Positions 1 through 46,344 of a DNA stretch of 46,344 nucleotides are shown here, piece by piece (the first letter of the stretch is position 1; each line of letters starts with the position of its first letter). The notes under the pieces were generated by a model. It was not told the DNA's origin and searched no databases. It saw only the letters and a program-made list of their open reading frames with translations. Both the position numbers and the translations under genes were made by a program. Source of the DNA: a virus; the IMG/VR virus record IMGVR_UViG_3300048837_001192, positions 1-46,344 of that record; one strand, 5' to 3'.

Positions 1-127
1 CGCGCGAGCGGGGGCTTTGCGTTGTACACTCGCGGGATGACGGTTGCCCGCGTGCTGCTACAAACGGCCGGGGAATTGTAATTGGACACCCCAGCGCCAC
101 GGGGTACATTGATTCCGTCAGCGCAGG
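1..127. repeat. Terminal direct repeat (equal to 46218-46344)
   Basis: These 127 bases are identical to the last 127 bases of the window and to 45750-45876. They hold the right arm of a terminator hairpin, a linker, and the promoter of the next cassette. The identity with the window end is consistent with a circular or terminally redundant genome. The same segment occurs a third time internally, so the overlap by itself is weaker evidence for circularity than a unique overlap would be. Confidence 0.9.
82..110 (+). promoter_or_regulatory. Sigma70-like promoter of plus-strand cassette 3
   Basis: A TTGGAC box (82-87) is separated by 17 bp from TACATT (105-110). The spacer contains an ACCCC/GGGGT inverted repeat. 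The same promoter occurs at 45344 and 45831, each time ahead of a small gene. It should drive the genes at 165-945. The assignment rests on box match, ideal spacing and threefold conservation. Confidence 0.7.
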
Positions 128-164
128 GCTGACCCGGCCTGCCAGCCGGAAACCGGAGAAAGCC

Positions 165-656
165 ATGAACACTATCGCACGCGCTCGCATCGACCTCGCC
201 CAGGCACTGCGACATTACGGCGTCCGCTGCTCGCGCGAAGAGGTGAGCGGCCTTTCGGAAAGCCGCTACTTCGTTGCCAGCAAGGGCGGCCGCAAGTGCA
301 ACGTCCGCGTGAGCGATCACGACCTTCCCAGCCTGTACGCTTACACCGGCGGAGCCGACGGCAAGACCCGCCGCGTGGACGTGCGACCCGACCACATAGA
401 CTGGGCAGTGCCGGCGATCCTTGCCGAGCTCGGCATGGCCGCCGAGGCCGAGATTGAGCGGGCTTACGACGCGGCGCGCGAAGAGAATAGCCGCTGGAAT
501 TTCGAGCGCTCACCCGCCGCCGTAGCGTGGAGGGAGACCCGCGCGAAGATCGAAGAGTGGCTGGACGCTCACCGCGACGGCTGGCGCGCGCTGACCGGCA
601 GGCGCCGCAAGCGCGCGCTGGAAGCGGGCAGGAAGGCGGTCAGCCATGCGGCCTAG
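165..656 (+). CDS. Hypothetical protein of plus-strand cassette 3
   Basis: A 163-residue soluble protein of unknown function. A purine-rich GGAGAAAG ribosome site precedes the ATG. The middle is acidic, and the C-terminus is a strongly basic helix (around RRRKRALEAGRK). No known domain is recognised. It is the first gene after a copy of the repeated promoter, so it probably belongs to an early or accessory plus-strand transcript. Its last codons overlap the start of the next gene at 646, which points to coupled translation. It could be a host-takeover or anti-defence factor, but nothing in the sequence proves that. Confidence 0.75.
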   Translation: MNTIARARIDLAQALRHYGVRCSREEVSGLSESRYFVASKGGRKCNVRVSDHDLPSLYAYTGGADGKTRRVDVRPDHIDWAVPAILAELGMAAEAEIERAYDAAREENSRWNFERSPAAVAWRETRAKIEEWLDAHRDGWRALTGRRRKRALEAGRKAVSHAA

Positions 657-945
657 TGACTGGCTGTTCGCCGACGACGCCTACGGGCTGGCGGAGTACG
701 TCATCCACCGGGCTGCGCCTCGGTTCATCGCGCGGCTGGTGGACGACGAGGTGGATGACTTCGGCCCGCGCGGGCTGACGCTCAGCCTGGATGAGCGTCA
801 GGCGCTGGTCGAGATCGACTGGATTGACCCGCCGCCCGACGACCTGACGGCACTGATCCGCGACGTGCGGATGGCGCTGGCGGTCTACGAGGAACGCCTG
901 GAGGCGGACGTCGAGAACGCTGACGTCGAGAACGCTGACGAATGA
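646..945 (+). CDS. Hypothetical acidic protein ending in a duplicated DVENA motif
   Basis: A 99-residue acidic protein of unknown function whose ATG overlaps the end of the preceding gene by 11 bp. The C-terminus contains the pentapeptide DVENA twice in tandem, encoded by a perfect 15-bp duplication. No transmembrane segment or known domain is visible. A terminator hairpin follows about 65 bp downstream, so this is likely the last gene of its short transcript. Confidence 0.7.
   Translation: MRPSDWLFADDAYGLAEYVIHRAAPRFIARLVDDEVDDFGPRGLTLSLDERQALVEIDWIDPPPDDLTALIRDVRMALAVYEERLEADVENADVENADE
907..936 (+). repeat. 15-bp perfect tandem duplication
   Basis: The 15-bp unit gacgtcgagaacgct occurs twice in a row and encodes DVENA-DVENA at the end of the gene at 646-945. 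It keeps the reading frame and looks like a recent slippage duplication. Confidence 0.9.
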
Positions 946-1007
946 CGGGCTAGGCTGGCAGGCCGAAGAGGGGAGGTCTCCGCCTCCTCCTGCCCGTCGC
1001 CCACCCT

Positions 1008-1032
1008 AAGCCCCTGCGCAAGCGGGGGCTTT
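1008..1032 (+). terminator. Rho-independent terminator of plus-strand cassette 3
   Basis: An AAGCCCC-rich arm and a GCGGGGGCTT arm form a hairpin around a GCAA loop, with one mismatched stem position. It is a degenerate version of the perfect terminators at 45742 and 46210 and is followed by the same flanking sequence. It should end the transcript covering 165-945. Confidence 0.75.
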
Positions 1033-1103
1033 GCGTTGTACACTCGCGGCATGAGACCGAGTACGAGCTGGCCGACGACGGCCGCGAGGGCGCGTTCCGC
1101 CGC

Positions 1104-1514
1104 GTGCAGGATCACCTGGTTGCCTGCGAAGAACTCAACCGCGAGGTGCTTGACTGCGCCGACCGTCTGCGCGAGGGGCGCGAGCGCGACCTGGCCGGGC
1201 TGATGACCCGCGGCCGCGCCGAGGAATTGCTCGACGCCCTGCCCCACGACATCCCGGGCCTGCCCGACCTGCGCTGCGCCCTGTTCACGCTGGTGAGCGA
1301 CCTCGAGCGCCGGCAGCAGGTGCGCGAGTGTGAGCTGCTGGAAGAGAAGGCCGCGAAGCTGTCGATGTTCGCCGCGGACCGGCGCGAGCTGAGGCGCGCC
1401 GAGAAGGCCTGGCAGGACGTGATCTTCTGGCTCTCGCGCCACCAGCACCCGGAGAAAGACACGCTGCTCGCCCGCGCACAGGCGGAACTGTTGGAGCTGG
1501 CCGCCCGCGCCTGA
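1104..1514 (+). CDS. Hypothetical helical protein, possibly 5'-truncated
   Basis: The longest supported frame begins with GTG at 1104 and encodes 136 residues, rich in Glu, Arg and Leu and probably mostly alpha-helical. Coding-like sequence continues in the same frame upstream to about 1050 (HETEYELADDG...), but no ATG or good ribosome site lies there; the frame runs back into the terminator repeat. The gene may have lost its original start through recombination between cassette repeats, or may use GTG. Its stop abuts the stop of the convergent minus-strand gene at 1515. Function unknown. Confidence 0.55.
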   Translation: MQDHLVACEELNREVLDCADRLREGRERDLAGLMTRGRAEELLDALPHDIPGLPDLRCALFTLVSDLERRQQVRECELLEEKAAKLSMFAADRRELRRAEKAWQDVIFWLSRHQHPEKDTLLARAQAELLELAARA

Positions 1515-1790
1515 TCAGGGCCCGGCAGGCGGGCGGTTGTCGGGTGCGATCCTGGCCAGCTTGGACTCAGCTGCGGCGAGACGTTCCTCGACCGTGGCTT
1601 CCCGTTCCACCTTTGCGGTCCAGCTCCAGGCGCTCGCGATGGCGGCGGCGTCGGCGCGCTGCTGCTCGGTTGCCTCGGGGCGGAAGTCGACACGGATGGA
1701 GTCGTCGTTGCGCCGCGCCACACCATCGATGGGCGCGACGGCCGCGATCGCAGCGTAAAGGTCCAGCGTACTTACGGGTCTCGTGCTCAA
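1515..1790 (-). CDS. Hypothetical protein at the end of the late operon (tail-fibre associated?)
   Basis: A 91-residue protein, last gene of the minus-strand late operon. Its start overlaps the stop of the large fibre-like gene by 4 bp (ATGA). The C-terminal half is a charged helix that may form a short coiled coil. No family is recognised. Position right after a fibre gene makes a fibre chaperone or small tail protein plausible, but this is inferred from order only. Confidence 0.75.
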   Translation of the reverse strand: MSTRPVSTLDLYAAIAAVAPIDGVARRNDDSIRVDFRPEATEQQRADAAAIASAWSWTAKVEREATVEERLAAAESKLARIAPDNRPPAGP

Positions 1791-4700
1791 GCCCGGAACT
1801 CCCCCATGATGCCGCTCATAACCGTCACCGTGCCAAGGTCGCCCTCAAGTGTCGGCGTGCCTGCGCGGGCGTACTCCAGCGCCTGGTAGTAGTGATAGCC
1901 GATAGCTCCCTGAATCAGCTTCTCGGCGGTCAGCATCATGCGACCGGAGGTGTTCATCGTCGCTTCGTTGCGGAGGTCGCTGCTGTCTGCGCTGGTCGTG
2001 TCCAGGCCGATGCCGACACCAATCGCCTGCGCCGTCGAGCTGGTGAGCGCGGAGGCGCGGGTGACGACGCGGTGCCAGTCCTCCTGCACGCCGATCACGA
2101 CCTCGATGCGGTTGTCGGTGGCGTTGTTCAGGCTGCGCCAGGTCGCTGACGTGTAAACCCACGAATTGGTGTCCTCGCGGACGTGCGGGTAGACCGGCAC
2201 CCGATTGTAGTAGTTCCAGATCAGCAGCTTGGCGCTGGCGCTGGTGCCGCCGTCTGTGACCCACGCCGTCGTGGTCGCGCCCGTCGCGTAGAAGGTGCCG
2301 ACGTAGCGCCGCGAGGCATCGCCGCTCTTGACCGGGACGCCGTCCTGCGTGGTCAGGGCCGTGGCTCGCGCGGTGGCGCTCGTCCAGGCCACGAACTCAA
2401 GCGTCAGCGTGCCCGCATTGTTGTGCAGGAACACGTCGTAGGGGCGGCTCGACGTGAGCCCGCTGAGCGCCTTCGACACCGCCGCGCTCATGTGGTGGAT
2501 GCGCCAGCGCGAGTTGGTCGTGTCGTACAGCGCCACGCGGTTGCCCTTGTACGGCTGCAGGTACAGCGTGCTGACGCTCGCGTTGTCGAAAATGGGCACC
2601 GCCAGCGTCGACGACGGGCTGAGCCGCGCCTCGAACACCAGGCCGGCCAGCGCCAGGAGGTGCTGCGGGTCAGAGTGCCCGCCGGTCAAGGGCGGCTTGA
2701 AGATCCCGATGTAGCTGTCGAGCGCAGGCGTGAGCTCCGTCGCGCCACCCAGCTGGTTGGCGATGGAGTCGTCCAGGTCGCCGAGGTCGGCCAGGTTCTG
2801 GCTGACCTCGAGGTAATCCGCGTGGCTGTGGACGGCCGCCGCGAAGTCCGCGTCCGAGAAACCGCTGTCCTTGACCACCTTGCCCGTGGCATCGGCGAAG
2901 CTGGCGAAGTTGCCCGTGGTGGCGCCGGCCGGGCCGGTCACGTCGCCGGAGCCGCCTCCCGCCGTGAGGTCGTGTTCGTCGCCGGCGTCGTCCTTCCAGT
3001 ACAGGCCGTCGCTCTTGGCGTACAGCACGCCGTAACCGCTGGCGGGTGTGCCCGGCGCGCTGATCTCCGGCAGGCGCAGGGCGCCGCCGAGCCAGAGCTG
3101 GCGGTCCGTCTGCGTCGCGCCCTCCTCGTCGATGAAGTCGATCGCCATGTCGGCGATGTTCGGGTCGGCGTCGCGCGAGAAGTCGAGGCGCAGGCGCGCG
3201 CCTTTCACCACGCCCCAGTAGTCGGGTTTCAGGCTGCCCAGGCCGATCTCGCTGTTCGTCACCTGCAGTCCGCCCGAGTGCGCGGCCGCGAACACACCCA
3301 GGCTGAATCCGTCGCGCGGGGCGTCGCTGATCGGGTTGATGGTCGTGTACAGCTCGTGCAGCAGCGTCTCCGCGCCCGCGTACATGATGCCGCCGGGGCC
3401 AAGCGCCGCGTTGCGACCGGTCATCCAGCCGTCGTCGTCGAAGCTCAGCTCCTCGAGGCGCGACTTGACCGGGCGCCAGCGCTCAAGCTTGCCCTCGGCG
3501 GCCGTGGCATTCTCGTACTGCGCGTGCCACAGGCCGTGGCCGGTCAGCGGCTGCTGGTTGAACTGGCGCTCGGTGAACTTGTAGCGGTCCATCCACAACG
3601 CGTCGACCTCATCGGCGAAGGTCGCGTAGCTGGGCCCGTCGTTGCTGTGACCGCCCTCGGGCCAGTCGCTGGTTCCCGGCGCGTCCGGGCCGTTCGGGAT
3701 CGGGTGTCCGTACATGCTGGGCGACTCGATCTCGTCAGGCGTGGTCACGCTGGGGCGCGGGGCGCCCTCGTAGGGGACCTTCAGGAAGGTTGTCGGCGGC
3801 GCGCTCTTGACGCCTCCCGGGTCATCCTGGTCGGTCGGCTGCTTGTTGCCACCAGGATCATTCTTCGCGCCACCCGGGTCGCTCTTCTGCGCACCCGGAT
3901 CGTACTCGCGGAACGGGCTCCAGCTCATCCACTTCTTGGTGCCGAGCGCCGTTCCGCACTTCGTCGCGTGAGTCGCGGCCTCGTCCTCGCGCCACTCGAC
4001 GCGCTGGACAAACGGGCCTTTTGCTCCGCGCCGCCATGGGCGGTTCACGAACTCAGCCGGGCTGTAAAGGATGCCGCGATCCGTGTCGCCGAACAGCGTG
4101 CGCGTGATGTGCAGGCCGCCCTGCATGATCATTGAGGCGCCGTCGATGTCCGGCATGCCGAGATCATGCTGGCCATCGTCAGCGGGATGGGCAAAGCCCC
4201 AACCCTCAGCGGACAGGGTTGCCTCAGCCTTCGCAAAATGAGCGCCGCCCCAGCCGGTGTTGTCGCCAGCGCTGCGGGTGAAGTTCAGCAGGGCCGAGAA
4301 CAGCGGCTCTTCGGGCTCAGCGCTGCTGGTGCTGCGCCCCGACTGGCAGAACGATTCGAGCCACGGCCGCACGCGGGTCAGGCTGTGCAGGCCGGCGGTC
4401 CAGTCGCCGTCGCCCGTGCCCGGGTCGCTGATCTCGGTGCTATTGATCGGCGGGTTGTCTTCACGGTGATGCGCGATCAGGTGCGCGCGGTTCAGGAACA
4501 GCACGTGCTCGCGGTGGAAGCCGGGGCCGACGGCCGCGCCGCGCAACACCGCGCCTTCGAGCGGCCTGGCGCGGCGGATGTTCGGCAGCTGGTCGGCGGT
4601 GTTCGCGCCGGTTTCGTCCCAAGGGTGAACGCCGGGGGTGCGCTCGTCTGCGCTGTCCTTGAGCCACGCCAGGCGGTCGAGCGGCTGGTATTCCGCGACC

Positions 4701-4930
4701 ATCGCGTCGGCCGCGAGGAAGTCAGCGCCGCCCCAGGTTGTGCGGTCGTTGGTGAGGGCGAAGGCCTTGCCGCCGAGCTCGAGGCCCCAGCCCGCCGTGC
4801 CGACGTGGTTGCCCGAGCGCTTCGGCCCGCCACCCCAGCCCACGGGCGCCATGGACCACGCGGCGCGTTCGCGCTCCGGCGTGGCGAGCCAGGCGAGGCG
4901 GCCCTGCAGACCTGCGCGTTGAGTCCTCAT
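1787..4930 (-). CDS. Large tail fibre / receptor-binding-like structural protein
   Basis: A 1047-residue protein at the distal end of the tail module. The N-terminal 350 residues contain repeated GWGG/AGWG patterns. Around residues 355-395 is a low-complexity linker built on DPGG-x-K units. Beyond about residue 620 are features common in phage fibres: a short collar-like segment (SDGLYWKDDAGDEHDL), a GPAG-containing stretch and long beta-rich sequence. The C-terminal third would be the likely host-contact part. The start overlaps the upstream gene by 4 bp. Fibre identity is inferred from size, composition and position; no enzymatic domain was recognised. Confidence 0.7.
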   Translation of the reverse strand: MRTQRAGLQGRLAWLATPERERAAWSMAPVGWGGGPKRSGNHVGTAGWGLELGGKAFALTNDRTTWGGADFLAADAMVAEYQPLDRLAWLKDSADERTPGVHPWDETGANTADQLPNIRRARPLEGAVLRGAAVGPGFHREHVLFLNRAHLIAHHREDNPPINSTEISDPGTGDGDWTAGLHSLTRVRPWLESFCQSGRSTSSAEPEEPLFSALLNFTRSAGDNTGWGGAHFAKAEATLSAEGWGFAHPADDGQHDLGMPDIDGASMIMQGGLHITRTLFGDTDRGILYSPAEFVNRPWRRGAKGPFVQRVEWREDEAATHATKCGTALGTKKWMSWSPFREYDPGAQKSDPGGAKNDPGGNKQPTDQDDPGGVKSAPPTTFLKVPYEGAPRPSVTTPDEIESPSMYGHPIPNGPDAPGTSDWPEGGHSNDGPSYATFADEVDALWMDRYKFTERQFNQQPLTGHGLWHAQYENATAAEGKLERWRPVKSRLEELSFDDDGWMTGRNAALGPGGIMYAGAETLLHELYTTINPISDAPRDGFSLGVFAAAHSGGLQVTNSEIGLGSLKPDYWGVVKGARLRLDFSRDADPNIADMAIDFIDEEGATQTDRQLWLGGALRLPEISAPGTPASGYGVLYAKSDGLYWKDDAGDEHDLTAGGGSGDVTGPAGATTGNFASFADATGKVVKDSGFSDADFAAAVHSHADYLEVSQNLADLGDLDDSIANQLGGATELTPALDSYIGIFKPPLTGGHSDPQHLLALAGLVFEARLSPSSTLAVPIFDNASVSTLYLQPYKGNRVALYDTTNSRWRIHHMSAAVSKALSGLTSSRPYDVFLHNNAGTLTLEFVAWTSATARATALTTQDGVPVKSGDASRRYVGTFYATGATTTAWVTDGGTSASAKLLIWNYYNRVPVYPHVREDTNSWVYTSATWRSLNNATDNRIEVVIGVQEDWHRVVTRASALTSSTAQAIGVGIGLDTTSADSSDLRNEATMNTSGRMMLTAEKLIQGAIGYHYYQALEYARAGTPTLEGDLGTVTVMSGIMGEFRA

Positions 4931-6939
4931 GCGAGCACCTTCCCGCCAAGCTCCGATTTGCGCAGCGTTTCGCGCAGGCGTCGGCGCATCTCGCGCGCCT
5001 GCTCATTGTCCAGCTCGCCGACCTCGATCCGGCTGGTGACTGCCAGCCCGTCGACCTGCAGCGCGAGGCCGGCCACCGCCTGCTGCGGGTGGCCGAGGTC
5101 AGCGATCAGCCCGGTGCCGATCGCCACGCCGTCGCCGCCGACCAGTGTGCCAAGTCTCTCGCGTAGCACGCGCGCGCGGCGAGCGGCGTCGGCCTTGACC
5201 TGGTCCTCGTTGAGCGGCTTGCCTAATCCGTCGCTGTGGGGCTCGAAGCTGACCCGGCTGGGGTCCACGAAGTTGCGCAGCATGTACAGCTCGTTGCCGA
5301 CCTCGGCTTCCAGCACATCGACGTCGCCGTCCTCGAAGCCGGGCTCCTCGACGGCCCACCAGCGCGAGGCGTCGTTGGGCATCCCGCGCGTGGCCACGAA
5401 ATAGACGTTTACCTCGAAGGGCGGCACGCTCGAGTCGTAGCGGATGAAAGTCAGGTCTTCCGGCGCGGGGATGTGCGTGGCGGGCACCGGCACGTCGAAC
5501 GGCTTGCCGTCGTCCATGGCCATGGTGGTGCGCACCTGCACCTGCAGGATGCCATCCTTGTTGTTGCCGAGTCTGCCCGGGTACACGGCGAGTTGCCGGC
5601 CGGGCTCGGGCTTGGGCGTCAGGCGGATGATCTCGCCGGGCGCTGAGCCTTCCCAGCTCGGGATGAACGGCGCGACCGGCAGGGTGCCGGAGTCGTTTTT
5701 CTTGTAGCTGCGGAACACAATGTTGTCGTCCCACGTGACCTGGGTGTCGTTGTCGCCGTCCACCTCGGCGAGGTACTCGGTGTACTCCATGCGCACGGCC
5801 GCGCCGCTGACGTCGCCGCTGTACGTGACGTTGCCGTCCTTGTCGGTGGCGCTCTCGAAGTAGCCGAAGACCGGGTCGCGCCAGCCTCCGCGGCGGCCGA
5901 GCTGGTCCGGATACTTCACGCGCCACAGCAGGCGCCAGTCGCGGCGGATTATGTTGATGACTTCACGGGCGTTGACGTTGCCGCCGCGAACGGGCTCCAG
6001 GGTTGTGCCCTCGAAGTTCGGGCGCATGATGACGTCGGCAATGCGCTCATCGTAGATTTCGGTGGCATCGTAGTCGTAGTGCACCAGCAGTTCGTCGAGC
6101 GTGCCGTACCGGCCGTCGAAGTTGTAAACCTGCTCGAGCAGTATCTCGACCTCCTTGGGGATCGTGATGCTGCTGGTCGAGCGGTCGTCGGGCTCGAGGT
6201 TGCCGCAGCGCTGGGCGTGGCGCTCCCAGTAATGGAATCGCAAGACGCGAGGCAGCCCGCGCGGTGTGCGTGACTGCACGGACCACGAGGGCCGGGCGCC
6301 AACCAGCCAGTTGTAGGCATCGAGCATCAGGTCGAGGGCGCTGCCGCGTTTCACGAAGCGCAGGTAGCCGTCCACGCCGACCACCGGGTCGACGGCCAGC
6401 AGCTCGGTGACGCGCTTGCCGGCTTCCGTCAGTACCATCCCCGCCAGGCTCTCGCCGTCCGGGATCTCGTAGTCCGGGTCGTCAAGCAGGTCGGCGAATG
6501 CGTCCGGCGCGAGGTCGGCCTCAAGCTCGGCGATCAGCGGCGCTAGGTACTCGAACAGCTCCCGCGCGTACTGGAAGCGGGTGTTGTTCAGGTAGCCGTC
6601 TTTCCAGCGCAGGTTGACGTCGGCCGGGCAGACGCGGTTTTGCAGGTCCTTGCGCAGGTCGGCCAGCGTGACGGTGCTGACCCGGTTGTCGACGCGGGTG
6701 ATGTCGGTGATCCGCAGGCCGTAGATGCGCAGGTGTTCCTCGCCGCCGTTCACGGTGCCCGCTTCCCCGGTGTTGAACACATCAAGCGCGCAGGTGTAGG
6801 GCAGGCCGGCAAACTCGTCTTCCTTGCCCGCAAGCTGGCGGATGGTGACCTCCCACGGCTCCCAGCCACGGGTGAGCCTCCACTCGAACCGGGTGGGATC
6901 GAGGCGCACGCCCTCCAGCATCAAGCGGGTATATGCCAT
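4927..6939 (-). CDS. Large tail / baseplate-hub-like protein
   Basis: A 670-residue protein between the 483-residue tail protein and the fibre gene, joined to both by stop-start overlaps. The N-terminal region (around VTIRQLAGKEDEF) and the following acidic segments resemble tail-hub or tip components in general character, but I cannot place it in a named family. It is rich in Asp, Gly and aromatic residues, with a basic helical C-terminus (EMRRRLRETLRK). Tail-tip role is inferred from order: tape-measure candidate, 483-aa protein, this protein, fibre. Confidence 0.6.
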   Translation of the reverse strand: MAYTRLMLEGVRLDPTRFEWRLTRGWEPWEVTIRQLAGKEDEFAGLPYTCALDVFNTGEAGTVNGGEEHLRIYGLRITDITRVDNRVSTVTLADLRKDLQNRVCPADVNLRWKDGYLNNTRFQYARELFEYLAPLIAELEADLAPDAFADLLDDPDYEIPDGESLAGMVLTEAGKRVTELLAVDPVVGVDGYLRFVKRGSALDLMLDAYNWLVGARPSWSVQSRTPRGLPRVLRFHYWERHAQRCGNLEPDDRSTSSITIPKEVEILLEQVYNFDGRYGTLDELLVHYDYDATEIYDERIADVIMRPNFEGTTLEPVRGGNVNAREVINIIRRDWRLLWRVKYPDQLGRRGGWRDPVFGYFESATDKDGNVTYSGDVSGAAVRMEYTEYLAEVDGDNDTQVTWDDNIVFRSYKKNDSGTLPVAPFIPSWEGSAPGEIIRLTPKPEPGRQLAVYPGRLGNNKDGILQVQVRTTMAMDDGKPFDVPVPATHIPAPEDLTFIRYDSSVPPFEVNVYFVATRGMPNDASRWWAVEEPGFEDGDVDVLEAEVGNELYMLRNFVDPSRVSFEPHSDGLGKPLNEDQVKADAARRARVLRERLGTLVGGDGVAIGTGLIADLGHPQQAVAGLALQVDGLAVTSRIEVGELDNEQAREMRRRLRETLRKSELGGKVLA

Positions 6940-8390
6940 CAGACGTCGCTTCCTGTAGGCGAGAAGTAGCCCTGTCCGTCGAAAGCGCCATCGCTACCCT
7001 GCGCCCCTTGGATACCGCCGCCGTCGCCGCCGCTGAGCTTCATCCATTCGCCGGCCCAGCCGACGCGGTAGATGGTCGGGCCTTCGCCGTGCGGCGGCTC
7101 GATGATCGGCCTGGTCGGCTTCCACTGCAGCTCGAACCAGGTGTCGTCGATGAAGGGCGGGCGCCGCGGCGTGTACAGGTAGCTGCTGCGGCAGTAGCCG
7201 GTCTGGCGGCAGCGCAGGTTCGGGCCGTTCTCGTCCTGAAACACCACGTGCCCCTTGGAGCCCTGCAGAACTACGTCGCTGGGCGTGAGCTCGAACTCGA
7301 CGTTGTCGCTGAACTCGTAGACGCCGTCGAACTCGGCCACGCCCATCGCCGCGAAAAGAATCTCGCCGGTCTTGCCTGTCGGGGTGAACTCGATTTCCTC
7401 CTGCAGCTCGACCGTGATGTTGCGGCGCGCCTCGAGGTCGGCCTTCATCACGTCGAAGCAGGCGCGCGCGGCGGCGTCGAGACTGCCGGAGGCAACCACG
7501 CTGGTGTCGCTGGCGTCGAAGGTGGTGTCCTGCTCGGTCTTGAACTGCAGGCGGCCGGTGATCAGCACGTCGAGGCCGGGACGTGCACCGGCTTCCTGCG
7601 GCAGGCGGGCGCGCTGGCGCACGCTCATCTCGCAGTCGCCGTCCACCACGTTGTCGAATGCGGAGTCCGATGCCCACGCAGCAGGCAGCATGCTGAGCAC
7701 GACCACGGCCTGGGCCGGCGTGTAGGCCGCATCCGGCACCGGGTTGGCGGCGTTGGGCTGCTGCGGCATGTCGGGGATCCCGCCCGACACAAAGCGGGTT
7801 GTCGTGGCGTTCATCCAGGCGGGCCAGGCCGTGCCCGCGCGCATGCCCTGCAGCCACGCGGCAGCGTTGGTGCGGCTGTTGAATGTGCAGGTGCCGACCA
7901 CGGAGGCCTTGCCCTGGCTCTCGAACATGAACGACCAGACCGGCCCGTCGAGGCTGCCCGCCACGTCGCCGGCGCTGCCGGTCGCGGGCGCCACGCGCTC
8001 GACAGTCAGGATGACCAGCACGAGGCCATTCTCGTCGCCCTCGTCGACCTCAACCTGGCCGGTGACACGCTGCCAGCTACCATCGCTGACCTTCCAGTCC
8101 TTCAGCGTTGTGCCCGCCGCGCTCTCCATGACAATGTCCGCCTGGACTGTCTTGGTGACGGCGGAGACCAGCGCGTCGCGGCTGGTCTTCATGTTCGCGA
8201 CGGTGTCGCGGTCTACCTGGACGACGAAGGTGATCTGCGCCGAGTTGCGATCCTCGCGCCAACGCAGGTAGCCGGGGCGCCCCGCGTCCAGGTTCTCCCC
8301 GGCCAGCAGGCGGCAGCCCGCGGTGGTGCTGGTGCTGCCGGTCTCGGCCGCGTCGATGATGTAGCTTCCGATCTTGAGGCGCATGCTCAT
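6939..8390 (-). CDS. Tail structural protein (distal-tail-like)
   Basis: A 483-residue protein whose stop overlaps the start of the next gene (TGATG). The sequence is beta-rich with scattered cysteines and a Gly-rich C-terminus (SGGDGGGIQGAQGSDG). Its position downstream of the coiled-coil tape-measure candidate and upstream of the hub-like gene suits a distal tail or tail-tip protein. No diagnostic motif supports a specific family name. Confidence 0.6.
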   Translation of the reverse strand: MSMRLKIGSYIIDAAETGSTSTTAGCRLLAGENLDAGRPGYLRWREDRNSAQITFVVQVDRDTVANMKTSRDALVSAVTKTVQADIVMESAAGTTLKDWKVSDGSWQRVTGQVEVDEGDENGLVLVILTVERVAPATGSAGDVAGSLDGPVWSFMFESQGKASVVGTCTFNSRTNAAAWLQGMRAGTAWPAWMNATTTRFVSGGIPDMPQQPNAANPVPDAAYTPAQAVVVLSMLPAAWASDSAFDNVVDGDCEMSVRQRARLPQEAGARPGLDVLITGRLQFKTEQDTTFDASDTSVVASGSLDAAARACFDVMKADLEARRNITVELQEEIEFTPTGKTGEILFAAMGVAEFDGVYEFSDNVEFELTPSDVVLQGSKGHVVFQDENGPNLRCRQTGYCRSSYLYTPRRPPFIDDTWFELQWKPTRPIIEPPHGEGPTIYRVGWAGEWMKLSGGDGGGIQGAQGSDGAFDGQGYFSPTGSDV

Positions 8391-8425
8391 GCCGCTACCC
8401 TGTAGAAGTCACCACGGAGGTCGCC

Positions 8426-8632
8426 ATGCCTGTAGACGAAACGCCAAACTACCAGCGAAAGCAGAAGCCGATGCCGGCGGAGACGCCGCTGCCGCGCGAC
8501 CTGCAAGCAGAAAACGACGAACTGCGCAACCGTGTCGAGAAGCTTGAAAAACGCGAGGGCGGGCCGGTGCTGCTGCTGATCGCCATCGTGCTGTTCTTCG
8601 CGGTAGTGTACTGGCTGACTACGCTGTTCTAG
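8426..8632 (+). CDS. Small coiled-coil membrane protein, plus strand
   Basis: A 68-residue protein on the strand opposite to its neighbours, preceded by GGAGG five bases before the ATG. Residues about 27-44 are a charged helix (LQAENDELRNRVEKLEK), followed by one strongly hydrophobic segment (LLLIAIVLFFAVVYWLTTLF) at the very C-terminus. It fills the gap between two minus-strand tail genes. This tail-anchored layout would suit a membrane-acting accessory or lysis-related protein, but function is unknown. Confidence 0.7.
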   Translation: MPVDETPNYQRKQKPMPAETPLPRDLQAENDELRNRVEKLEKREGGPVLLLIAIVLFFAVVYWLTTLF

Positions 8633-8634
8633 GT

Positions 8635-9501
8635 TCACGACCCCACCCCCGCGCCAAGGCGCACCTTCTGGACGGTCCCGCGCAGCCGCTCGCGCAGCTC
8701 CTGCTCTTGCTCAATGCGGCGCTGCAGCTCGGGTGTCAGCCTGGTCGGCAGCGACACCGGGCGCAGCGCGCTAATGCGTGCGTTCACGGCCTCGTCGATG
8801 CGCTCGAAGGCGCGCTCGCGCTCCTTGATACGCCGATTGCGCTCCGCGCGCTCTTTCTCCTGCTGCTCCCAAAGGTTGTTCAGGAACGCCCTGCGGTTGG
8901 CACGCTGGGCGTCGATGGCCTGGTCGAGCTGGCTGGGGCCGCTCCCGAAGGCGTTGCTGACCAGATCGTCCGCTGCGAGCTCTGCCTCTTCAGCCGTGTA
9001 GCCAGCCGTCCAGCGGCTGAGCATGCGGGCCAGGCCGACGCTCGGCGCCGTGGCGTACCTGCCCACGCCCCGGATGGCTTCGCGCAGCATTTCGGCAGGG
9101 CTCAGGCCCTGATCACGCCAGTCGGCAAGCTGGTCTCCGAAATTGGTGGCGGATTGTGCCGCCGTTTTGACCGCGAACACGGCCAGCAGCGGGCCGGCGA
9201 CGGCGCCGCGCTTGCCCTTCGTCCACTCTTCGGACACGCCCAGGCCGCTGCGCCCGAGCTTGACGGCGCCGTACTCCAAGCCCTCTTCCTTCAGGATGCC
9301 GCGCCGCTTGGCACGGTCCAGCAGCCCGCGGATGCGCCCGTCGATATTTCGTGCCCCGCTGGCCGCGCGGTCCACATCCTGCCGCGCCTGCTTGGCCTTC
9401 TGCTGGACCTGCTCGGCGCGTTTCTCCAGGCGCGACGCGGCGTTGCGGGCGTGAGACTCGCCCGTGACGTCGACATCAACTCGCAGCTTCTCAACGCCCA
9501 T
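8635..9501 (-). CDS. Coiled-coil tail protein, candidate short tape measure
   Basis: A 288-residue protein, start taken at ATG 9501 (MGVEKLRVDVDV). An N-terminal segment opens in a way often seen in tape-measure proteins, then a long Ala/Gln/Arg helix, a hydrophobic middle around VAGPLLAVFAVKTAAQSATNF, and charged coiled coils at the C-terminus. Tape-measure proteins of siphophages are usually much longer, so if this is the tape measure the tail must be short. It precedes the tail-tip genes, the usual tape-measure position. Confidence 0.5.
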   Translation of the reverse strand: MGVEKLRVDVDVTGESHARNAASRLEKRAEQVQQKAKQARQDVDRAASGARNIDGRIRGLLDRAKRRGILKEEGLEYGAVKLGRSGLGVSEEWTKGKRGAVAGPLLAVFAVKTAAQSATNFGDQLADWRDQGLSPAEMLREAIRGVGRYATAPSVGLARMLSRWTAGYTAEEAELAADDLVSNAFGSGPSQLDQAIDAQRANRRAFLNNLWEQQEKERAERNRRIKERERAFERIDEAVNARISALRPVSLPTRLTPELQRRIEQEQELRERLRGTVQKVRLGAGVGS

Positions 9502-9508
9502 GGATGCC

Positions 9509-10225
9509 TCAGGAGAACAGGTTGCCGAAGTCGATCCGCAGCCGCAGCCTGTCACGGCGCGACAGCACACGGCTGCCGGTGGCCATCACGCGCTCGATCT
9601 CCTGCTTGATCGCCTCGGCCACCTTGCGCTGGATGTGCTCGATCTGCGCCTTGCTGAGCGCCTTCAGGCCCGGGGCCTTGGCGTTGACGAAGTGGTCGAG
9701 GTAGCTGTTCACCCGGAAGCTGCGCCGGTTGGTGTTCAGCAGCTTCACGCCGATGCCGACCACCGCGCGGTTCTTCCCCTTGCCGGCGATGATGCGCTTG
9801 CCCGCCAAAGCACGCTTACTCTTGCCCAGCGTCGCGCGGCCGGTGACGGTGATGTCCGGTTTGTGCAGGTCGATCTCGAAGCCGTTGGGGTTGCGCACAA
9901 AGCCCGCGGGCGCGTTCATGGTTTTCAGCACGCCTTTGCGGGCCACTCCGCGGCGGCTGTCCAGGCCGAGGCGCTTCTTGCGTTTGCCCCACTTGTCGCC
10001 GTAGGGCTTGATCCGGTGAAGGTTTCCGTCCGCCCCGGCGTACTTGCCGATGCCGAACCATGCCGCCATTTCCTTGTGCGCGGTGCGGCCATGCACCTGG
10101 GCTGTGCGAACGCCGATCCGCTTCAGCCCGCGCAGGGCGCGCTGGAATGCGGCAAGCTCGCGCGTCGCTCCGCTCTGTGCGGTGCGGACGCTGCTGAGAT
10201 CGTGGGCGAACTCGCTGAGGGCCAT
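9509..10225 (-). CDS. Basic tail-region protein of unknown function
   Basis: A 238-residue protein starting at ATG 10225 with a GGGGAAG ribosome site. It is strongly basic, with Lys/Arg-rich segments around GDKWGKRKKRLGLDSRR and KSKRALAGKRIIAGKGKNR, and a helical C-terminus. Longer in-frame sequence upstream to 10477 is unlikely to be translated because it covers a plus-strand gene. It lies directly upstream of the tape-measure candidate. No named family is recognised. Confidence 0.65.
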   Translation of the reverse strand: MALSEFAHDLSSVRTAQSGATRELAAFQRALRGLKRIGVRTAQVHGRTAHKEMAAWFGIGKYAGADGNLHRIKPYGDKWGKRKKRLGLDSRRGVARKGVLKTMNAPAGFVRNPNGFEIDLHKPDITVTGRATLGKSKRALAGKRIIAGKGKNRAVVGIGVKLLNTNRRSFRVNSYLDHFVNAKAPGLKALSKAQIEHIQRKVAEAIKQEIERVMATGSRVLSRRDRLRLRIDFGNLFS

Positions 10226-10267
10226 GGCTTCCCCTTCCGACCCCCACTGTGTAGCCTTGGCCGCGAC

Positions 10268-10531
10268 ATGGCGCGCAAACGGAAATGGCAGTGGGTGAAA
10301 GTGATCGACCGCAAGCTGGGCTGCGAAGTGCAGCTCAACATGCCCACTCTGCGCGAGCTGCTTTCCGGCGAATGGGACTTCGGCGACGGGCTGCCCGAGT
10401 TGCCCCAGCCAGATCCAGACCCGCCCGACCTTGACGAGGTAGCGGAGCAGGTCGAGCGCCGGGTGCTGCTGGCCCACGTCGAGATCCAGTCCCGCGAGCG
10501 CGAACGCGCCCGCCGGCTACAGCGCCCGTAA
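10268..10531 (+). CDS. Small plus-strand protein inside the tail module
   Basis: An 87-residue protein on the plus strand, with a basic Trp-containing start (MARKRKWQWVKVIDRK), a Pro/Asp-rich middle (PQPDPDPPDLDE) and a charged helical end. Its stop overlaps the stop region of the minus-strand queC-like gene by 15 bp. No strong ribosome site precedes the ATG. The amino-acid composition is more natural than the opposite frame, which supports it as the real gene. Function unknown. Confidence 0.5.
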   Translation: MARKRKWQWVKVIDRKLGCEVQLNMPTLRELLSGEWDFGDGLPELPQPDPDPPDLDEVAEQVERRVLLAHVEIQSRERERARRLQRP

Positions 10532-11074
10532 CGCTTCCCGCCTGTGCCTGCAATTCTCGCAGCGTCCGCAGTGCCGCCCGCTCTGGCGTACGCAGGAATG
10601 GCTGGCCTTGATGAACTCGGGGGGCGCGCCCGCATCCAGCGCCGCCCGCACAAGCTCCGCCTTCGTCAGGTGCCTGACCGGGAACTCAACGCGAAACCCG
10701 GCCATGCCCACGGCCGCCCCGAAGTTCGCGGCCTGCACGGCCGCCCACTCGTCGCTGGCACCGTCGTCCGCCACCCACGCCAGTTGCACGGTGTCGAAGC
10801 CGCGCGCCCAAGCGAGCTGGCAGCAGATCATCTCGCGCGGGAGGTGGTACTCGCCGGCGCGCATGAACGGGCGGAAGTCGAACTCGACCGCAGTCAGCTT
10901 GTTCGCGAACTCGGCGCTCAGCTCCGCCATGCGCTCGATCGCGTCCATCTCGCCGATGTTCGCGTGCCTCGCCGGGCCGAAGCTGCCGCCGCAGTACACG
11001 GCCGGAGGCCTGCCCAGCACCCACCAGGCGCAGGCCGAGTCGAGACCGCCGCTGAACAACAGGCAGTTGGTCAT
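10517..11074 (-). CDS. queC: QueC-like 7-cyano-7-deazaguanine synthase
   Basis: A 185-residue ATP-pyrophosphatase-type protein. Residues 8-13 are SGGLDS, the PP-loop that binds ATP. Cys161, Cys169, Cys172 and Cys175 form the C-x7-C-x2-C-x2-C zinc site typical of QueC, which converts 7-carboxy-7-deazaguanine to preQ0. Bacterial QueC proteins are longer (about 220-230 residues), so this is a compact member. It lies among tail genes, overlapping the next gene by 4 bp. No queD, queE, folE or dpdA-like partner was recognised here, so precursor and use of the product would have to come from the host, or the enzyme has another substrate. Confidence 0.8.
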   Translation of the reverse strand: MTNCLLFSGGLDSACAWWVLGRPPAVYCGGSFGPARHANIGEMDAIERMAELSAEFANKLTAVEFDFRPFMRAGEYHLPREMICCQLAWARGFDTVQLAWVADDGASDEWAAVQAANFGAAVGMAGFRVEFPVRHLTKAELVRAALDAGAPPEFIKASHSCVRQSGRHCGRCENCRHRREALRAL

Positions 11075-11613
11075 GCGCCCAGGCCGTAGTGCGCGTCGAT
11101 GTTGGCGGCGCTGTCTTCCATGAACGCGCGCTTGGTGTGGTCGAGGCTGCGGTGCGGCGCCAGCACCAGCTGGCTGCCCTCGTAGCGCATGGCCGTGCGG
11201 CTCCAGACCAGGCGCTTGACGCTCTCCGCGTGCAGCGTCCAGCGCGGGCCGTACAGGATCTCGCTGCCGTCCTTGGGGCGCAGTGCCAGCGCCACGCTCG
11301 GCGGCATGCCATGCGTCGCTGTGCCCTGACCACCGCTGCTGTGGATGGCCGTGCCCGTGGAGAGCAGGGCGAGCAGCAGTTGCATCGTGGCGGCGCTGAC
11401 GTCGCGCACCGGGATGATCAGCTTTGCCGGGCTGGCAGCCGGCGCCGCCAGGGTCGCCCAGTTGTCGATTTCCGGGCCCGCGCCGAAGTGACGCACGGTG
11501 CGCCCGTCGTCGAACTCGATCCGGTCGTCGAGGATCCCGGCCAGCAGCGTGCCGCCGACCGCCGCGCTGGTCGGGTCGATGTACAGCTTGCCGGGGCGAG
11601 GGTGTGCGGACAT
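11071..11613 (-). CDS. Hypothetical virion-region protein
   Basis: A 180-residue protein, start at ATG 11613 (MSAHPRPGKLY). It has a mixed alpha/beta composition and no recognised motif. It lies between the HNH gene and the queC-like gene and overlaps the latter by 4 bp. A minor tail or virion-assembly role is possible from position only. Confidence 0.65.
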   Translation of the reverse strand: MSAHPRPGKLYIDPTSAAVGGTLLAGILDDRIEFDDGRTVRHFGAGPEIDNWATLAAPAASPAKLIIPVRDVSAATMQLLLALLSTGTAIHSSGGQGTATHGMPPSVALALRPKDGSEILYGPRWTLHAESVKRLVWSRTAMRYEGSQLVLAPHRSLDHTKRAFMEDSAANIDAHYGLGA

Positions 11614-11640
11614 TACGCTTCCCCCCCGCACCGGCTTGCA

Positions 11641-11711
11641 TACAATGAGCGAGGCCGGGCGCATTGGCGTGCGCGTCGGCCTCTGACCACTACCGTTCTG
11701 GAGGAACGATC
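11641..11711 (+). promoter_or_regulatory. Promoter and hairpin leader of HNH gene A
   Basis: TACAAT (11641-11646) is a good -10 box, followed by GAGC and a hairpin: GAGGCCG (11651-11657) pairs with CGGCCTC (11677-11683), with an inner GCGC/GCGC stem. The ribosome site GGAGG lies further downstream. The leader of HNH gene B (32067-31998, minus strand) has the same layout with a different but equally complementary stem, which indicates a conserved RNA structure. Confidence 0.6.
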
Positions 11712-12275
11712 ATGGCTGCAACCATTGAAGACTTGCCCGGTGAACTTTGGAAGCCCGTCGTGGGCTACGAGGGACTGTACGAGGTTTCTAATCTCGGGCG
11801 CGTGCGGTCGTTGGATCGTGTGGTTTTCAGGGGCGACACTCCCGTGCATCGCATAGGTCGGTTGATGTCCTGCGCCGCGCCCGACAGCAACGGTTATCGT
11901 AACGTGCGCATTTCGCGCGGCGGCCGAGGTCGCACGGTTCGCGTTTGCCGACTTGTCGCCGAGTCCTTCATCGGCCCTTGCCCCAAAGGCATGGAGTGTT
12001 GCCACTTCAACGGAATCCCGACGGATGACCGCGCGGCGAATCTTCGATGGGACACGCATCATGCCAACGTGCTTGACCGCGTGCGCCACGGCCGCGTGAC
12101 TGGGCCAAAGGGCAGCGCTTCGCAACACGCCAAACTTACAGAGGCGGACATTCCCGCAATCCGCGCCCGCATTGAACGCGGCGAGAGCGATGCCACGATA
12201 GCCGCCGACTACGGCGTCTCCGGCGCTTGCATCTGGACGATTCGACGTGGGCGTTCCTGGAAGCATGTTTCCTAA
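11712..12275 (+). CDS. HNH homing endonuclease A (NUMOD4-HNH)
   Basis: A 187-residue selfish DNA endonuclease. Residues about 8-35 match the NUMOD4 module (GELWKPVVGYEGLYEVSN), the middle has an HNH-type CCHFNG...ANLRWD core, and the C-terminus is a helix-turn-helix-like DNA-binding segment ending SWKHV. ATG 11712 has GGAGG upstream. It sits on the plus strand between minus-strand virion genes, with its stop directly abutting the stop at 12276, as expected for an insertion. It is clearly paralogous to the gene at 31425-31997, including the leader. Confidence 0.9.
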   Translation: MAATIEDLPGELWKPVVGYEGLYEVSNLGRVRSLDRVVFRGDTPVHRIGRLMSCAAPDSNGYRNVRISRGGRGRTVRVCRLVAESFIGPCPKGMECCHFNGIPTDDRAANLRWDTHHANVLDRVRHGRVTGPKGSASQHAKLTEADIPAIRARIERGESDATIAADYGVSGACIWTIRRGRSWKHVS

Positions 12276-13571
12276 TCACGCGTAGTCGGCGATGGTCTCG
12301 CTGCCGTCGTTGATGTGGCGCAGGTACATCACGTCGCGGTGCGGGCTGTCCTCGTAGGCGTACTGCAGCGCGCTTTGGTTCTTGCCGCCCGCGTCGTCGG
12401 TGTCGGCGAAGCTCTTCTTGACCTTCAGGGTGGCCTTGCCGGTGCGGCTCCAGTGGCCGTACCACGCGGCGTTGAATCGCCGCAGGTTCTGGCCGCCCAC
12501 GAAGGCGAGGTTCACGTAATTGCTGGCGTCGCTACCGCTGGTGAACTCGACCTTCACCTTCAGCTGCATGCCCGCGCTTGCGAAGTTCTTCGGGAGCAGG
12601 TCCTGGTCGCGGTCCAGGCGCAGGTAGTTCCAGCCGGCGCTGAGGCTGCCCAGCGTCCAGGTCTGCGTCTTGCCGCCCCAGGTCACGATCAGGTTGCCGA
12701 CCGGCGTGCCGGTCTTGTAGACCGCGACCTTGTAGTTGCGCGGGTTGCGCGAGTCGCCCGCCGCCACGATCAGCGGCTGGCTGAACTCGCGGTAGTTGCC
12801 GTTGCCGTACAGCTTGTGCGAGCCCGCGTTGCCCCGGAACGCGATGTCGGTGTCCCACTTGTGGGTGGCCGAGCCCGCCAGAGTCCAGAGCTGCAGGCTG
12901 GTGACGTCGCCCTCGTCCGTCGTGGTGTTGGCGTTGGCGAGGTTCGGGTTGCTGACCAGGTTGTTGCCGCCGGCGCCGTTCACGGCCTCGATGTCGATGA
13001 AGCCGCGCGGCCCCTTCAGGTCGAGCACATCCTCGCCGCTGTTGCGCCCGCGGATGCGCAGGGTGCTGCGCCACTCGGCCGGGACGCTCTCGACCACCGC
13101 GTCGATCGTGGCGCTGTAGCCGCCCTCGATGGTGATGCCGTTTTCGTCAACCGTGAGGCGGTCGATGATGCCGTCGTCGTCGGCCGCGGGCTCCGCAGCC
13201 CACGTGCGGGCGCGGCTGCCGACGTCGTGGTCGTCGCTGACCATCTGGGCGTTGATGTCGCTGATCAGGCCCTCGCGGTCGCGCACGCCGAGGCCGTCCA
13301 CCCACTCGCTGGGTGTGGTCAGCTGCGTGCCCCAGTAGGCGAAGCAGGCGTCGAACATGGTCTTGGCGCGAGCCATGTTCTGCACGTAGCGGCGGCGCAC
13401 GGCCGCGATCTCCTGCTGCACCTGCAGCTTGGCGGCGCTGCCCGCCGGCATCACGTTCAGCTCGGCCTCGATCGCCAGCAGCTGCGTGAGCTGTGCGACG
13501 GCGTTGGCGCGCTCGGTGCCGGTCCAGTCGCAGATCACGCGGAACATGTCCTGGGCGTCAGAAATGGCCAT
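12276..13571 (-). CDS. Virion structural protein with beta-rich C-terminal half
   Basis: A 431-residue protein. The first 110 residues are helical (NAVAQLTQLLAIEAEL); the remainder is beta-rich, with a segment around residues 210-290 that looks like a carbohydrate-binding or jelly-roll fold (NLVSNPNLANANT...SHKLYGNGNY). It lies after the coiled-coil gene in the tail module. It may be a tail tube, collar or fibre component; I cannot choose between these. Confidence 0.6.
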   Translation of the reverse strand: MAISDAQDMFRVICDWTGTERANAVAQLTQLLAIEAELNVMPAGSAAKLQVQQEIAAVRRRYVQNMARAKTMFDACFAYWGTQLTTPSEWVDGLGVRDREGLISDINAQMVSDDHDVGSRARTWAAEPAADDDGIIDRLTVDENGITIEGGYSATIDAVVESVPAEWRSTLRIRGRNSGEDVLDLKGPRGFIDIEAVNGAGGNNLVSNPNLANANTTTDEGDVTSLQLWTLAGSATHKWDTDIAFRGNAGSHKLYGNGNYREFSQPLIVAAGDSRNPRNYKVAVYKTGTPVGNLIVTWGGKTQTWTLGSLSAGWNYLRLDRDQDLLPKNFASAGMQLKVKVEFTSGSDASNYVNLAFVGGQNLRRFNAAWYGHWSRTGKATLKVKKSFADTDDAGGKNQSALQYAYEDSPHRDVMYLRHINDGSETIADYA

Positions 13572-13585
13572 CGGTCAGCTCCGGG

Positions 13586-14170
13586 TCAGTCGTTGTCGGC
13601 TTCGGGTTCGGTCTCGGTGTGCGCCTCGGGCGCGGGCGCGGGCGCGGCCTTGGCTTCTTCCAGCTGCGCGGTCAGCAGACGCAGGGCCTCGGCCTGGCTG
13701 GCGAGCTTGCGAGCCTGCTCGGTGGCCACGCTTTCGGCGGCGCTCTTCTCGCGGAGCACGCGGTTCAACTCGTCCGCGGCGCCCTTCAGCTGCTCGCGCA
13801 GGTCGGCGAGATGGCCCTTCAGGTCCTCCTTGTCGGCCTGGGCGCCGGCAATCACACGGTCGCGCTCGGCGATCTCGCGGCGCGCGGCCGCAAGCTGGTC
13901 CTGCAGCGCGCTGCGTTCGTCGCGCAGGCCCTGGAGCTCGCCCCGCAGACGCTTGACCTCTTCGTCGCGGTCCAGGCGCGCCTGCTTGCGGCGCTCCTGC
14001 TCACAGGCCTGCTGGTGCGCCTTCTGGTGCGCGACGCGGCGCTCGCGTTCGACGTCGGCAATGGCCTTGTCGAGGGTGGCGACCAGGCCCTTGTAACCGT
14101 GCTCGGCGAACAGGGCGTCGCGGCGGGCGGTCAGCAGGTTGCGCAACTCAAGCAGTTCGTTCTCTTGCAT
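13586..14170 (-). CDS. Long coiled-coil protein
   Basis: A 194-residue protein starting at ATG 14170. Residues about 45-175 are an almost uninterrupted charged coiled coil (for example RLRGELQGLRDERSALQDQL). The C-terminus is an Ala/Pro/Glu-rich acidic tail. Such proteins in tail modules act as scaffolds or fibre-like rods, but the exact role is unknown. Confidence 0.7.
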   Translation of the reverse strand: MQENELLELRNLLTARRDALFAEHGYKGLVATLDKAIADVERERRVAHQKAHQQACEQERRKQARLDRDEEVKRLRGELQGLRDERSALQDQLAAARREIAERDRVIAGAQADKEDLKGHLADLREQLKGAADELNRVLREKSAAESVATEQARKLASQAEALRLLTAQLEEAKAAPAPAPEAHTETEPEADND

Positions 14171-14207
14171 GGCGTGTCCTCGCGGTAGTGCCCGGCGTTC
14201 AACCGGT

Positions 14208-14456
14208 TCACTTCTTGTCGTCACAGTCCTTGCAGGGCGCGGCCTCGGGCTCGGGCTGCTTCAGCAGCTCGATGCTGGCGCGGATGCGGATGCGGATCTC
14301 CGCCCGCAACTCGGCAAATGCGCCAGCGTCCGCGGCGTGGTCCACGGCCTGCAGCACCGTCTTGAGCGCGTCGGCGCGGGTCAGCTCGCGCGGCTGCGCC
14401 GGGGCGGGCTGCGGCTTGGGCTTGGGCTTCTGCTTCACCTGCTTGCTGGTCTTCAT
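14208..14456 (-). CDS. Small basic/Pro-rich protein with C-terminal CxxC
   Basis: An 82-residue protein with a KPKPKPQPAPAQP-type N-terminal linker, a helical centre and a C-terminal CKDC motif. It sits between the coiled-coil gene and the tail-completion candidate. No family is recognised. Confidence 0.65.
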   Translation of the reverse strand: MKTSKQVKQKPKPKPQPAPAQPRELTRADALKTVLQAVDHAADAGAFAELRAEIRIRIRASIELLKQPEPEAAPCKDCDDKK

Positions 14457-14462
14457 GGTTCC

Positions 14463-14951
14463 TCACAGCGGCGTAACGTGGGTGATGTCGATGCTCACGC
14501 GCACCTCGACCACCGGTTCGTCTTCATCGGCGAGTGTGCCGCGATCCGCGACAACGGGCTCAAACGTGATGCGGCCCGATCCCCCGAGCCGCTTGCTGCC
14601 GCCGTCCACCAGGTGCGTGTCAAGCACGGTCGCGCCGCCGTTGACCAGCACGCTGCGGCACCCGGCGAGCGCAACGCTCAGCGCGCGCTTCTTGCCGCGC
14701 ACGTCCTTCAGCTGGAACTCGCAGATGAAGCGGAACACCGAGCGGGCCGAGGCCTCGTACTCTTCCAGGGTGTCGAAGCCTTCGTCGCGGATGACGCAGC
14801 GGCCGGTGGCGCCTTGCGGCCATTCGGTCGGCTGGTCGCCGTACTCGACATGCAGGGCGCCGCCGGTGTTGCCCAGCACCGTGCCGAAGTAGGCGGAGCC
14901 CGCCTTGAAGGCGGTTTCGAGCGCTGTGCCAAGGTCGCTGATGAAACTCAT
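14463..14951 (-). CDS. Head-tail connector or tail-completion candidate
   Basis: A 162-residue protein with start at ATG 14951 (MSFISDLGTALETAF). It overlaps the preceding gene by 4 bp. Size and position, between a roughly 156-residue upstream gene and the rod/tail genes, fit tail-terminator or completion proteins, but no specific motif was identified. Confidence 0.6.
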   Translation of the reverse strand: MSFISDLGTALETAFKAGSAYFGTVLGNTGGALHVEYGDQPTEWPQGATGRCVIRDEGFDTLEEYEASARSVFRFICEFQLKDVRGKKRALSVALAGCRSVLVNGGATVLDTHLVDGGSKRLGGSGRITFEPVVADRGTLADEDEPVVEVRVSIDITHVTPL

Positions 14952-15418
14952 GCCGCCCTCGCGAGGTCGCGCAGGCGGATGCGGATGTACTGCTCGGCCT
15001 CTGTCGCGTCGCGCTTCAGCACGGCCAGCAGCAGGCCGCCGCGCACCTTGGCCTCGGCGTAGGGCTCGGCGTGTGGCACGTCGGCGTAGAGGTCCAGCTC
15101 GAGCCATTCGATGTCGATGCGCCCGCGCCGCACGGTGACGCGACGGTAGCCGCCACGGTCCAGGGCGTCCTGCAGGTCGCCGTGCATGTGGCCGCGCCGC
15201 AGGTCGAGACCGTCCACGGCCTTGCGCTGCTCGTGTTCTTCGCTGATGCCGCCCAGGGCTTTGCCGGCGCCGCGCTCGTTCTCGAAGTCGCGCGCGATGC
15301 GCTCGTCCACGATGCGGGCCAGGTCCTCCCCCCACTCGCGCAGGGTGCGCTGTGGAACGTCGGGCGGGACGATCACCACGAGCTGGTCGCGGTTGAGGAC
15401 GCGGGCGCTGACCTTCAT
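14948..15418 (-). CDS. Neck / head-tail joining candidate
   Basis: A 156-residue protein with alternating basic and acidic helices, linked by 4-bp overlaps to both neighbours. Its place between a coiled-coil protein and the tail-completion candidate suggests a connector role. This is positional inference only. Confidence 0.55.
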   Translation of the reverse strand: MKVSARVLNRDQLVVIVPPDVPQRTLREWGEDLARIVDERIARDFENERGAGKALGGISEEHEQRKAVDGLDLRRGHMHGDLQDALDRGGYRRVTVRRGRIDIEWLELDLYADVPHAEPYAEAKVRGGLLLAVLKRDATEAEQYIRIRLRDLARAA

Positions 15419-15735
15419 CCCTGCCCCCGTTTCTTCAGCTCGTCGCGCAGGCCGTTGATGATCTTCGTGTCCTGCTCGATCTGCTTCTCGAGCTTGGCCA
15501 GCTTCTCCTCGATGGCCTTGCGCTCGGCCTCTTCGTAGGGGTTGGGCGTGTCGTCGCTGAGGGCGGCGACCGTCTCTTCCTGGTCGAGCGCCTTCACGGC
15601 GGCGCGCGCGTCGGCGGCGATCAGCTGATCCAGCACGAACAGCGCGTTGGTGTCGGTGATGCAGGCGCGGTCCGCGATGGCGGCGTGCACCTGTTTGCGG
15701 GCGTCGATCAGGATGTCACGGACCTGCGGAGTCAT
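15415..15735 (-). CDS. Small coiled-coil virion-region protein
   Basis: A 106-residue protein; the likely start is ATG 15735, with GGAG just upstream. The C-terminal 35 residues form a clear coiled coil (EEKLAKLEKQIEQDTKIING). No known family. It overlaps both neighbours and belongs to the connector block. Confidence 0.65.
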   Translation of the reverse strand: MTPQVRDILIDARKQVHAAIADRACITDTNALFVLDQLIAADARAAVKALDQEETVAALSDDTPNPYEEAERKAIEEKLAKLEKQIEQDTKIINGLRDELKKRGQG

Positions 15736-15857
15736 CGGCTCCACCATTCGACTATCGTGTTCCAGTCGCGTTCGATCAGGGGCCACGTCAGGGCGATCAG
15801 CCCCGCAAACGCGAGAGCGATCAGGACCTTCAGGGCTGTGCGGGCGTACCAGTTCAT
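15732..15857 (-). CDS. 41-residue single-pass membrane protein
   Basis: A short gene starting at ATG 15857. Nearly the whole product is one hydrophobic helix (LKVLIALAFAGLIALTWPLI) with a Trp-rich charged tail (WNTIVEWWSR). Start and stop overlap neighbouring genes, so it is embedded in the operon and probably translated by coupling. It might be a small holin-like or accessory membrane protein; size and topology are the only evidence. Confidence 0.6.
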   Translation of the reverse strand: MNWYARTALKVLIALAFAGLIALTWPLIERDWNTIVEWWSR

Positions 15858-16708
15858 CACGCCCTCCCGAGCGTGCGGTCGGCGCCGCCTCGCTCCACGT
15901 CCACGTCGCCGTCGGCGTCGAGGTCCAGCGCGACGCTCATGCCGCCCAGCAGGCGGGACGCGCGGTCGTAGTGCCACTGCGCCATGTCGGCGCGATCGCG
16001 GTCCTTGCCGGTGCGGTGCGCCTCAAGGCGGTACGCGCACAACAGCGCGTGCACGGGTGCGAGCTGTCGCGGGTCGGCGATCACGGCCAGCAGGCGCCGG
16101 CCCTTGGCGTCACGGCTCAGCCCGCCCAGCAGCGCGGTAACGGCGGCCTGGTCGGCGGCGCTCAGGTGCTTGTCGATGTCGTCGAGCAGCTTGGGCACCA
16201 GCAGCTCGTGCAGTTCATTCTGCGCCGTTTTCAGCAGCGCCTCGAAGCGCGTGCCCTGGGCGTAGTATTTCGAGTTCTCGTCGAGGTAGCCGCCAACGCC
16301 CGCGTAGGCGTCGAGCAGGTCGCTCTCGTGGGCGTAGCTGACGATCAGGTCGCCGGTGGCGTCGGCATCCGGGTTGCTGCCTGCCGTGCCTTCGTCGATG
16401 TCGCAGCTGCCGGAGAAGCCGCTCAGCGTCGTGCCGTCCTGCACAAGCGTGGCCTTGCCGTCTGCCACGGCGCTGGTCGTGTAGGCCACGCGGTCGGCGG
16501 CCGTCATGGTCGAGCGGCGGAACAACTCAAGCAGGTTGCTGGACGCTGTGAATTTCCACCACAGGCGGCCGCGGTCGGTGAAGGTCTCGAGTGCCGGCGT
16601 GCCCGAACTCATGGCGCCCCAGCCGGTCAGCGCGATGCGCGACAGCACCGCCGAGCCCGTGAGCGTGCGGGCGCTGTGGGTCTCGGCGATGATGGGCGTG
16701 CGGGCCAT
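15857..16708 (-). CDS. Structural protein of the head-tail connector region
   Basis: A 283-residue protein with a beta-rich N-terminal half and helical C-terminal half (around QNELHELLVPKLLDDIDK). It lies after the HeH-domain gene and before the connector block. No specific family is recognised; a head-completion or decoration function is possible. Confidence 0.6.
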   Translation of the reverse strand: MARTPIIAETHSARTLTGSAVLSRIALTGWGAMSSGTPALETFTDRGRLWWKFTASSNLLELFRRSTMTAADRVAYTTSAVADGKATLVQDGTTLSGFSGSCDIDEGTAGSNPDADATGDLIVSYAHESDLLDAYAGVGGYLDENSKYYAQGTRFEALLKTAQNELHELLVPKLLDDIDKHLSAADQAAVTALLGGLSRDAKGRRLLAVIADPRQLAPVHALLCAYRLEAHRTGKDRDRADMAQWHYDRASRLLGGMSVALDLDADGDVDVERGGADRTLGRA

Positions 16709-16725
16709 GGGTTCTCAGGCGGCAG

Positions 16726-17067
16726 TTACTTCAGCAGCTCCTCGAGCTGCGGCACCGTCATGCGCTGGGTGTACGGGATGCCCTTTTCGTCGAGCAGGGC
16801 ATGCAGCTCGGCCTTGGTGCGGGCGGGCGCTTCGGCTGCGGACTCCGTGTCGTCGCCCTCGGCTTCCGGGGCCGGGTCAACCTTCGCGGCGCCCTTGCCT
16901 GCCGCCTGCTTGCTGGCGCCCTTGGCCTGCTCGGCCAGCCAGGTCTCGCGCCGATCCCACTTGATCAGCTTGTCCGGGTTGGCGTTGATCTGCGCCTGGT
17001 CGGCGTAGAGCTTCTTGTCGGGGTTGCCCGCCTTGAAGACGGGGATCAGGTTAGTGCGCGGGTCCAT
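16726..17067 (-). CDS. HeH/LEM-domain phage protein
   Basis: A 113-residue protein starting at ATG 17067 with GGAGG upstream. The last 35 residues (TKAELHALLDEKGIPYTQ...LEELLK) match the HeH/LEM helix-extension-helix pattern common in small phage head genes. The middle is a Lys/Ala/Glu-rich linker. It follows a terminator-like hairpin, so it may begin a separate transcript. Confidence 0.7.
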   Translation of the reverse strand: MDPRTNLIPVFKAGNPDKKLYADQAQINANPDKLIKWDRRETWLAEQAKGASKQAAGKGAAKVDPAPEAEGDDTESAAEAPARTKAELHALLDEKGIPYTQRMTVPQLEELLK

Positions 17068-17129
17068 GCGTGCCTCCGTGGTTTCGTGCCCGCAGTGTGC
17101 GTGCCCGCGCGACAACGACCGAAAACGAA

Positions 17130-17153
17130 CCTGCCCGGCGTGAACCGGGCAGG
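17130..17153 (-). terminator. Terminator-like hairpin
   Basis: CCTGCCCGG pairs with CCGGGCAGG around a six-base loop. On the minus strand it is followed by TTCGTTTTC. It lies between the lipoprotein gene and the HeH-domain gene and could reduce read-through between head and connector genes. Confidence 0.6.
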
Positions 17154-17172
17154 GTGTCAGGGTTGCGCGACG

Positions 17173-17751
17173 TCACGGTCGCAGCTTGTCGATGATCTTC
17201 AGCGCGGCTGTGCTCAGGCTGGCCTGCATGCTGGTGCGGGCCTCGGGCCACTTGGCCGGGTCGGCCTTGGTCTTTTCAAGCGCGGCCGTCACGCCTTCCA
17301 CCGCCTCACGCGCCCTGGCCCTGCCGACCATGGCCCCGCCGCCGAACACCGCACCGAGCCCGGCCGTGATCCAGCCGAACACGGTGCCGAGGTAATCGCT
17401 CGTGCTCTTGGCGTCCTTGAAGTCCTGCACGGCGGCCTGGTACACGTCCAGCGCGCTCTTGTAGGCATCCTCGGCGGCCTTGTACTTGGCCACGGCACTC
17501 GGCAATACCTGCTCGATGGCCTCGATGGCCGTGGTGTCGCCGGTGGCCTTGGCCGTGTTGTACTCGTTGATCAGGGCCTCGAGTTCCTTGCCCGCGGCCT
17601 CGAAGTTGGTGGCCGCCTGGTTCAGCAGGTCCTGCCGCTTCTCGGCGACCTCCTGCGCCTTCTGGACGCTGGGGCCGAACAGCGCGCAGCCGGGCAGCAT
17701 GATCGCCGCGCAGAGCGCGAACGTGAGCAGCAGAATGGGAAGCGGTTTCAT
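17173..17751 (-). CDS. Phage lipoprotein with coiled-coil body
   Basis: A 192-residue protein with a classic lipoprotein signal: MKP, a hydrophobic stretch, then the lipobox LPGC at about residues 18-21, giving lipid attachment after cleavage. The body is a long helical region rich in Ala, Glu and Lys, with a Gly-rich hydrophobic patch (GWITAGLGAVFGGGAMVG) near residues 130-150. A GGAGG site precedes ATG 17751. It clusters with two small membrane proteins and may be part of a lysis or superinfection-exclusion cluster; that role is inferred. Confidence 0.7.
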   Translation of the reverse strand: MKPLPILLLTFALCAAIMLPGCALFGPSVQKAQEVAEKRQDLLNQAATNFEAAGKELEALINEYNTAKATGDTTAIEAIEQVLPSAVAKYKAAEDAYKSALDVYQAAVQDFKDAKSTSDYLGTVFGWITAGLGAVFGGGAMVGRARAREAVEGVTAALEKTKADPAKWPEARTSMQASLSTAALKIIDKLRP

Positions 17752-17815
17752 GGGTTGACCTCCGTGGTTGCGCCTTTGCGCTTGTGGGGTCACCGTAGGC
17801 GCGGGCGCGACAAGT

Positions 17816-17923
17816 TCAGGAGAGACGGTCCAGCGCGCGGCTGAGCGCCACCAACAGCAGCACCACGGCAGCCAGGACCGCAAGGCCGATCGCTACGCGC
17901 GCCTCGACGGGCAGGCTGTTCAC
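17816..17923 (-). CDS. 35-residue membrane peptide
   Basis: A GTG start overlaps the stop of the upstream gene (GTGA). The product has one hydrophobic helix (VAIGLAVLAAVVLLLVAL) and a short basic tail. Too short for confident family assignment, but the coupling and clean hydrophobic segment favour a real gene. Confidence 0.5.
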   Translation of the reverse strand: MNSLPVEARVAIGLAVLAAVVLLLVALSRALDRLS

Positions 17924-18366
17924 GGCTTCACCTGCCCTGTCTCGCGCCGCGCCTTTTCGATGTACGCCTGCTGCCACGCCTCCAGCTCGTCCAGCCGGTC
18001 CCCGTGGTCGGTCAGCAGATCCCGGTGCTCGCTGAATTGCTCGGCGCCGTTGTCGAGTGCCGCCCGCATGTCGGACACGTCCTCGCGCAGGCCCTTCACG
18101 GTCTCAACCATCTCACGCTGCACGGCAAGCTGCGACTTGGCCCAGCGCCCGGTGGCGTAGGCGAGCGGCAACGCGCCCGCGATGATGGCTGCAACGTAGC
18201 CCGGCACGTCGGCCTCCAGCAGCCCGCGAACCTGCTCGCCGCCTAGGCCGAAGAATCCGGCAATGGCAAGGATCAGCGCCGGGTTGTCGCGCAGGCGCTT
18301 CCAGATTGTGACCGGCACGTCTCCGGTGTCGCGCCTGACCTTGCGGGTCTTTTTGTTGCCAGCCAT
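17920..18366 (-). CDS. Two-pass membrane protein with coiled coil (holin-like?)
   Basis: A 148-residue protein from ATG 18366. A basic N-terminus precedes two hydrophobic segments (about residues 30-46 and 56-75), followed by a coiled-coil tail. It sits with a 35-residue membrane peptide and a lipoprotein in the late operon, where lysis genes could reside. No endolysin is recognised nearby, so holin is only one possibility. Confidence 0.6.
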   Translation of the reverse strand: MAGNKKTRKVRRDTGDVPVTIWKRLRDNPALILAIAGFFGLGGEQVRGLLEADVPGYVAAIIAGALPLAYATGRWAKSQLAVQREMVETVKGLREDVSDMRAALDNGAEQFSEHRDLLTDHGDRLDELEAWQQAYIEKARRETGQVKP

Positions 18367-18377
18367 TGGTTGCCCCC

Positions 18378-19196
18378 TTACGCGGCCCCGTAGTAACTTG
18401 CGATGCGGCCAGCGATTGCGGCCATATCCTCCGCGCTCATGCCCGCCTCGTGGAACGCTGTCAGCAGAATCTGCCCCGTGAATCCGTCTGCCCCGCTCGT
18501 TACGTTGCGCCCTAGGTGCATCAACGCATCGTAGGCCAGAGCACCGACGTTTTCTTGCGTTGACGGCGCACCACCGTTCAGAGACCCCTGCATATCCACG
18601 TTTGACGGGGCCTGCATCCGGATCGCCGCGACAAAGATGTCGTCCTGCGCGATCTCCAGCAGCACGGGCGTTGCCGCCCACTTGAGACACGCGAGGGTCT
18701 TTTGGTTGCTCAGGTCGGTGCGGTTTGAAACGTACATCCCGACACCGCCACTAGAGCAGTCAAACAGGGCTGGATGCAGGTGCTGGTTGGTGCTGTTGTG
18801 ATTCGCGAACGCCGTAACTCTGCCGACGATCAACGCGATGCCCGTGCTGTTTCCCATGAACACCGTGCGATTCACGTTCGCGTTGTTCGCACGATTCCGG
18901 GTCAGCATGGATTTGCTTGTGGCTGCGCTGAAATCCACCGCTTTGAAATCGCCCACGGTGGCAACCTCCGGCTGGTAGTCATCGGTAGCCTGCCGCCACT
19001 CAACGTCCGCCGTGCCACGATTCGCCCACACCTCGATGTTTCCGGTCGTGCCGTCGAGCGTGAAGTCGTCATCTTCCGCGATGCTATACAGTTCCCAGCC
19101 CAACAGGTCATCGTCGGGGTGGTATGCACCGCCACCCCCCGCCGCCGCGCGCTGGGCGGATCTGCCGTTGCGGTTTCTGTTGCGGTTGCGGCTCAT
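18378..19196 (-). CDS. Head-fibre / lectin-like capsid accessory protein
   Basis: A 272-residue protein starting at ATG 19196, overlapping the preceding stop (TGATG). The N-terminus has an Arg-Asn repeat (SRNRNRNRNGR) and a Gly/Ala linker; the rest is beta-rich with a concanavalin-like look (residues about 70-240). Position after the small decoration-like gene suggests a surface fibre or decoration protein. Confidence 0.55.
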   Translation of the reverse strand: MSRNRNRNRNGRSAQRAAAGGGGAYHPDDDLLGWELYSIAEDDDFTLDGTTGNIEVWANRGTADVEWRQATDDYQPEVATVGDFKAVDFSAATSKSMLTRNRANNANVNRTVFMGNSTGIALIVGRVTAFANHNSTNQHLHPALFDCSSGGVGMYVSNRTDLSNQKTLACLKWAATPVLLEIAQDDIFVAAIRMQAPSNVDMQGSLNGGAPSTQENVGALAYDALMHLGRNVTSGADGFTGQILLTAFHEAGMSAEDMAAIAGRIASYYGAA

Positions 19197-19597
19197 CAGG
19201 CCCCCGGATCGGAGACCGTCAGGTTGGCGACGCCGCGCGGCAGGTGCGTCCCGCCCTCGAAGATCAGCGTGAACGCGCCGACTGCCGTGTTGGCCTGGTC
19301 GCTGATGTTGATGAACTCGCCGGCCTTGACCGGCATCAGCGACATCTGGCCGCTGGCTGCCAGCAGGCGCCGCGAGGTGAGCGCCTCGACGCCCGCCGCC
19401 GCCGCGCTGTGCACCTCGTAGGCGAGCGCGTTGGCGTTGTCCTCGATGGCGAACCACTCCGCGCCTTCGGGCGCCACGATCGACAGGTCGTCGTTCTGCG
19501 AGCCGTCGTTGGTGCCGTTGAAGCGGTACGCGCGGTGCGTGTCCCCGGAGACGCCGGGGTAGCCGCCTGCAACCTGTTTGATGCTGGTCTTTGCCAC
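19196..19597 (-). CDS. Small capsid decoration / head-fibre-like protein
   Basis: A 133-residue beta-rich protein directly downstream of the coat protein gene, a usual place for decoration proteins. No signal or membrane segment is present. An upstream terminator-like hairpin separates it from the coat gene. Family not firmly recognised. Confidence 0.6.
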   Translation of the reverse strand: MAKTSIKQVAGGYPGVSGDTHRAYRFNGTNDGSQNDDLSIVAPEGAEWFAIEDNANALAYEVHSAAAAGVEALTSRRLLAASGQMSLMPVKAGEFINISDQANTAVGAFTLIFEGGTHLPRGVANLTVSDPGA

Positions 19598-19640
19598 CGG
19601 GATCTCCTCCGCTGCGAACCCCGCGGGGTGCAGAGCGGAG

Positions 19641-19662
19641 GGGCCCGCCCGAAGACGGGCCC
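19641..19662 (-). terminator. UUCG-capped hairpin downstream of the coat protein
   Basis: On the minus strand, GGGCCCGTC and GGCGGGCCC form a nine-pair stem (one G-T) closed by a TTCG tetraloop. It is just past the coat gene stop. There is no good T tract, so it may be a weak terminator or an mRNA-stabilising element that lets coat protein be made in excess. Confidence 0.6.
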
Positions 19663-19670
19663 CCGATGGT

Positions 19671-20891
19671 TTAGCTCTGAGCTCGCAGCATGCGGCAGGC
19701 GAGCATGGGGTTCAGCACCGCCACACCCCACAGCGCGTCAACGGCCACGTTCACCAGGCCCGCGGCGCCCGCGTACCACATGCGGAGTCGCAGGCTCAGT
19801 CCGGTCTGCTCGTCGACCACGCTGGCCACGCGAGCGCCCATGCCGTCGCCGATGCTCGGCAGCGGGGCCATGCACAGGCCGAGCGCCTCGCGGTGGAACA
19901 TCAGGTTCTCCACCGTGCCGGCAGCCGCGTCCTGGATGCCTTCGCGCAGGCCGAAGGTCGCGACGGTGTCCTCGGCCAGCGGCTTGCGCAGCGCCGGGAA
20001 GATGCCGATGGTGACCATGTTGCTGCCGACCGCGCCGCCCACGCTGGTGACGCGGTAGACCGTCGGGTCGCCGGCGAAGGTGATGGTGTCGGCGTTGACA
20101 CCCACGGTCTGGGCGTTGGTCAGGCCCTTGATGACGATGCTGCTCGACGTGTTCACGTCGTAGGTGGCGTTGGCCGCGCCCACACGGTCGCCGGTGCCTG
20201 CCGCGGCGGCGAGCGTCGCGGTCTGCTGGGCGATGTTGCGGTACGCCAGCTGGCTGGCGAAGAAGTTCACGCCGAAGCGGCGGCCCAGGCTGGCGTCGAT
20301 CAGCGTCTGGTTCGCGCCCTGGCCGGCGATCTGCGCCTGGTGCCAGATTGCGTCGGTGATGAACGTGTTCTCCAGCGACGGGTCGACGGCGCACATGATG
20401 TTTTCGTCCATCGGGCAGCCGTTCTCGAACAACACCTTGCGGCTGGCCGCGATGATGTTCTGCGCGCCGCTCTGGTTTGCGAGCGCCCAGGGGCCGATGT
20501 AGTGGCCCAGGGCGTAGATGCTCGCCTCGATCTTGTCGGCGACGCGGTCAACCGCCGGCCCGATGTGCTCCTGGATCAGGCGCTCGGTGCCGTAGGCGAG
20601 CTCGCGGTCGCTGACGGTGAACTTCTTCTCGAAATGCTGATCCAGCGTCAGGCTGACGTTCTGGCCCTTGATGTCCTCGGCCGTGGTGCCGGTGCCGGCG
20701 ACGAAGGTCTCGGCGTCGCCGAACAGCGTGCTGCGGCGCAGGTTGATCGTCTGGCCCTGCTCGAACGAGCTCTGGCGCTCGATCTCGGCCTGGCGGGACA
20801 CCGCCTTCACGATGCCCTTCTTGTTCTTCAGCCACATCAGGGCTGAGCGGGCAGCGAGGGTCATGTCGTAGTTGGCGAGTGTGTTGCTCAT
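19671..20891 (-). CDS. Major capsid protein (P22 coat-protein type)
   Basis: A 406-residue coat protein. The N-terminal third (around KFTVSDRELAYGTERLIQEH and DRVADKIEASIYAL) matches the P22 coat-protein family, which shares the HK97 fold. It lies directly after a scaffold-like gene, as in P22-type morphogenesis. The ATG follows GGAG with seven bases between, but that GGAG is inside the 3' arm of a perfect hairpin (20897-20929), suggesting translational or transcriptional control. Confidence 0.85.
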   Translation of the reverse strand: MSNTLANYDMTLAARSALMWLKNKKGIVKAVSRQAEIERQSSFEQGQTINLRRSTLFGDAETFVAGTGTTAEDIKGQNVSLTLDQHFEKKFTVSDRELAYGTERLIQEHIGPAVDRVADKIEASIYALGHYIGPWALANQSGAQNIIAASRKVLFENGCPMDENIMCAVDPSLENTFITDAIWHQAQIAGQGANQTLIDASLGRRFGVNFFASQLAYRNIAQQTATLAAAAGTGDRVGAANATYDVNTSSSIVIKGLTNAQTVGVNADTITFAGDPTVYRVTSVGGAVGSNMVTIGIFPALRKPLAEDTVATFGLREGIQDAAAGTVENLMFHREALGLCMAPLPSIGDGMGARVASVVDEQTGLSLRLRMWYAGAAGLVNVAVDALWGVAVLNPMLACRMLRAQS

Positions 20892-20896
20892 GAAAA

Positions 20897-20929
20897 GGCT
20901 CCGGTTAGGTTTCCCTGGTTACCGGAGCC
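20897..20929 (-). promoter_or_regulatory. Hairpin covering the coat-protein ribosome site
   Basis: On the minus strand, GGCTCCGGT and ACCGGAGCC form a perfect nine-pair stem with a 15-base loop, followed by TTTTC and the ATG. The GGAG ribosome site is in the 3' arm. It may hide the ribosome site or, given the T run, act as an attenuator. Confidence 0.6.
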
Positions 20930-20978
20930 TCTGGCCATACCCGGAAGATGTTGCCTGCGCTGCCCGCGGGTCACCCGC

Positions 20979-20992
20979 CTTGACAGGTCAAG
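20979..20992. promoter_or_regulatory. Palindrome CTTGAC-AG-GTCAAG upstream of coat gene
   Basis: A perfect inverted repeat in the 150-bp gap between scaffold and coat genes. The core TTGAC-N2-GTCAA also occurs at 22693, 30582, 32648 and 33795. It could be an operator for a phage regulator. Confidence 0.5.
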
Positions 20993-21041
20993 CTGATGCC
21001 GGGATTAGTACCCGTGCGATTTGTCGCGCGCAAGAACTTTT

Positions 21042-21923
21042 TCAGCTTGCCGCGATTTTCAGCTCCTTGCCTTCCTTGCGCGCCTGCGCGTAGGCCGCCT
21101 CGAATTCGGCCTGCGAGTGGTTGCGCGGCAGCACGATCGCGCTGCCCCCGCCCTTGCCCGGCCCGCCCGTTGCTCCGCCGCCGCTGCTGCCCGGGAAGAA
21201 GTGCGGGGCGCTGTCCTTCAGGCTCTCGACCCACTCCTCAGGCGAGAGCGGCGTTTTGCCGTCCTTGCCGAAAATGATCTGGCCCTCGGCGTCCTTGGGA
21301 ATCATCTGGAAGTCGTCGCCGGATTCCTCCAGCCGGTACACGCCGCGCCCGCGGTTGATCAGGTCGGGGATTGCCGACTTGTGCACGCCGGCCTTGGCCG
21401 CGGCCTCGGTCAGCTCGCGGTCGATGGTGGCCGCCTGCAGGCGCTGCATCAGCGTCTTCTCGCGCTGCTCGCGCTGGCTGTCCTTGCGCTGCCACTCCTC
21501 GATGTCCTTCTGATGGCGCTTGACCATTTCGTTGGTCTTGCGCTTCACGAGGTCGTCGACCTTGCCCTCCTTGAACAGCTTGAGCTCTTCGTCGTCGTTG
21601 AACTTCTTGAACAGCTCGGTCGCCTGGTCAAGGTCGCCCAGGGGCTTCAGCTTCTCCTGCAGGCTCTGGTACTCCTCCTGCAGGCGCTTCTTTTCGCTGA
21701 GCAATTCCTTGTTGTTGTTCAGCAGGCCGTCGAGGCCCTTGCCGCCCGTGGCCTTGGCGATCGCGTTCTGCACCTGGGCGTTCAGCCACTCCTGCGGCAC
21801 GCTCTTGGGATCGAAGCTGCCGCCTCCCCCGCCGCCTTCACCGCCGCCTTCGCCCTCGAACATGGTCGCGTGCTTGGGCAACAGCGCGTCGCCTGCGTGA
21901 TTTCGAATCTGCCACCATTCCAT
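21042..21923 (-). CDS. Scaffold-like protein
   Basis: A 293-residue protein, start at ATG 21923 with AAGGAG upstream. An N-terminal Glu/Gly-rich linker is followed by a long charged coiled coil (about residues 75-190) and a C-terminal Gly-rich plus basic segment. Placement immediately before the coat gene, high charge and helix content fit a capsid scaffold. No protease motif was seen. Confidence 0.75.
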   Translation of the reverse strand: MEWWQIRNHAGDALLPKHATMFEGEGGGEGGGGGGSFDPKSVPQEWLNAQVQNAIAKATGGKGLDGLLNNNKELLSEKKRLQEEYQSLQEKLKPLGDLDQATELFKKFNDDEELKLFKEGKVDDLVKRKTNEMVKRHQKDIEEWQRKDSQREQREKTLMQRLQAATIDRELTEAAAKAGVHKSAIPDLINRGRGVYRLEESGDDFQMIPKDAEGQIIFGKDGKTPLSPEEWVESLKDSAPHFFPGSSGGGATGGPGKGGGSAIVLPRNHSQAEFEAAYAQARKEGKELKIAAS

Positions 21924-21998
21924 CGTCTGCTCCTTCGCTTCGCCCCTCGGGGGCTGCACCGCCCGGCTCGACCGGGCAAGACAGCGCGCCTGTGCGCG

Positions 21999-22202
21999 CT
22001 ACAGTTCGTTCGCTTCCAGCTTGCGGGTCACGGCTGCCGCGCTGAAATCCGGCGCTTCGAAGTCGCCGCGCGGCTCGGGGTGTCTCTCGCGCCACTCCCG
22101 CACCATGCGGCGCGCGGCCTCGCGCTCTTCGGCGGCCGTGAGCGTCATGCCCATGGCTTCGGCCTCACAGCGGATCGCCTCTCGCGCCTCGCGGAAGGTC
22201 AT
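21999..22202 (-). CDS. Small charged helical protein between portal and scaffold
   Basis: A 67-residue protein, rich in Glu and Arg. Its ATG overlaps the portal stop by 4 bp. Unknown function; a minor head-assembly factor is possible from position. Confidence 0.65.
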   Translation of the reverse strand: MTFREAREAIRCEAEAMGMTLTAAEEREAARRMVREWRERHPEPRGDFEAPDFSAAAVTRKLEANEL

Positions 22203-23863
22203 GGCGCCTCCGTGCGGGCCGGCTCGAACTTCTCGGCGTCGTCGATCATCTTGGCCACCTCGTCGTCGCTGAAGCTCGGGAAGGCCTTGCGGATCAGGAT
22301 CTTCGCGGCCTCGCGCGGAAGCAGCCCGTCGGCCACGGCCTGGACCACGCCTTGCAGGGCCTGCACCTGTGCGCCGTTGAGCGCCGTGTCGGCCACGGCT
22401 TCGACGCCGTCGGCGGGGTCGGCTTCCGGCGTCGCCTGTGGATCATCCGCCGGGTCTGCCGCCTGCTTGCTGCCGCCTGCAGCCTCGCCCGCTTTCTTCT
22501 CGCCGGTCGCACCGTCTGCGATCTCGTCCTCGATGCTGCGGCTGGTCGGCACGATGCCGCCGCGCTGCAGGTTGGCGTGGTACACCGGGCGGCTGATCGC
22601 CTTGTCGTCGAAGCAGGCCTTGATCAGCGCCGCCAGCATGCCCGAGTCGATGCGCTCCTCGATGAAGTCGCGGTCCATGCCGAAGCCGACCGTTGACGGG
22701 TCAAGGCCCTGCCACTCCGCCGCCGTGCGCAGCAGCCCCCGGTAGGCGTCCTCGACGCTCATCACTGTGGTCTCGACCACGCTCAGCTCGTCGCGCGCCT
22801 TGGTGCGCACGGCCTCGGCCGTCTCCGGCTGGCGTCCCCGGTGAATCAGCTTCGCGCCCAGGCCAGCGGCCGTGTTCTCGATCTTGTCAAGCGCGGCCTC
22901 GAGGCTGCCGACGCCGACGCCGCTGTACTCCAGCATGTCCACGCGCTGGACGGTTGAGGGCAGCACCCAGAACGCGCCCGCGCCGATGCGCTTGGGGATC
23001 TGCTTCTCGTCGATGTCGCCGATCAGGTACGGCGTCGGCTGCGCCAGCATGTGCAGGGCCTGCCGCCAGTCGGCGCTTACCTGGTAGTGGTCGATGGTCA
23101 CGTTTGCGATGTCGAGCATCGGCGACTTTTGCAGGGACGGCCGGTTGCCGTAAGGCCCGACGAACCAGAACGGGATGTACGGCAGCGGCTTGCCGGCGAT
23201 CAGCGGCACGACGGTCTCGGGCTCGCCGAGCGGCGCGAGTCCGCCCTTGCCGGCGCGGCACACCCAGCAGCGCTGGACGTAAGCGCCGTCGACCAGGCGC
23301 AGCTCCCTGAAGCGCTCGATGTCGCGGCCGTCGCCCTCATTGGCGGCGTCGCGAAGCATCACCATGGTCAGTACCTTGGCGCCGTCCTGCACCGTCTCTG
23401 CCCAGTCGGTGATGTCCTCGGCCTGGTAGTGCGCGATGTAGGGGTGCGCGCCCGAGGCCTCGGCGCGCGGCAGGTCGAGCAGCAGGCCGTGGCGGCCCAT
23501 GTGCAGCGTTTCCAGCACGCTCAGGCGCAGGCTCTCGATCAGGCCCTCGCCGTCGCTGGTGACGCCGTCCATCACGTACTTGAGCTTCTCGGGCAGGTCC
23601 ACGCTGGGCAGCACGCGGAACACGATGCCCAGCAGCGCGCGCAGGGTGCGCTCAAGCACCGGGTAGTAGGTGGCGCGGCCCTTGTATGCCGCGTACATGG
23701 TGTCGCCGCTGGCGTCGCTGGGCATGCCGCCCGGGCGCGGCAGGTAGGTGGTGCCGCCTTCGCGGATGGCGTCCTGGCCCTCGAAGCAGTCACGCAGCTT
23801 CTGGAACTGCGCCTTGCGCAGGTTGTAAGTGTCGTGAAAGAACCGCTGGTCGCTGTCGGCCAT
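22199..23863 (-). CDS. Portal protein (DUF4055 type)
   Basis: A 554-residue protein from ATG 23863. The central portion (around TYYPVLERTLRALLGIVFR and LETLHMGRHGLLLDLPRAEA) matches the DUF4055 phage portal family, which forms the dodecameric DNA gate at the capsid vertex. It sits between the terminase and scaffold genes. The C-terminus is Ala/Asp-rich and helical. The in-frame GTG a few codons upstream is less likely. Confidence 0.85.
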   Translation of the reverse strand: MADSDQRFFHDTYNLRKAQFQKLRDCFEGQDAIREGGTTYLPRPGGMPSDASGDTMYAAYKGRATYYPVLERTLRALLGIVFRVLPSVDLPEKLKYVMDGVTSDGEGLIESLRLSVLETLHMGRHGLLLDLPRAEASGAHPYIAHYQAEDITDWAETVQDGAKVLTMVMLRDAANEGDGRDIERFRELRLVDGAYVQRCWVCRAGKGGLAPLGEPETVVPLIAGKPLPYIPFWFVGPYGNRPSLQKSPMLDIANVTIDHYQVSADWRQALHMLAQPTPYLIGDIDEKQIPKRIGAGAFWVLPSTVQRVDMLEYSGVGVGSLEAALDKIENTAAGLGAKLIHRGRQPETAEAVRTKARDELSVVETTVMSVEDAYRGLLRTAAEWQGLDPSTVGFGMDRDFIEERIDSGMLAALIKACFDDKAISRPVYHANLQRGGIVPTSRSIEDEIADGATGEKKAGEAAGGSKQAADPADDPQATPEADPADGVEAVADTALNGAQVQALQGVVQAVADGLLPREAAKILIRKAFPSFSDDEVAKMIDDAEKFEPARTEAP

Positions 23864-23921
23864 GCGCGAAGTGTGCAAGCGCGCGCGACAGGGTTAGAAG
23901 GCTGGCGGCGGGCGAAAGGCG

Positions 23922-24263
23922 CTACGCCTCGAAGAAACCAACCGGTGGCTTGGCGGGCAAGCGATGGCGGTAATGGTGGTCGACCTGATCCTGGGTCAGC
24001 GTTTCAAGCGCTTTGCGGAGTTGGGCGGGAACAGTTGCTTTGCCAAGGTGGAAATCCTCGCGGGAACCGCCTGCCGCCACAAACTCCCGGATATCGCACC
24101 TGGCTGTCACCCTGAGCCCTTCCCATCCGTCGATGTAAAAGTCGTCTTCGGCCGGCTTCCAGTCCCGGCGCAGGAGGACGACGTCAGGGTTGTCAGGGCA
24201 GTCCGCCGCGCTGTCGATCACGGTCAGCGGCCTGCCTGAAACCGGGTGTTTGAGGGATTGCAT
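23922..24263 (-). CDS. Hypothetical protein between terminase and portal
   Basis: A 113-residue soluble protein overlapping the terL stop by 1 bp. Mixed alpha/beta sequence with no recognised domain. A head or packaging accessory is plausible by position. Confidence 0.65.
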   Translation of the reverse strand: MQSLKHPVSGRPLTVIDSAADCPDNPDVVLLRRDWKPAEDDFYIDGWEGLRVTARCDIREFVAAGGSREDFHLGKATVPAQLRKALETLTQDQVDHHYRHRLPAKPPVGFFEA

Positions 24264-25888
24264 CAGTAGAGTCCTCTCACGGTACTCACTCTAATCTCTT
24301 GCGCTGTGGGGGCAAAGCACAATACCAGGGCGTCGGCGCGGTCTGGGCTCTTCACGCCGCGCCTGAGCAGCTGGTCCTTGGTCTCGATCTGGATCTTGCC
24401 CGCCGGCGTGCGGTGCCAGCGCACGGTGCTCAGCTGGCTGCACAGCGCATCGTCCGCGGGCAGGCTGAGCAGGTCCTCGGGCGGGTGTTTGCGCCCGCGC
24501 GTTCCTCCGCTCTCGAGCCAGCTCACGTGCTCAAAGGTGCGCTGCAGGGCGTCGCGCATCAGCCACCACAGCTCCGCCTTCAGGTTCAGGAACTTCTCGC
24601 GGCTGCGCTTGCCGTCGGGCCACACGCGCTCCGTGGGTGGCTGGCCGACGTTGATGCCGTTGGCGCGCACGCCCGGGATGCGCTTGAGCGTCGCCATCAC
24701 GCCGCTGCCGATGCCGAACACGTCGTAGTTCAGCAGCTCCACCCGGTGCAGCCGGCTCAGCTCGGCGAACTCCTGGCCGGTGTTGATCACGTCCGGGTCG
24801 GTCCAGGCCAGCGGCATCTCGACGCGCGGGCCGTGCTTCACCACCAGCACGCTGAGGTCGCTGCCGCCGCCCACGTCGCCGCCGCCGATGCGCTTGCCGC
24901 TGCCCTTCAGGCTCAGCTCTCGGGCCGCGCGCACCCAGGCGGCCGGGCACACCACGTTGTCCGCGTCGGCCTCCCAGTTGCGGTCGATCTCGCTGGCGAT
25001 CACGGCCGCGTCGTTGCGCTGCTGCTGGTCGGCGTACCACGAAGGCCCCTTGCGCGGGTCGTCGCGCCAGTCGAACTCGAACAGGCGGGGCGTGCCGGCC
25101 GTGCGGTTGCGCTTGCGGTGGAACGGACCCCCCACCGCGCCCGGGTTGACGGTGCTGACCTCGATGATGCTGTCGCTGTTCTGGCTGAGCGCCGCGTCCA
25201 CCAGCTCGGGGCGCTCGATGAACGCCGCCTCGTCCAGGAAGTACACGGTGCTGCGGCCGCCGCGGCCGATCTGGTCGCCGGCCTCTCCGGTGATGGCAGC
25301 GCCCGTCTCCGGGTTGACGATGCGCATGGAGGGGGCGTCGCGCGCGGCGTCGAAGCCGCGCGGCAGCAGCTCCGGCGGCAGATAGCGCAGGTTGATGCGG
25401 ATCTTCTCGAAGATGCTGTCCGGGTCGCCGATGCGGTCCACCAGCAGCGCCTTGCGCGAGCCGATGCCCACCTTTGCGCCGGGCACGAACAGCCACAGCC
25501 AGGTCGCGAAGTAGTCGATCAGCCAGGTGACGCCGAGGTCGCGCGCCTTCTCGACCTGCCCGTTCTCGCGGCGCAGGTAGCGCTCGTGCATCCACTGAAC
25601 ACACTCCGCCTGGCGCGGGAAGGGCACGAAGGGCATCAGCGCGGGCTTGCGGCGCGGGTCAAACGTCACGCACCAGTGGCGGATGAACAGCAGCGGGTCG
25701 CGGGCGTACGTGGCGCGGTAGAACTCCACCAGCTCCGGGTCCGCGCGGATCTCGTCAAGCCGCTCGTCGCGCTCGCGCCAGACCTTCCGGTGGTCCGGCG
25801 GCCAGCCGGCCTCACGGGGCTCGGCGCCCGCGCTGGGCGAGCTTGGCCCGGAAGCGCGCCTCGAGCTCTTCGTCCGTGAGCTGGTCAA
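24263..25888 (-). CDS. terL: Terminase large subunit
   Basis: A 541-residue DNA-packaging motor. A Walker A variant (ARDLGVT, about 115-121) and a Walker B (VYFLDEA, Asp219-Glu220) form the ATPase; the C-terminal RNase-H-like nuclease begins near GGDVGGGSDLSVL (Asp338) and ends with the RADAL motif near residue 520. No ATG is suitable; the longest frame starts at TTG 25888, overlapping terS by 77 bp, and the true start may be slightly downstream. Confidence 0.92.
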   Translation of the reverse strand: MTSSRTKSSRRASGPSSPSAGAEPREAGWPPDHRKVWRERDERLDEIRADPELVEFYRATYARDPLLFIRHWCVTFDPRRKPALMPFVPFPRQAECVQWMHERYLRRENGQVEKARDLGVTWLIDYFATWLWLFVPGAKVGIGSRKALLVDRIGDPDSIFEKIRINLRYLPPELLPRGFDAARDAPSMRIVNPETGAAITGEAGDQIGRGGRSTVYFLDEAAFIERPELVDAALSQNSDSIIEVSTVNPGAVGGPFHRKRNRTAGTPRLFEFDWRDDPRKGPSWYADQQQRNDAAVIASEIDRNWEADADNVVCPAAWVRAARELSLKGSGKRIGGGDVGGGSDLSVLVVKHGPRVEMPLAWTDPDVINTGQEFAELSRLHRVELLNYDVFGIGSGVMATLKRIPGVRANGINVGQPPTERVWPDGKRSREKFLNLKAELWWLMRDALQRTFEHVSWLESGGTRGRKHPPEDLLSLPADDALCSQLSTVRWHRTPAGKIQIETKDQLLRRGVKSPDRADALVLCFAPTAQEIRVSTVRGLY

Positions 25889-26285
25889 GTTCGCCTCTCA
25901 GGTTGACGGTCGCCTCGATCGGCGCGCCGCCCACGCCGCTGACTTCCTGCGTCACGCGCTCGCCGTACTTGCGCGGCTTCAGCTTGGCCGCCGCCCACTT
26001 GCGGGCGTCCACCCGCAACCGCGCCACCTGCACGTCTTCCGGGCTCGCGCCGTCGGCGATCTCGACGATGCGGTCCGCCATCAGGTCGGCCTGCTCTTCC
26101 TTCGCGCGGGTGTACATGTCGCGGAAATCCGCGTGCACGTTCAGCCAGCGCATGACCGTGGCGTAGTGCGGCATGCCCCTGGCCTTCAGGATCGTGGCAA
26201 GCCCGTGCTCCGTGGTGGCAACCTGCTCGCAGATCCTCGCGGCGAGCTGGCGTGTGTACTTCGACGGTCGGCCGGTCCTGGCCAT
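25812..26285 (-). CDS. terS: Terminase small subunit
   Basis: A 157-residue DNA-recognition subunit. The N-terminal GRPSKYT and the following helix-turn-helix-like segment (ATILKARGMPHYATVMRWL) are typical of small terminases that recruit phage DNA. It immediately precedes terL. The C-terminus is charged and probably contacts the motor. Confidence 0.85.
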   Translation of the reverse strand: MARTGRPSKYTRQLAARICEQVATTEHGLATILKARGMPHYATVMRWLNVHADFRDMYTRAKEEQADLMADRIVEIADGASPEDVQVARLRVDARKWAAAKLKPRKYGERVTQEVSGVGGAPIEATVNLRGELDQLTDEELEARFRAKLAQRGRRAP

Positions 26286-26287
26286 GG

Positions 26288-26602
26288 CTACACCTCGACA
26301 ACGTCGGGACGCATGGCGTCGTGGTACTGGCGGGTCTCGCGCTCGGCTGCTTCCCGTGCCTCCCGCGCCGTGATGCCCAGCGTCTGGCGGAAGGCGTGCG
26401 TCGCGTCGTTGAGGGCGCTGGTCGCCTTGCGCACCTGCTGCGCGAACTCCTGCGCCTGCAGGATGTCCGGGTTTGCGTCCGCGAACTCGACGGCGTAGCG
26501 GCGCAGCTCGCTCAGAAGCTTAGACTGTTCGCCGAGAGCCCAGAGGACCTGATTGCCTTCAGCAGGCTGCTCGGGCTCGGAAGTTTTACGGTGTTTTCCC
26601 AT
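26288..26602 (-). CDS. Small helical protein upstream of terS
   Basis: A 104-residue helical, charged protein starting at ATG 26602. It overlaps the 3' end of the preceding HTH gene by 91 bp in another frame, an unusually long overlap. It lies 2 bp from terS. Unknown function. Confidence 0.6.
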   Translation of the reverse strand: MGKHRKTSEPEQPAEGNQVLWALGEQSKLLSELRRYAVEFADANPDILQAQEFAQQVRKATSALNDATHAFRQTLGITAREAREAAERETRQYHDAMRPDVVEV

Positions 26603-27063
26603 GGCCCTGATTTTTTCTGCTCGCGCGACAACTTTTCATCCGAGATTTTCGCGGCGGGCACTGCTCCATCCGTTGCCGGGTCGCGACGCGGGAAACCGGA
26701 GTCGCGTCTGCACTCACGCTGCCAGGCTCGCAGCACGGCGCCGCGCGTCATGCCAAGCTCGGTGCAGAGAGTTTCGACCAGGCCGGTCTCGCCGCTCGCT
26801 GCCCCTGAGCGGATGCGCGCCAGCAGTTGCGCCGACTTCGCGGGGCGACCGGGCAGCAGCCCGGCGTTGGCCTGGGCCCAGCTCTCGACGTCGGCCAGGC
26901 GCACCATGAGCGCGGGCACCTCGCCGTAGCCGCCGGATGACAGCCTGCGCGTGGGCACCGCGCCGGACTTGCACGCCGTGCGCAGGGCCGTGACCTTCAC
27001 GCCGAAGGCCGCCGCCGCCGCTTTAAGCCCCACCCACAGCTCCGATTTCGGGATGTTGTTCAT
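26512..27063 (-). CDS. HTH DNA-binding protein before the terminase genes
   Basis: A 183-residue protein. The N-terminus (about residues 9-30, LKAAAAAFGVKVTALRTACK) looks like a MerR/excisionase-type winged helix, and a second helix-turn-helix-like segment is near residues 95-115. The last 30 residues lie opposite another coding frame and look less natural, so the gene may effectively end earlier. It may regulate late genes or assist DNA packaging. Confidence 0.6.
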   Translation of the reverse strand: MNNIPKSELWVGLKAAAAAFGVKVTALRTACKSGAVPTRRLSSGGYGEVPALMVRLADVESWAQANAGLLPGRPAKSAQLLARIRSGAASGETGLVETLCTELGMTRGAVLRAWQRECRRDSGFPRRDPATDGAVPAAKISDEKLSREQKKSGPWENTVKLPSPSSLLKAIRSSGLSANSLSF

Positions 27064-27281
27064 GTACAGTCAGACTCCTGCTTGTACACCCAGTTGCGGG
27101 TGGCCATCACGATCCATCCACCTTCGCCCGACAGCAGCGAGCCGCCGACGCACCTGTATTTCCACGCCCCCTCGTGGACGATTTCCGTTCCCTCGCGGAT
27201 CCATGCGCCCGCGCGTTCCAGCGCGTCCTTGCCCCTGAACGGGCGGTGTTCGGCGTACTCGCTGATGATTGAACCTGCCAC
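27060..27281 (-). CDS. Small hypothetical protein
   Basis: A 73-residue protein from GTG 27281, with AAAGGG upstream. No domain is recognised. Its stop overlaps the next start. It is the first gene after the recombinase-like gene in the direction of transcription. Confidence 0.55.
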   Translation of the reverse strand: MAGSIISEYAEHRPFRGKDALERAGAWIREGTEIVHEGAWKYRCVGGSLLSGEGGWIVMATRNWVYKQESDCT

Positions 27282-27332
27282 GTGTGTCCCTTTCTGTTCA
27301 GTGCTGCTCGCCTGCCACGATGAACCGTTGAT

Positions 27333-28499
27333 CTATAGTGGCCGGAATGACTCCACCGCCCTGCGCAACTCGCTGAGGTCGGCAAGCCTGCTGGCGCCTC
27401 GTGGGGCTCCAACACGAACCAGTTGCTGTCGGGCCTCAGCGTTGAGGCCTGGCAGAGCGCACAGGGACGCCACGAACGTCTCGCGCAGCGCATGGAAATC
27501 AACGCACCCAGCAGTCGTTTTGGCCGGAATCCCAGCTGCTTCCAGGTCCGCGCGCAGCATCTCGGCCGTGTGGGTGCTGGGAGGCATGCGACGAAACAGC
27601 AACGCATCGGCAGGCTGCCCTCTTGTGTGCCTGCGCAACGCTTCCGCAGTCGACCCACGGAGTGGAATGCGTCTGCCGGTTCGCAGAACCAGCCATGCAC
27701 CGTCGCAATCGTACCTCAGGTTTTCGCATGCCAACTCCCGCAGCTCGCGTGCTCGGAGACCTGTGCGCGCTGCTGTTTCGTAGAGCAGCGCGCGGGACTC
27801 GCCAGTCATCCCCCACGACTCACCTCTTTGGGAAGTTGTAGCTATCAGCTTCATGAGCTCCGCGTGGGTCAGGGGACGCCGCTGCATGCGCCTCGTCACT
27901 CTGCACCTTTGAATTGCACGAAGCGGGTCCAGTTCGACCAAGCCCTCCGCTTCGCACCAGCGGGTGAAAGCCTTACACGCGGCCAGCCCGTGGTTGTGGG
28001 TCTGGTCGCTGAGATTCAACTCGGCGCGCAGCTCTTCGGCCGCAGCGCTTACGGCCTTCCTGCTGATGTCGGTCAGAACACCCACGCCTGCCCGCGCGAG
28101 AATCCTCACGATCCGGGTGTGGTCTGTTTTGACCGTCTGCTCCGACGTTCCTTTCGACCTCCGATGCCCTCCCCATGTGTCTAGGTATTTGCCGACTGGC
28201 TCCTGCTTTGGCGCGCTCTTCAGGTAGTCTTCGATGATTCCAAACTCGACCAGGCGCCGGTACACCTTGCGCGGCATCAGCTGTATCTTGCGCATCTGCT
28301 CGGGTGTGGGGTGTGCATCTACGCAACGGCATGCCACCAACGACTCGATCACCTGCTCTAGCAGCTCTGATTCGCGCCTCGATGGGAATGCCGCGACGCG
28401 CCGGCGGATGCCCCTGTGATCGTTGAACTGGATGTAGAAGTTGCGCGACTCCACGCGAGTTCCACGTTTCGCGCCGGTGTTGACCTTGAAGACACTCAT
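27333..28499 (-). CDS. Tyrosine-recombinase-like protein without visible catalytic Tyr
   Basis: A 388-residue protein from ATG 28499. An N-terminal core-binding-like half precedes a catalytic-domain half with the box I TGLRARE (Arg249) and box II HALRETF (His336, Arg339). After this the usual GH-S motif and tyrosine nucleophile are missing; the protein ends about 49 residues past Arg339 with no Tyr. Alternative frames downstream do not restore it. It overlaps the DUF4258 gene by 4 bp. It may be a degenerate integrase or a DNA-binding relative. No att site was identified. Confidence 0.7.
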   Translation of the reverse strand: MSVFKVNTGAKRGTRVESRNFYIQFNDHRGIRRRVAAFPSRRESELLEQVIESLVACRCVDAHPTPEQMRKIQLMPRKVYRRLVEFGIIEDYLKSAPKQEPVGKYLDTWGGHRRSKGTSEQTVKTDHTRIVRILARAGVGVLTDISRKAVSAAAEELRAELNLSDQTHNHGLAACKAFTRWCEAEGLVELDPLRAIQRCRVTRRMQRRPLTHAELMKLIATTSQRGESWGMTGESRALLYETAARTGLRARELRELACENLRYDCDGAWLVLRTGRRIPLRGSTAEALRRHTRGQPADALLFRRMPPSTHTAEMLRADLEAAGIPAKTTAGCVDFHALRETFVASLCALPGLNAEARQQLVRVGAPRGASRLADLSELRRAVESFRPL

Positions 28500-28840
28500 G
28501 TTCGCCTCGCCTTCTCGTTCCGTCGGATGCCCTTGCGCTTCCTGCGCGCCACGGTGATCACCACCAGGCTGAGCTCCTTGATCTCCGCCACCACCAGCAC
28601 CTTGCCCAGGGCGAACTTGCACGTGTGCCGGAACATGCCGCGCGCGAGACCGACGTGCAGCGCGTGCAGTACATCCGACGGGTCCAGCTTGCGCTCGATT
28701 ACCCGCCGTGCCGCGTGCAGCGTCCAGACCACGTCCAGCCCGTGCGCCGGCTGACAGGCGAGGCGCCTGCTCGACGTCTTTACCGCTGCGCGCTCGGCGC
28801 AGAAGTTCGGGTTCACAGTCGCCTCGCCCGTCCGTTGCAT
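28496..28840 (-). CDS. DUF4258-like small protein coupled to the Cas12-like gene
   Basis: A 114-residue protein. Its ATG overlaps the effector stop (TGATG), with GAAGGTGA as ribosome site inside the effector's end. The region WTLHAARRVIERKLDPSDVL followed by a VVVAEI...VVITV strand pattern fits DUF4258, a RelE/BrnT-like fold often found in toxin-type or mobile genes. The first 35 residues are an unmatched extension with two cysteines. Co-translation with the CRISPR effector suggests a functional link, not proven. Confidence 0.65.
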   Translation of the reverse strand: MQRTGEATVNPNFCAERAAVKTSSRRLACQPAHGLDVVWTLHAARRVIERKLDPSDVLHALHVGLARGMFRHTCKFALGKVLVVAEIKELSLVVITVARRKRKGIRRNEKARRT

Positions 28841-30075
28841 CAGTTCACCTTCGCCATTGCTGTCGCCCGCCGCCTGTAGCCGCACCCAGCCTCCATCGCA
28901 TCCGCGTCGACGTACTCAACCGCCAGGCCATGGTCGTCCGCGTGCTGCTCGACGAACGTGTGCAGGTCGTGGTAGCGCCAGTTGTTGCCGAGAAACGTGC
29001 CGCGCAGCTCGTCCTGAAGCGTGGCCGTGTCCTCCAGCACGATGGTCCCCGCGTCGTTGTCGATCGCGAACTTGACCAGCATCTTCGCCAGCGCCCGGTT
29101 GATCTGCGTCTGCGTCCGGTCGAAGCGGTGGCGCAGGGCTTCCGTCGGCGCGAGCTTATGGTCGCGGCCGTGGCCGTCGCGAGCGTGGCCCTTGCGCCCT
29201 CCATGCTGGATGGCCCGGCGTCTGCGGTCGATGCCGAAGCGCATGGACTTGATCCGATGGCCCAGGTGCGCGGTGTCGGTCTCGCTGAGAATCGCCTTGC
29301 CGCAGTACGCTGTCATCGGCACTTCGTAGTCGATCACCGCGTAGCAGGTGTTCAATCGCTCGCGGCCGTCCGCCTGCTTCGGCCGGTCGTAGGCGATGGT
29401 GAGCCACCAACGGCCGTTGTCGTCCTCGCGAATTTCAAAGCTGCGCTGACGCCAGCCGTCGTGATCGTCGCCCGTGTGGTCGGTGTTCGTGACCAGGTTG
29501 TGCAGCCACTGGTAGTTGCGCCAGTCCTTTTGTGGCGTCTTGAGCAGCAGCATCGGGAAGTCGCCGCGCTCGCCGGGCGTCACGCCGCGCGACAGTCGCG
29601 GTCGGAACAGGAACGCCTTGTGCTCTTCGCTGTAGCTCAGCGGCTCGAACTTGCCTTCTCCGCCGCGCAACGGGATCGGCATGGACAGGCGCGTGAACGG
29701 GACGGCGCGTTCGCCGCGCGTGAAGGACTTCCAGTGGTGCCCGCGTGTCAGGGCTTGCAGCTTCTGGTTGAGCCCGCCGGTGATGTAGCCGTTCACAGCG
29801 CCGCCGGGGATGTCTTCGCCCTGCTCGCGCAGGTGCGCGCCGAGACGCTGGTTGAGTTGGTCGATGCTGAGCGGCTTGCTTTCGAGCTTCACGCCGGTCC
29901 AGGCGCCCGATTTCTTGGCCTGCCATTCGATCACGCGCTGGGTGATGTACTCGTTGGCGAGCGTCCAGCATCGCCAGCGGATGTCACGCAGCAGCTTGCC
30001 GAGCGCGTTCCAGTCGCGGTCGAGCGGCTTGACGATCTGCAACTTCACTGTCCTGACTGTTCTGTTTTCGCTCAT
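28840..30075 (-). CDS. cas12: Compact Cas12/TnpB-like CRISPR effector, RuvC apparently incomplete
   Basis: A 411-residue protein from ATG 30075 with GAAGGA six bases upstream. The N-terminal half (TVKLQIVKPLDRDWNAL...) is a wedge/recognition-like helical region. A RuvC-I-like YAVIDYEV (Asp249) and RuvC-II-like TIVLEDTATL (Glu348) follow, with a basic bridge-like stretch (residues 276-307) between them. After Glu348 the NWRYHDLHTFVEQHADDHGL helix and AVEYVDAD strand match TnpB/Cas12 order, but the chain stops at CGYRRR...KVN, without CxxC zinc ribbon or RuvC-III Asp. Miniature even for type V. The adjacent CRISPR array supports an RNA-guided role, possibly DNA binding without cutting. Confidence 0.78.
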   Translation of the reverse strand: MSENRTVRTVKLQIVKPLDRDWNALGKLLRDIRWRCWTLANEYITQRVIEWQAKKSGAWTGVKLESKPLSIDQLNQRLGAHLREQGEDIPGGAVNGYITGGLNQKLQALTRGHHWKSFTRGERAVPFTRLSMPIPLRGGEGKFEPLSYSEEHKAFLFRPRLSRGVTPGERGDFPMLLLKTPQKDWRNYQWLHNLVTNTDHTGDDHDGWRQRSFEIREDDNGRWWLTIAYDRPKQADGRERLNTCYAVIDYEVPMTAYCGKAILSETDTAHLGHRIKSMRFGIDRRRRAIQHGGRKGHARDGHGRDHKLAPTEALRHRFDRTQTQINRALAKMLVKFAIDNDAGTIVLEDTATLQDELRGTFLGNNWRYHDLHTFVEQHADDHGLAVEYVDADAMEAGCGYRRRATAMAKVN

Positions 30076-30094
30076 GTTTTTTCCTTCTTCGCGC

Positions 30095-30564
30095 GCCGGT
30101 GGTCTCCACCATGCTGCGTTGCTGTTTGTCTGCCCCTGTATCCACCCCGCAAAGGCCGGTGGTCTCCACCTCACGGCGTCCGCTGGATCGAACGTATCGC
30201 CTGTATCCACCCCGCAAAGGCCGGTGGTCTCCACCTCACGGCGTCCGCTGGATCGAACGTATCGCCTGTATCCACCCCGCAAAGGCCGGTGGTCTCCACC
30301 CACTCCGCACCGGCACCAGCAATCCACTCCCCTGTATCCACCCCGCAAAGGCCGGTGGTCTCCACCACTGTCTCCCGTTTAGGTCTGCAGACTTGCCTGT
30401 ATCCACCCCGCAAAGGCCGGTGGTCTCCACCGCTGCTGATGGCGACGAAGACGCCATCTATCCTGTATCCACCCCGCAAAGGCCGGTGGTCTCCACCTAG
30501 TCGGCGCACTGTGTCAGCGCTTACACCCCCTGTATCCACCCCGCAAAGGCCGGTGGTCTCCACC
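30095..30564. CRISPR. CRISPR array: 7 full 36-bp repeats plus one 16-bp partial
   Basis: Full repeats start at 30135, 30200, 30265, 30331, 30396, 30462 and 30529; all begin CCTGTATCCACC and end GGTGGTCTCCACC on the plus strand and look identical. Spacers are 29, 29, 30, 29, 30 and 31 bp; the first two (30171-30199, 30236-30264) are identical. A partial repeat (last 16 bp, 30095-30110) plus 24 bp precede the first. The repeat end folds as GGTGG-TCT-CCACC. No cas1, cas2 or cas4 is present. Orientation is unresolved: plus places the hairpin next to the spacer as in type V guides; minus is co-directional with the effector and puts the degenerate repeat at the trailer end. Confidence 0.97.
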
Positions 30565-30737
30565 GTTTCCGCCGCATCGTGTTGACTCGTCAACACTTGA
30601 GTTCGTATCGACGCGGCAGAAATGTCAAAGAACACCAGCCTTGAGGCAGTTGCCGAGCGTTTTTCCAGCAATCCCGCAGGATCGGCTTACAGAACACTTC
30701 TCGGCTCAAGGGCTCTACAGAGGCCCCCGTGAATGCG
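30565..30737. promoter_or_regulatory. Leader-like region of the CRISPR array with 18-bp palindrome
   Basis: This 173-bp non-coding stretch lies between the array and the gene ending at 30738. At 30579-30596 GTGTTGAC-TC-GTCAACAC is a perfect 8-bp inverted repeat with a two-base centre. On the minus strand TTGACA (30628-30623) lies 15 bp from TACGAA (30607-30602), a weak promoter pointing into the array, with the palindrome just past the expected start. This would suit repressible transcription of the array and effector. Confidence 0.5.
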
Positions 30738-31379
30738 TCACTCCACCTTGCGGATCTTCGCCTTGGCGCCCTCGACCATGCCCGCCGCCACCGTCTCCGG
30801 CCGCACGTTGGCCTCAGCGCCCTGGTCGAAGTCGTCGTCGTCGTCGAGCACGTCGCCGTTTTTGATGCGCTCGATCTCGTCGTCTTCGTCGCTGAACAGC
30901 TCCGGGCCGTTGCTCACCTGTGGCGCCTGCTCCTCGGCCTTCTCGGTGAACTCGACCTCGACCGCGGCCTGGATGTCGTCGCCGTTGGCGCGCGCCAGCT
31001 CGAGCAGCATGGTCGCGTGCTCAAGCGTCGGCACGTTGGCCAGGCGGAAGTCCCAGATCTGGAGCGCTGTGGATTCTTTCTTGGCCGCGACGAAGCGGCG
31101 CTTGAGCTTGCCGGTCATGGTGATGCTGCGCACGCCGTCGAACAGGTTGCGCGTGGTCAGCTTCAGGATGCCATGCTGCGGCAGCTTGCTTTCGGTCTCG
31201 TCGTCGCGGCCGATGGCCGTGGCCGGCAGCGAGCCCTGCAGGCGAATCTTGTAGCCGGGCTGCACATCGCTGCCCTTCTGTTTCGCGAAGGCCACCAGCA
31301 CGAGGTTCTCCTCGATGTCCGGGCCCTTCTGTTCGTCCACGCGTTCCTGCAGGGTCTTTGGTTTGGTCTTGCGTGCCAT
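30738..31379 (-). CDS. Conserved-looking early protein with acidic tail
   Basis: A 213-residue protein. The first 130 residues are mixed alpha/beta and basic; the C-terminal third has acidic runs (SDEDDEIE and VLDDDDDFD). Such acidic tails occur in single-strand DNA-binding and DNA-mimic proteins, but no family is recognised. It is the last early gene before the CRISPR locus. Confidence 0.7.
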   Translation of the reverse strand: MARKTKPKTLQERVDEQKGPDIEENLVLVAFAKQKGSDVQPGYKIRLQGSLPATAIGRDDETESKLPQHGILKLTTRNLFDGVRSITMTGKLKRRFVAAKKESTALQIWDFRLANVPTLEHATMLLELARANGDDIQAAVEVEFTEKAEEQAPQVSNGPELFSDEDDEIERIKNGDVLDDDDDFDQGAEANVRPETVAAGMVEGAKAKIRKVE

Positions 31380-31424
31380 CGTTGTTCCTTTCTTGGCCGC
31401 TCCGCGGCTCAGGTTTCCAGCAAC

Positions 31425-31997
31425 TCAATCCACATGTTTCCATCTTCGCTTCGCCACAATCCCTGCTATGTGGCTGCAATTCATTCCAAGGCTTTCGGCG
31501 ATCAGAGCCGTTGACTCTCCAGCGGCGCGCCGCTGGCGGATGTCTCGCACTTGTTCTTCCGTCAACTTCGCCATTCCGTGCGACTCGCCCCTGTGCGGCT
31601 GAATCTCGAAGTGCGTGCCATGCCGCCTTGCGTCAGCGATGTTCCCAGAGCGTGAGTCCCATCTCAGGTTCGCCAGCGCTGTATTGGTCCGGTCTCCATC
31701 CACATGGCACGCTTCAGCGGCTTCCGGCCTGGCCCCAACAAACGCTTCCAGCACCAATTGATGGACAAGTGCGGACTTGCGTTTGCCGTTCTTATTCAGC
31801 ACCACTAGCGGATAGCCGCTTGAAGCGATCCCGGGCTTGATTACCCGCGTGGGCAGGCTTTTGCTGCCGCTGTGCGGGTGCAGTATCCTGCGCGCCTCGC
31901 TACGGACGCGACCGAAACTGCTCACCGAATAGCAGCCCTCGTACCCAACGACGGGCTTCCAAATTTCACCGGGCAAGTCTTGAATGGCCTCAGCCAT
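31425..31997 (-). CDS. HNH homing endonuclease B (NUMOD4-HNH)
   Basis: A 190-residue homologue of the gene at 11712-12275. NUMOD4 (GEIWKPVVGYEGCYSVSS) is followed by an HNH core (ACHVDGDRTN...ANLRWD) and a C-terminal helix-turn-helix-like segment ending RWKHV. ATG 31997 has AAGGAG upstream. It sits between RusA and the acidic-tail gene in the early operon. Its leader hairpin matches that of copy A in layout. Confidence 0.9.
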   Translation of the reverse strand: MAEAIQDLPGEIWKPVVGYEGCYSVSSFGRVRSEARRILHPHSGSKSLPTRVIKPGIASSGYPLVVLNKNGKRKSALVHQLVLEAFVGARPEAAEACHVDGDRTNTALANLRWDSRSGNIADARRHGTHFEIQPHRGESHGMAKLTEEQVRDIRQRRAAGESTALIAESLGMNCSHIAGIVAKRRWKHVD

Positions 31998-32067
31998 GGC
32001 GTCTCCTTGCGACGTTGTGGTTAGAGCCTGCGCGGTGTTTCCAGCACCCGCAGGCTCGCTCATTCTA
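31998..32067 (-). promoter_or_regulatory. Promoter and hairpin leader of HNH gene B
   Basis: On the minus strand TAGAAT (32067-32062) is a -10-like box, followed by a hairpin in which GAGCCTGCG (32057-32049) pairs with CGCAGGCTC (32032-32024), with an inner GGTG/CACC stem. The ribosome site and ATG follow. The layout and flanks equal those upstream of HNH gene A. Confidence 0.6.
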
Positions 32068-32096
32068 GCTGTTGCTGCGTCGAGATTCGCCACTGT

Positions 32097-32654
32097 TTAC
32101 AACTCCAGCAGGGCCTTCTGGGCCGTGCTCGCCAAGCAGACCCGGATGGTGACTCCTGGCTCCTCTCCGGGTTTCGTCCATCGTTTGAAATCTGGAACCG
32201 CGCAAACAACTTTCCCCCCGTCGTCACAAATCGAACTGCCGAGGCATTGGCTGTCGTCCACGTACACCACGCCGGTCAGGGCGTCGCGGATGGCGCGCAC
32301 CAGCTTGTCCTGGTCGCTGCCAAGGCTGGGCCAGTCGAGGCCTGCGCCCGCGCGTTTCGCCCCGGTTTTCGTGACGGCCTCGCGGTCGAGCCGGAACTCG
32401 CAACCCAGCAGCAGGGCCTTGTCGCGGGGCACCGGCGCGCGCCCGTTCATGAACACCTGGGCGGCGGCGCGCACCTTCTTGCGCCAGGGCTTGAGCCGCT
32501 TGTCGTCTGGCTTGGTGACGACCTTGAGCGTGCGCGGGTCCACGAAGCTGCGCATACTGCCTTGCATGATCGGCTCACCGGCCACGTCGAACGTCAGCAC
32601 GCGGCCGGGGGCAAGCTCCGGCACACCGTTGATGATGCGGGTCAGAGTTGACAC
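32097..32654 (-). CDS. RusA-type Holliday-junction resolvase
   Basis: A 185-residue nuclease; GTG 32654 with GGAAGGGGG upstream is the best start. The C-terminal half carries SDQDKLVRAIRDALTGVVYVDDSQ-like residues (catalytic Asp set in D-x-D-K and DDSQ), typical of RusA, which cuts four-way junctions during recombination and packaging. Its start region contains one of the TTGAC-N2-GTCAA palindromes. It probably acts with RecT and the exonuclease. Confidence 0.85.
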   Translation of the reverse strand: MSTLTRIINGVPELAPGRVLTFDVAGEPIMQGSMRSFVDPRTLKVVTKPDDKRLKPWRKKVRAAAQVFMNGRAPVPRDKALLLGCEFRLDREAVTKTGAKRAGAGLDWPSLGSDQDKLVRAIRDALTGVVYVDDSQCLGSSICDDGGKVVCAVPDFKRWTKPGEEPGVTIRVCLASTAQKALLEL

Positions 32655-32659
32655 GTCAA
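32648..32659. promoter_or_regulatory. Palindrome TTGAC-AC-GTCAA at the RusA start
   Basis: A perfect inverted repeat that spans the stop of the upstream gene and the GTG of the resolvase gene. It matches the core at the CRISPR leader. Part of the sequence is forced by the stop codon and start codon, so chance is harder to exclude here. Confidence 0.35.
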
Positions 32660-32982
32660 GCCCCCTTCCCGTCGCGGTTTGCGGCCTTGATGTCGGCGCG
32701 GCAGGCATCCAGCGCCTCGAACAATTCCCTGTGTTCGGGCCAGGCGTCTGTATTGCATCCGTGCTCTGCGCTCGCGCGGTCGTCGAACTTGATGGCCGCA
32801 TTGGCCAGCGCCTCCAACTTCGCTACGTAAGCCCGCGCGCACGCCGTGCACAGACCGCTGACCATGTAGCGTGGCCGCTCACCCATGCCGCAGCGCTTGC
32901 AGGCCATGGCGGTGGTCGCGCCTGCCAGGCGGGATTTGAGCTTGGCGTTCTCGGCCTCCAGAGCCTCCATGCGCTTGTTCAT
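32656..32982 (-). CDS. Small coiled-coil zinc-finger-like protein
   Basis: A 108-residue protein. A short N-terminal coiled coil (EALEAENAKLKSRL) precedes two CxxC pairs (CKRC and CTAC), a likely zinc ribbon. Its ATG overlaps the upstream stop. DNA or RNA binding is likely; specific role unknown. Confidence 0.7.
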   Translation of the reverse strand: MNKRMEALEAENAKLKSRLAGATTAMACKRCGMGERPRYMVSGLCTACARAYVAKLEALANAAIKFDDRASAEHGCNTDAWPEHRELFEALDACRADIKAANRDGKGA

Positions 32983-33152
32983 ACCGTCCTCCGGTTCGCG
33001 CGGGCCTGCGCCCACTTCGCGTGCTCGCGTTCGCGTTTCTCGACGGCGGCCACGGCCGCCTTGACCTCGTCCAGCGTCGGCCTGCGCCGCTGCGGGTGCC
33101 CGGGCCGGCAGGCCAGCGGCAGGTCAAACCAGGTGATGACCGTGAGGCTCAT
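32979..33152 (-). CDS. 57-residue helical protein
   Basis: The ATG at 33152 overlaps the stop of the Gly-Tyr repeat gene, and its stop overlaps the next ATG. The product is a charged helix in its second half (EVKAAVAAVEKREREHAKWA). Unknown function; the coupling at both ends favours a real gene. Confidence 0.6.
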   Translation of the reverse strand: MSLTVITWFDLPLACRPGHPQRRRPTLDEVKAAVAAVEKREREHAKWAQARANRRTV

Positions 33153-33424
33153 GCGTCCCCGTACCCGTACCCGTACCCGTACCCGTCCCCGTCCCCGTAC
33201 CCGTACCCGTACCCGTACCCGGACCCGGACCCGTACCCGTCCCCGTTCCCGTACCCGTCCCCGTCCCCGTTCCCGTACCCGTACCCGTACCCGTCCCCGT
33301 CCCCGTCCCCGTACCCGTCCCCGTCCCCGTCCCCGTACCCGTACCCGTACCCGTACCCGTACCCGTACCCGTACCCGTACCCGGACCCGGACCCGGACCC
33401 GTAGTGGTCGGTTAGCTCGGCCAT
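33149..33424 (-). CDS. Gly-Tyr/Asp dipeptide-repeat protein
   Basis: A 91-residue protein, start at ATG 33424 (MAELTDHYG). Nearly all of it alternates Gly with Tyr, Asp, Ser or Asn, encoded by a hexanucleotide array. Variation is almost entirely at the non-Gly codon. Such sequences are disordered and can be adhesive or phase-separating. Overlap with neighbours on both ends argues for translation. No homologous domain is recognised. Confidence 0.6.
   Translation of the reverse strand: MAELTDHYGSGSGSGYGYGYGYGYGYGYGYGDGDGDGYGDGDGDGYGYGYGNGDGDGYGNGDGYGSGSGYGYGYGYGDGDGYGYGYGYGDA
33154..33403. repeat. Hexanucleotide tandem array (CCCGTA/CCCGTC/CCGGAC variants)
   Basis: About 40 copies of a six-base unit run through this segment, mostly CCCGTA and CCCGTC with a few CCGGAC and CCCGTT. 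All lengths are multiples of two codons, so frame is preserved when copies are gained or lost. The array is open in several frames on both strands. Confidence 0.95.
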
Positions 33425-33780
33425 TGGGATCGCTCCAGACTCGGGCGTGCAGCCGGTTCGACCGGAATGATCTCGCACGACTCCGTGATGTGGATGATAG
33501 GCACCGGCTCGCTCAGCCGCGTCCAGTCGCTCGACACGCCCTTTACGGCGACCTCGTTGAGTGTGTTCGCGCCGCGCCAGCGCCAGAGCCTGCGCGCGTC
33601 AGCCAGCGTGACGTTCTGGCCATCAGCGGCCACCAGCGTCCCGGTGTGCACGCCTGCGTTCCGACTGCGAACGATCACGAATTGGCCGGTTGCCGGATGC
33701 GGTTTGTTGTCCGGGCTTTGGCCCCCGAACATGGCCGCGAGCCGTTTGGCATCGCCGATTGTCAGGTTGTCGATATCCAT
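33412..33780 (-). CDS. DUF6948-like phage protein
   Basis: A 122-residue protein; the ATG at 33780 has AGGAG six bases upstream and is preferred over 33813. The core VIVRSRNAGVHTGTL...ADARRLWRWRGAN resembles the DUF6948 domain found in many phages. Function is unknown. A TTGAC-N2-GTCAA palindrome lies in its short leader. Confidence 0.75.
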   Translation of the reverse strand: MDIDNLTIGDAKRLAAMFGGQSPDNKPHPATGQFVIVRSRNAGVHTGTLVAADGQNVTLADARRLWRWRGANTLNEVAVKGVSSDWTRLSEPVPIIHITESCEIIPVEPAARPSLERSQWPS

Positions 33781-33794
33781 GCCTGTCTCCTGTG

Positions 33795-33806
33795 TTGACG
33801 TGTCAA
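33795..33806. promoter_or_regulatory. Palindrome TTGAC-GT-GTCAA in an operon gap
   Basis: The inverted repeat occupies the 29-bp gap between the DUF1376 gene stop (33810) and the DUF6948 gene start (33780), just ahead of its ribosome site. With flanks it reads GTGTTGAC on the left, as at the CRISPR leader. Confidence 0.45.
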
Positions 33807-33809
33807 TGT

Positions 33810-34616
33810 TCATCGCAACGCCCCGATCTCGGCCTCACGCCGCGCTCGCCACTCCTGGTACGTCTCGACATCACCCTCGTTGTCCGGCCCGTTGCCGGAT
33901 GCGAAGGCCTTTACCGTGTTCACCAGCACGCCGATCTTGTTGGCCACCGGCTGCCCACCCTTGCCGCGCCAGCGCCTGTGAGGCTTCATGCTCGCACGGT
34001 GCTCAAGGGCCTGGGTGACCTCGGGCCAGCCAAACTCCAAAGCCAACTCCGTGAGCTTTTGAAATTCCAAAGCCAAGCCGGCTTTCTCGCGGGCGTAACC
34101 GGACAGCCCGCGCGCGAGCTCGAGCTGCCAGTCGCCGGAAAGGGGGTTGGGGGATTCCAAATCCAAATCTTCTGGCTCTGGATTTGGCTTTGGCTCTGGC
34201 TTTGGATATGGCTTTGGATGCTGTAGCACAGGGCTAGCTGTGCTAGGCTGGGAATCCGCTTGTCTGGCGGCTTTGGCGAGACCCCCCTTCCGACCTGCCT
34301 CAATCTTGCTAGCTTTTTGCTTGGCCACGCGACGAAATTCTTTCATCAGCCGGGGCTGCACCCAGCGACCATTTTTCAACCGTTTCCAAGGGCGCATCAC
34401 GCGGCTTTTTGCACGGTTCCATTGTGCGTTTGACAGGCCAGCCAGTCGGGCAAGCTCGGTGTCGTCGTCGGGCACGGTGCATGCCGGTGTGGCGACCCAT
34501 GCCGCGCACAGCAGGCGGACGTAGGCGCCGAACTCCATGGTGTCCATGACGCGGACCAGGTCGTCACCCATGAGGTCTTTGGGGTACATCGGGAAATATG
34601 GGGGCTTCTCAGCCAT
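33810..34616 (-). CDS. DUF1376-type replication-like protein
   Basis: A 268-residue protein. The N-terminus (YFPMYPKDLMGDDLVRVM...YVRLLCAAW) matches DUF1376 (YdaU-like), winged-helix proteins in phage replication modules. A Pro-Lys/Glu linker (HPKPYPKPEPKPNPEPE) at about residues 132-148, itself encoded by hexamer repeats, separates a C-terminal helical part. Located next to the helicase gene, it may load it at the origin. Confidence 0.8.
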   Translation of the reverse strand: MAEKPPYFPMYPKDLMGDDLVRVMDTMEFGAYVRLLCAAWVATPACTVPDDDTELARLAGLSNAQWNRAKSRVMRPWKRLKNGRWVQPRLMKEFRRVAKQKASKIEAGRKGGLAKAARQADSQPSTASPVLQHPKPYPKPEPKPNPEPEDLDLESPNPLSGDWQLELARGLSGYAREKAGLALEFQKLTELALEFGWPEVTQALEHRASMKPHRRWRGKGGQPVANKIGVLVNTVKAFASGNGPDNEGDVETYQEWRARREAEIGALR

Positions 34617-34719
34617 TGGCCGGCCTCGCGTTCTCTGGTGTCTGCACAGTGCGGCAGCCGGGGCACTCGCCGCCGGCGTGCACGTCGTAAAGCTTCGCGG
34701 TCTTGCGCCAGTCAGGCAT
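34609..34719 (-). CDS. 36-residue CPGC-containing peptide
   Basis: The ATG at 34719 overlaps the helicase stop, and its stop overlaps the next ATG. The peptide has one CPGC motif. Small CxxC peptides of this sort are common in phage early operons. Function unknown. Confidence 0.5.
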   Translation of the reverse strand: MPDWRKTAKLYDVHAGGECPGCRTVQTPENARPANG

Positions 34720-36451
34720 TCACAACCTCCAGCTTTCCCTTTCGCTCAAGCCAGTTCATGGCGAGGCTGCGGATGTGGTCCTTGTCCACCTGCATCATCT
34801 CGACCGCGGGCGCGTCCGGGTTGATCAGCCGCTCGCCCTGGTCGCGCTTGATGCCAAGGGTCTGGACCATGACCGGGTCGCTGCCGTCGTCGGTGTGCGG
34901 GAAGTAGAACAGCACGCGGTGCTGCTGGCCGTCGCGGGCAAGGCGCCCCATGAACTGCTTGTGGGCGGTCCACGACCAGTCGAGCTCGGCGAACACCCCG
35001 ATGTGGCTGGCGTACTGCAGGCCGTCGAGGCCTTCGCCGCTGCGGTTGCTGAGCAGCAACACCTGCGCACCGCCCTTGCAGAACTCGGCCTTGGCCGCTT
35101 CCTTCTGCGCAGGCGACTCGCTGCCGCTGTAACGCACGCAGCGGATGCCCTGCAGGCGGTTCTCCAGGATGGTGTAGACCTCGCGGTGCCAGACGCCGAC
35201 AACCACCTTCTCGCCCGACTCGACGATCATGCGCACCAGCTCGGCGACGTAAGGCGCCTTGGCGATGCCGGTGGCCTGGCGCAGTCGCCAGTCGAGGTCG
35301 CTGGCGGCCTGCATCTTTTCGCCGCGGCGGGACTCGCCCTCGCGCAGGATCAGGCGGGCCAGTTCCTCGGCGGCGTCGTTGACGGCCTCGAGCGCCGCCG
35401 GGTCGCTGTCCACCTCGAAGGGGATCACCTCGGGCTCGTGCACAGGCAGCCCGCAGTCGCGCGCCGTGCGGCGCAGCATCAGGCCGGCGTTCTTGAGCCA
35501 CGAGACGAAGGCCTCGGGGCTCTTCAGGGGCGGCTCACCGTTGCCGCAGGACTCCTTGCACCACTCGCGCTTGAACTCCTCGCGGCTGCCGATGTGCTTG
35601 TGTAGGCCCAGCACGGTCAGCACGTTGTACATCTCACCGCCGTAGTTGCGGATCGGCGTGTTGCTCATGCCGAGGATCGGGCGCTGGCCACGCGCGAGCA
35701 GGCAGGCGGCGTCGTACTTCAGCGAGGTCTTCTCGCCGGTGCCGCGACTGGAAAGGTTGTGGACTTCATCGTAGACGATCGCGTTGGCCCACTCGCCCAG
35801 GAAGGGCGCCCAGCCGGCCAGCTTGTGGTAGTTCAGGACCAGAACGTGGCAGCGCTCGCCGGTGCGCGTGCCGCGCAGCTCGAGGCCGTTGGCGAACTGG
35901 GGCAGCTTGTACGGCTTGCCCTTTCGCGCGATGTGCACGTTCAGCCAGGGCGCGAACTCGGCGAACTTGGCCTTCCACTGGCGCTGGATGTGCGTCGGGA
36001 CCACCACGGCCGCGGGCGTGAGCCCCTGCGCGATCCCCCCGATTGCCTGCACCGTCTTACCCACGCCCAGGTCGTCGGCGCACAGGCAGCGCGCGTTGAG
36101 CTGCCAGAAGCCGACCGCAGTCTCCTGGTACGGGCGCAGGGGCTTTTCCAGCGCGCGCGCGGGCGCGACCTTGCGGGCGCCGCTGAGCAGCGCGTGAGTG
36201 TCCTCGACGCGCTTCAGCGCCTCCGAAGCGGCGGAGGCCATGAAGCGGCGCTCGCGCTCGTCCATCTCGAGCGGGAAGCGCTCCATGAACCACATCAGGT
36301 CCACAGCGATCTCGCCTGTGTGGGTGACGCGCACCTGCTCCGCGCGGACGTAGCTGCCGCTGAACAAGCGCTTGGCGCGGATCATCACATGGGGCTCGGC
36401 GTCGATCACCCAGGTGCCGCTCTGCATCCAGATTTTGCCTACAGTGCGCAT
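34712..36451 (-). CDS. SNF2-type DEAD-like helicase
   Basis: A 579-residue superfamily 2 helicase from ATG 36451. Walker A is DDLGVGKT (126-133), motif II DEVH (228-231) and motif VI QFMGRLARDGQQHRV near residue 495. The N-terminal 100 residues are family-variable. Such phage helicases remodel replication or recombination intermediates. It overlaps the nuclease gene by 13 bp. Confidence 0.9.
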   Translation of the reverse strand: MRTVGKIWMQSGTWVIDAEPHVMIRAKRLFSGSYVRAEQVRVTHTGEIAVDLMWFMERFPLEMDERERRFMASAASEALKRVEDTHALLSGARKVAPARALEKPLRPYQETAVGFWQLNARCLCADDLGVGKTVQAIGGIAQGLTPAAVVVPTHIQRQWKAKFAEFAPWLNVHIARKGKPYKLPQFANGLELRGTRTGERCHVLVLNYHKLAGWAPFLGEWANAIVYDEVHNLSSRGTGEKTSLKYDAACLLARGQRPILGMSNTPIRNYGGEMYNVLTVLGLHKHIGSREEFKREWCKESCGNGEPPLKSPEAFVSWLKNAGLMLRRTARDCGLPVHEPEVIPFEVDSDPAALEAVNDAAEELARLILREGESRRGEKMQAASDLDWRLRQATGIAKAPYVAELVRMIVESGEKVVVGVWHREVYTILENRLQGIRCVRYSGSESPAQKEAAKAEFCKGGAQVLLLSNRSGEGLDGLQYASHIGVFAELDWSWTAHKQFMGRLARDGQQHRVLFYFPHTDDGSDPVMVQTLGIKRDQGERLINPDAPAVEMMQVDKDHIRSLAMNWLERKGKLEVVNA

Positions 36452-36783
36452 ACCCTCACCACGTGGACAGGCTTGCCATGGAGGCTCTGCGGCATGACGT
36501 GCTTCGCGCAGGCGGTGACGAGGATGATTTCCTCGACCCACTCCAGCTCCGCGTAACGCTTCAATTGACGACGCACCTCGTTGGTCGAGCCATCCACCTT
36601 CAGCTCGATCGCGACAGAGCCGTGGGCGAAGTCGATGCGCCCCTTCCCGGTCTGGACCTCGCGCCGGTGGCCACCGCCGAACAACAGGAACAGCAGCTCA
36701 TCCACGGCCTTCTGCAGCCCGGCTTCATCCCGGAACCGGAACCGCGTGGCACGCAGGGCCTTGAGAATCACAGCGGCGCTCAT
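36439..36783 (-). CDS. PD-(D/E)XK (VRR-NUC-like) nuclease
   Basis: A 114-residue single-domain nuclease. Asp51 in GRIDF and Glu60-x-Lys62 in AIELKV form the PD-(D/E)XK metal site; the size suits VRR-NUC domains. Directly before the helicase gene, so it probably acts with it on branched DNA. Confidence 0.8.
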   Translation of the reverse strand: MSAAVILKALRATRFRFRDEAGLQKAVDELLFLLFGGGHRREVQTGKGRIDFAHGSVAIELKVDGSTNEVRRQLKRYAELEWVEEIILVTACAKHVMPQSLHGKPVHVVRVCAL

Positions 36784-37040
36784 GCAACCTCCACGTTTGC
36801 CCGCACCAGAGCCTCAACCACGTGCGGACAGACACTGTTACCGATGCGCGCGACCTGTGATGTTTTCGTGCCGGTCAGGATGTAGTCGTCGGGGAAGCCT
36901 TGGCAGCGGGCCAGTTCGCGCGGGGTCAGCTCGCGCATGCCGATGTCCACGATCTGCCAGTCCTCGCCGTGGATCGTCACCAGCCCCAGCCGCTCCTTGG
37001 CCGCGACTCTGCGCCGCTGGATGGTTGCGGTGTTGCTCAT
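36780..37040 (-). CDS. C-terminal fragment of a C5-cytosine methyltransferase
   Basis: An 86-residue protein from ATG 37040. It contains RELTPRELARCQGFPDDY and ARIGNSVCPHV, the conserved motif IX-X end of C5-cytosine methyltransferases. The SAM-binding motif I and catalytic PC motif IV are absent, and no companion gene supplies them. It starts by ATGA coupling with the DUF3850 gene, so it is expressed as a stand-alone small protein rather than an obvious frameshifted remnant. Confidence 0.75.
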   Translation of the reverse strand: MSNTATIQRRRVAAKERLGLVTIHGEDWQIVDIGMRELTPRELARCQGFPDDYILTGTKTSQVARIGNSVCPHVVEALVRANVEVA

Positions 37041-37348
37041 GCCTTCACCTCGTAGGTCTGGGGCGGCAGGTTCTGCGGCTCGGCGTAGTTCACGAGCTCG
37101 ATGATTCGGATGCCGAACACCACCAGCCCCTTTGGCAGGCCCCAAGCGTCGCGGCTGAAGACGGTGATCTCGGCGACGATGGCGGCGCCGGTGAAGCCGA
37201 GGCTGTGGCTCCACTCACGCAGGACCACGGTGTCGCCGACCTCGAAGGGCGCGGGGCGATCCTCCTGGCGGATCTCGTAGAGCTTGTCGCCCCGCCATGT
37301 AGCGCGGAACACGCCGGTCTGCGTCTTGAGGTGGTGGGCGTTAGCCAC
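37037..37348 (-). CDS. DUF3850 (ASCH-like) protein
   Basis: About 103 residues; GTG 37348 is preferred. HHLKTQTGVFRATWRGDKLYEIR...GDTVVLREW matches DUF3850, an ASCH/PUA-like fold that binds RNA or modified bases. Role in phages is unknown. It overlaps neighbours at both ends. Confidence 0.8.
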   Translation of the reverse strand: MANAHHLKTQTGVFRATWRGDKLYEIRQEDRPAPFEVGDTVVLREWSHSLGFTGAAIVAEITVFSRDAWGLPKGLVVFGIRIIELVNYAEPQNLPPQTYEVKA

Positions 37349-37511
37349 GGGCGGCCTCACCGTTCGCGGCGCTCAGCAACTCGCCGATCTCCTGGCCCGC
37401 CTCGATATACGTGCGGCCGTGGTTGGCGATGAACAGCGGCTCCTGCATCAGGCTCATGTCCAGAGCCATGTCGAGGGCGGCCACAAGCTGCTCGTAGGTC
37501 GGCTTGCTCAT
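37341..37511 (-). CDS. Small hypothetical protein
   Basis: A 56-residue mostly helical protein from ATG 37511, overlapping the DUF5131 gene stop by 4 bp. No family is recognised. Confidence 0.6.
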   Translation of the reverse strand: MSKPTYEQLVAALDMALDMSLMQEPLFIANHGRTYIEAGQEIGELLSAANGEAARG

Positions 37512-38590
37512 GACTTGGCCCCCGGAAACTGGCGCACGCGGAGATCTTCTGGCCATTCAGACGGGTCGCCGCCCTTGCGGTCGTTGAGATTCAGCGGCTC
37601 ACGGACTCTGGTGTCTTCGCGGCCGTCGCCGCCACAGTCGGGGCAGGTGCTGTAGCCGTCGCCGTGGATGCACTCTTCTTGGCCGTAGCACATGTCGTCG
37701 GGGCATGTGACAATCTCCCCGCGACCACCGCAGCGTTGGCAGGTGTCGTCGTCACAGGCGTAGTTCTCGACAAGCTCGTAGGGCTTCGCGCCGAGCTGCT
37801 TGACGAACACGCGCACGTCCGCAGCCTTGCACTGCTCCACGATGCCGCGAATCCACGCCACGTCGCACGGGCGGGCGTTCGGGCCGCTCTCGCCACCGGT
37901 AATTACCCAGTCGAGGCCGCCGCTCAGGCATACGTCGCAATTGCCGTCCTTGTCGCAGCGGCATTCCAGCCAAGGCGTCAGATCCACCGCCTCAAGCAGC
38001 GGCTCAATGGACAGGAACCGCACCGCCGCAGGCGCGGCGCGCAGGTGTCGGACGCCCTCCAGGTCCTTGCGGCACGCCACGCTGTAGCCAAGCCAGAGGT
38101 TCGGGTACGGCGGGTTGGCATAGTCTGGGTCGCCGCGCAGCGAGTAGCCCTGGTATTCCTCACAGAGCCACTCCCGCGCTACATCTGGCCGCTTGGTCAG
38201 CAGCAGCCAGTCTAGATGCGGCGTCTCGCGGATCAGGGCAAACAGGTCGTTGCGCCATTCGTCGAGGTCCCCACGGTCCTCGAACACGTCGGCAAGGGAC
38301 GCGCAGAACACGCGCGGGCGCTTGCAGCCGTTCGCGCACCACTCGCATTCACGGCCACCAGCGCCAGCAGCGCCGCAGTTGCATTGGGCCTGACGGTTCC
38401 ACTTGCGGACCTTGTTCCAGCTCGCCTCAGACGTGCGCGTGCGGGCCTTGCCCGGGCCCCATTCGTCCTTGCCAAAGCGCATGCGCTGCGCCTCGGCGTA
38501 GCAGTTGGCGCAGCCGGGCGCGACCTTCGTGCAACCGATCCACGGGTTGAATGTGTGGTCGCACCACTCGATGTTGCTGTTCTCACTCAT
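37508..38590 (-). CDS. DUF5131 (phage Gp37/Gp68) protein
   Basis: A 360-residue protein. The start SNIEWCDHTFNPWIGCTKVA followed by PGCANCYAE is the signature of the DUF5131 phage Gp37/Gp68 family, whose three-Cys motif resembles iron-sulfur or radical-SAM sites. Further Cys clusters lie near residues 75-95 and 260-325. The enzymatic reaction is not established. It is coupled to the genes on both sides. Confidence 0.88.
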   Translation of the reverse strand: MSENSNIEWCDHTFNPWIGCTKVAPGCANCYAEAQRMRFGKDEWGPGKARTRTSEASWNKVRKWNRQAQCNCGAAGAGGRECEWCANGCKRPRVFCASLADVFEDRGDLDEWRNDLFALIRETPHLDWLLLTKRPDVAREWLCEEYQGYSLRGDPDYANPPYPNLWLGYSVACRKDLEGVRHLRAAPAAVRFLSIEPLLEAVDLTPWLECRCDKDGNCDVCLSGGLDWVITGGESGPNARPCDVAWIRGIVEQCKAADVRVFVKQLGAKPYELVENYACDDDTCQRCGGRGEIVTCPDDMCYGQEECIHGDGYSTCPDCGGDGREDTRVREPLNLNDRKGGDPSEWPEDLRVRQFPGAKS

Positions 38591-38748
38591 GCCAGCCTCA
38601 CTTCCTGGTTGAAGCCGGTGTCCTGTTCATGCCAGCCGCGGGTCTGCTGCTGGTGCGCGGCGAAGGCCTTGTACGCCTCGATCTCGGCCTGGTTCCCCGC
38701 GAGCTTGCGCCTGCGCCTCTCGCCCGATACCTGTCTCACCTTGACCAC
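38587..38748 (-). CDS. 53-residue basic peptide
   Basis: GTG 38748 has AGGAG six bases upstream; the stop overlaps the DUF5131 ATG. The product is Arg-rich near the start (GERRRRKLAG) and helical. Unknown; probably real from the ribosome site and coupling. Confidence 0.5.
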   Translation of the reverse strand: MVKVRQVSGERRRRKLAGNQAEIEAYKAFAAHQQQTRGWHEQDTGFNQEVRLA

Positions 38749-38883
38749 CTGCTTCTCCTGTGCGCTGGTTGCCGGTCTCTCCCGGCTGTCACGCCTGGTG
38801 CGGTTGGTTACCCTTCCGCGTGCCGGACCCGTGGTTGTGTCACGGGCGACCGGCTTTGTGACTGCGGCGTTCCAGCCAGCTCC
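38749..38883. other. Intergenic gap
   Basis: 135 bp between the SMC-like gene and the small basic peptide gene, without a convincing gene. A short CCCGTG/CACGGG inverted repeat is present, but no T run or promoter boxes stand out. Confidence 0.5.
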
Positions 38884-40227
38884 CTACACCAGCTCGCGCT
38901 TCTTGCGCTTCTTCGGCGTGAAGTCGCCCGCGTTCTCCGGGCCCACCTGCTCCCGAATCGTCTCGCCCAGGCCGCGCGGCTTCACCTCGCCGTCTTCGAT
39001 CACCACGCTGACCTCCGCGCCGTCGCCGACGCGCTCCATCCACACCTGGGCGTCGTGCTGCTCGGCCATTTCGGCCACGATCGCGAGGCTCTTCTTGTCG
39101 AGCAGGCTGCCGTCGCGGATCAGCATCACGCGCAGCTTCGGGTTCAGGGCGAGCCCCATGGCCACGCTCACGCGCAGCTGCTCGGCCGCGCTGGCCTGGC
39201 TGAAGGGCAGGCCGTTGAGCGTCACGCCGTGCTCGTCGAAGGCGAGGCCCTCCACCGGGAACTTCGCGCCCTGCAGCGCGGCGGCCTTGTCGGCGTCGAT
39301 CTTCTGGAGGCGGTCCGTGTGCGCGTCGGCTTCCTGGCATGCGGCGCGATACGCGGCATCGAGCTCGGCGCGGCGCGCGTTCTCGCGCACCTTGCGGTTG
39401 ACCTGCTCGGCGCTGTTGAGGCGTTCGCGGATCGCGTCGATCTCGAACACCGGCACGTTCTCCGCGGCCTGCTTCGCCTTCTGGAAATCGCCGGCCATGG
39501 TCTTGAGCTCACCGTGCAGGCTGGTCAGCCGGTCCTGCAACGCCTTGATCTGGCGCTCGGTCTCGGCGATCTCGCGCTCGGTGCCGGCGACGCGGCTCTT
39601 CGCCGCCTGGTACTCGGCCTTGCGGCGCTCGAACTCGACCTCGGCGTCCTGGGCCTTCTGCAGCTCTGCGCTGAGATCGGTCACGCTGACCTCGACCTCC
39701 GGCGCGTTCGTGTGGTGCGGCGCGGCCTTGAGGTTGGCCTCGAGCTCCTTCACGCGGCGGTTGACGGCCGTGCGCTCGTCGAAGGCCTGCTTGCGCTCGT
39801 GGTCGAGGCCGGTGAAGTCGAGACCAACCAGCGCCTGCAGGGTGGCCTTCTGCTTGGTCGGCTCCTGGCGCGCGAACTCCAGCGGGTCGAAGCTCAGCCG
39901 CCCGGACAGGCTGTCGAGCAGCGCCTGCGGGCTGGCCACCTTGCCGCCGTCGGCCTGCTTCACGCTCAGGCTGCCGCCGGCCTCGGTGAAGGTGCGCGTG
40001 ACGACCAGGTCGCCGAGGTCAACGGTGACCTCGGCGCGCTTCTCACCCTCGTGGATCGGGCGCTCGCACACGGTGTTCTTGCCGCCCAGGGCGTACATGA
40101 TCGAGTCGAGCACGCTGGTCTTGCCCTGGCCGTTCTCGCCGCCGATCACAACCAGGTTGCCGTCCGGCTTGATGCGCACGGCCTTGAGCCGTTTCACGTT
40201 ATCTACGGACAGTTGGACGATCTTCAT
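38884..40227 (-). CDS. SMC/Rad50-like recombination ATPase
   Basis: A 447-residue protein from ATG 40227. Walker A GENGQGKTS lies at residues 30-38; a coiled-coil middle (about 150-300) follows; the C-terminal lobe has an SAAEQLR signature and RVMLIRDGSLLD Walker-B-like strand. This layout matches SbcC/RecF-like phage ATPases that hold DNA ends. It is in the same operon as RecT and the YqaJ exonuclease and likely supports recombination. Confidence 0.88.
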   Translation of the reverse strand: MKIVQLSVDNVKRLKAVRIKPDGNLVVIGGENGQGKTSVLDSIMYALGGKNTVCERPIHEGEKRAEVTVDLGDLVVTRTFTEAGGSLSVKQADGGKVASPQALLDSLSGRLSFDPLEFARQEPTKQKATLQALVGLDFTGLDHERKQAFDERTAVNRRVKELEANLKAAPHHTNAPEVEVSVTDLSAELQKAQDAEVEFERRKAEYQAAKSRVAGTEREIAETERQIKALQDRLTSLHGELKTMAGDFQKAKQAAENVPVFEIDAIRERLNSAEQVNRKVRENARRAELDAAYRAACQEADAHTDRLQKIDADKAAALQGAKFPVEGLAFDEHGVTLNGLPFSQASAAEQLRVSVAMGLALNPKLRVMLIRDGSLLDKKSLAIVAEMAEQHDAQVWMERVGDGAEVSVVIEDGEVKPRGLGETIREQVGPENAGDFTPKKRKKRELV

Positions 40228-40261
40228 GGGGGTTCTCCCTTTCGTGGTTTGTTTGGTGGTC

Positions 40262-40621
40262 CTACCTGTACTTCGCGACGTACTCCGCGTGCGCCCGTTT
40301 ACAGAGGGCGCATCTGCACTTCCTGTAGCGGTACTGATTCTGCGTCCCACACGGCGTAACCGGCCGCTCGCCACGGCTCTTCGCTTGATGGCAGCGCCTG
40401 CACAGAACCTGGCACTTCGCCAACTCGGCGTTGCGACGCCCTGATGCCCACGACCACACCTTGTGATCGACCTTCGTGCCGGGGTCGACGTGATCGACCT
40501 CAAGGTCCCGAGTGGAGCCGCAGTGCCGGCAAGGCCCGTTTTGAGCCAGCCACGCGCGCCTGATGCGCGCACTGCGCAGGCGCTGGTACTCACGTTGGCG
40601 CGCTTTGTCCTTGTACGGCAC
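40262..40621 (-). CDS. HNH endonuclease
   Basis: A 119-residue HNH nuclease from GTG 40621. CRHCG and LEVDHVDPG form the first half of the zinc/active site, followed by N-x-x-x-C and CRRCHQAKS. It lies between the SMC-like and recT genes and could be a free-standing homing endonuclease. Confidence 0.88.
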   Translation of the reverse strand: MPYKDKARQREYQRLRSARIRRAWLAQNGPCRHCGSTRDLEVDHVDPGTKVDHKVWSWASGRRNAELAKCQVLCRRCHQAKSRGERPVTPCGTQNQYRYRKCRCALCKRAHAEYVAKYR

Positions 40622-40638
40622 TGCCCACCCGCCTTTGA

Positions 40639-41748
40639 TCAGTCCAGTTTCCGTTTGCCCTGCCCTGAACTCGCGGCCGCGGGCGTGAAACCCAGCAGTC
40701 CGCGCAGCTTGCGGACGTCCACGTTGGCCTGCTCCAGCCTGTCGAGCTGGTCCGCGGTCGGCTTCAGCTCGTCGTTGATCATCATGATCACGTCGCCGGA
40801 ATCGCAGCCGAGTACCTTGGCCGCGTCGGCCCGCCTGTTGAAACCAGCCTCGTCGAGCGCGATGGCCAGCAGGTCGCCGGCGGTCACGGAAGGAGCCGGG
40901 GAGTGTTCCTCGGTGTGCTCACTCTCGGTGCTCTCCCCGGCGTCCCCCACGGCGAAGTCCTCAGCGGCCTCGCGCTCGTCGCGCGCCCGGTTGAGATCGT
41001 CCTCGATGTTTGGCTGCGGCGTGTGGCCGAGCTGCTTCGCCAGGGCGTCGGCCTTGCTGGCCGGAGGCGCGGCAGGTTCCTCGACATCGACGTCTCGAAT
41101 GAACTCGCGGTCGGCGGCGTCAAACGCCTCGGCCATCTCCGGAGTCAGCGGCAGGTACTTCATCAACCTGCGAACGACAGTCTTCTTCGCCATTTCGGCG
41201 TAGTCGGTGACCCACGGGCCATTGCCGCCGGCCCGGCTGCGATTGCGGATGGCGTCCACGTCGGTCTTGCTCATCACCTCCGCGTGGTGGCCGCCGTCCT
41301 TGAAGTGCGCGATCGCGTAGGCCGCGACCACCTTGCGGTCAGCGCCGCCGTCGATGCGCGGAACGTGCTTCAGCACCGGCTCAAGGCCGAACTCGCAGCG
41401 GAACTCGTCGCCCTCGAGCACGACGTGGGCTTCGATGCTGGTCAGCTGGCCGGAGCGGCGGGCCAGCTCGATCAGCCCGCGGTAGCCGATGATCAGCGTG
41501 CAGGTGGTCTTGTACGGCACCAGGTAGGCCGTGCCGAGCGTGCCGTCGGGCAGCAGGCCCAGCGCCGCGCAGTCGAGCAGGCATTTGGCGATGCTCTCGC
41601 GCGTGCACTTGAACACGCCCGGGTTCTTCTGCGCGTAGGTCAGCGTGGCGCGGATCAGCAGGTCCGGGGTGATTGCACCGCGGATCGCCTTGCCGAACTC
41701 GGCCTTGCCGAGCGTGAGGTAACTTGCGAGCTGCTTGAAGTCTGACAT
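40639..41748 (-). CDS. recT: RecT single-strand annealing protein
   Basis: A 369-residue annealase. The first 220 residues (ESIAKCLLDCAALGLLPDG and IIGYRGLIELARRSG) match RecT, which pairs complementary single strands exposed by the YqaJ-type exonuclease. The C-terminal third is acidic and variable, usually mediating SSB contact. It is separated from the exonuclease by an HNH gene. Confidence 0.93.
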   Translation of the reverse strand: MSDFKQLASYLTLGKAEFGKAIRGAITPDLLIRATLTYAQKNPGVFKCTRESIAKCLLDCAALGLLPDGTLGTAYLVPYKTTCTLIIGYRGLIELARRSGQLTSIEAHVVLEGDEFRCEFGLEPVLKHVPRIDGGADRKVVAAYAIAHFKDGGHHAEVMSKTDVDAIRNRSRAGGNGPWVTDYAEMAKKTVVRRLMKYLPLTPEMAEAFDAADREFIRDVDVEEPAAPPASKADALAKQLGHTPQPNIEDDLNRARDEREAAEDFAVGDAGESTESEHTEEHSPAPSVTAGDLLAIALDEAGFNRRADAAKVLGCDSGDVIMMINDELKPTADQLDRLEQANVDVRKLRGLLGFTPAAASSGQGKRKLD

Positions 41749-41752
41749 GGCG

Positions 41753-42271
41753 TCACCCTTTCTTCGGTGTGAGATGCTTCCAGTTCGCGGCCTTGGCGAC
41801 GCGCCAAGCCTGCATGGTTGAGATGCCGTACTTCTGCGCGAGTTCGCGGAAGAACATTCCTCGCGCCCTGTCGCGCCTCAGAGCGAGAACCTTCTTCGCA
41901 GTCAGGCGCGCGGCGTGGTTACTCTCTCCGCGCTCGTAGCCCGCGCGGGAGTGCGTCCCGCCTTTCACGGCGCGGCCCTTTGCGTGCATGTCTGCGTTGT
42001 TGTCGGCCATGGTGCCGAGGAACAAATGGTCGGGGCGGACACACGCGGGGTTGTCGCAGCGGTGGAGGACGCAAAGCCCCGGGGGAATTTCGCCGTTGTG
42101 CAGCTCCCACGAAAACCGATGCGCGGTCATCCGCTTGACGCCTGGCGCAGTGCGCCACGGGCACATCCCGTATCCTCGGGAGGTTTTGCCGCCGACCCAC
42201 TCCCAGCAACCGGAGGTCGTGCGTACCTTCGCCCAGAAGCGCGTTGCGGTTGTCGTGTGCAAAATCGGCAT
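41753..42271 (-). CDS. HNH homing endonuclease C
   Basis: A 172-residue nuclease from ATG 42271. CWEWVGGKTSRGYG is followed by the HNH core (LHRCDNPACVRPDHLFLGT) and a helix-turn-helix near the C-terminus (RELAQKYGISTMQAWRV). It is inserted between recT and the exonuclease, in the same orientation, without the hairpin leader seen for copies A and B. Confidence 0.9.
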   Translation of the reverse strand: MPILHTTTATRFWAKVRTTSGCWEWVGGKTSRGYGMCPWRTAPGVKRMTAHRFSWELHNGEIPPGLCVLHRCDNPACVRPDHLFLGTMADNNADMHAKGRAVKGGTHSRAGYERGESNHAARLTAKKVLALRRDRARGMFFRELAQKYGISTMQAWRVAKAANWKHLTPKKG

Positions 42272-42273
42272 CA

Positions 42274-43188
42274 CTACGCTTTCTTGGGCGTCCACAGGAA
42301 CCGGCGGTAGCCGGCAGGTTTGTGAGTGTGTTCGTCGATCAGCGTGGCGGGGGCCTTGAGCGCCTTGGCGACGGCCTCCCAGTCGGTCTTGGGCTTCTGG
42401 TTCACCTGCTTCCAGGTGACCTTGCCGGCGGGGCCAAACAGCCCGTCGTTGTCGGCGATCGCCGCCTGCAGCTCGCCCTTGAGCTCGTCCTCGACAGCCT
42501 CGGCGCTCTTGCGCGCCTCGTTGGCCTGGGCGAAGCGGGCGATCAGCTCGACCTCGTCGGGCGTGGCCTCGCGCAGATTGCCGTTGCTGGCGGCGTACAC
42601 GGAGCGGATGCTGTTCGCGTCGGCGCCGGCCGGGTTGGGCGGCACGTCGGCCTCGACGTGGTCGGTCCAGAACTGCTCGACCTTCTCGATCAGTGTGCCC
42701 TCGAGCTCGCGGTTGCGGTCGTAGCGGAACTCGCGGTAGTCGCCGCCGCCGTCGAACCATGCCGCGATCACCATGAACGGCACGTCGGCCAGCATCGTGT
42801 ACCAGGCGACCTGGCAGAGGTATTCCTCGGGGATGTGGTCGCTGCCGTCCTGGCCCCAGCGGTCGGCCTGGCGGAAGCCCGCCAGCTTGCACTCGACACC
42901 GTGGTTGCCGCGGAACAGGGCGTCGAGCTCGCCACGCATGAACGGCTTGTCCGTTCGCTGCAGCTCGACGTTGCGCTCGAACTTCTCGAACGGGAAGTCG
43001 TGGCGCTCGCAGTAGTCGCGCAGGATTTCCGGCTCGGCCAGGTTGCCCAGGCGGGCGCGGGTGCCGGCGCTGCTCTGCACGCCCTGCTTGATGCGGGCGT
43101 ACACGTCGAAGGCGTTCTTGAACGGGCTCAGGCCCACGATCGCGGCGACGTCCGAGCCGCCGATGCCTTTGGTTACGGTTGCGCTCAT
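42274..43188 (-). CDS. YqaJ-type recombination exonuclease
   Basis: A 304-residue lambda-exonuclease-fold protein. GIGGSDVAAIVGLSPF opens the domain; MRGELDALF and GVECKLAG provide the catalytic Asp and Glu-x-Lys. It degrades one strand of double-stranded DNA so RecT can anneal. The C-terminal 100 residues are a helical extension. Confidence 0.9.
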   Translation of the reverse strand: MSATVTKGIGGSDVAAIVGLSPFKNAFDVYARIKQGVQSSAGTRARLGNLAEPEILRDYCERHDFPFEKFERNVELQRTDKPFMRGELDALFRGNHGVECKLAGFRQADRWGQDGSDHIPEEYLCQVAWYTMLADVPFMVIAAWFDGGGDYREFRYDRNRELEGTLIEKVEQFWTDHVEADVPPNPAGADANSIRSVYAASNGNLREATPDEVELIARFAQANEARKSAEAVEDELKGELQAAIADNDGLFGPAGKVTWKQVNQKPKTDWEAVAKALKAPATLIDEHTHKPAGYRRFLWTPKKA

Positions 43189-43652
43189 GACCAGTACTCC
43201 CCCTCACCCGTGACCTCGATTACCGCGTCCGCGTAGCCCTCTGGGTGCAGATGCAGGCTGATCACGCGGGCGGACAGGATTTCGCTGTAGTGGACGTTGA
43301 CGGCCTTCCAGCCCTCGCGGTCCCAACTGTCATTGCGCGGGTCGCGGATGCTGGCGGCGTACTCGCCGCGCGCCTCGTGCAGCTCAAGCGCGGCCTCGGC
43401 CACGAACCAGGCCAGCACGTGCGCCTCGCCGGGCTCAAGGTCCACCTGGCGCGACTCCTGGATGCAGCGGTGCCCAGCGCCGTCCTCGATGGCGCGATCG
43501 ACGCCCCAGGTGCGCATGGCCTCGATGTCGGCGTCGAACGCACGCTTGAGGATCGCGCGCAGCACGGCCACGGCGTTGGCCTTCCACGCGCTCAGGTCGG
43601 GCACGGTGCTGGTAGGGCGTGAGTCGGTGAAGCCGGTCAGTGTGACGTTCAT
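43185..43652 (-). CDS. Hypothetical early protein
   Basis: A 155-residue protein coupled by overlaps to the exonuclease and HTH genes. Mixed alpha/beta with no recognised domain. Possible accessory to the recombinase pair by position. Confidence 0.7.
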   Translation of the reverse strand: MNVTLTGFTDSRPTSTVPDLSAWKANAVAVLRAILKRAFDADIEAMRTWGVDRAIEDGAGHRCIQESRQVDLEPGEAHVLAWFVAEAALELHEARGEYAASIRDPRNDSWDREGWKAVNVHYSEILSARVISLHLHPEGYADAVIEVTGEGEYWS

Positions 43653-43987
43653 GCGGACCTCCGGCGCACGCGCGCACGTAATGTTCGGATGGTGTTGGCA
43701 GAGGTGCCCAAGCGGGCGGCGGCAGTCGGTGCGTCGAGATGCGCTACTTCGCCAAGCCGCCCCGTGATGGTGACGCGCGGCGCGAAGTACGCTTCAACGT
43801 CCGACAAGTCCACCACGCGCGCCCAGACTGCGCGTTTGCCGTTATGTCTCCCGCGCATGATCACGCGGGCGGTGTGATGCGAGATGTCGCCGCGGCTGAC
43901 CGCGCGTTTGATCGTGGACAGAGGCACGCCGACAATCTCAGCGGCTTCGCGCACCGTGGCCTGGTTGGCAAGCTCGCGCGGCGTCAT
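43649..43987 (-). CDS. DNA-binding protein with two HTH segments
   Basis: A 112-residue protein, start ATG 43987. Residues about 9-30 (TVREAAEIVGVPLSTIKRAV) and 85-105 (APTAAARLGTSANTIRTL) are both helix-turn-helix-like, as in excisionase or MerR-type regulators. It may be an early regulator and a candidate reader of the recurring palindrome. Confidence 0.7.
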   Translation of the reverse strand: MTPRELANQATVREAAEIVGVPLSTIKRAVSRGDISHHTARVIMRGRHNGKRAVWARVVDLSDVEAYFAPRVTITGRLGEVAHLDAPTAAARLGTSANTIRTLRARVRRRSA

Positions 43988-44241
43988 GGCAGCCTCCAGT
44001 GAAAGCGGTCCATGGGGCTGCGGTTGACGGCGATCTTGTCCACACGCAGACCCACCATCTCGAAGTAGGCCTGCATCTGGTTTGTGTCGACGCCGTAGTC
44101 GCGGCAGTGGTTGTAGAACGTCTGCCGGGTCATGGTGCCGTGCAGGCGCTGGAACGACTCGTAGAGGGCGTCCGCGCAGTCGTTGAACTGCATCGACGCG
44201 ATGGTCCTCAGCGGCGGCAGAAGTTTCAGGGCTGCGCTCAT
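43984..44241 (-). CDS. Small hypothetical early protein
   Basis: An 85-residue protein, start ATG 44241. The middle (TMTRQTFYNHCRDYGVDTNQ) looks helical and may bind DNA. No family is recognised. Confidence 0.65.
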   Translation of the reverse strand: MSAALKLLPPLRTIASMQFNDCADALYESFQRLHGTMTRQTFYNHCRDYGVDTNQMQAYFEMVGLRVDKIAVNRSPMDRFHWRLP

Positions 44242-44435
44242 GACGCCCTGCCTTCCATGCCAAGGGCGCGGCGCAATGCGTCTTCGGCGGCAGCCCAAGA
44301 AGCGGGCGCGCACTCGTGGTCGCGGCAGCGGATGAACTCGCGGGCGGCGTCCTCGACCTGCTCGAGGTAAGCCCGCGGGCGGGAAGTCACGCGCGCGGCG
44401 GCGGCGGTCACGGGGCTGGTGTCGGCGTCTGTCAT
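44238..44435 (-). CDS. Small hypothetical early protein
   Basis: A 65-residue Ala/Arg-rich helical protein, start ATG 44435 with GGAG upstream. Overlaps both neighbours. Unknown function. Confidence 0.65.
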   Translation of the reverse strand: MTDADTSPVTAAAARVTSRPRAYLEQVEDAAREFIRCRDHECAPASWAAAEDALRRALGMEGRAS

Positions 44436-44749
44436 GACGTCTCCTTCACTCGGTAGGTGCGCTGCACGGTCCCGCGCACGCTGCACTCGCGGCCGACGTC
44501 GTTGACGTCGATCAGGTCCGCGCGCTCAAGCGCCGACACGCGGCGGCAGACGGTGTGGAAGTCGAGCTCGCCCAGGCTGGCCGCTGCCAGCTCGCCGGCG
44601 GTGCGGTCGGGGTGCTGGCGGATCAACTCGAGCAGGCGCAGCACCTGCGGGCGAACCTTGCGCTGCACGCTGGCGGCGGCGACGTGGCTTGTGGCCGGGT
44701 CGCGGCGACGGGCAGGCGCGGAGAAATCGAGCGCGCGGGTCTGCATCAC
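44432..44749 (-). CDS. Winged-helix-like DNA-binding protein
   Basis: A 105-residue protein. The region VLRLLELIRQHPDRTAGELA...RRVSALERADLI resembles a winged helix (MarR/ArsR-like). It could start at either of two adjacent ATGs. A transcriptional regulator at the head of the early operon is likely. Confidence 0.7.
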   Translation of the reverse strand: MMQTRALDFSAPARRRDPATSHVAAASVQRKVRPQVLRLLELIRQHPDRTAGELAAASLGELDFHTVCRRVSALERADLIDVNDVGRECSVRGTVQRTYRVKETS

Positions 44750-44970
44750 AGCCCTCCCTTCAGGCTGCCGATGTCGCAGCCACCGTCGGGGCGCGTCTCG
44801 TACTTGGCCTCGAGCTCGGTCACCATGTGGCGCATGGCTTCATCGCGGCTCATGCCCACGCCGAGCACCAGGTGATCGAGCAGGCACAGGCACAGGTAGA
44901 CGCGCTCGGTGCTGAAGCCGAAGTCCAGCTCGCGCGAGATCAGCAGGTAGGGAATGGCGGAAAGGTCCAT
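44746..44970 (-). CDS. Small hypothetical early protein
   Basis: A 74-residue protein from ATG 44970 with GGAGG upstream. The N-terminus is moderately hydrophobic with several Cys and Leu residues, but no clear membrane helix. Unknown function. Confidence 0.65.
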   Translation of the reverse strand: MDLSAIPYLLISRELDFGFSTERVYLCLCLLDHLVLGVGMSRDEAMRHMVTELEAKYETRPDGGCDIGSLKGGL

Positions 44971-45090
44971 CTACCTGCCCTCCGAAAACGAGTCAGCGGC
45001 GGTCCGGTCGAATAGGTGAGCCCTGTTCGAGAGCGATGGCGGAATAGCCGTCGGTGCCGGTGCCGCCGCTGATGTGTGTTTGGTCGTCAT
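44971..45090 (-). CDS. 39-residue leader peptide-like gene
   Basis: ATG 45090 has AGGAA upstream; the TAG stop is directly before the next ATG. The peptide is rich in Ala, Thr and Pro. It is the first open frame after the early promoter. Probably translated, function unknown. Confidence 0.5.
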   Translation of the reverse strand: MTTKHTSAAAPAPTAIPPSLSNRAHLFDRTAADSFSEGR

Positions 45091-45134
45091 TGCTATTCCT
45101 CGCTCTCCGCCGGGGCTCAGTCGGCGATGGTGGG

Positions 45135-45164
45135 AACTTACCACCCGATGTTACCGAGTGTCAA
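45135..45164 (-). promoter_or_regulatory. Early leftward promoter candidate
   Basis: On the minus strand TTGACA (45164-45159) is followed after 18 bp by TAAGTT (45140-45135), with A/T-rich sequence upstream. It is properly placed to drive the 39-residue gene and the whole early operon. Confidence 0.6.
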
Positions 45165-45343
45165 TCTAAAATCTCTGGTGGTTTGTAATCGCCACCGTGT
45201 GCATAGATGGTGGATGTTGTGTGCATGGAACTGACCGCATACCGTTTGGGCATGGCCAACGAGCGAAAGCACAGGGCGGGGAATTTTCGAACAAGTTTCT
45301 GACAGTTTGCGGGCTGCTGCTACAAACGGCCGGGTTTTTGTAA

Positions 45344-45372
45344 TTGGACACCCCAGCGCCACGGGGTACATT
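45344..45372 (+). promoter_or_regulatory. Sigma70-like promoter of plus-strand cassette 1
   Basis: TTGGAC-17 bp-TACATT, identical to cassette 2 from the box through the leader (to about 45420), but with different upstream sequence (GGGTTTTTG instead of GGGGAATTG). Drives the gene at 45441. Confidence 0.7.
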
Positions 45373-45440
45373 GATTCCGTCAGCGCAGGAGAGCCCTGGC
45401 TGACCCGCCCGGCAAGGCGGCAACCTACAGGAGAAATGTC

Positions 45441-45701
45441 ATGAGCAACAACGTCTACATGGTTGGGGTTTTCACGCGCCGTCGCACGGGCATTCCGCAG
45501 CATCCCGTGGCGCTAGTGCCGATGTTGTCCGAGGACGACCATGACGCTGCGTGGGCCACCGCATTCCGCGAGCTGCGCGGGCGCGGCTACGAGGGCGGAT
45601 ACTGTAGGCGCGTAGACGAGGAGGACCTGCCTGCATACGACAGCGACCCGGCCTATCGCATTCCGCGCATCAACATGGACGCTGCGGCCGTCGGCGGCTA
45701 G
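45441..45701 (+). CDS. Hypothetical protein of plus-strand cassette 1
   Basis: An 86-residue protein with AGGAG before the ATG. Acidic centre and a short Gly-Gly C-terminus shared with the gene of cassette 2, because the stop region lies in the cassette repeat. A leader hairpin CCGCC/GGCGG lies between promoter and gene. Function unknown. Confidence 0.75.
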   Translation: MSNNVYMVGVFTRRRTGIPQHPVALVPMLSEDDHDAAWATAFRELRGRGYEGGYCRRVDEEDLPAYDSDPAYRIPRINMDAAAVGG

Positions 45702-45741
45702 GGATGCCGCCCGAGTGCCGGACTCCTACGGCCGGCCGCCG

Positions 45742-45767
45742 AAAGCCCCCGCGCGAGCGGGGGCTTT
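45742..45767 (+). terminator. Bidirectional terminator, cassette 1
   Basis: AAAGCCCCCGC and GCGGGGGCTTT form a perfect 11-pair stem with a GCGA tetraloop. A and T ends on each side allow action in both directions. Confidence 0.9.
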
Positions 45768-45830
45768 GCGTTGTACACTCGCGGGATGACGGTTGCCCGC
45801 GTGCTGCTACAAACGGCCGGGGAATTGTAA

Positions 45831-45859
45831 TTGGACACCCCAGCGCCACGGGGTACATT
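45831..45859 (+). promoter_or_regulatory. Sigma70-like promoter of plus-strand cassette 2
   Basis: TTGGAC (45831-45836), 17-bp spacer, TACATT (45854-45859). Located inside the direct repeat; drives the gene at 45927. Confidence 0.7.
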
Positions 45860-45926
45860 GATTCCGTCAGCGCAGGAGAGCCCTGGCTGACCCGCCCGGC
45901 AAGGCGGCTAACCAAAGGAGACAGCC

Positions 45927-46169
45927 ATGGAAACTACGAGCTACAACGCCACACGCATCAACGGTGACATCGCTCAGGCTTACGCTGCGCTGGATAATGG
46001 CCTCACCGTCCAGTACCCGGGCGGTGATGCCATCACGGAGGACCAGCTCGACGACATCGTGTCCGAGTGGCGCGCCGACGGCGAGCCTGGCGTTGAGGGA
46101 CCGGTCTACGGTTGGACCGGCGATGACGTAATGCTGCCTTGTGGCCGCGTGCTGATTATCGGCGGCTAG
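45927..46169 (+). CDS. Hypothetical protein of plus-strand cassette 2
   Basis: An 80-residue acidic protein with AAAGGAGA upstream of the ATG. The central part (DAITEDQLDDIVSEWRADGE) is helical and acidic. No domain recognised. Like its cassette neighbour it ends in Gly-Gly before the TAG in the repeat. The small size and own promoter/terminator suggest an exchangeable accessory gene. Confidence 0.75.
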   Translation: METTSYNATRINGDIAQAYAALDNGLTVQYPGGDAITEDQLDDIVSEWRADGEPGVEGPVYGWTGDDVMLPCGRVLIIGG

Positions 46170-46344
46170 GGATGCCGCCCGAGTGCCGGACTCCTACGGC
46201 CGGCCGCCGAAAGCCCCCGCGCGAGCGGGGGCTTTGCGTTGTACACTCGCGGGATGACGGTTGCCCGCGTGCTGCTACAAACGGCCGGGGAATTGTAATT
46301 GGACACCCCAGCGCCACGGGGTACATTGATTCCGTCAGCGCAGG
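46161..46344. repeat. Cassette direct repeat, copy B (to window end)
   Basis: Identical to 45693-45876 and, in its last 127 bp, to the window start. It includes a terminator and the promoter box TTGGAC (46299-46304) and TACATT (46322-46327). The window stops exactly where copies diverge. Confidence 0.97.
46210..46235 (+). terminator. Bidirectional terminator, cassette 2
   Basis: Same perfect 11-pair stem with GCGA loop as at 45742. It closes the transcript of the gene at 45927. Confidence 0.9.

Follow-up and report, generated by a model that had tools for sequence, protein, structure and literature searches.

Two endonuclease leaders in the phage genome

The window, by which we mean the whole stretch of 46,344 nucleotides analysed here, comes from a dsDNA phage that encodes a terminase, a portal, a major head protein and an integrase-like protein. 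Two of its genes, A and B, encode endonucleases in which the NUMOD4 and HNH_3 domains are both found above the Pfam cut-offs, and the two proteins are about 42% identical. Gene A lies on the + strand, opposite to its neighbours, and gene B lies on the − strand. The gene upstream of unit A (10517-11641, −) matches QueC-like queuosine biosynthesis and glucosamine synthase families. Elsewhere in the window, a protein of 484 aa (41753-43207, −) adjoins a RecT gene and carries an HNH domain in its last third only, which makes a nuclease fusion or insertion possible. The leaders of genes A and B, referred to as units A and B, contain the following features.

11641-11646 (+): sense −10 box TACAAT of unit A; TAnnnT stands directly 5' of H1 in most modules
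11647-11650 (+): GAGC of unit A
11651-11683 (+): hairpin H1 of unit A (GAGGCCG...CGGCCTC); read on the − strand, it is the hairpin at the 3' side of the predicted antisense RNA
11684-11690 (+): conserved TGACCAC of unit A; its complement is predicted to pair with AGCCAT in the antisense RNA
11694-11708 (+): hairpin H2 of unit A, CGTT, 7-nt loop CTGGAGG, AACG, with the ribosome site in the loop
11700-11704 (+): ribosome site GGAGG of unit A
11712 (+): ATG of gene A
11712-12275 (+): gene A, NUMOD4-HNH_3 endonuclease, 187 aa
11647-11717 (−): predicted antisense RNA of unit A, 5' end at 11717, which is nt 6 of the ORF
11724-11729 (−): antisense −10 box TTCAAT of unit A, within codons 5-6; weaker than the family consensus TAnnnT
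31425-31997 (−): gene B, NUMOD4-HNH_3 endonuclease, 190 aa
31997 (−): ATG of gene B
32000-32014 (−): hairpin H2 of unit B, CGTC, loop GCAAGGA, GACG, with the ribosome site in the loop
32017-32023 (−): conserved TAACCAC of unit B
32024-32057 (−): hairpin H1 of unit B
32062-32067 (−): sense −10 box TAGAAT of unit B
31992-32061 (+): predicted antisense RNA of unit B, 5' end at 31992
31980-31985 (+): antisense −10 box TTGAAT of unit B, within codons 5-6 of gene B; weak

The order reported in the first-pass annotation, which runs from a promoter-like box through a hairpin, TRACCAC and a ribosome site to ATG, is present in both leaders. Exact TANAATGAGCGAG occurs in the window only in these two leaders, and the hairpin model R1 matches the window at the same two loci only. 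The T-rich tail after H1', the antisense form of H1, is short in both units (GCTCATTGTA in A, GCTCATTCTA in B); in unit A, the complement of the TACAAT box supplies extra A/T for this tail. Reading the leader as an upstream ORF (ATGAGCGAG...) was rejected, as the frames stop at different places across leaders when inspected by eye.

The module precedes unrelated genes

An exact pattern scan of the 2.9 million viral contigs in IMG/VR gave 14 matches with the same element order. All of them are 46-49 nt long, have TAN before AATG and are followed by ATGGCT. When one element was relaxed as a control (GAGC without the second GAG), almost all matches were due to chance, with random length and context, L173 being the exception. 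The pattern shared by A and B is not a product of chance. The ORFs behind the 14 matches are mostly nucleases, of unrelated kinds.

Further pattern scans, together with a rule-based search over all fetched loci, yielded 90 distinct modules. Pfam families were assigned among 68 distinct ORFs behind modules, including A and B: HNH_3 in 13, HNH in 11 and HNH_5 in 10 (these HNH families overlap in members), Endonuclease_7 in 6, NUMOD4 and NUMOD3 in 3 each, GIY-YIG in 2 (plus one LEM-3-like), AP2 in 2, and LAGLIDADG_1 and Resolvase in 1 each. A separate batch of modules includes a viral SymE gene (L350) and a Bro-N antirepressor (L342), and the module also locates upstream of a plasmid repA. Several module-bearing small prophage ORFs (L377, L406, L423, L213, L417 and L369) presumably resemble Icd-like proteins; icd of phage P1 is under the control of another antisense RNA.

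The first-pass annotation had tied the leader to NUMOD4-HNH genes and expected further examples among them. Two more such genes do carry the module, L403 (recognised by sequence) and L405, but most modules stand on other genes. No trace of it was detected in about 95 of the nearest NUMOD4-HNH relatives, and unrelated genes carry it; the leader is not specific to this gene family. For the same absence in the nearest relatives, we discarded the idea that the leader is a part of the NUMOD4-HNH gene family itself.

We also observe at least two modules with different loops in single phages or genomes (L376, L255; G003, G763, G009, G771). Four Bradyrhizobium loci (L272-L274 and L278) have AATGAGCGAGGCTGCTG...GAGCCTCTGACCA in common and no ATGGCT behind it; this is a different, unexplained repeat and was set aside.

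Two hairpins covary in the leaders

When the H1 arms of 26 leaders were exchanged, the mean loss was 9 kcal/mol, and 20 of the 26 leaders paired best with their own arm. The proposal that the stems covary and that RNA structure is selected is thereby borne out. A second covarying hairpin, H2, had been overlooked and locates between TRACCAC and ATGGCT. For H2, a loop size of 7 nt stands out, with a stem of 4.1 bp compared with 2.5 bp in shuffles. The 7-nt loop occupies the centre of the linker and usually contains the ribosome site.

In the antisense alignment, 187 double changes were counted versus 65 ± 6.6, and the covariation score was 0.600 versus 0.167 (0.08-0.17 in slid controls), where the pair counts of alignment A4 lean towards structure because its rows, which also seed the model R2 described below, were N-padded and picked for a symmetric H2. 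The arm-swap, strand and −10 tests are free of this bias.

Strand of the selected structure

The antisense transcript folds better than the sense transcript in 89 of the 90 leaders. The mean difference in fold energy is −11.8 kcal/mol, compared with −2.6 in shuffles, and the strand folding test gives z of −5.8 versus −2.7. G-U pairs are ten times more frequent on the antisense strand of the 90 leaders (474/2475) than on the sense strand (45/1939). TRACCAC and ATGGCT also pair best on the antisense strand, as GUGGU with GCCAU, and the G-U at the first pair of this helix would be an A-C in the mRNA of all 90 modules.

Both strands carry promoter-like signals. The sense promoter of the modules scores 6.7 against a background of about 4.6. 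On the antisense strand, 66 of the 90 modules have a −10 box TAnnnT at ORF nt 13 or 14, compared with 0-6 of 90 at other positions; this position played no part in choosing the modules, and their ORFs are mostly unrelated. The antisense −35 and −10 elements combined reach 7.1 out of 12, versus 4.2 ± 0.3. With the usual spacing, a −10 box at nt 13 or 14 predicts a transcription start at ORF nt 6. In A and B, the antisense box takes a symR-like position (codons 5-7) but is weaker: TTCAAT and TTGAAT lack the A in second place, and these two units may therefore have weak antisense promoters. The selected structure is very probably that of an antisense RNA made from the opposite strand. Thus, selection on the structure, as first annotated, is upheld, and its assignment to the sense leader is not.

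We considered whether the hairpin instead acts within the endonuclease mRNA, as a 5' leader that sets the timing of translation or shields the 5' end of the mRNA, in the manner of T4. RNA hairpins control translation of T4-family homing endonuclease genes such as I-TevI, mobE and segB (PMC2988022), and the sense −10 box directly before H1 would let the mRNA start at or just before the hairpin. However, the T4 hairpin hides the ribosome site in cis by pairing it in a stem, whereas here the site is in the loop or at the loop edge in most of the 26 leaders and largely exposed. The G-U pairs suit the opposite strand, and the antisense −10 box is common to unrelated ORFs. We consider this account improbable, and with it the T4-type translation timing to which the first-pass annotation pointed. 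The hairpin may still play a secondary role in mRNA stability.

Relation to SymR and plasmid antisense RNAs

In E. coli, the symR promoter is located within the symE ORF. SymR is a transcribed RNA that lowers symE translation, also when given in trans, and a silent mutation in the symR −10 box raises SymE more than sevenfold (PMC1891008). The annotated start of symR is at nt 6 of symE, and ATTCTA at symE nt 14-19 reads as the −10-like TAGAAT on the antisense strand. The modules share with SymR/symE the antisense start at ORF nt 6 (predicted in the modules), the −10 box within the ORF at nt 14-19, an H2 with the ribosome site in a 7-nt loop, an H1 apex GTGC..AACAC and the TRAYCAC link. The regulated genes differ: SymR acts on the AbrB-fold toxin SymE, whereas genes A and B encode homing-type endonucleases of the NUMOD4-HNH kind.

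The Rfam symR model (RF01809) aligns, over its full length, with unit A at 11717-11648 (−; 20.4 bits), with unit B at 31992-32060 (+; 27.3 bits, E=0.0016) and best among phage relatives with the antisense strand of L117 (48.3 bits, E=3.9e-6), L118 and L122 matching as well, all below the gathering cut-off of 61 bits. The 75-nt antisense RNA of the IncQ plasmid R1162 (RF00043) shows the shared order H1, CUAACCAC, a hairpin with loop GCAAAGG, and AUGGCU. Its Rfam model matches over its full length in A with 33.0 bits (E=2.6e-4) and in B with 28.1 bits, both under the cut-off of 55 bits. Unlike the endonuclease leaders, the R1162 RNA controls plasmid replication. The RF00043 consensus ends in AUGGCU and reads as the mRNA-sense strand, the reverse of symR; Rfam may store this family in the orientation of its target. 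The PtaRNA1 model (RF01811) aligns weakly over its full length in phage L122 (30.7 bits versus a cut-off of 47) and has no match in the window.

Since the hairpin-only model R1 did not find symE, we built R2, a covariance model of the full antisense strand, from 29 phage and prophage modules, with symE left out of training. R2 detected E. coli symR in register (46.1 bits, E=1.8e-12), a viral SymE gene (E=2.8e-12), plasmid repA (5e-10), unit B, which was not a seed (31977-32064, +; 60.0 bits, E=9e-17), and unit A, which was one (11732-11644, −; 53.8 bits, E=7e-15), the E-values being rough because of a short calibration. Matches were obtained in 20 of 240 genomes from the class of Methylobacterium and 32 of 229 from that of Pantoea, both proteobacterial, and the controls gave 0 of 151 in Bacilli and 1 of 149 in Bacteroidia (24.5 bits). 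Detection within a wider SymR/R1162-like group is therefore reciprocal, in that a model trained without the reference recovers symR. The window leaders very probably belong to the SymR/R1162 type of antisense-RNA control module.

A recombination site made of folded single-strand DNA, similar to the integron attC and moving gene cassettes, would also account for one strand folding much better than the other and for an element upstream of many unrelated ORFs. Nevertheless, the homologue SymR is an RNA that is transcribed and acts in trans (PMC1891008), conservation falls on the two promoters, the ribosome site and the start codon, and neither a common 3' boundary nor an array was seen, so we regard such a site as very unlikely. 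Least probable of all is a mobile RNA-plus-ORF unit of the HEARO or OMEGA RNA type, in which the RNA guides the nuclease: the RNA does adjoin an HNH gene, but it overlaps the ORF start, matches no such Rfam family and is common to HNH, GIY-YIG, LAGLIDADG, resolvase and non-nuclease genes, a range of unrelated proteins that contradicts this reading.

The SAS/ESAS elements of cluster K mycobacteriophages are phage-specific repeats with inverted symmetry before start codons. Their sequence differs from that of the window leaders, and we know of no antisense promoter in them. In the literature searched, no report of SymR-type control of homing endonucleases was found.

Proposed control by antisense RNA

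We propose that each leader is a two-strand control module whose antisense RNA blocks endonuclease translation, as SymR does for symE, and we assign this reading a probability of roughly 0.88. It draws on sequence analysis of the structure, its strand, the position of the antisense promoter across unrelated ORFs and the in-register homology to SymR; from these we infer that the antisense RNA is produced in this phage.

In the proposed mechanism, the sense promoter would give rise to the endonuclease mRNA. The 5' end of this mRNA would form H1 and H2, and the ribosome site, in or next to the 7-nt H2 loop, would be left largely exposed. From a second promoter, which lies within the ORF at about codons 5 to 14, an antisense RNA of ~70 nt would be transcribed, with its 5' end at ORF nt 6, the complement of ATGGCT. 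This RNA is predicted to form a long hairpin with a 7-nt loop followed by H1', and to end behind H1'. It would meet its target, probably loop to loop, pair with the leader and block the ribosome site; the predicted RNA differs from the T4 hairpin in that it probably acts also in trans. The nuclease would be produced for a short time upon entry of the DNA into a cell that lacks the antisense RNA, and be silenced once a copy is established.

Cognate pairing of A or B is computed at about −160 kcal/mol, and cross pairing at −63 and −71. Together with the 77 different loops among the 90 modules, these energies indicate that the units are probably specific. The codons that carry the antisense start and adjoin its promoter would explain why unrelated proteins start alike, with ATGGCT (MA..., often MAD or MAE).

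Possible exchange between genes and wider meaning

The DNA of genes A and B is 87% identical across the first 21 codons and about 40% identical afterwards, and 14 of the 17 residues shared in the first part use the same codon. The common stretch includes the antisense promoter and continues for about 20 bp past it. Its end near codon 21 fits the exchange of a cassette, made up of leader and antisense promoter, from one endonuclease gene to another; strong selection on the bases concerned would fit as well. A mobile unit of RNA plus ORF had been suggested at first. The leader does behave as a unit on different ORFs; joint mobility of RNA and ORF is only plausible, and a search for an empty site with both flanking genes returned only a near-copy contig and no empty site.

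In a broader view, which we offer tentatively and at somewhat less than even odds, SymR, the R1162 RNA and the phage leaders would form one superfamily of antisense cassettes, each self-contained and quick to diversify, that pass between unrelated genes. On homing endonucleases, such cassettes would serve as copy-number and superinfection control: a resident antisense RNA would silence incoming copies with the same loop, and units such as A and B, whose loops differ, would not recognise each other, like plasmid incompatibility groups. If the antisense control proposed here is real, one RNA module joins phage homing endonucleases to the antisense RNA of a chromosomal toxin and to a plasmid RNA that sets copy number, and the silence of many free-standing phage endonucleases has a direct explanation. 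The module opens simple tests of antisense RNA as dosage and superinfection control of selfish genes.

Meanwhile, we notice an alphaproteobacterial genome (G022; L310, L486, L496) that holds 15 antisense modules in 1.9 Mb. The ORFs read behind them are alike (MADATLSHPYLRYHHFMQDP...), which suggests local amplification of the module together with its small ORF.
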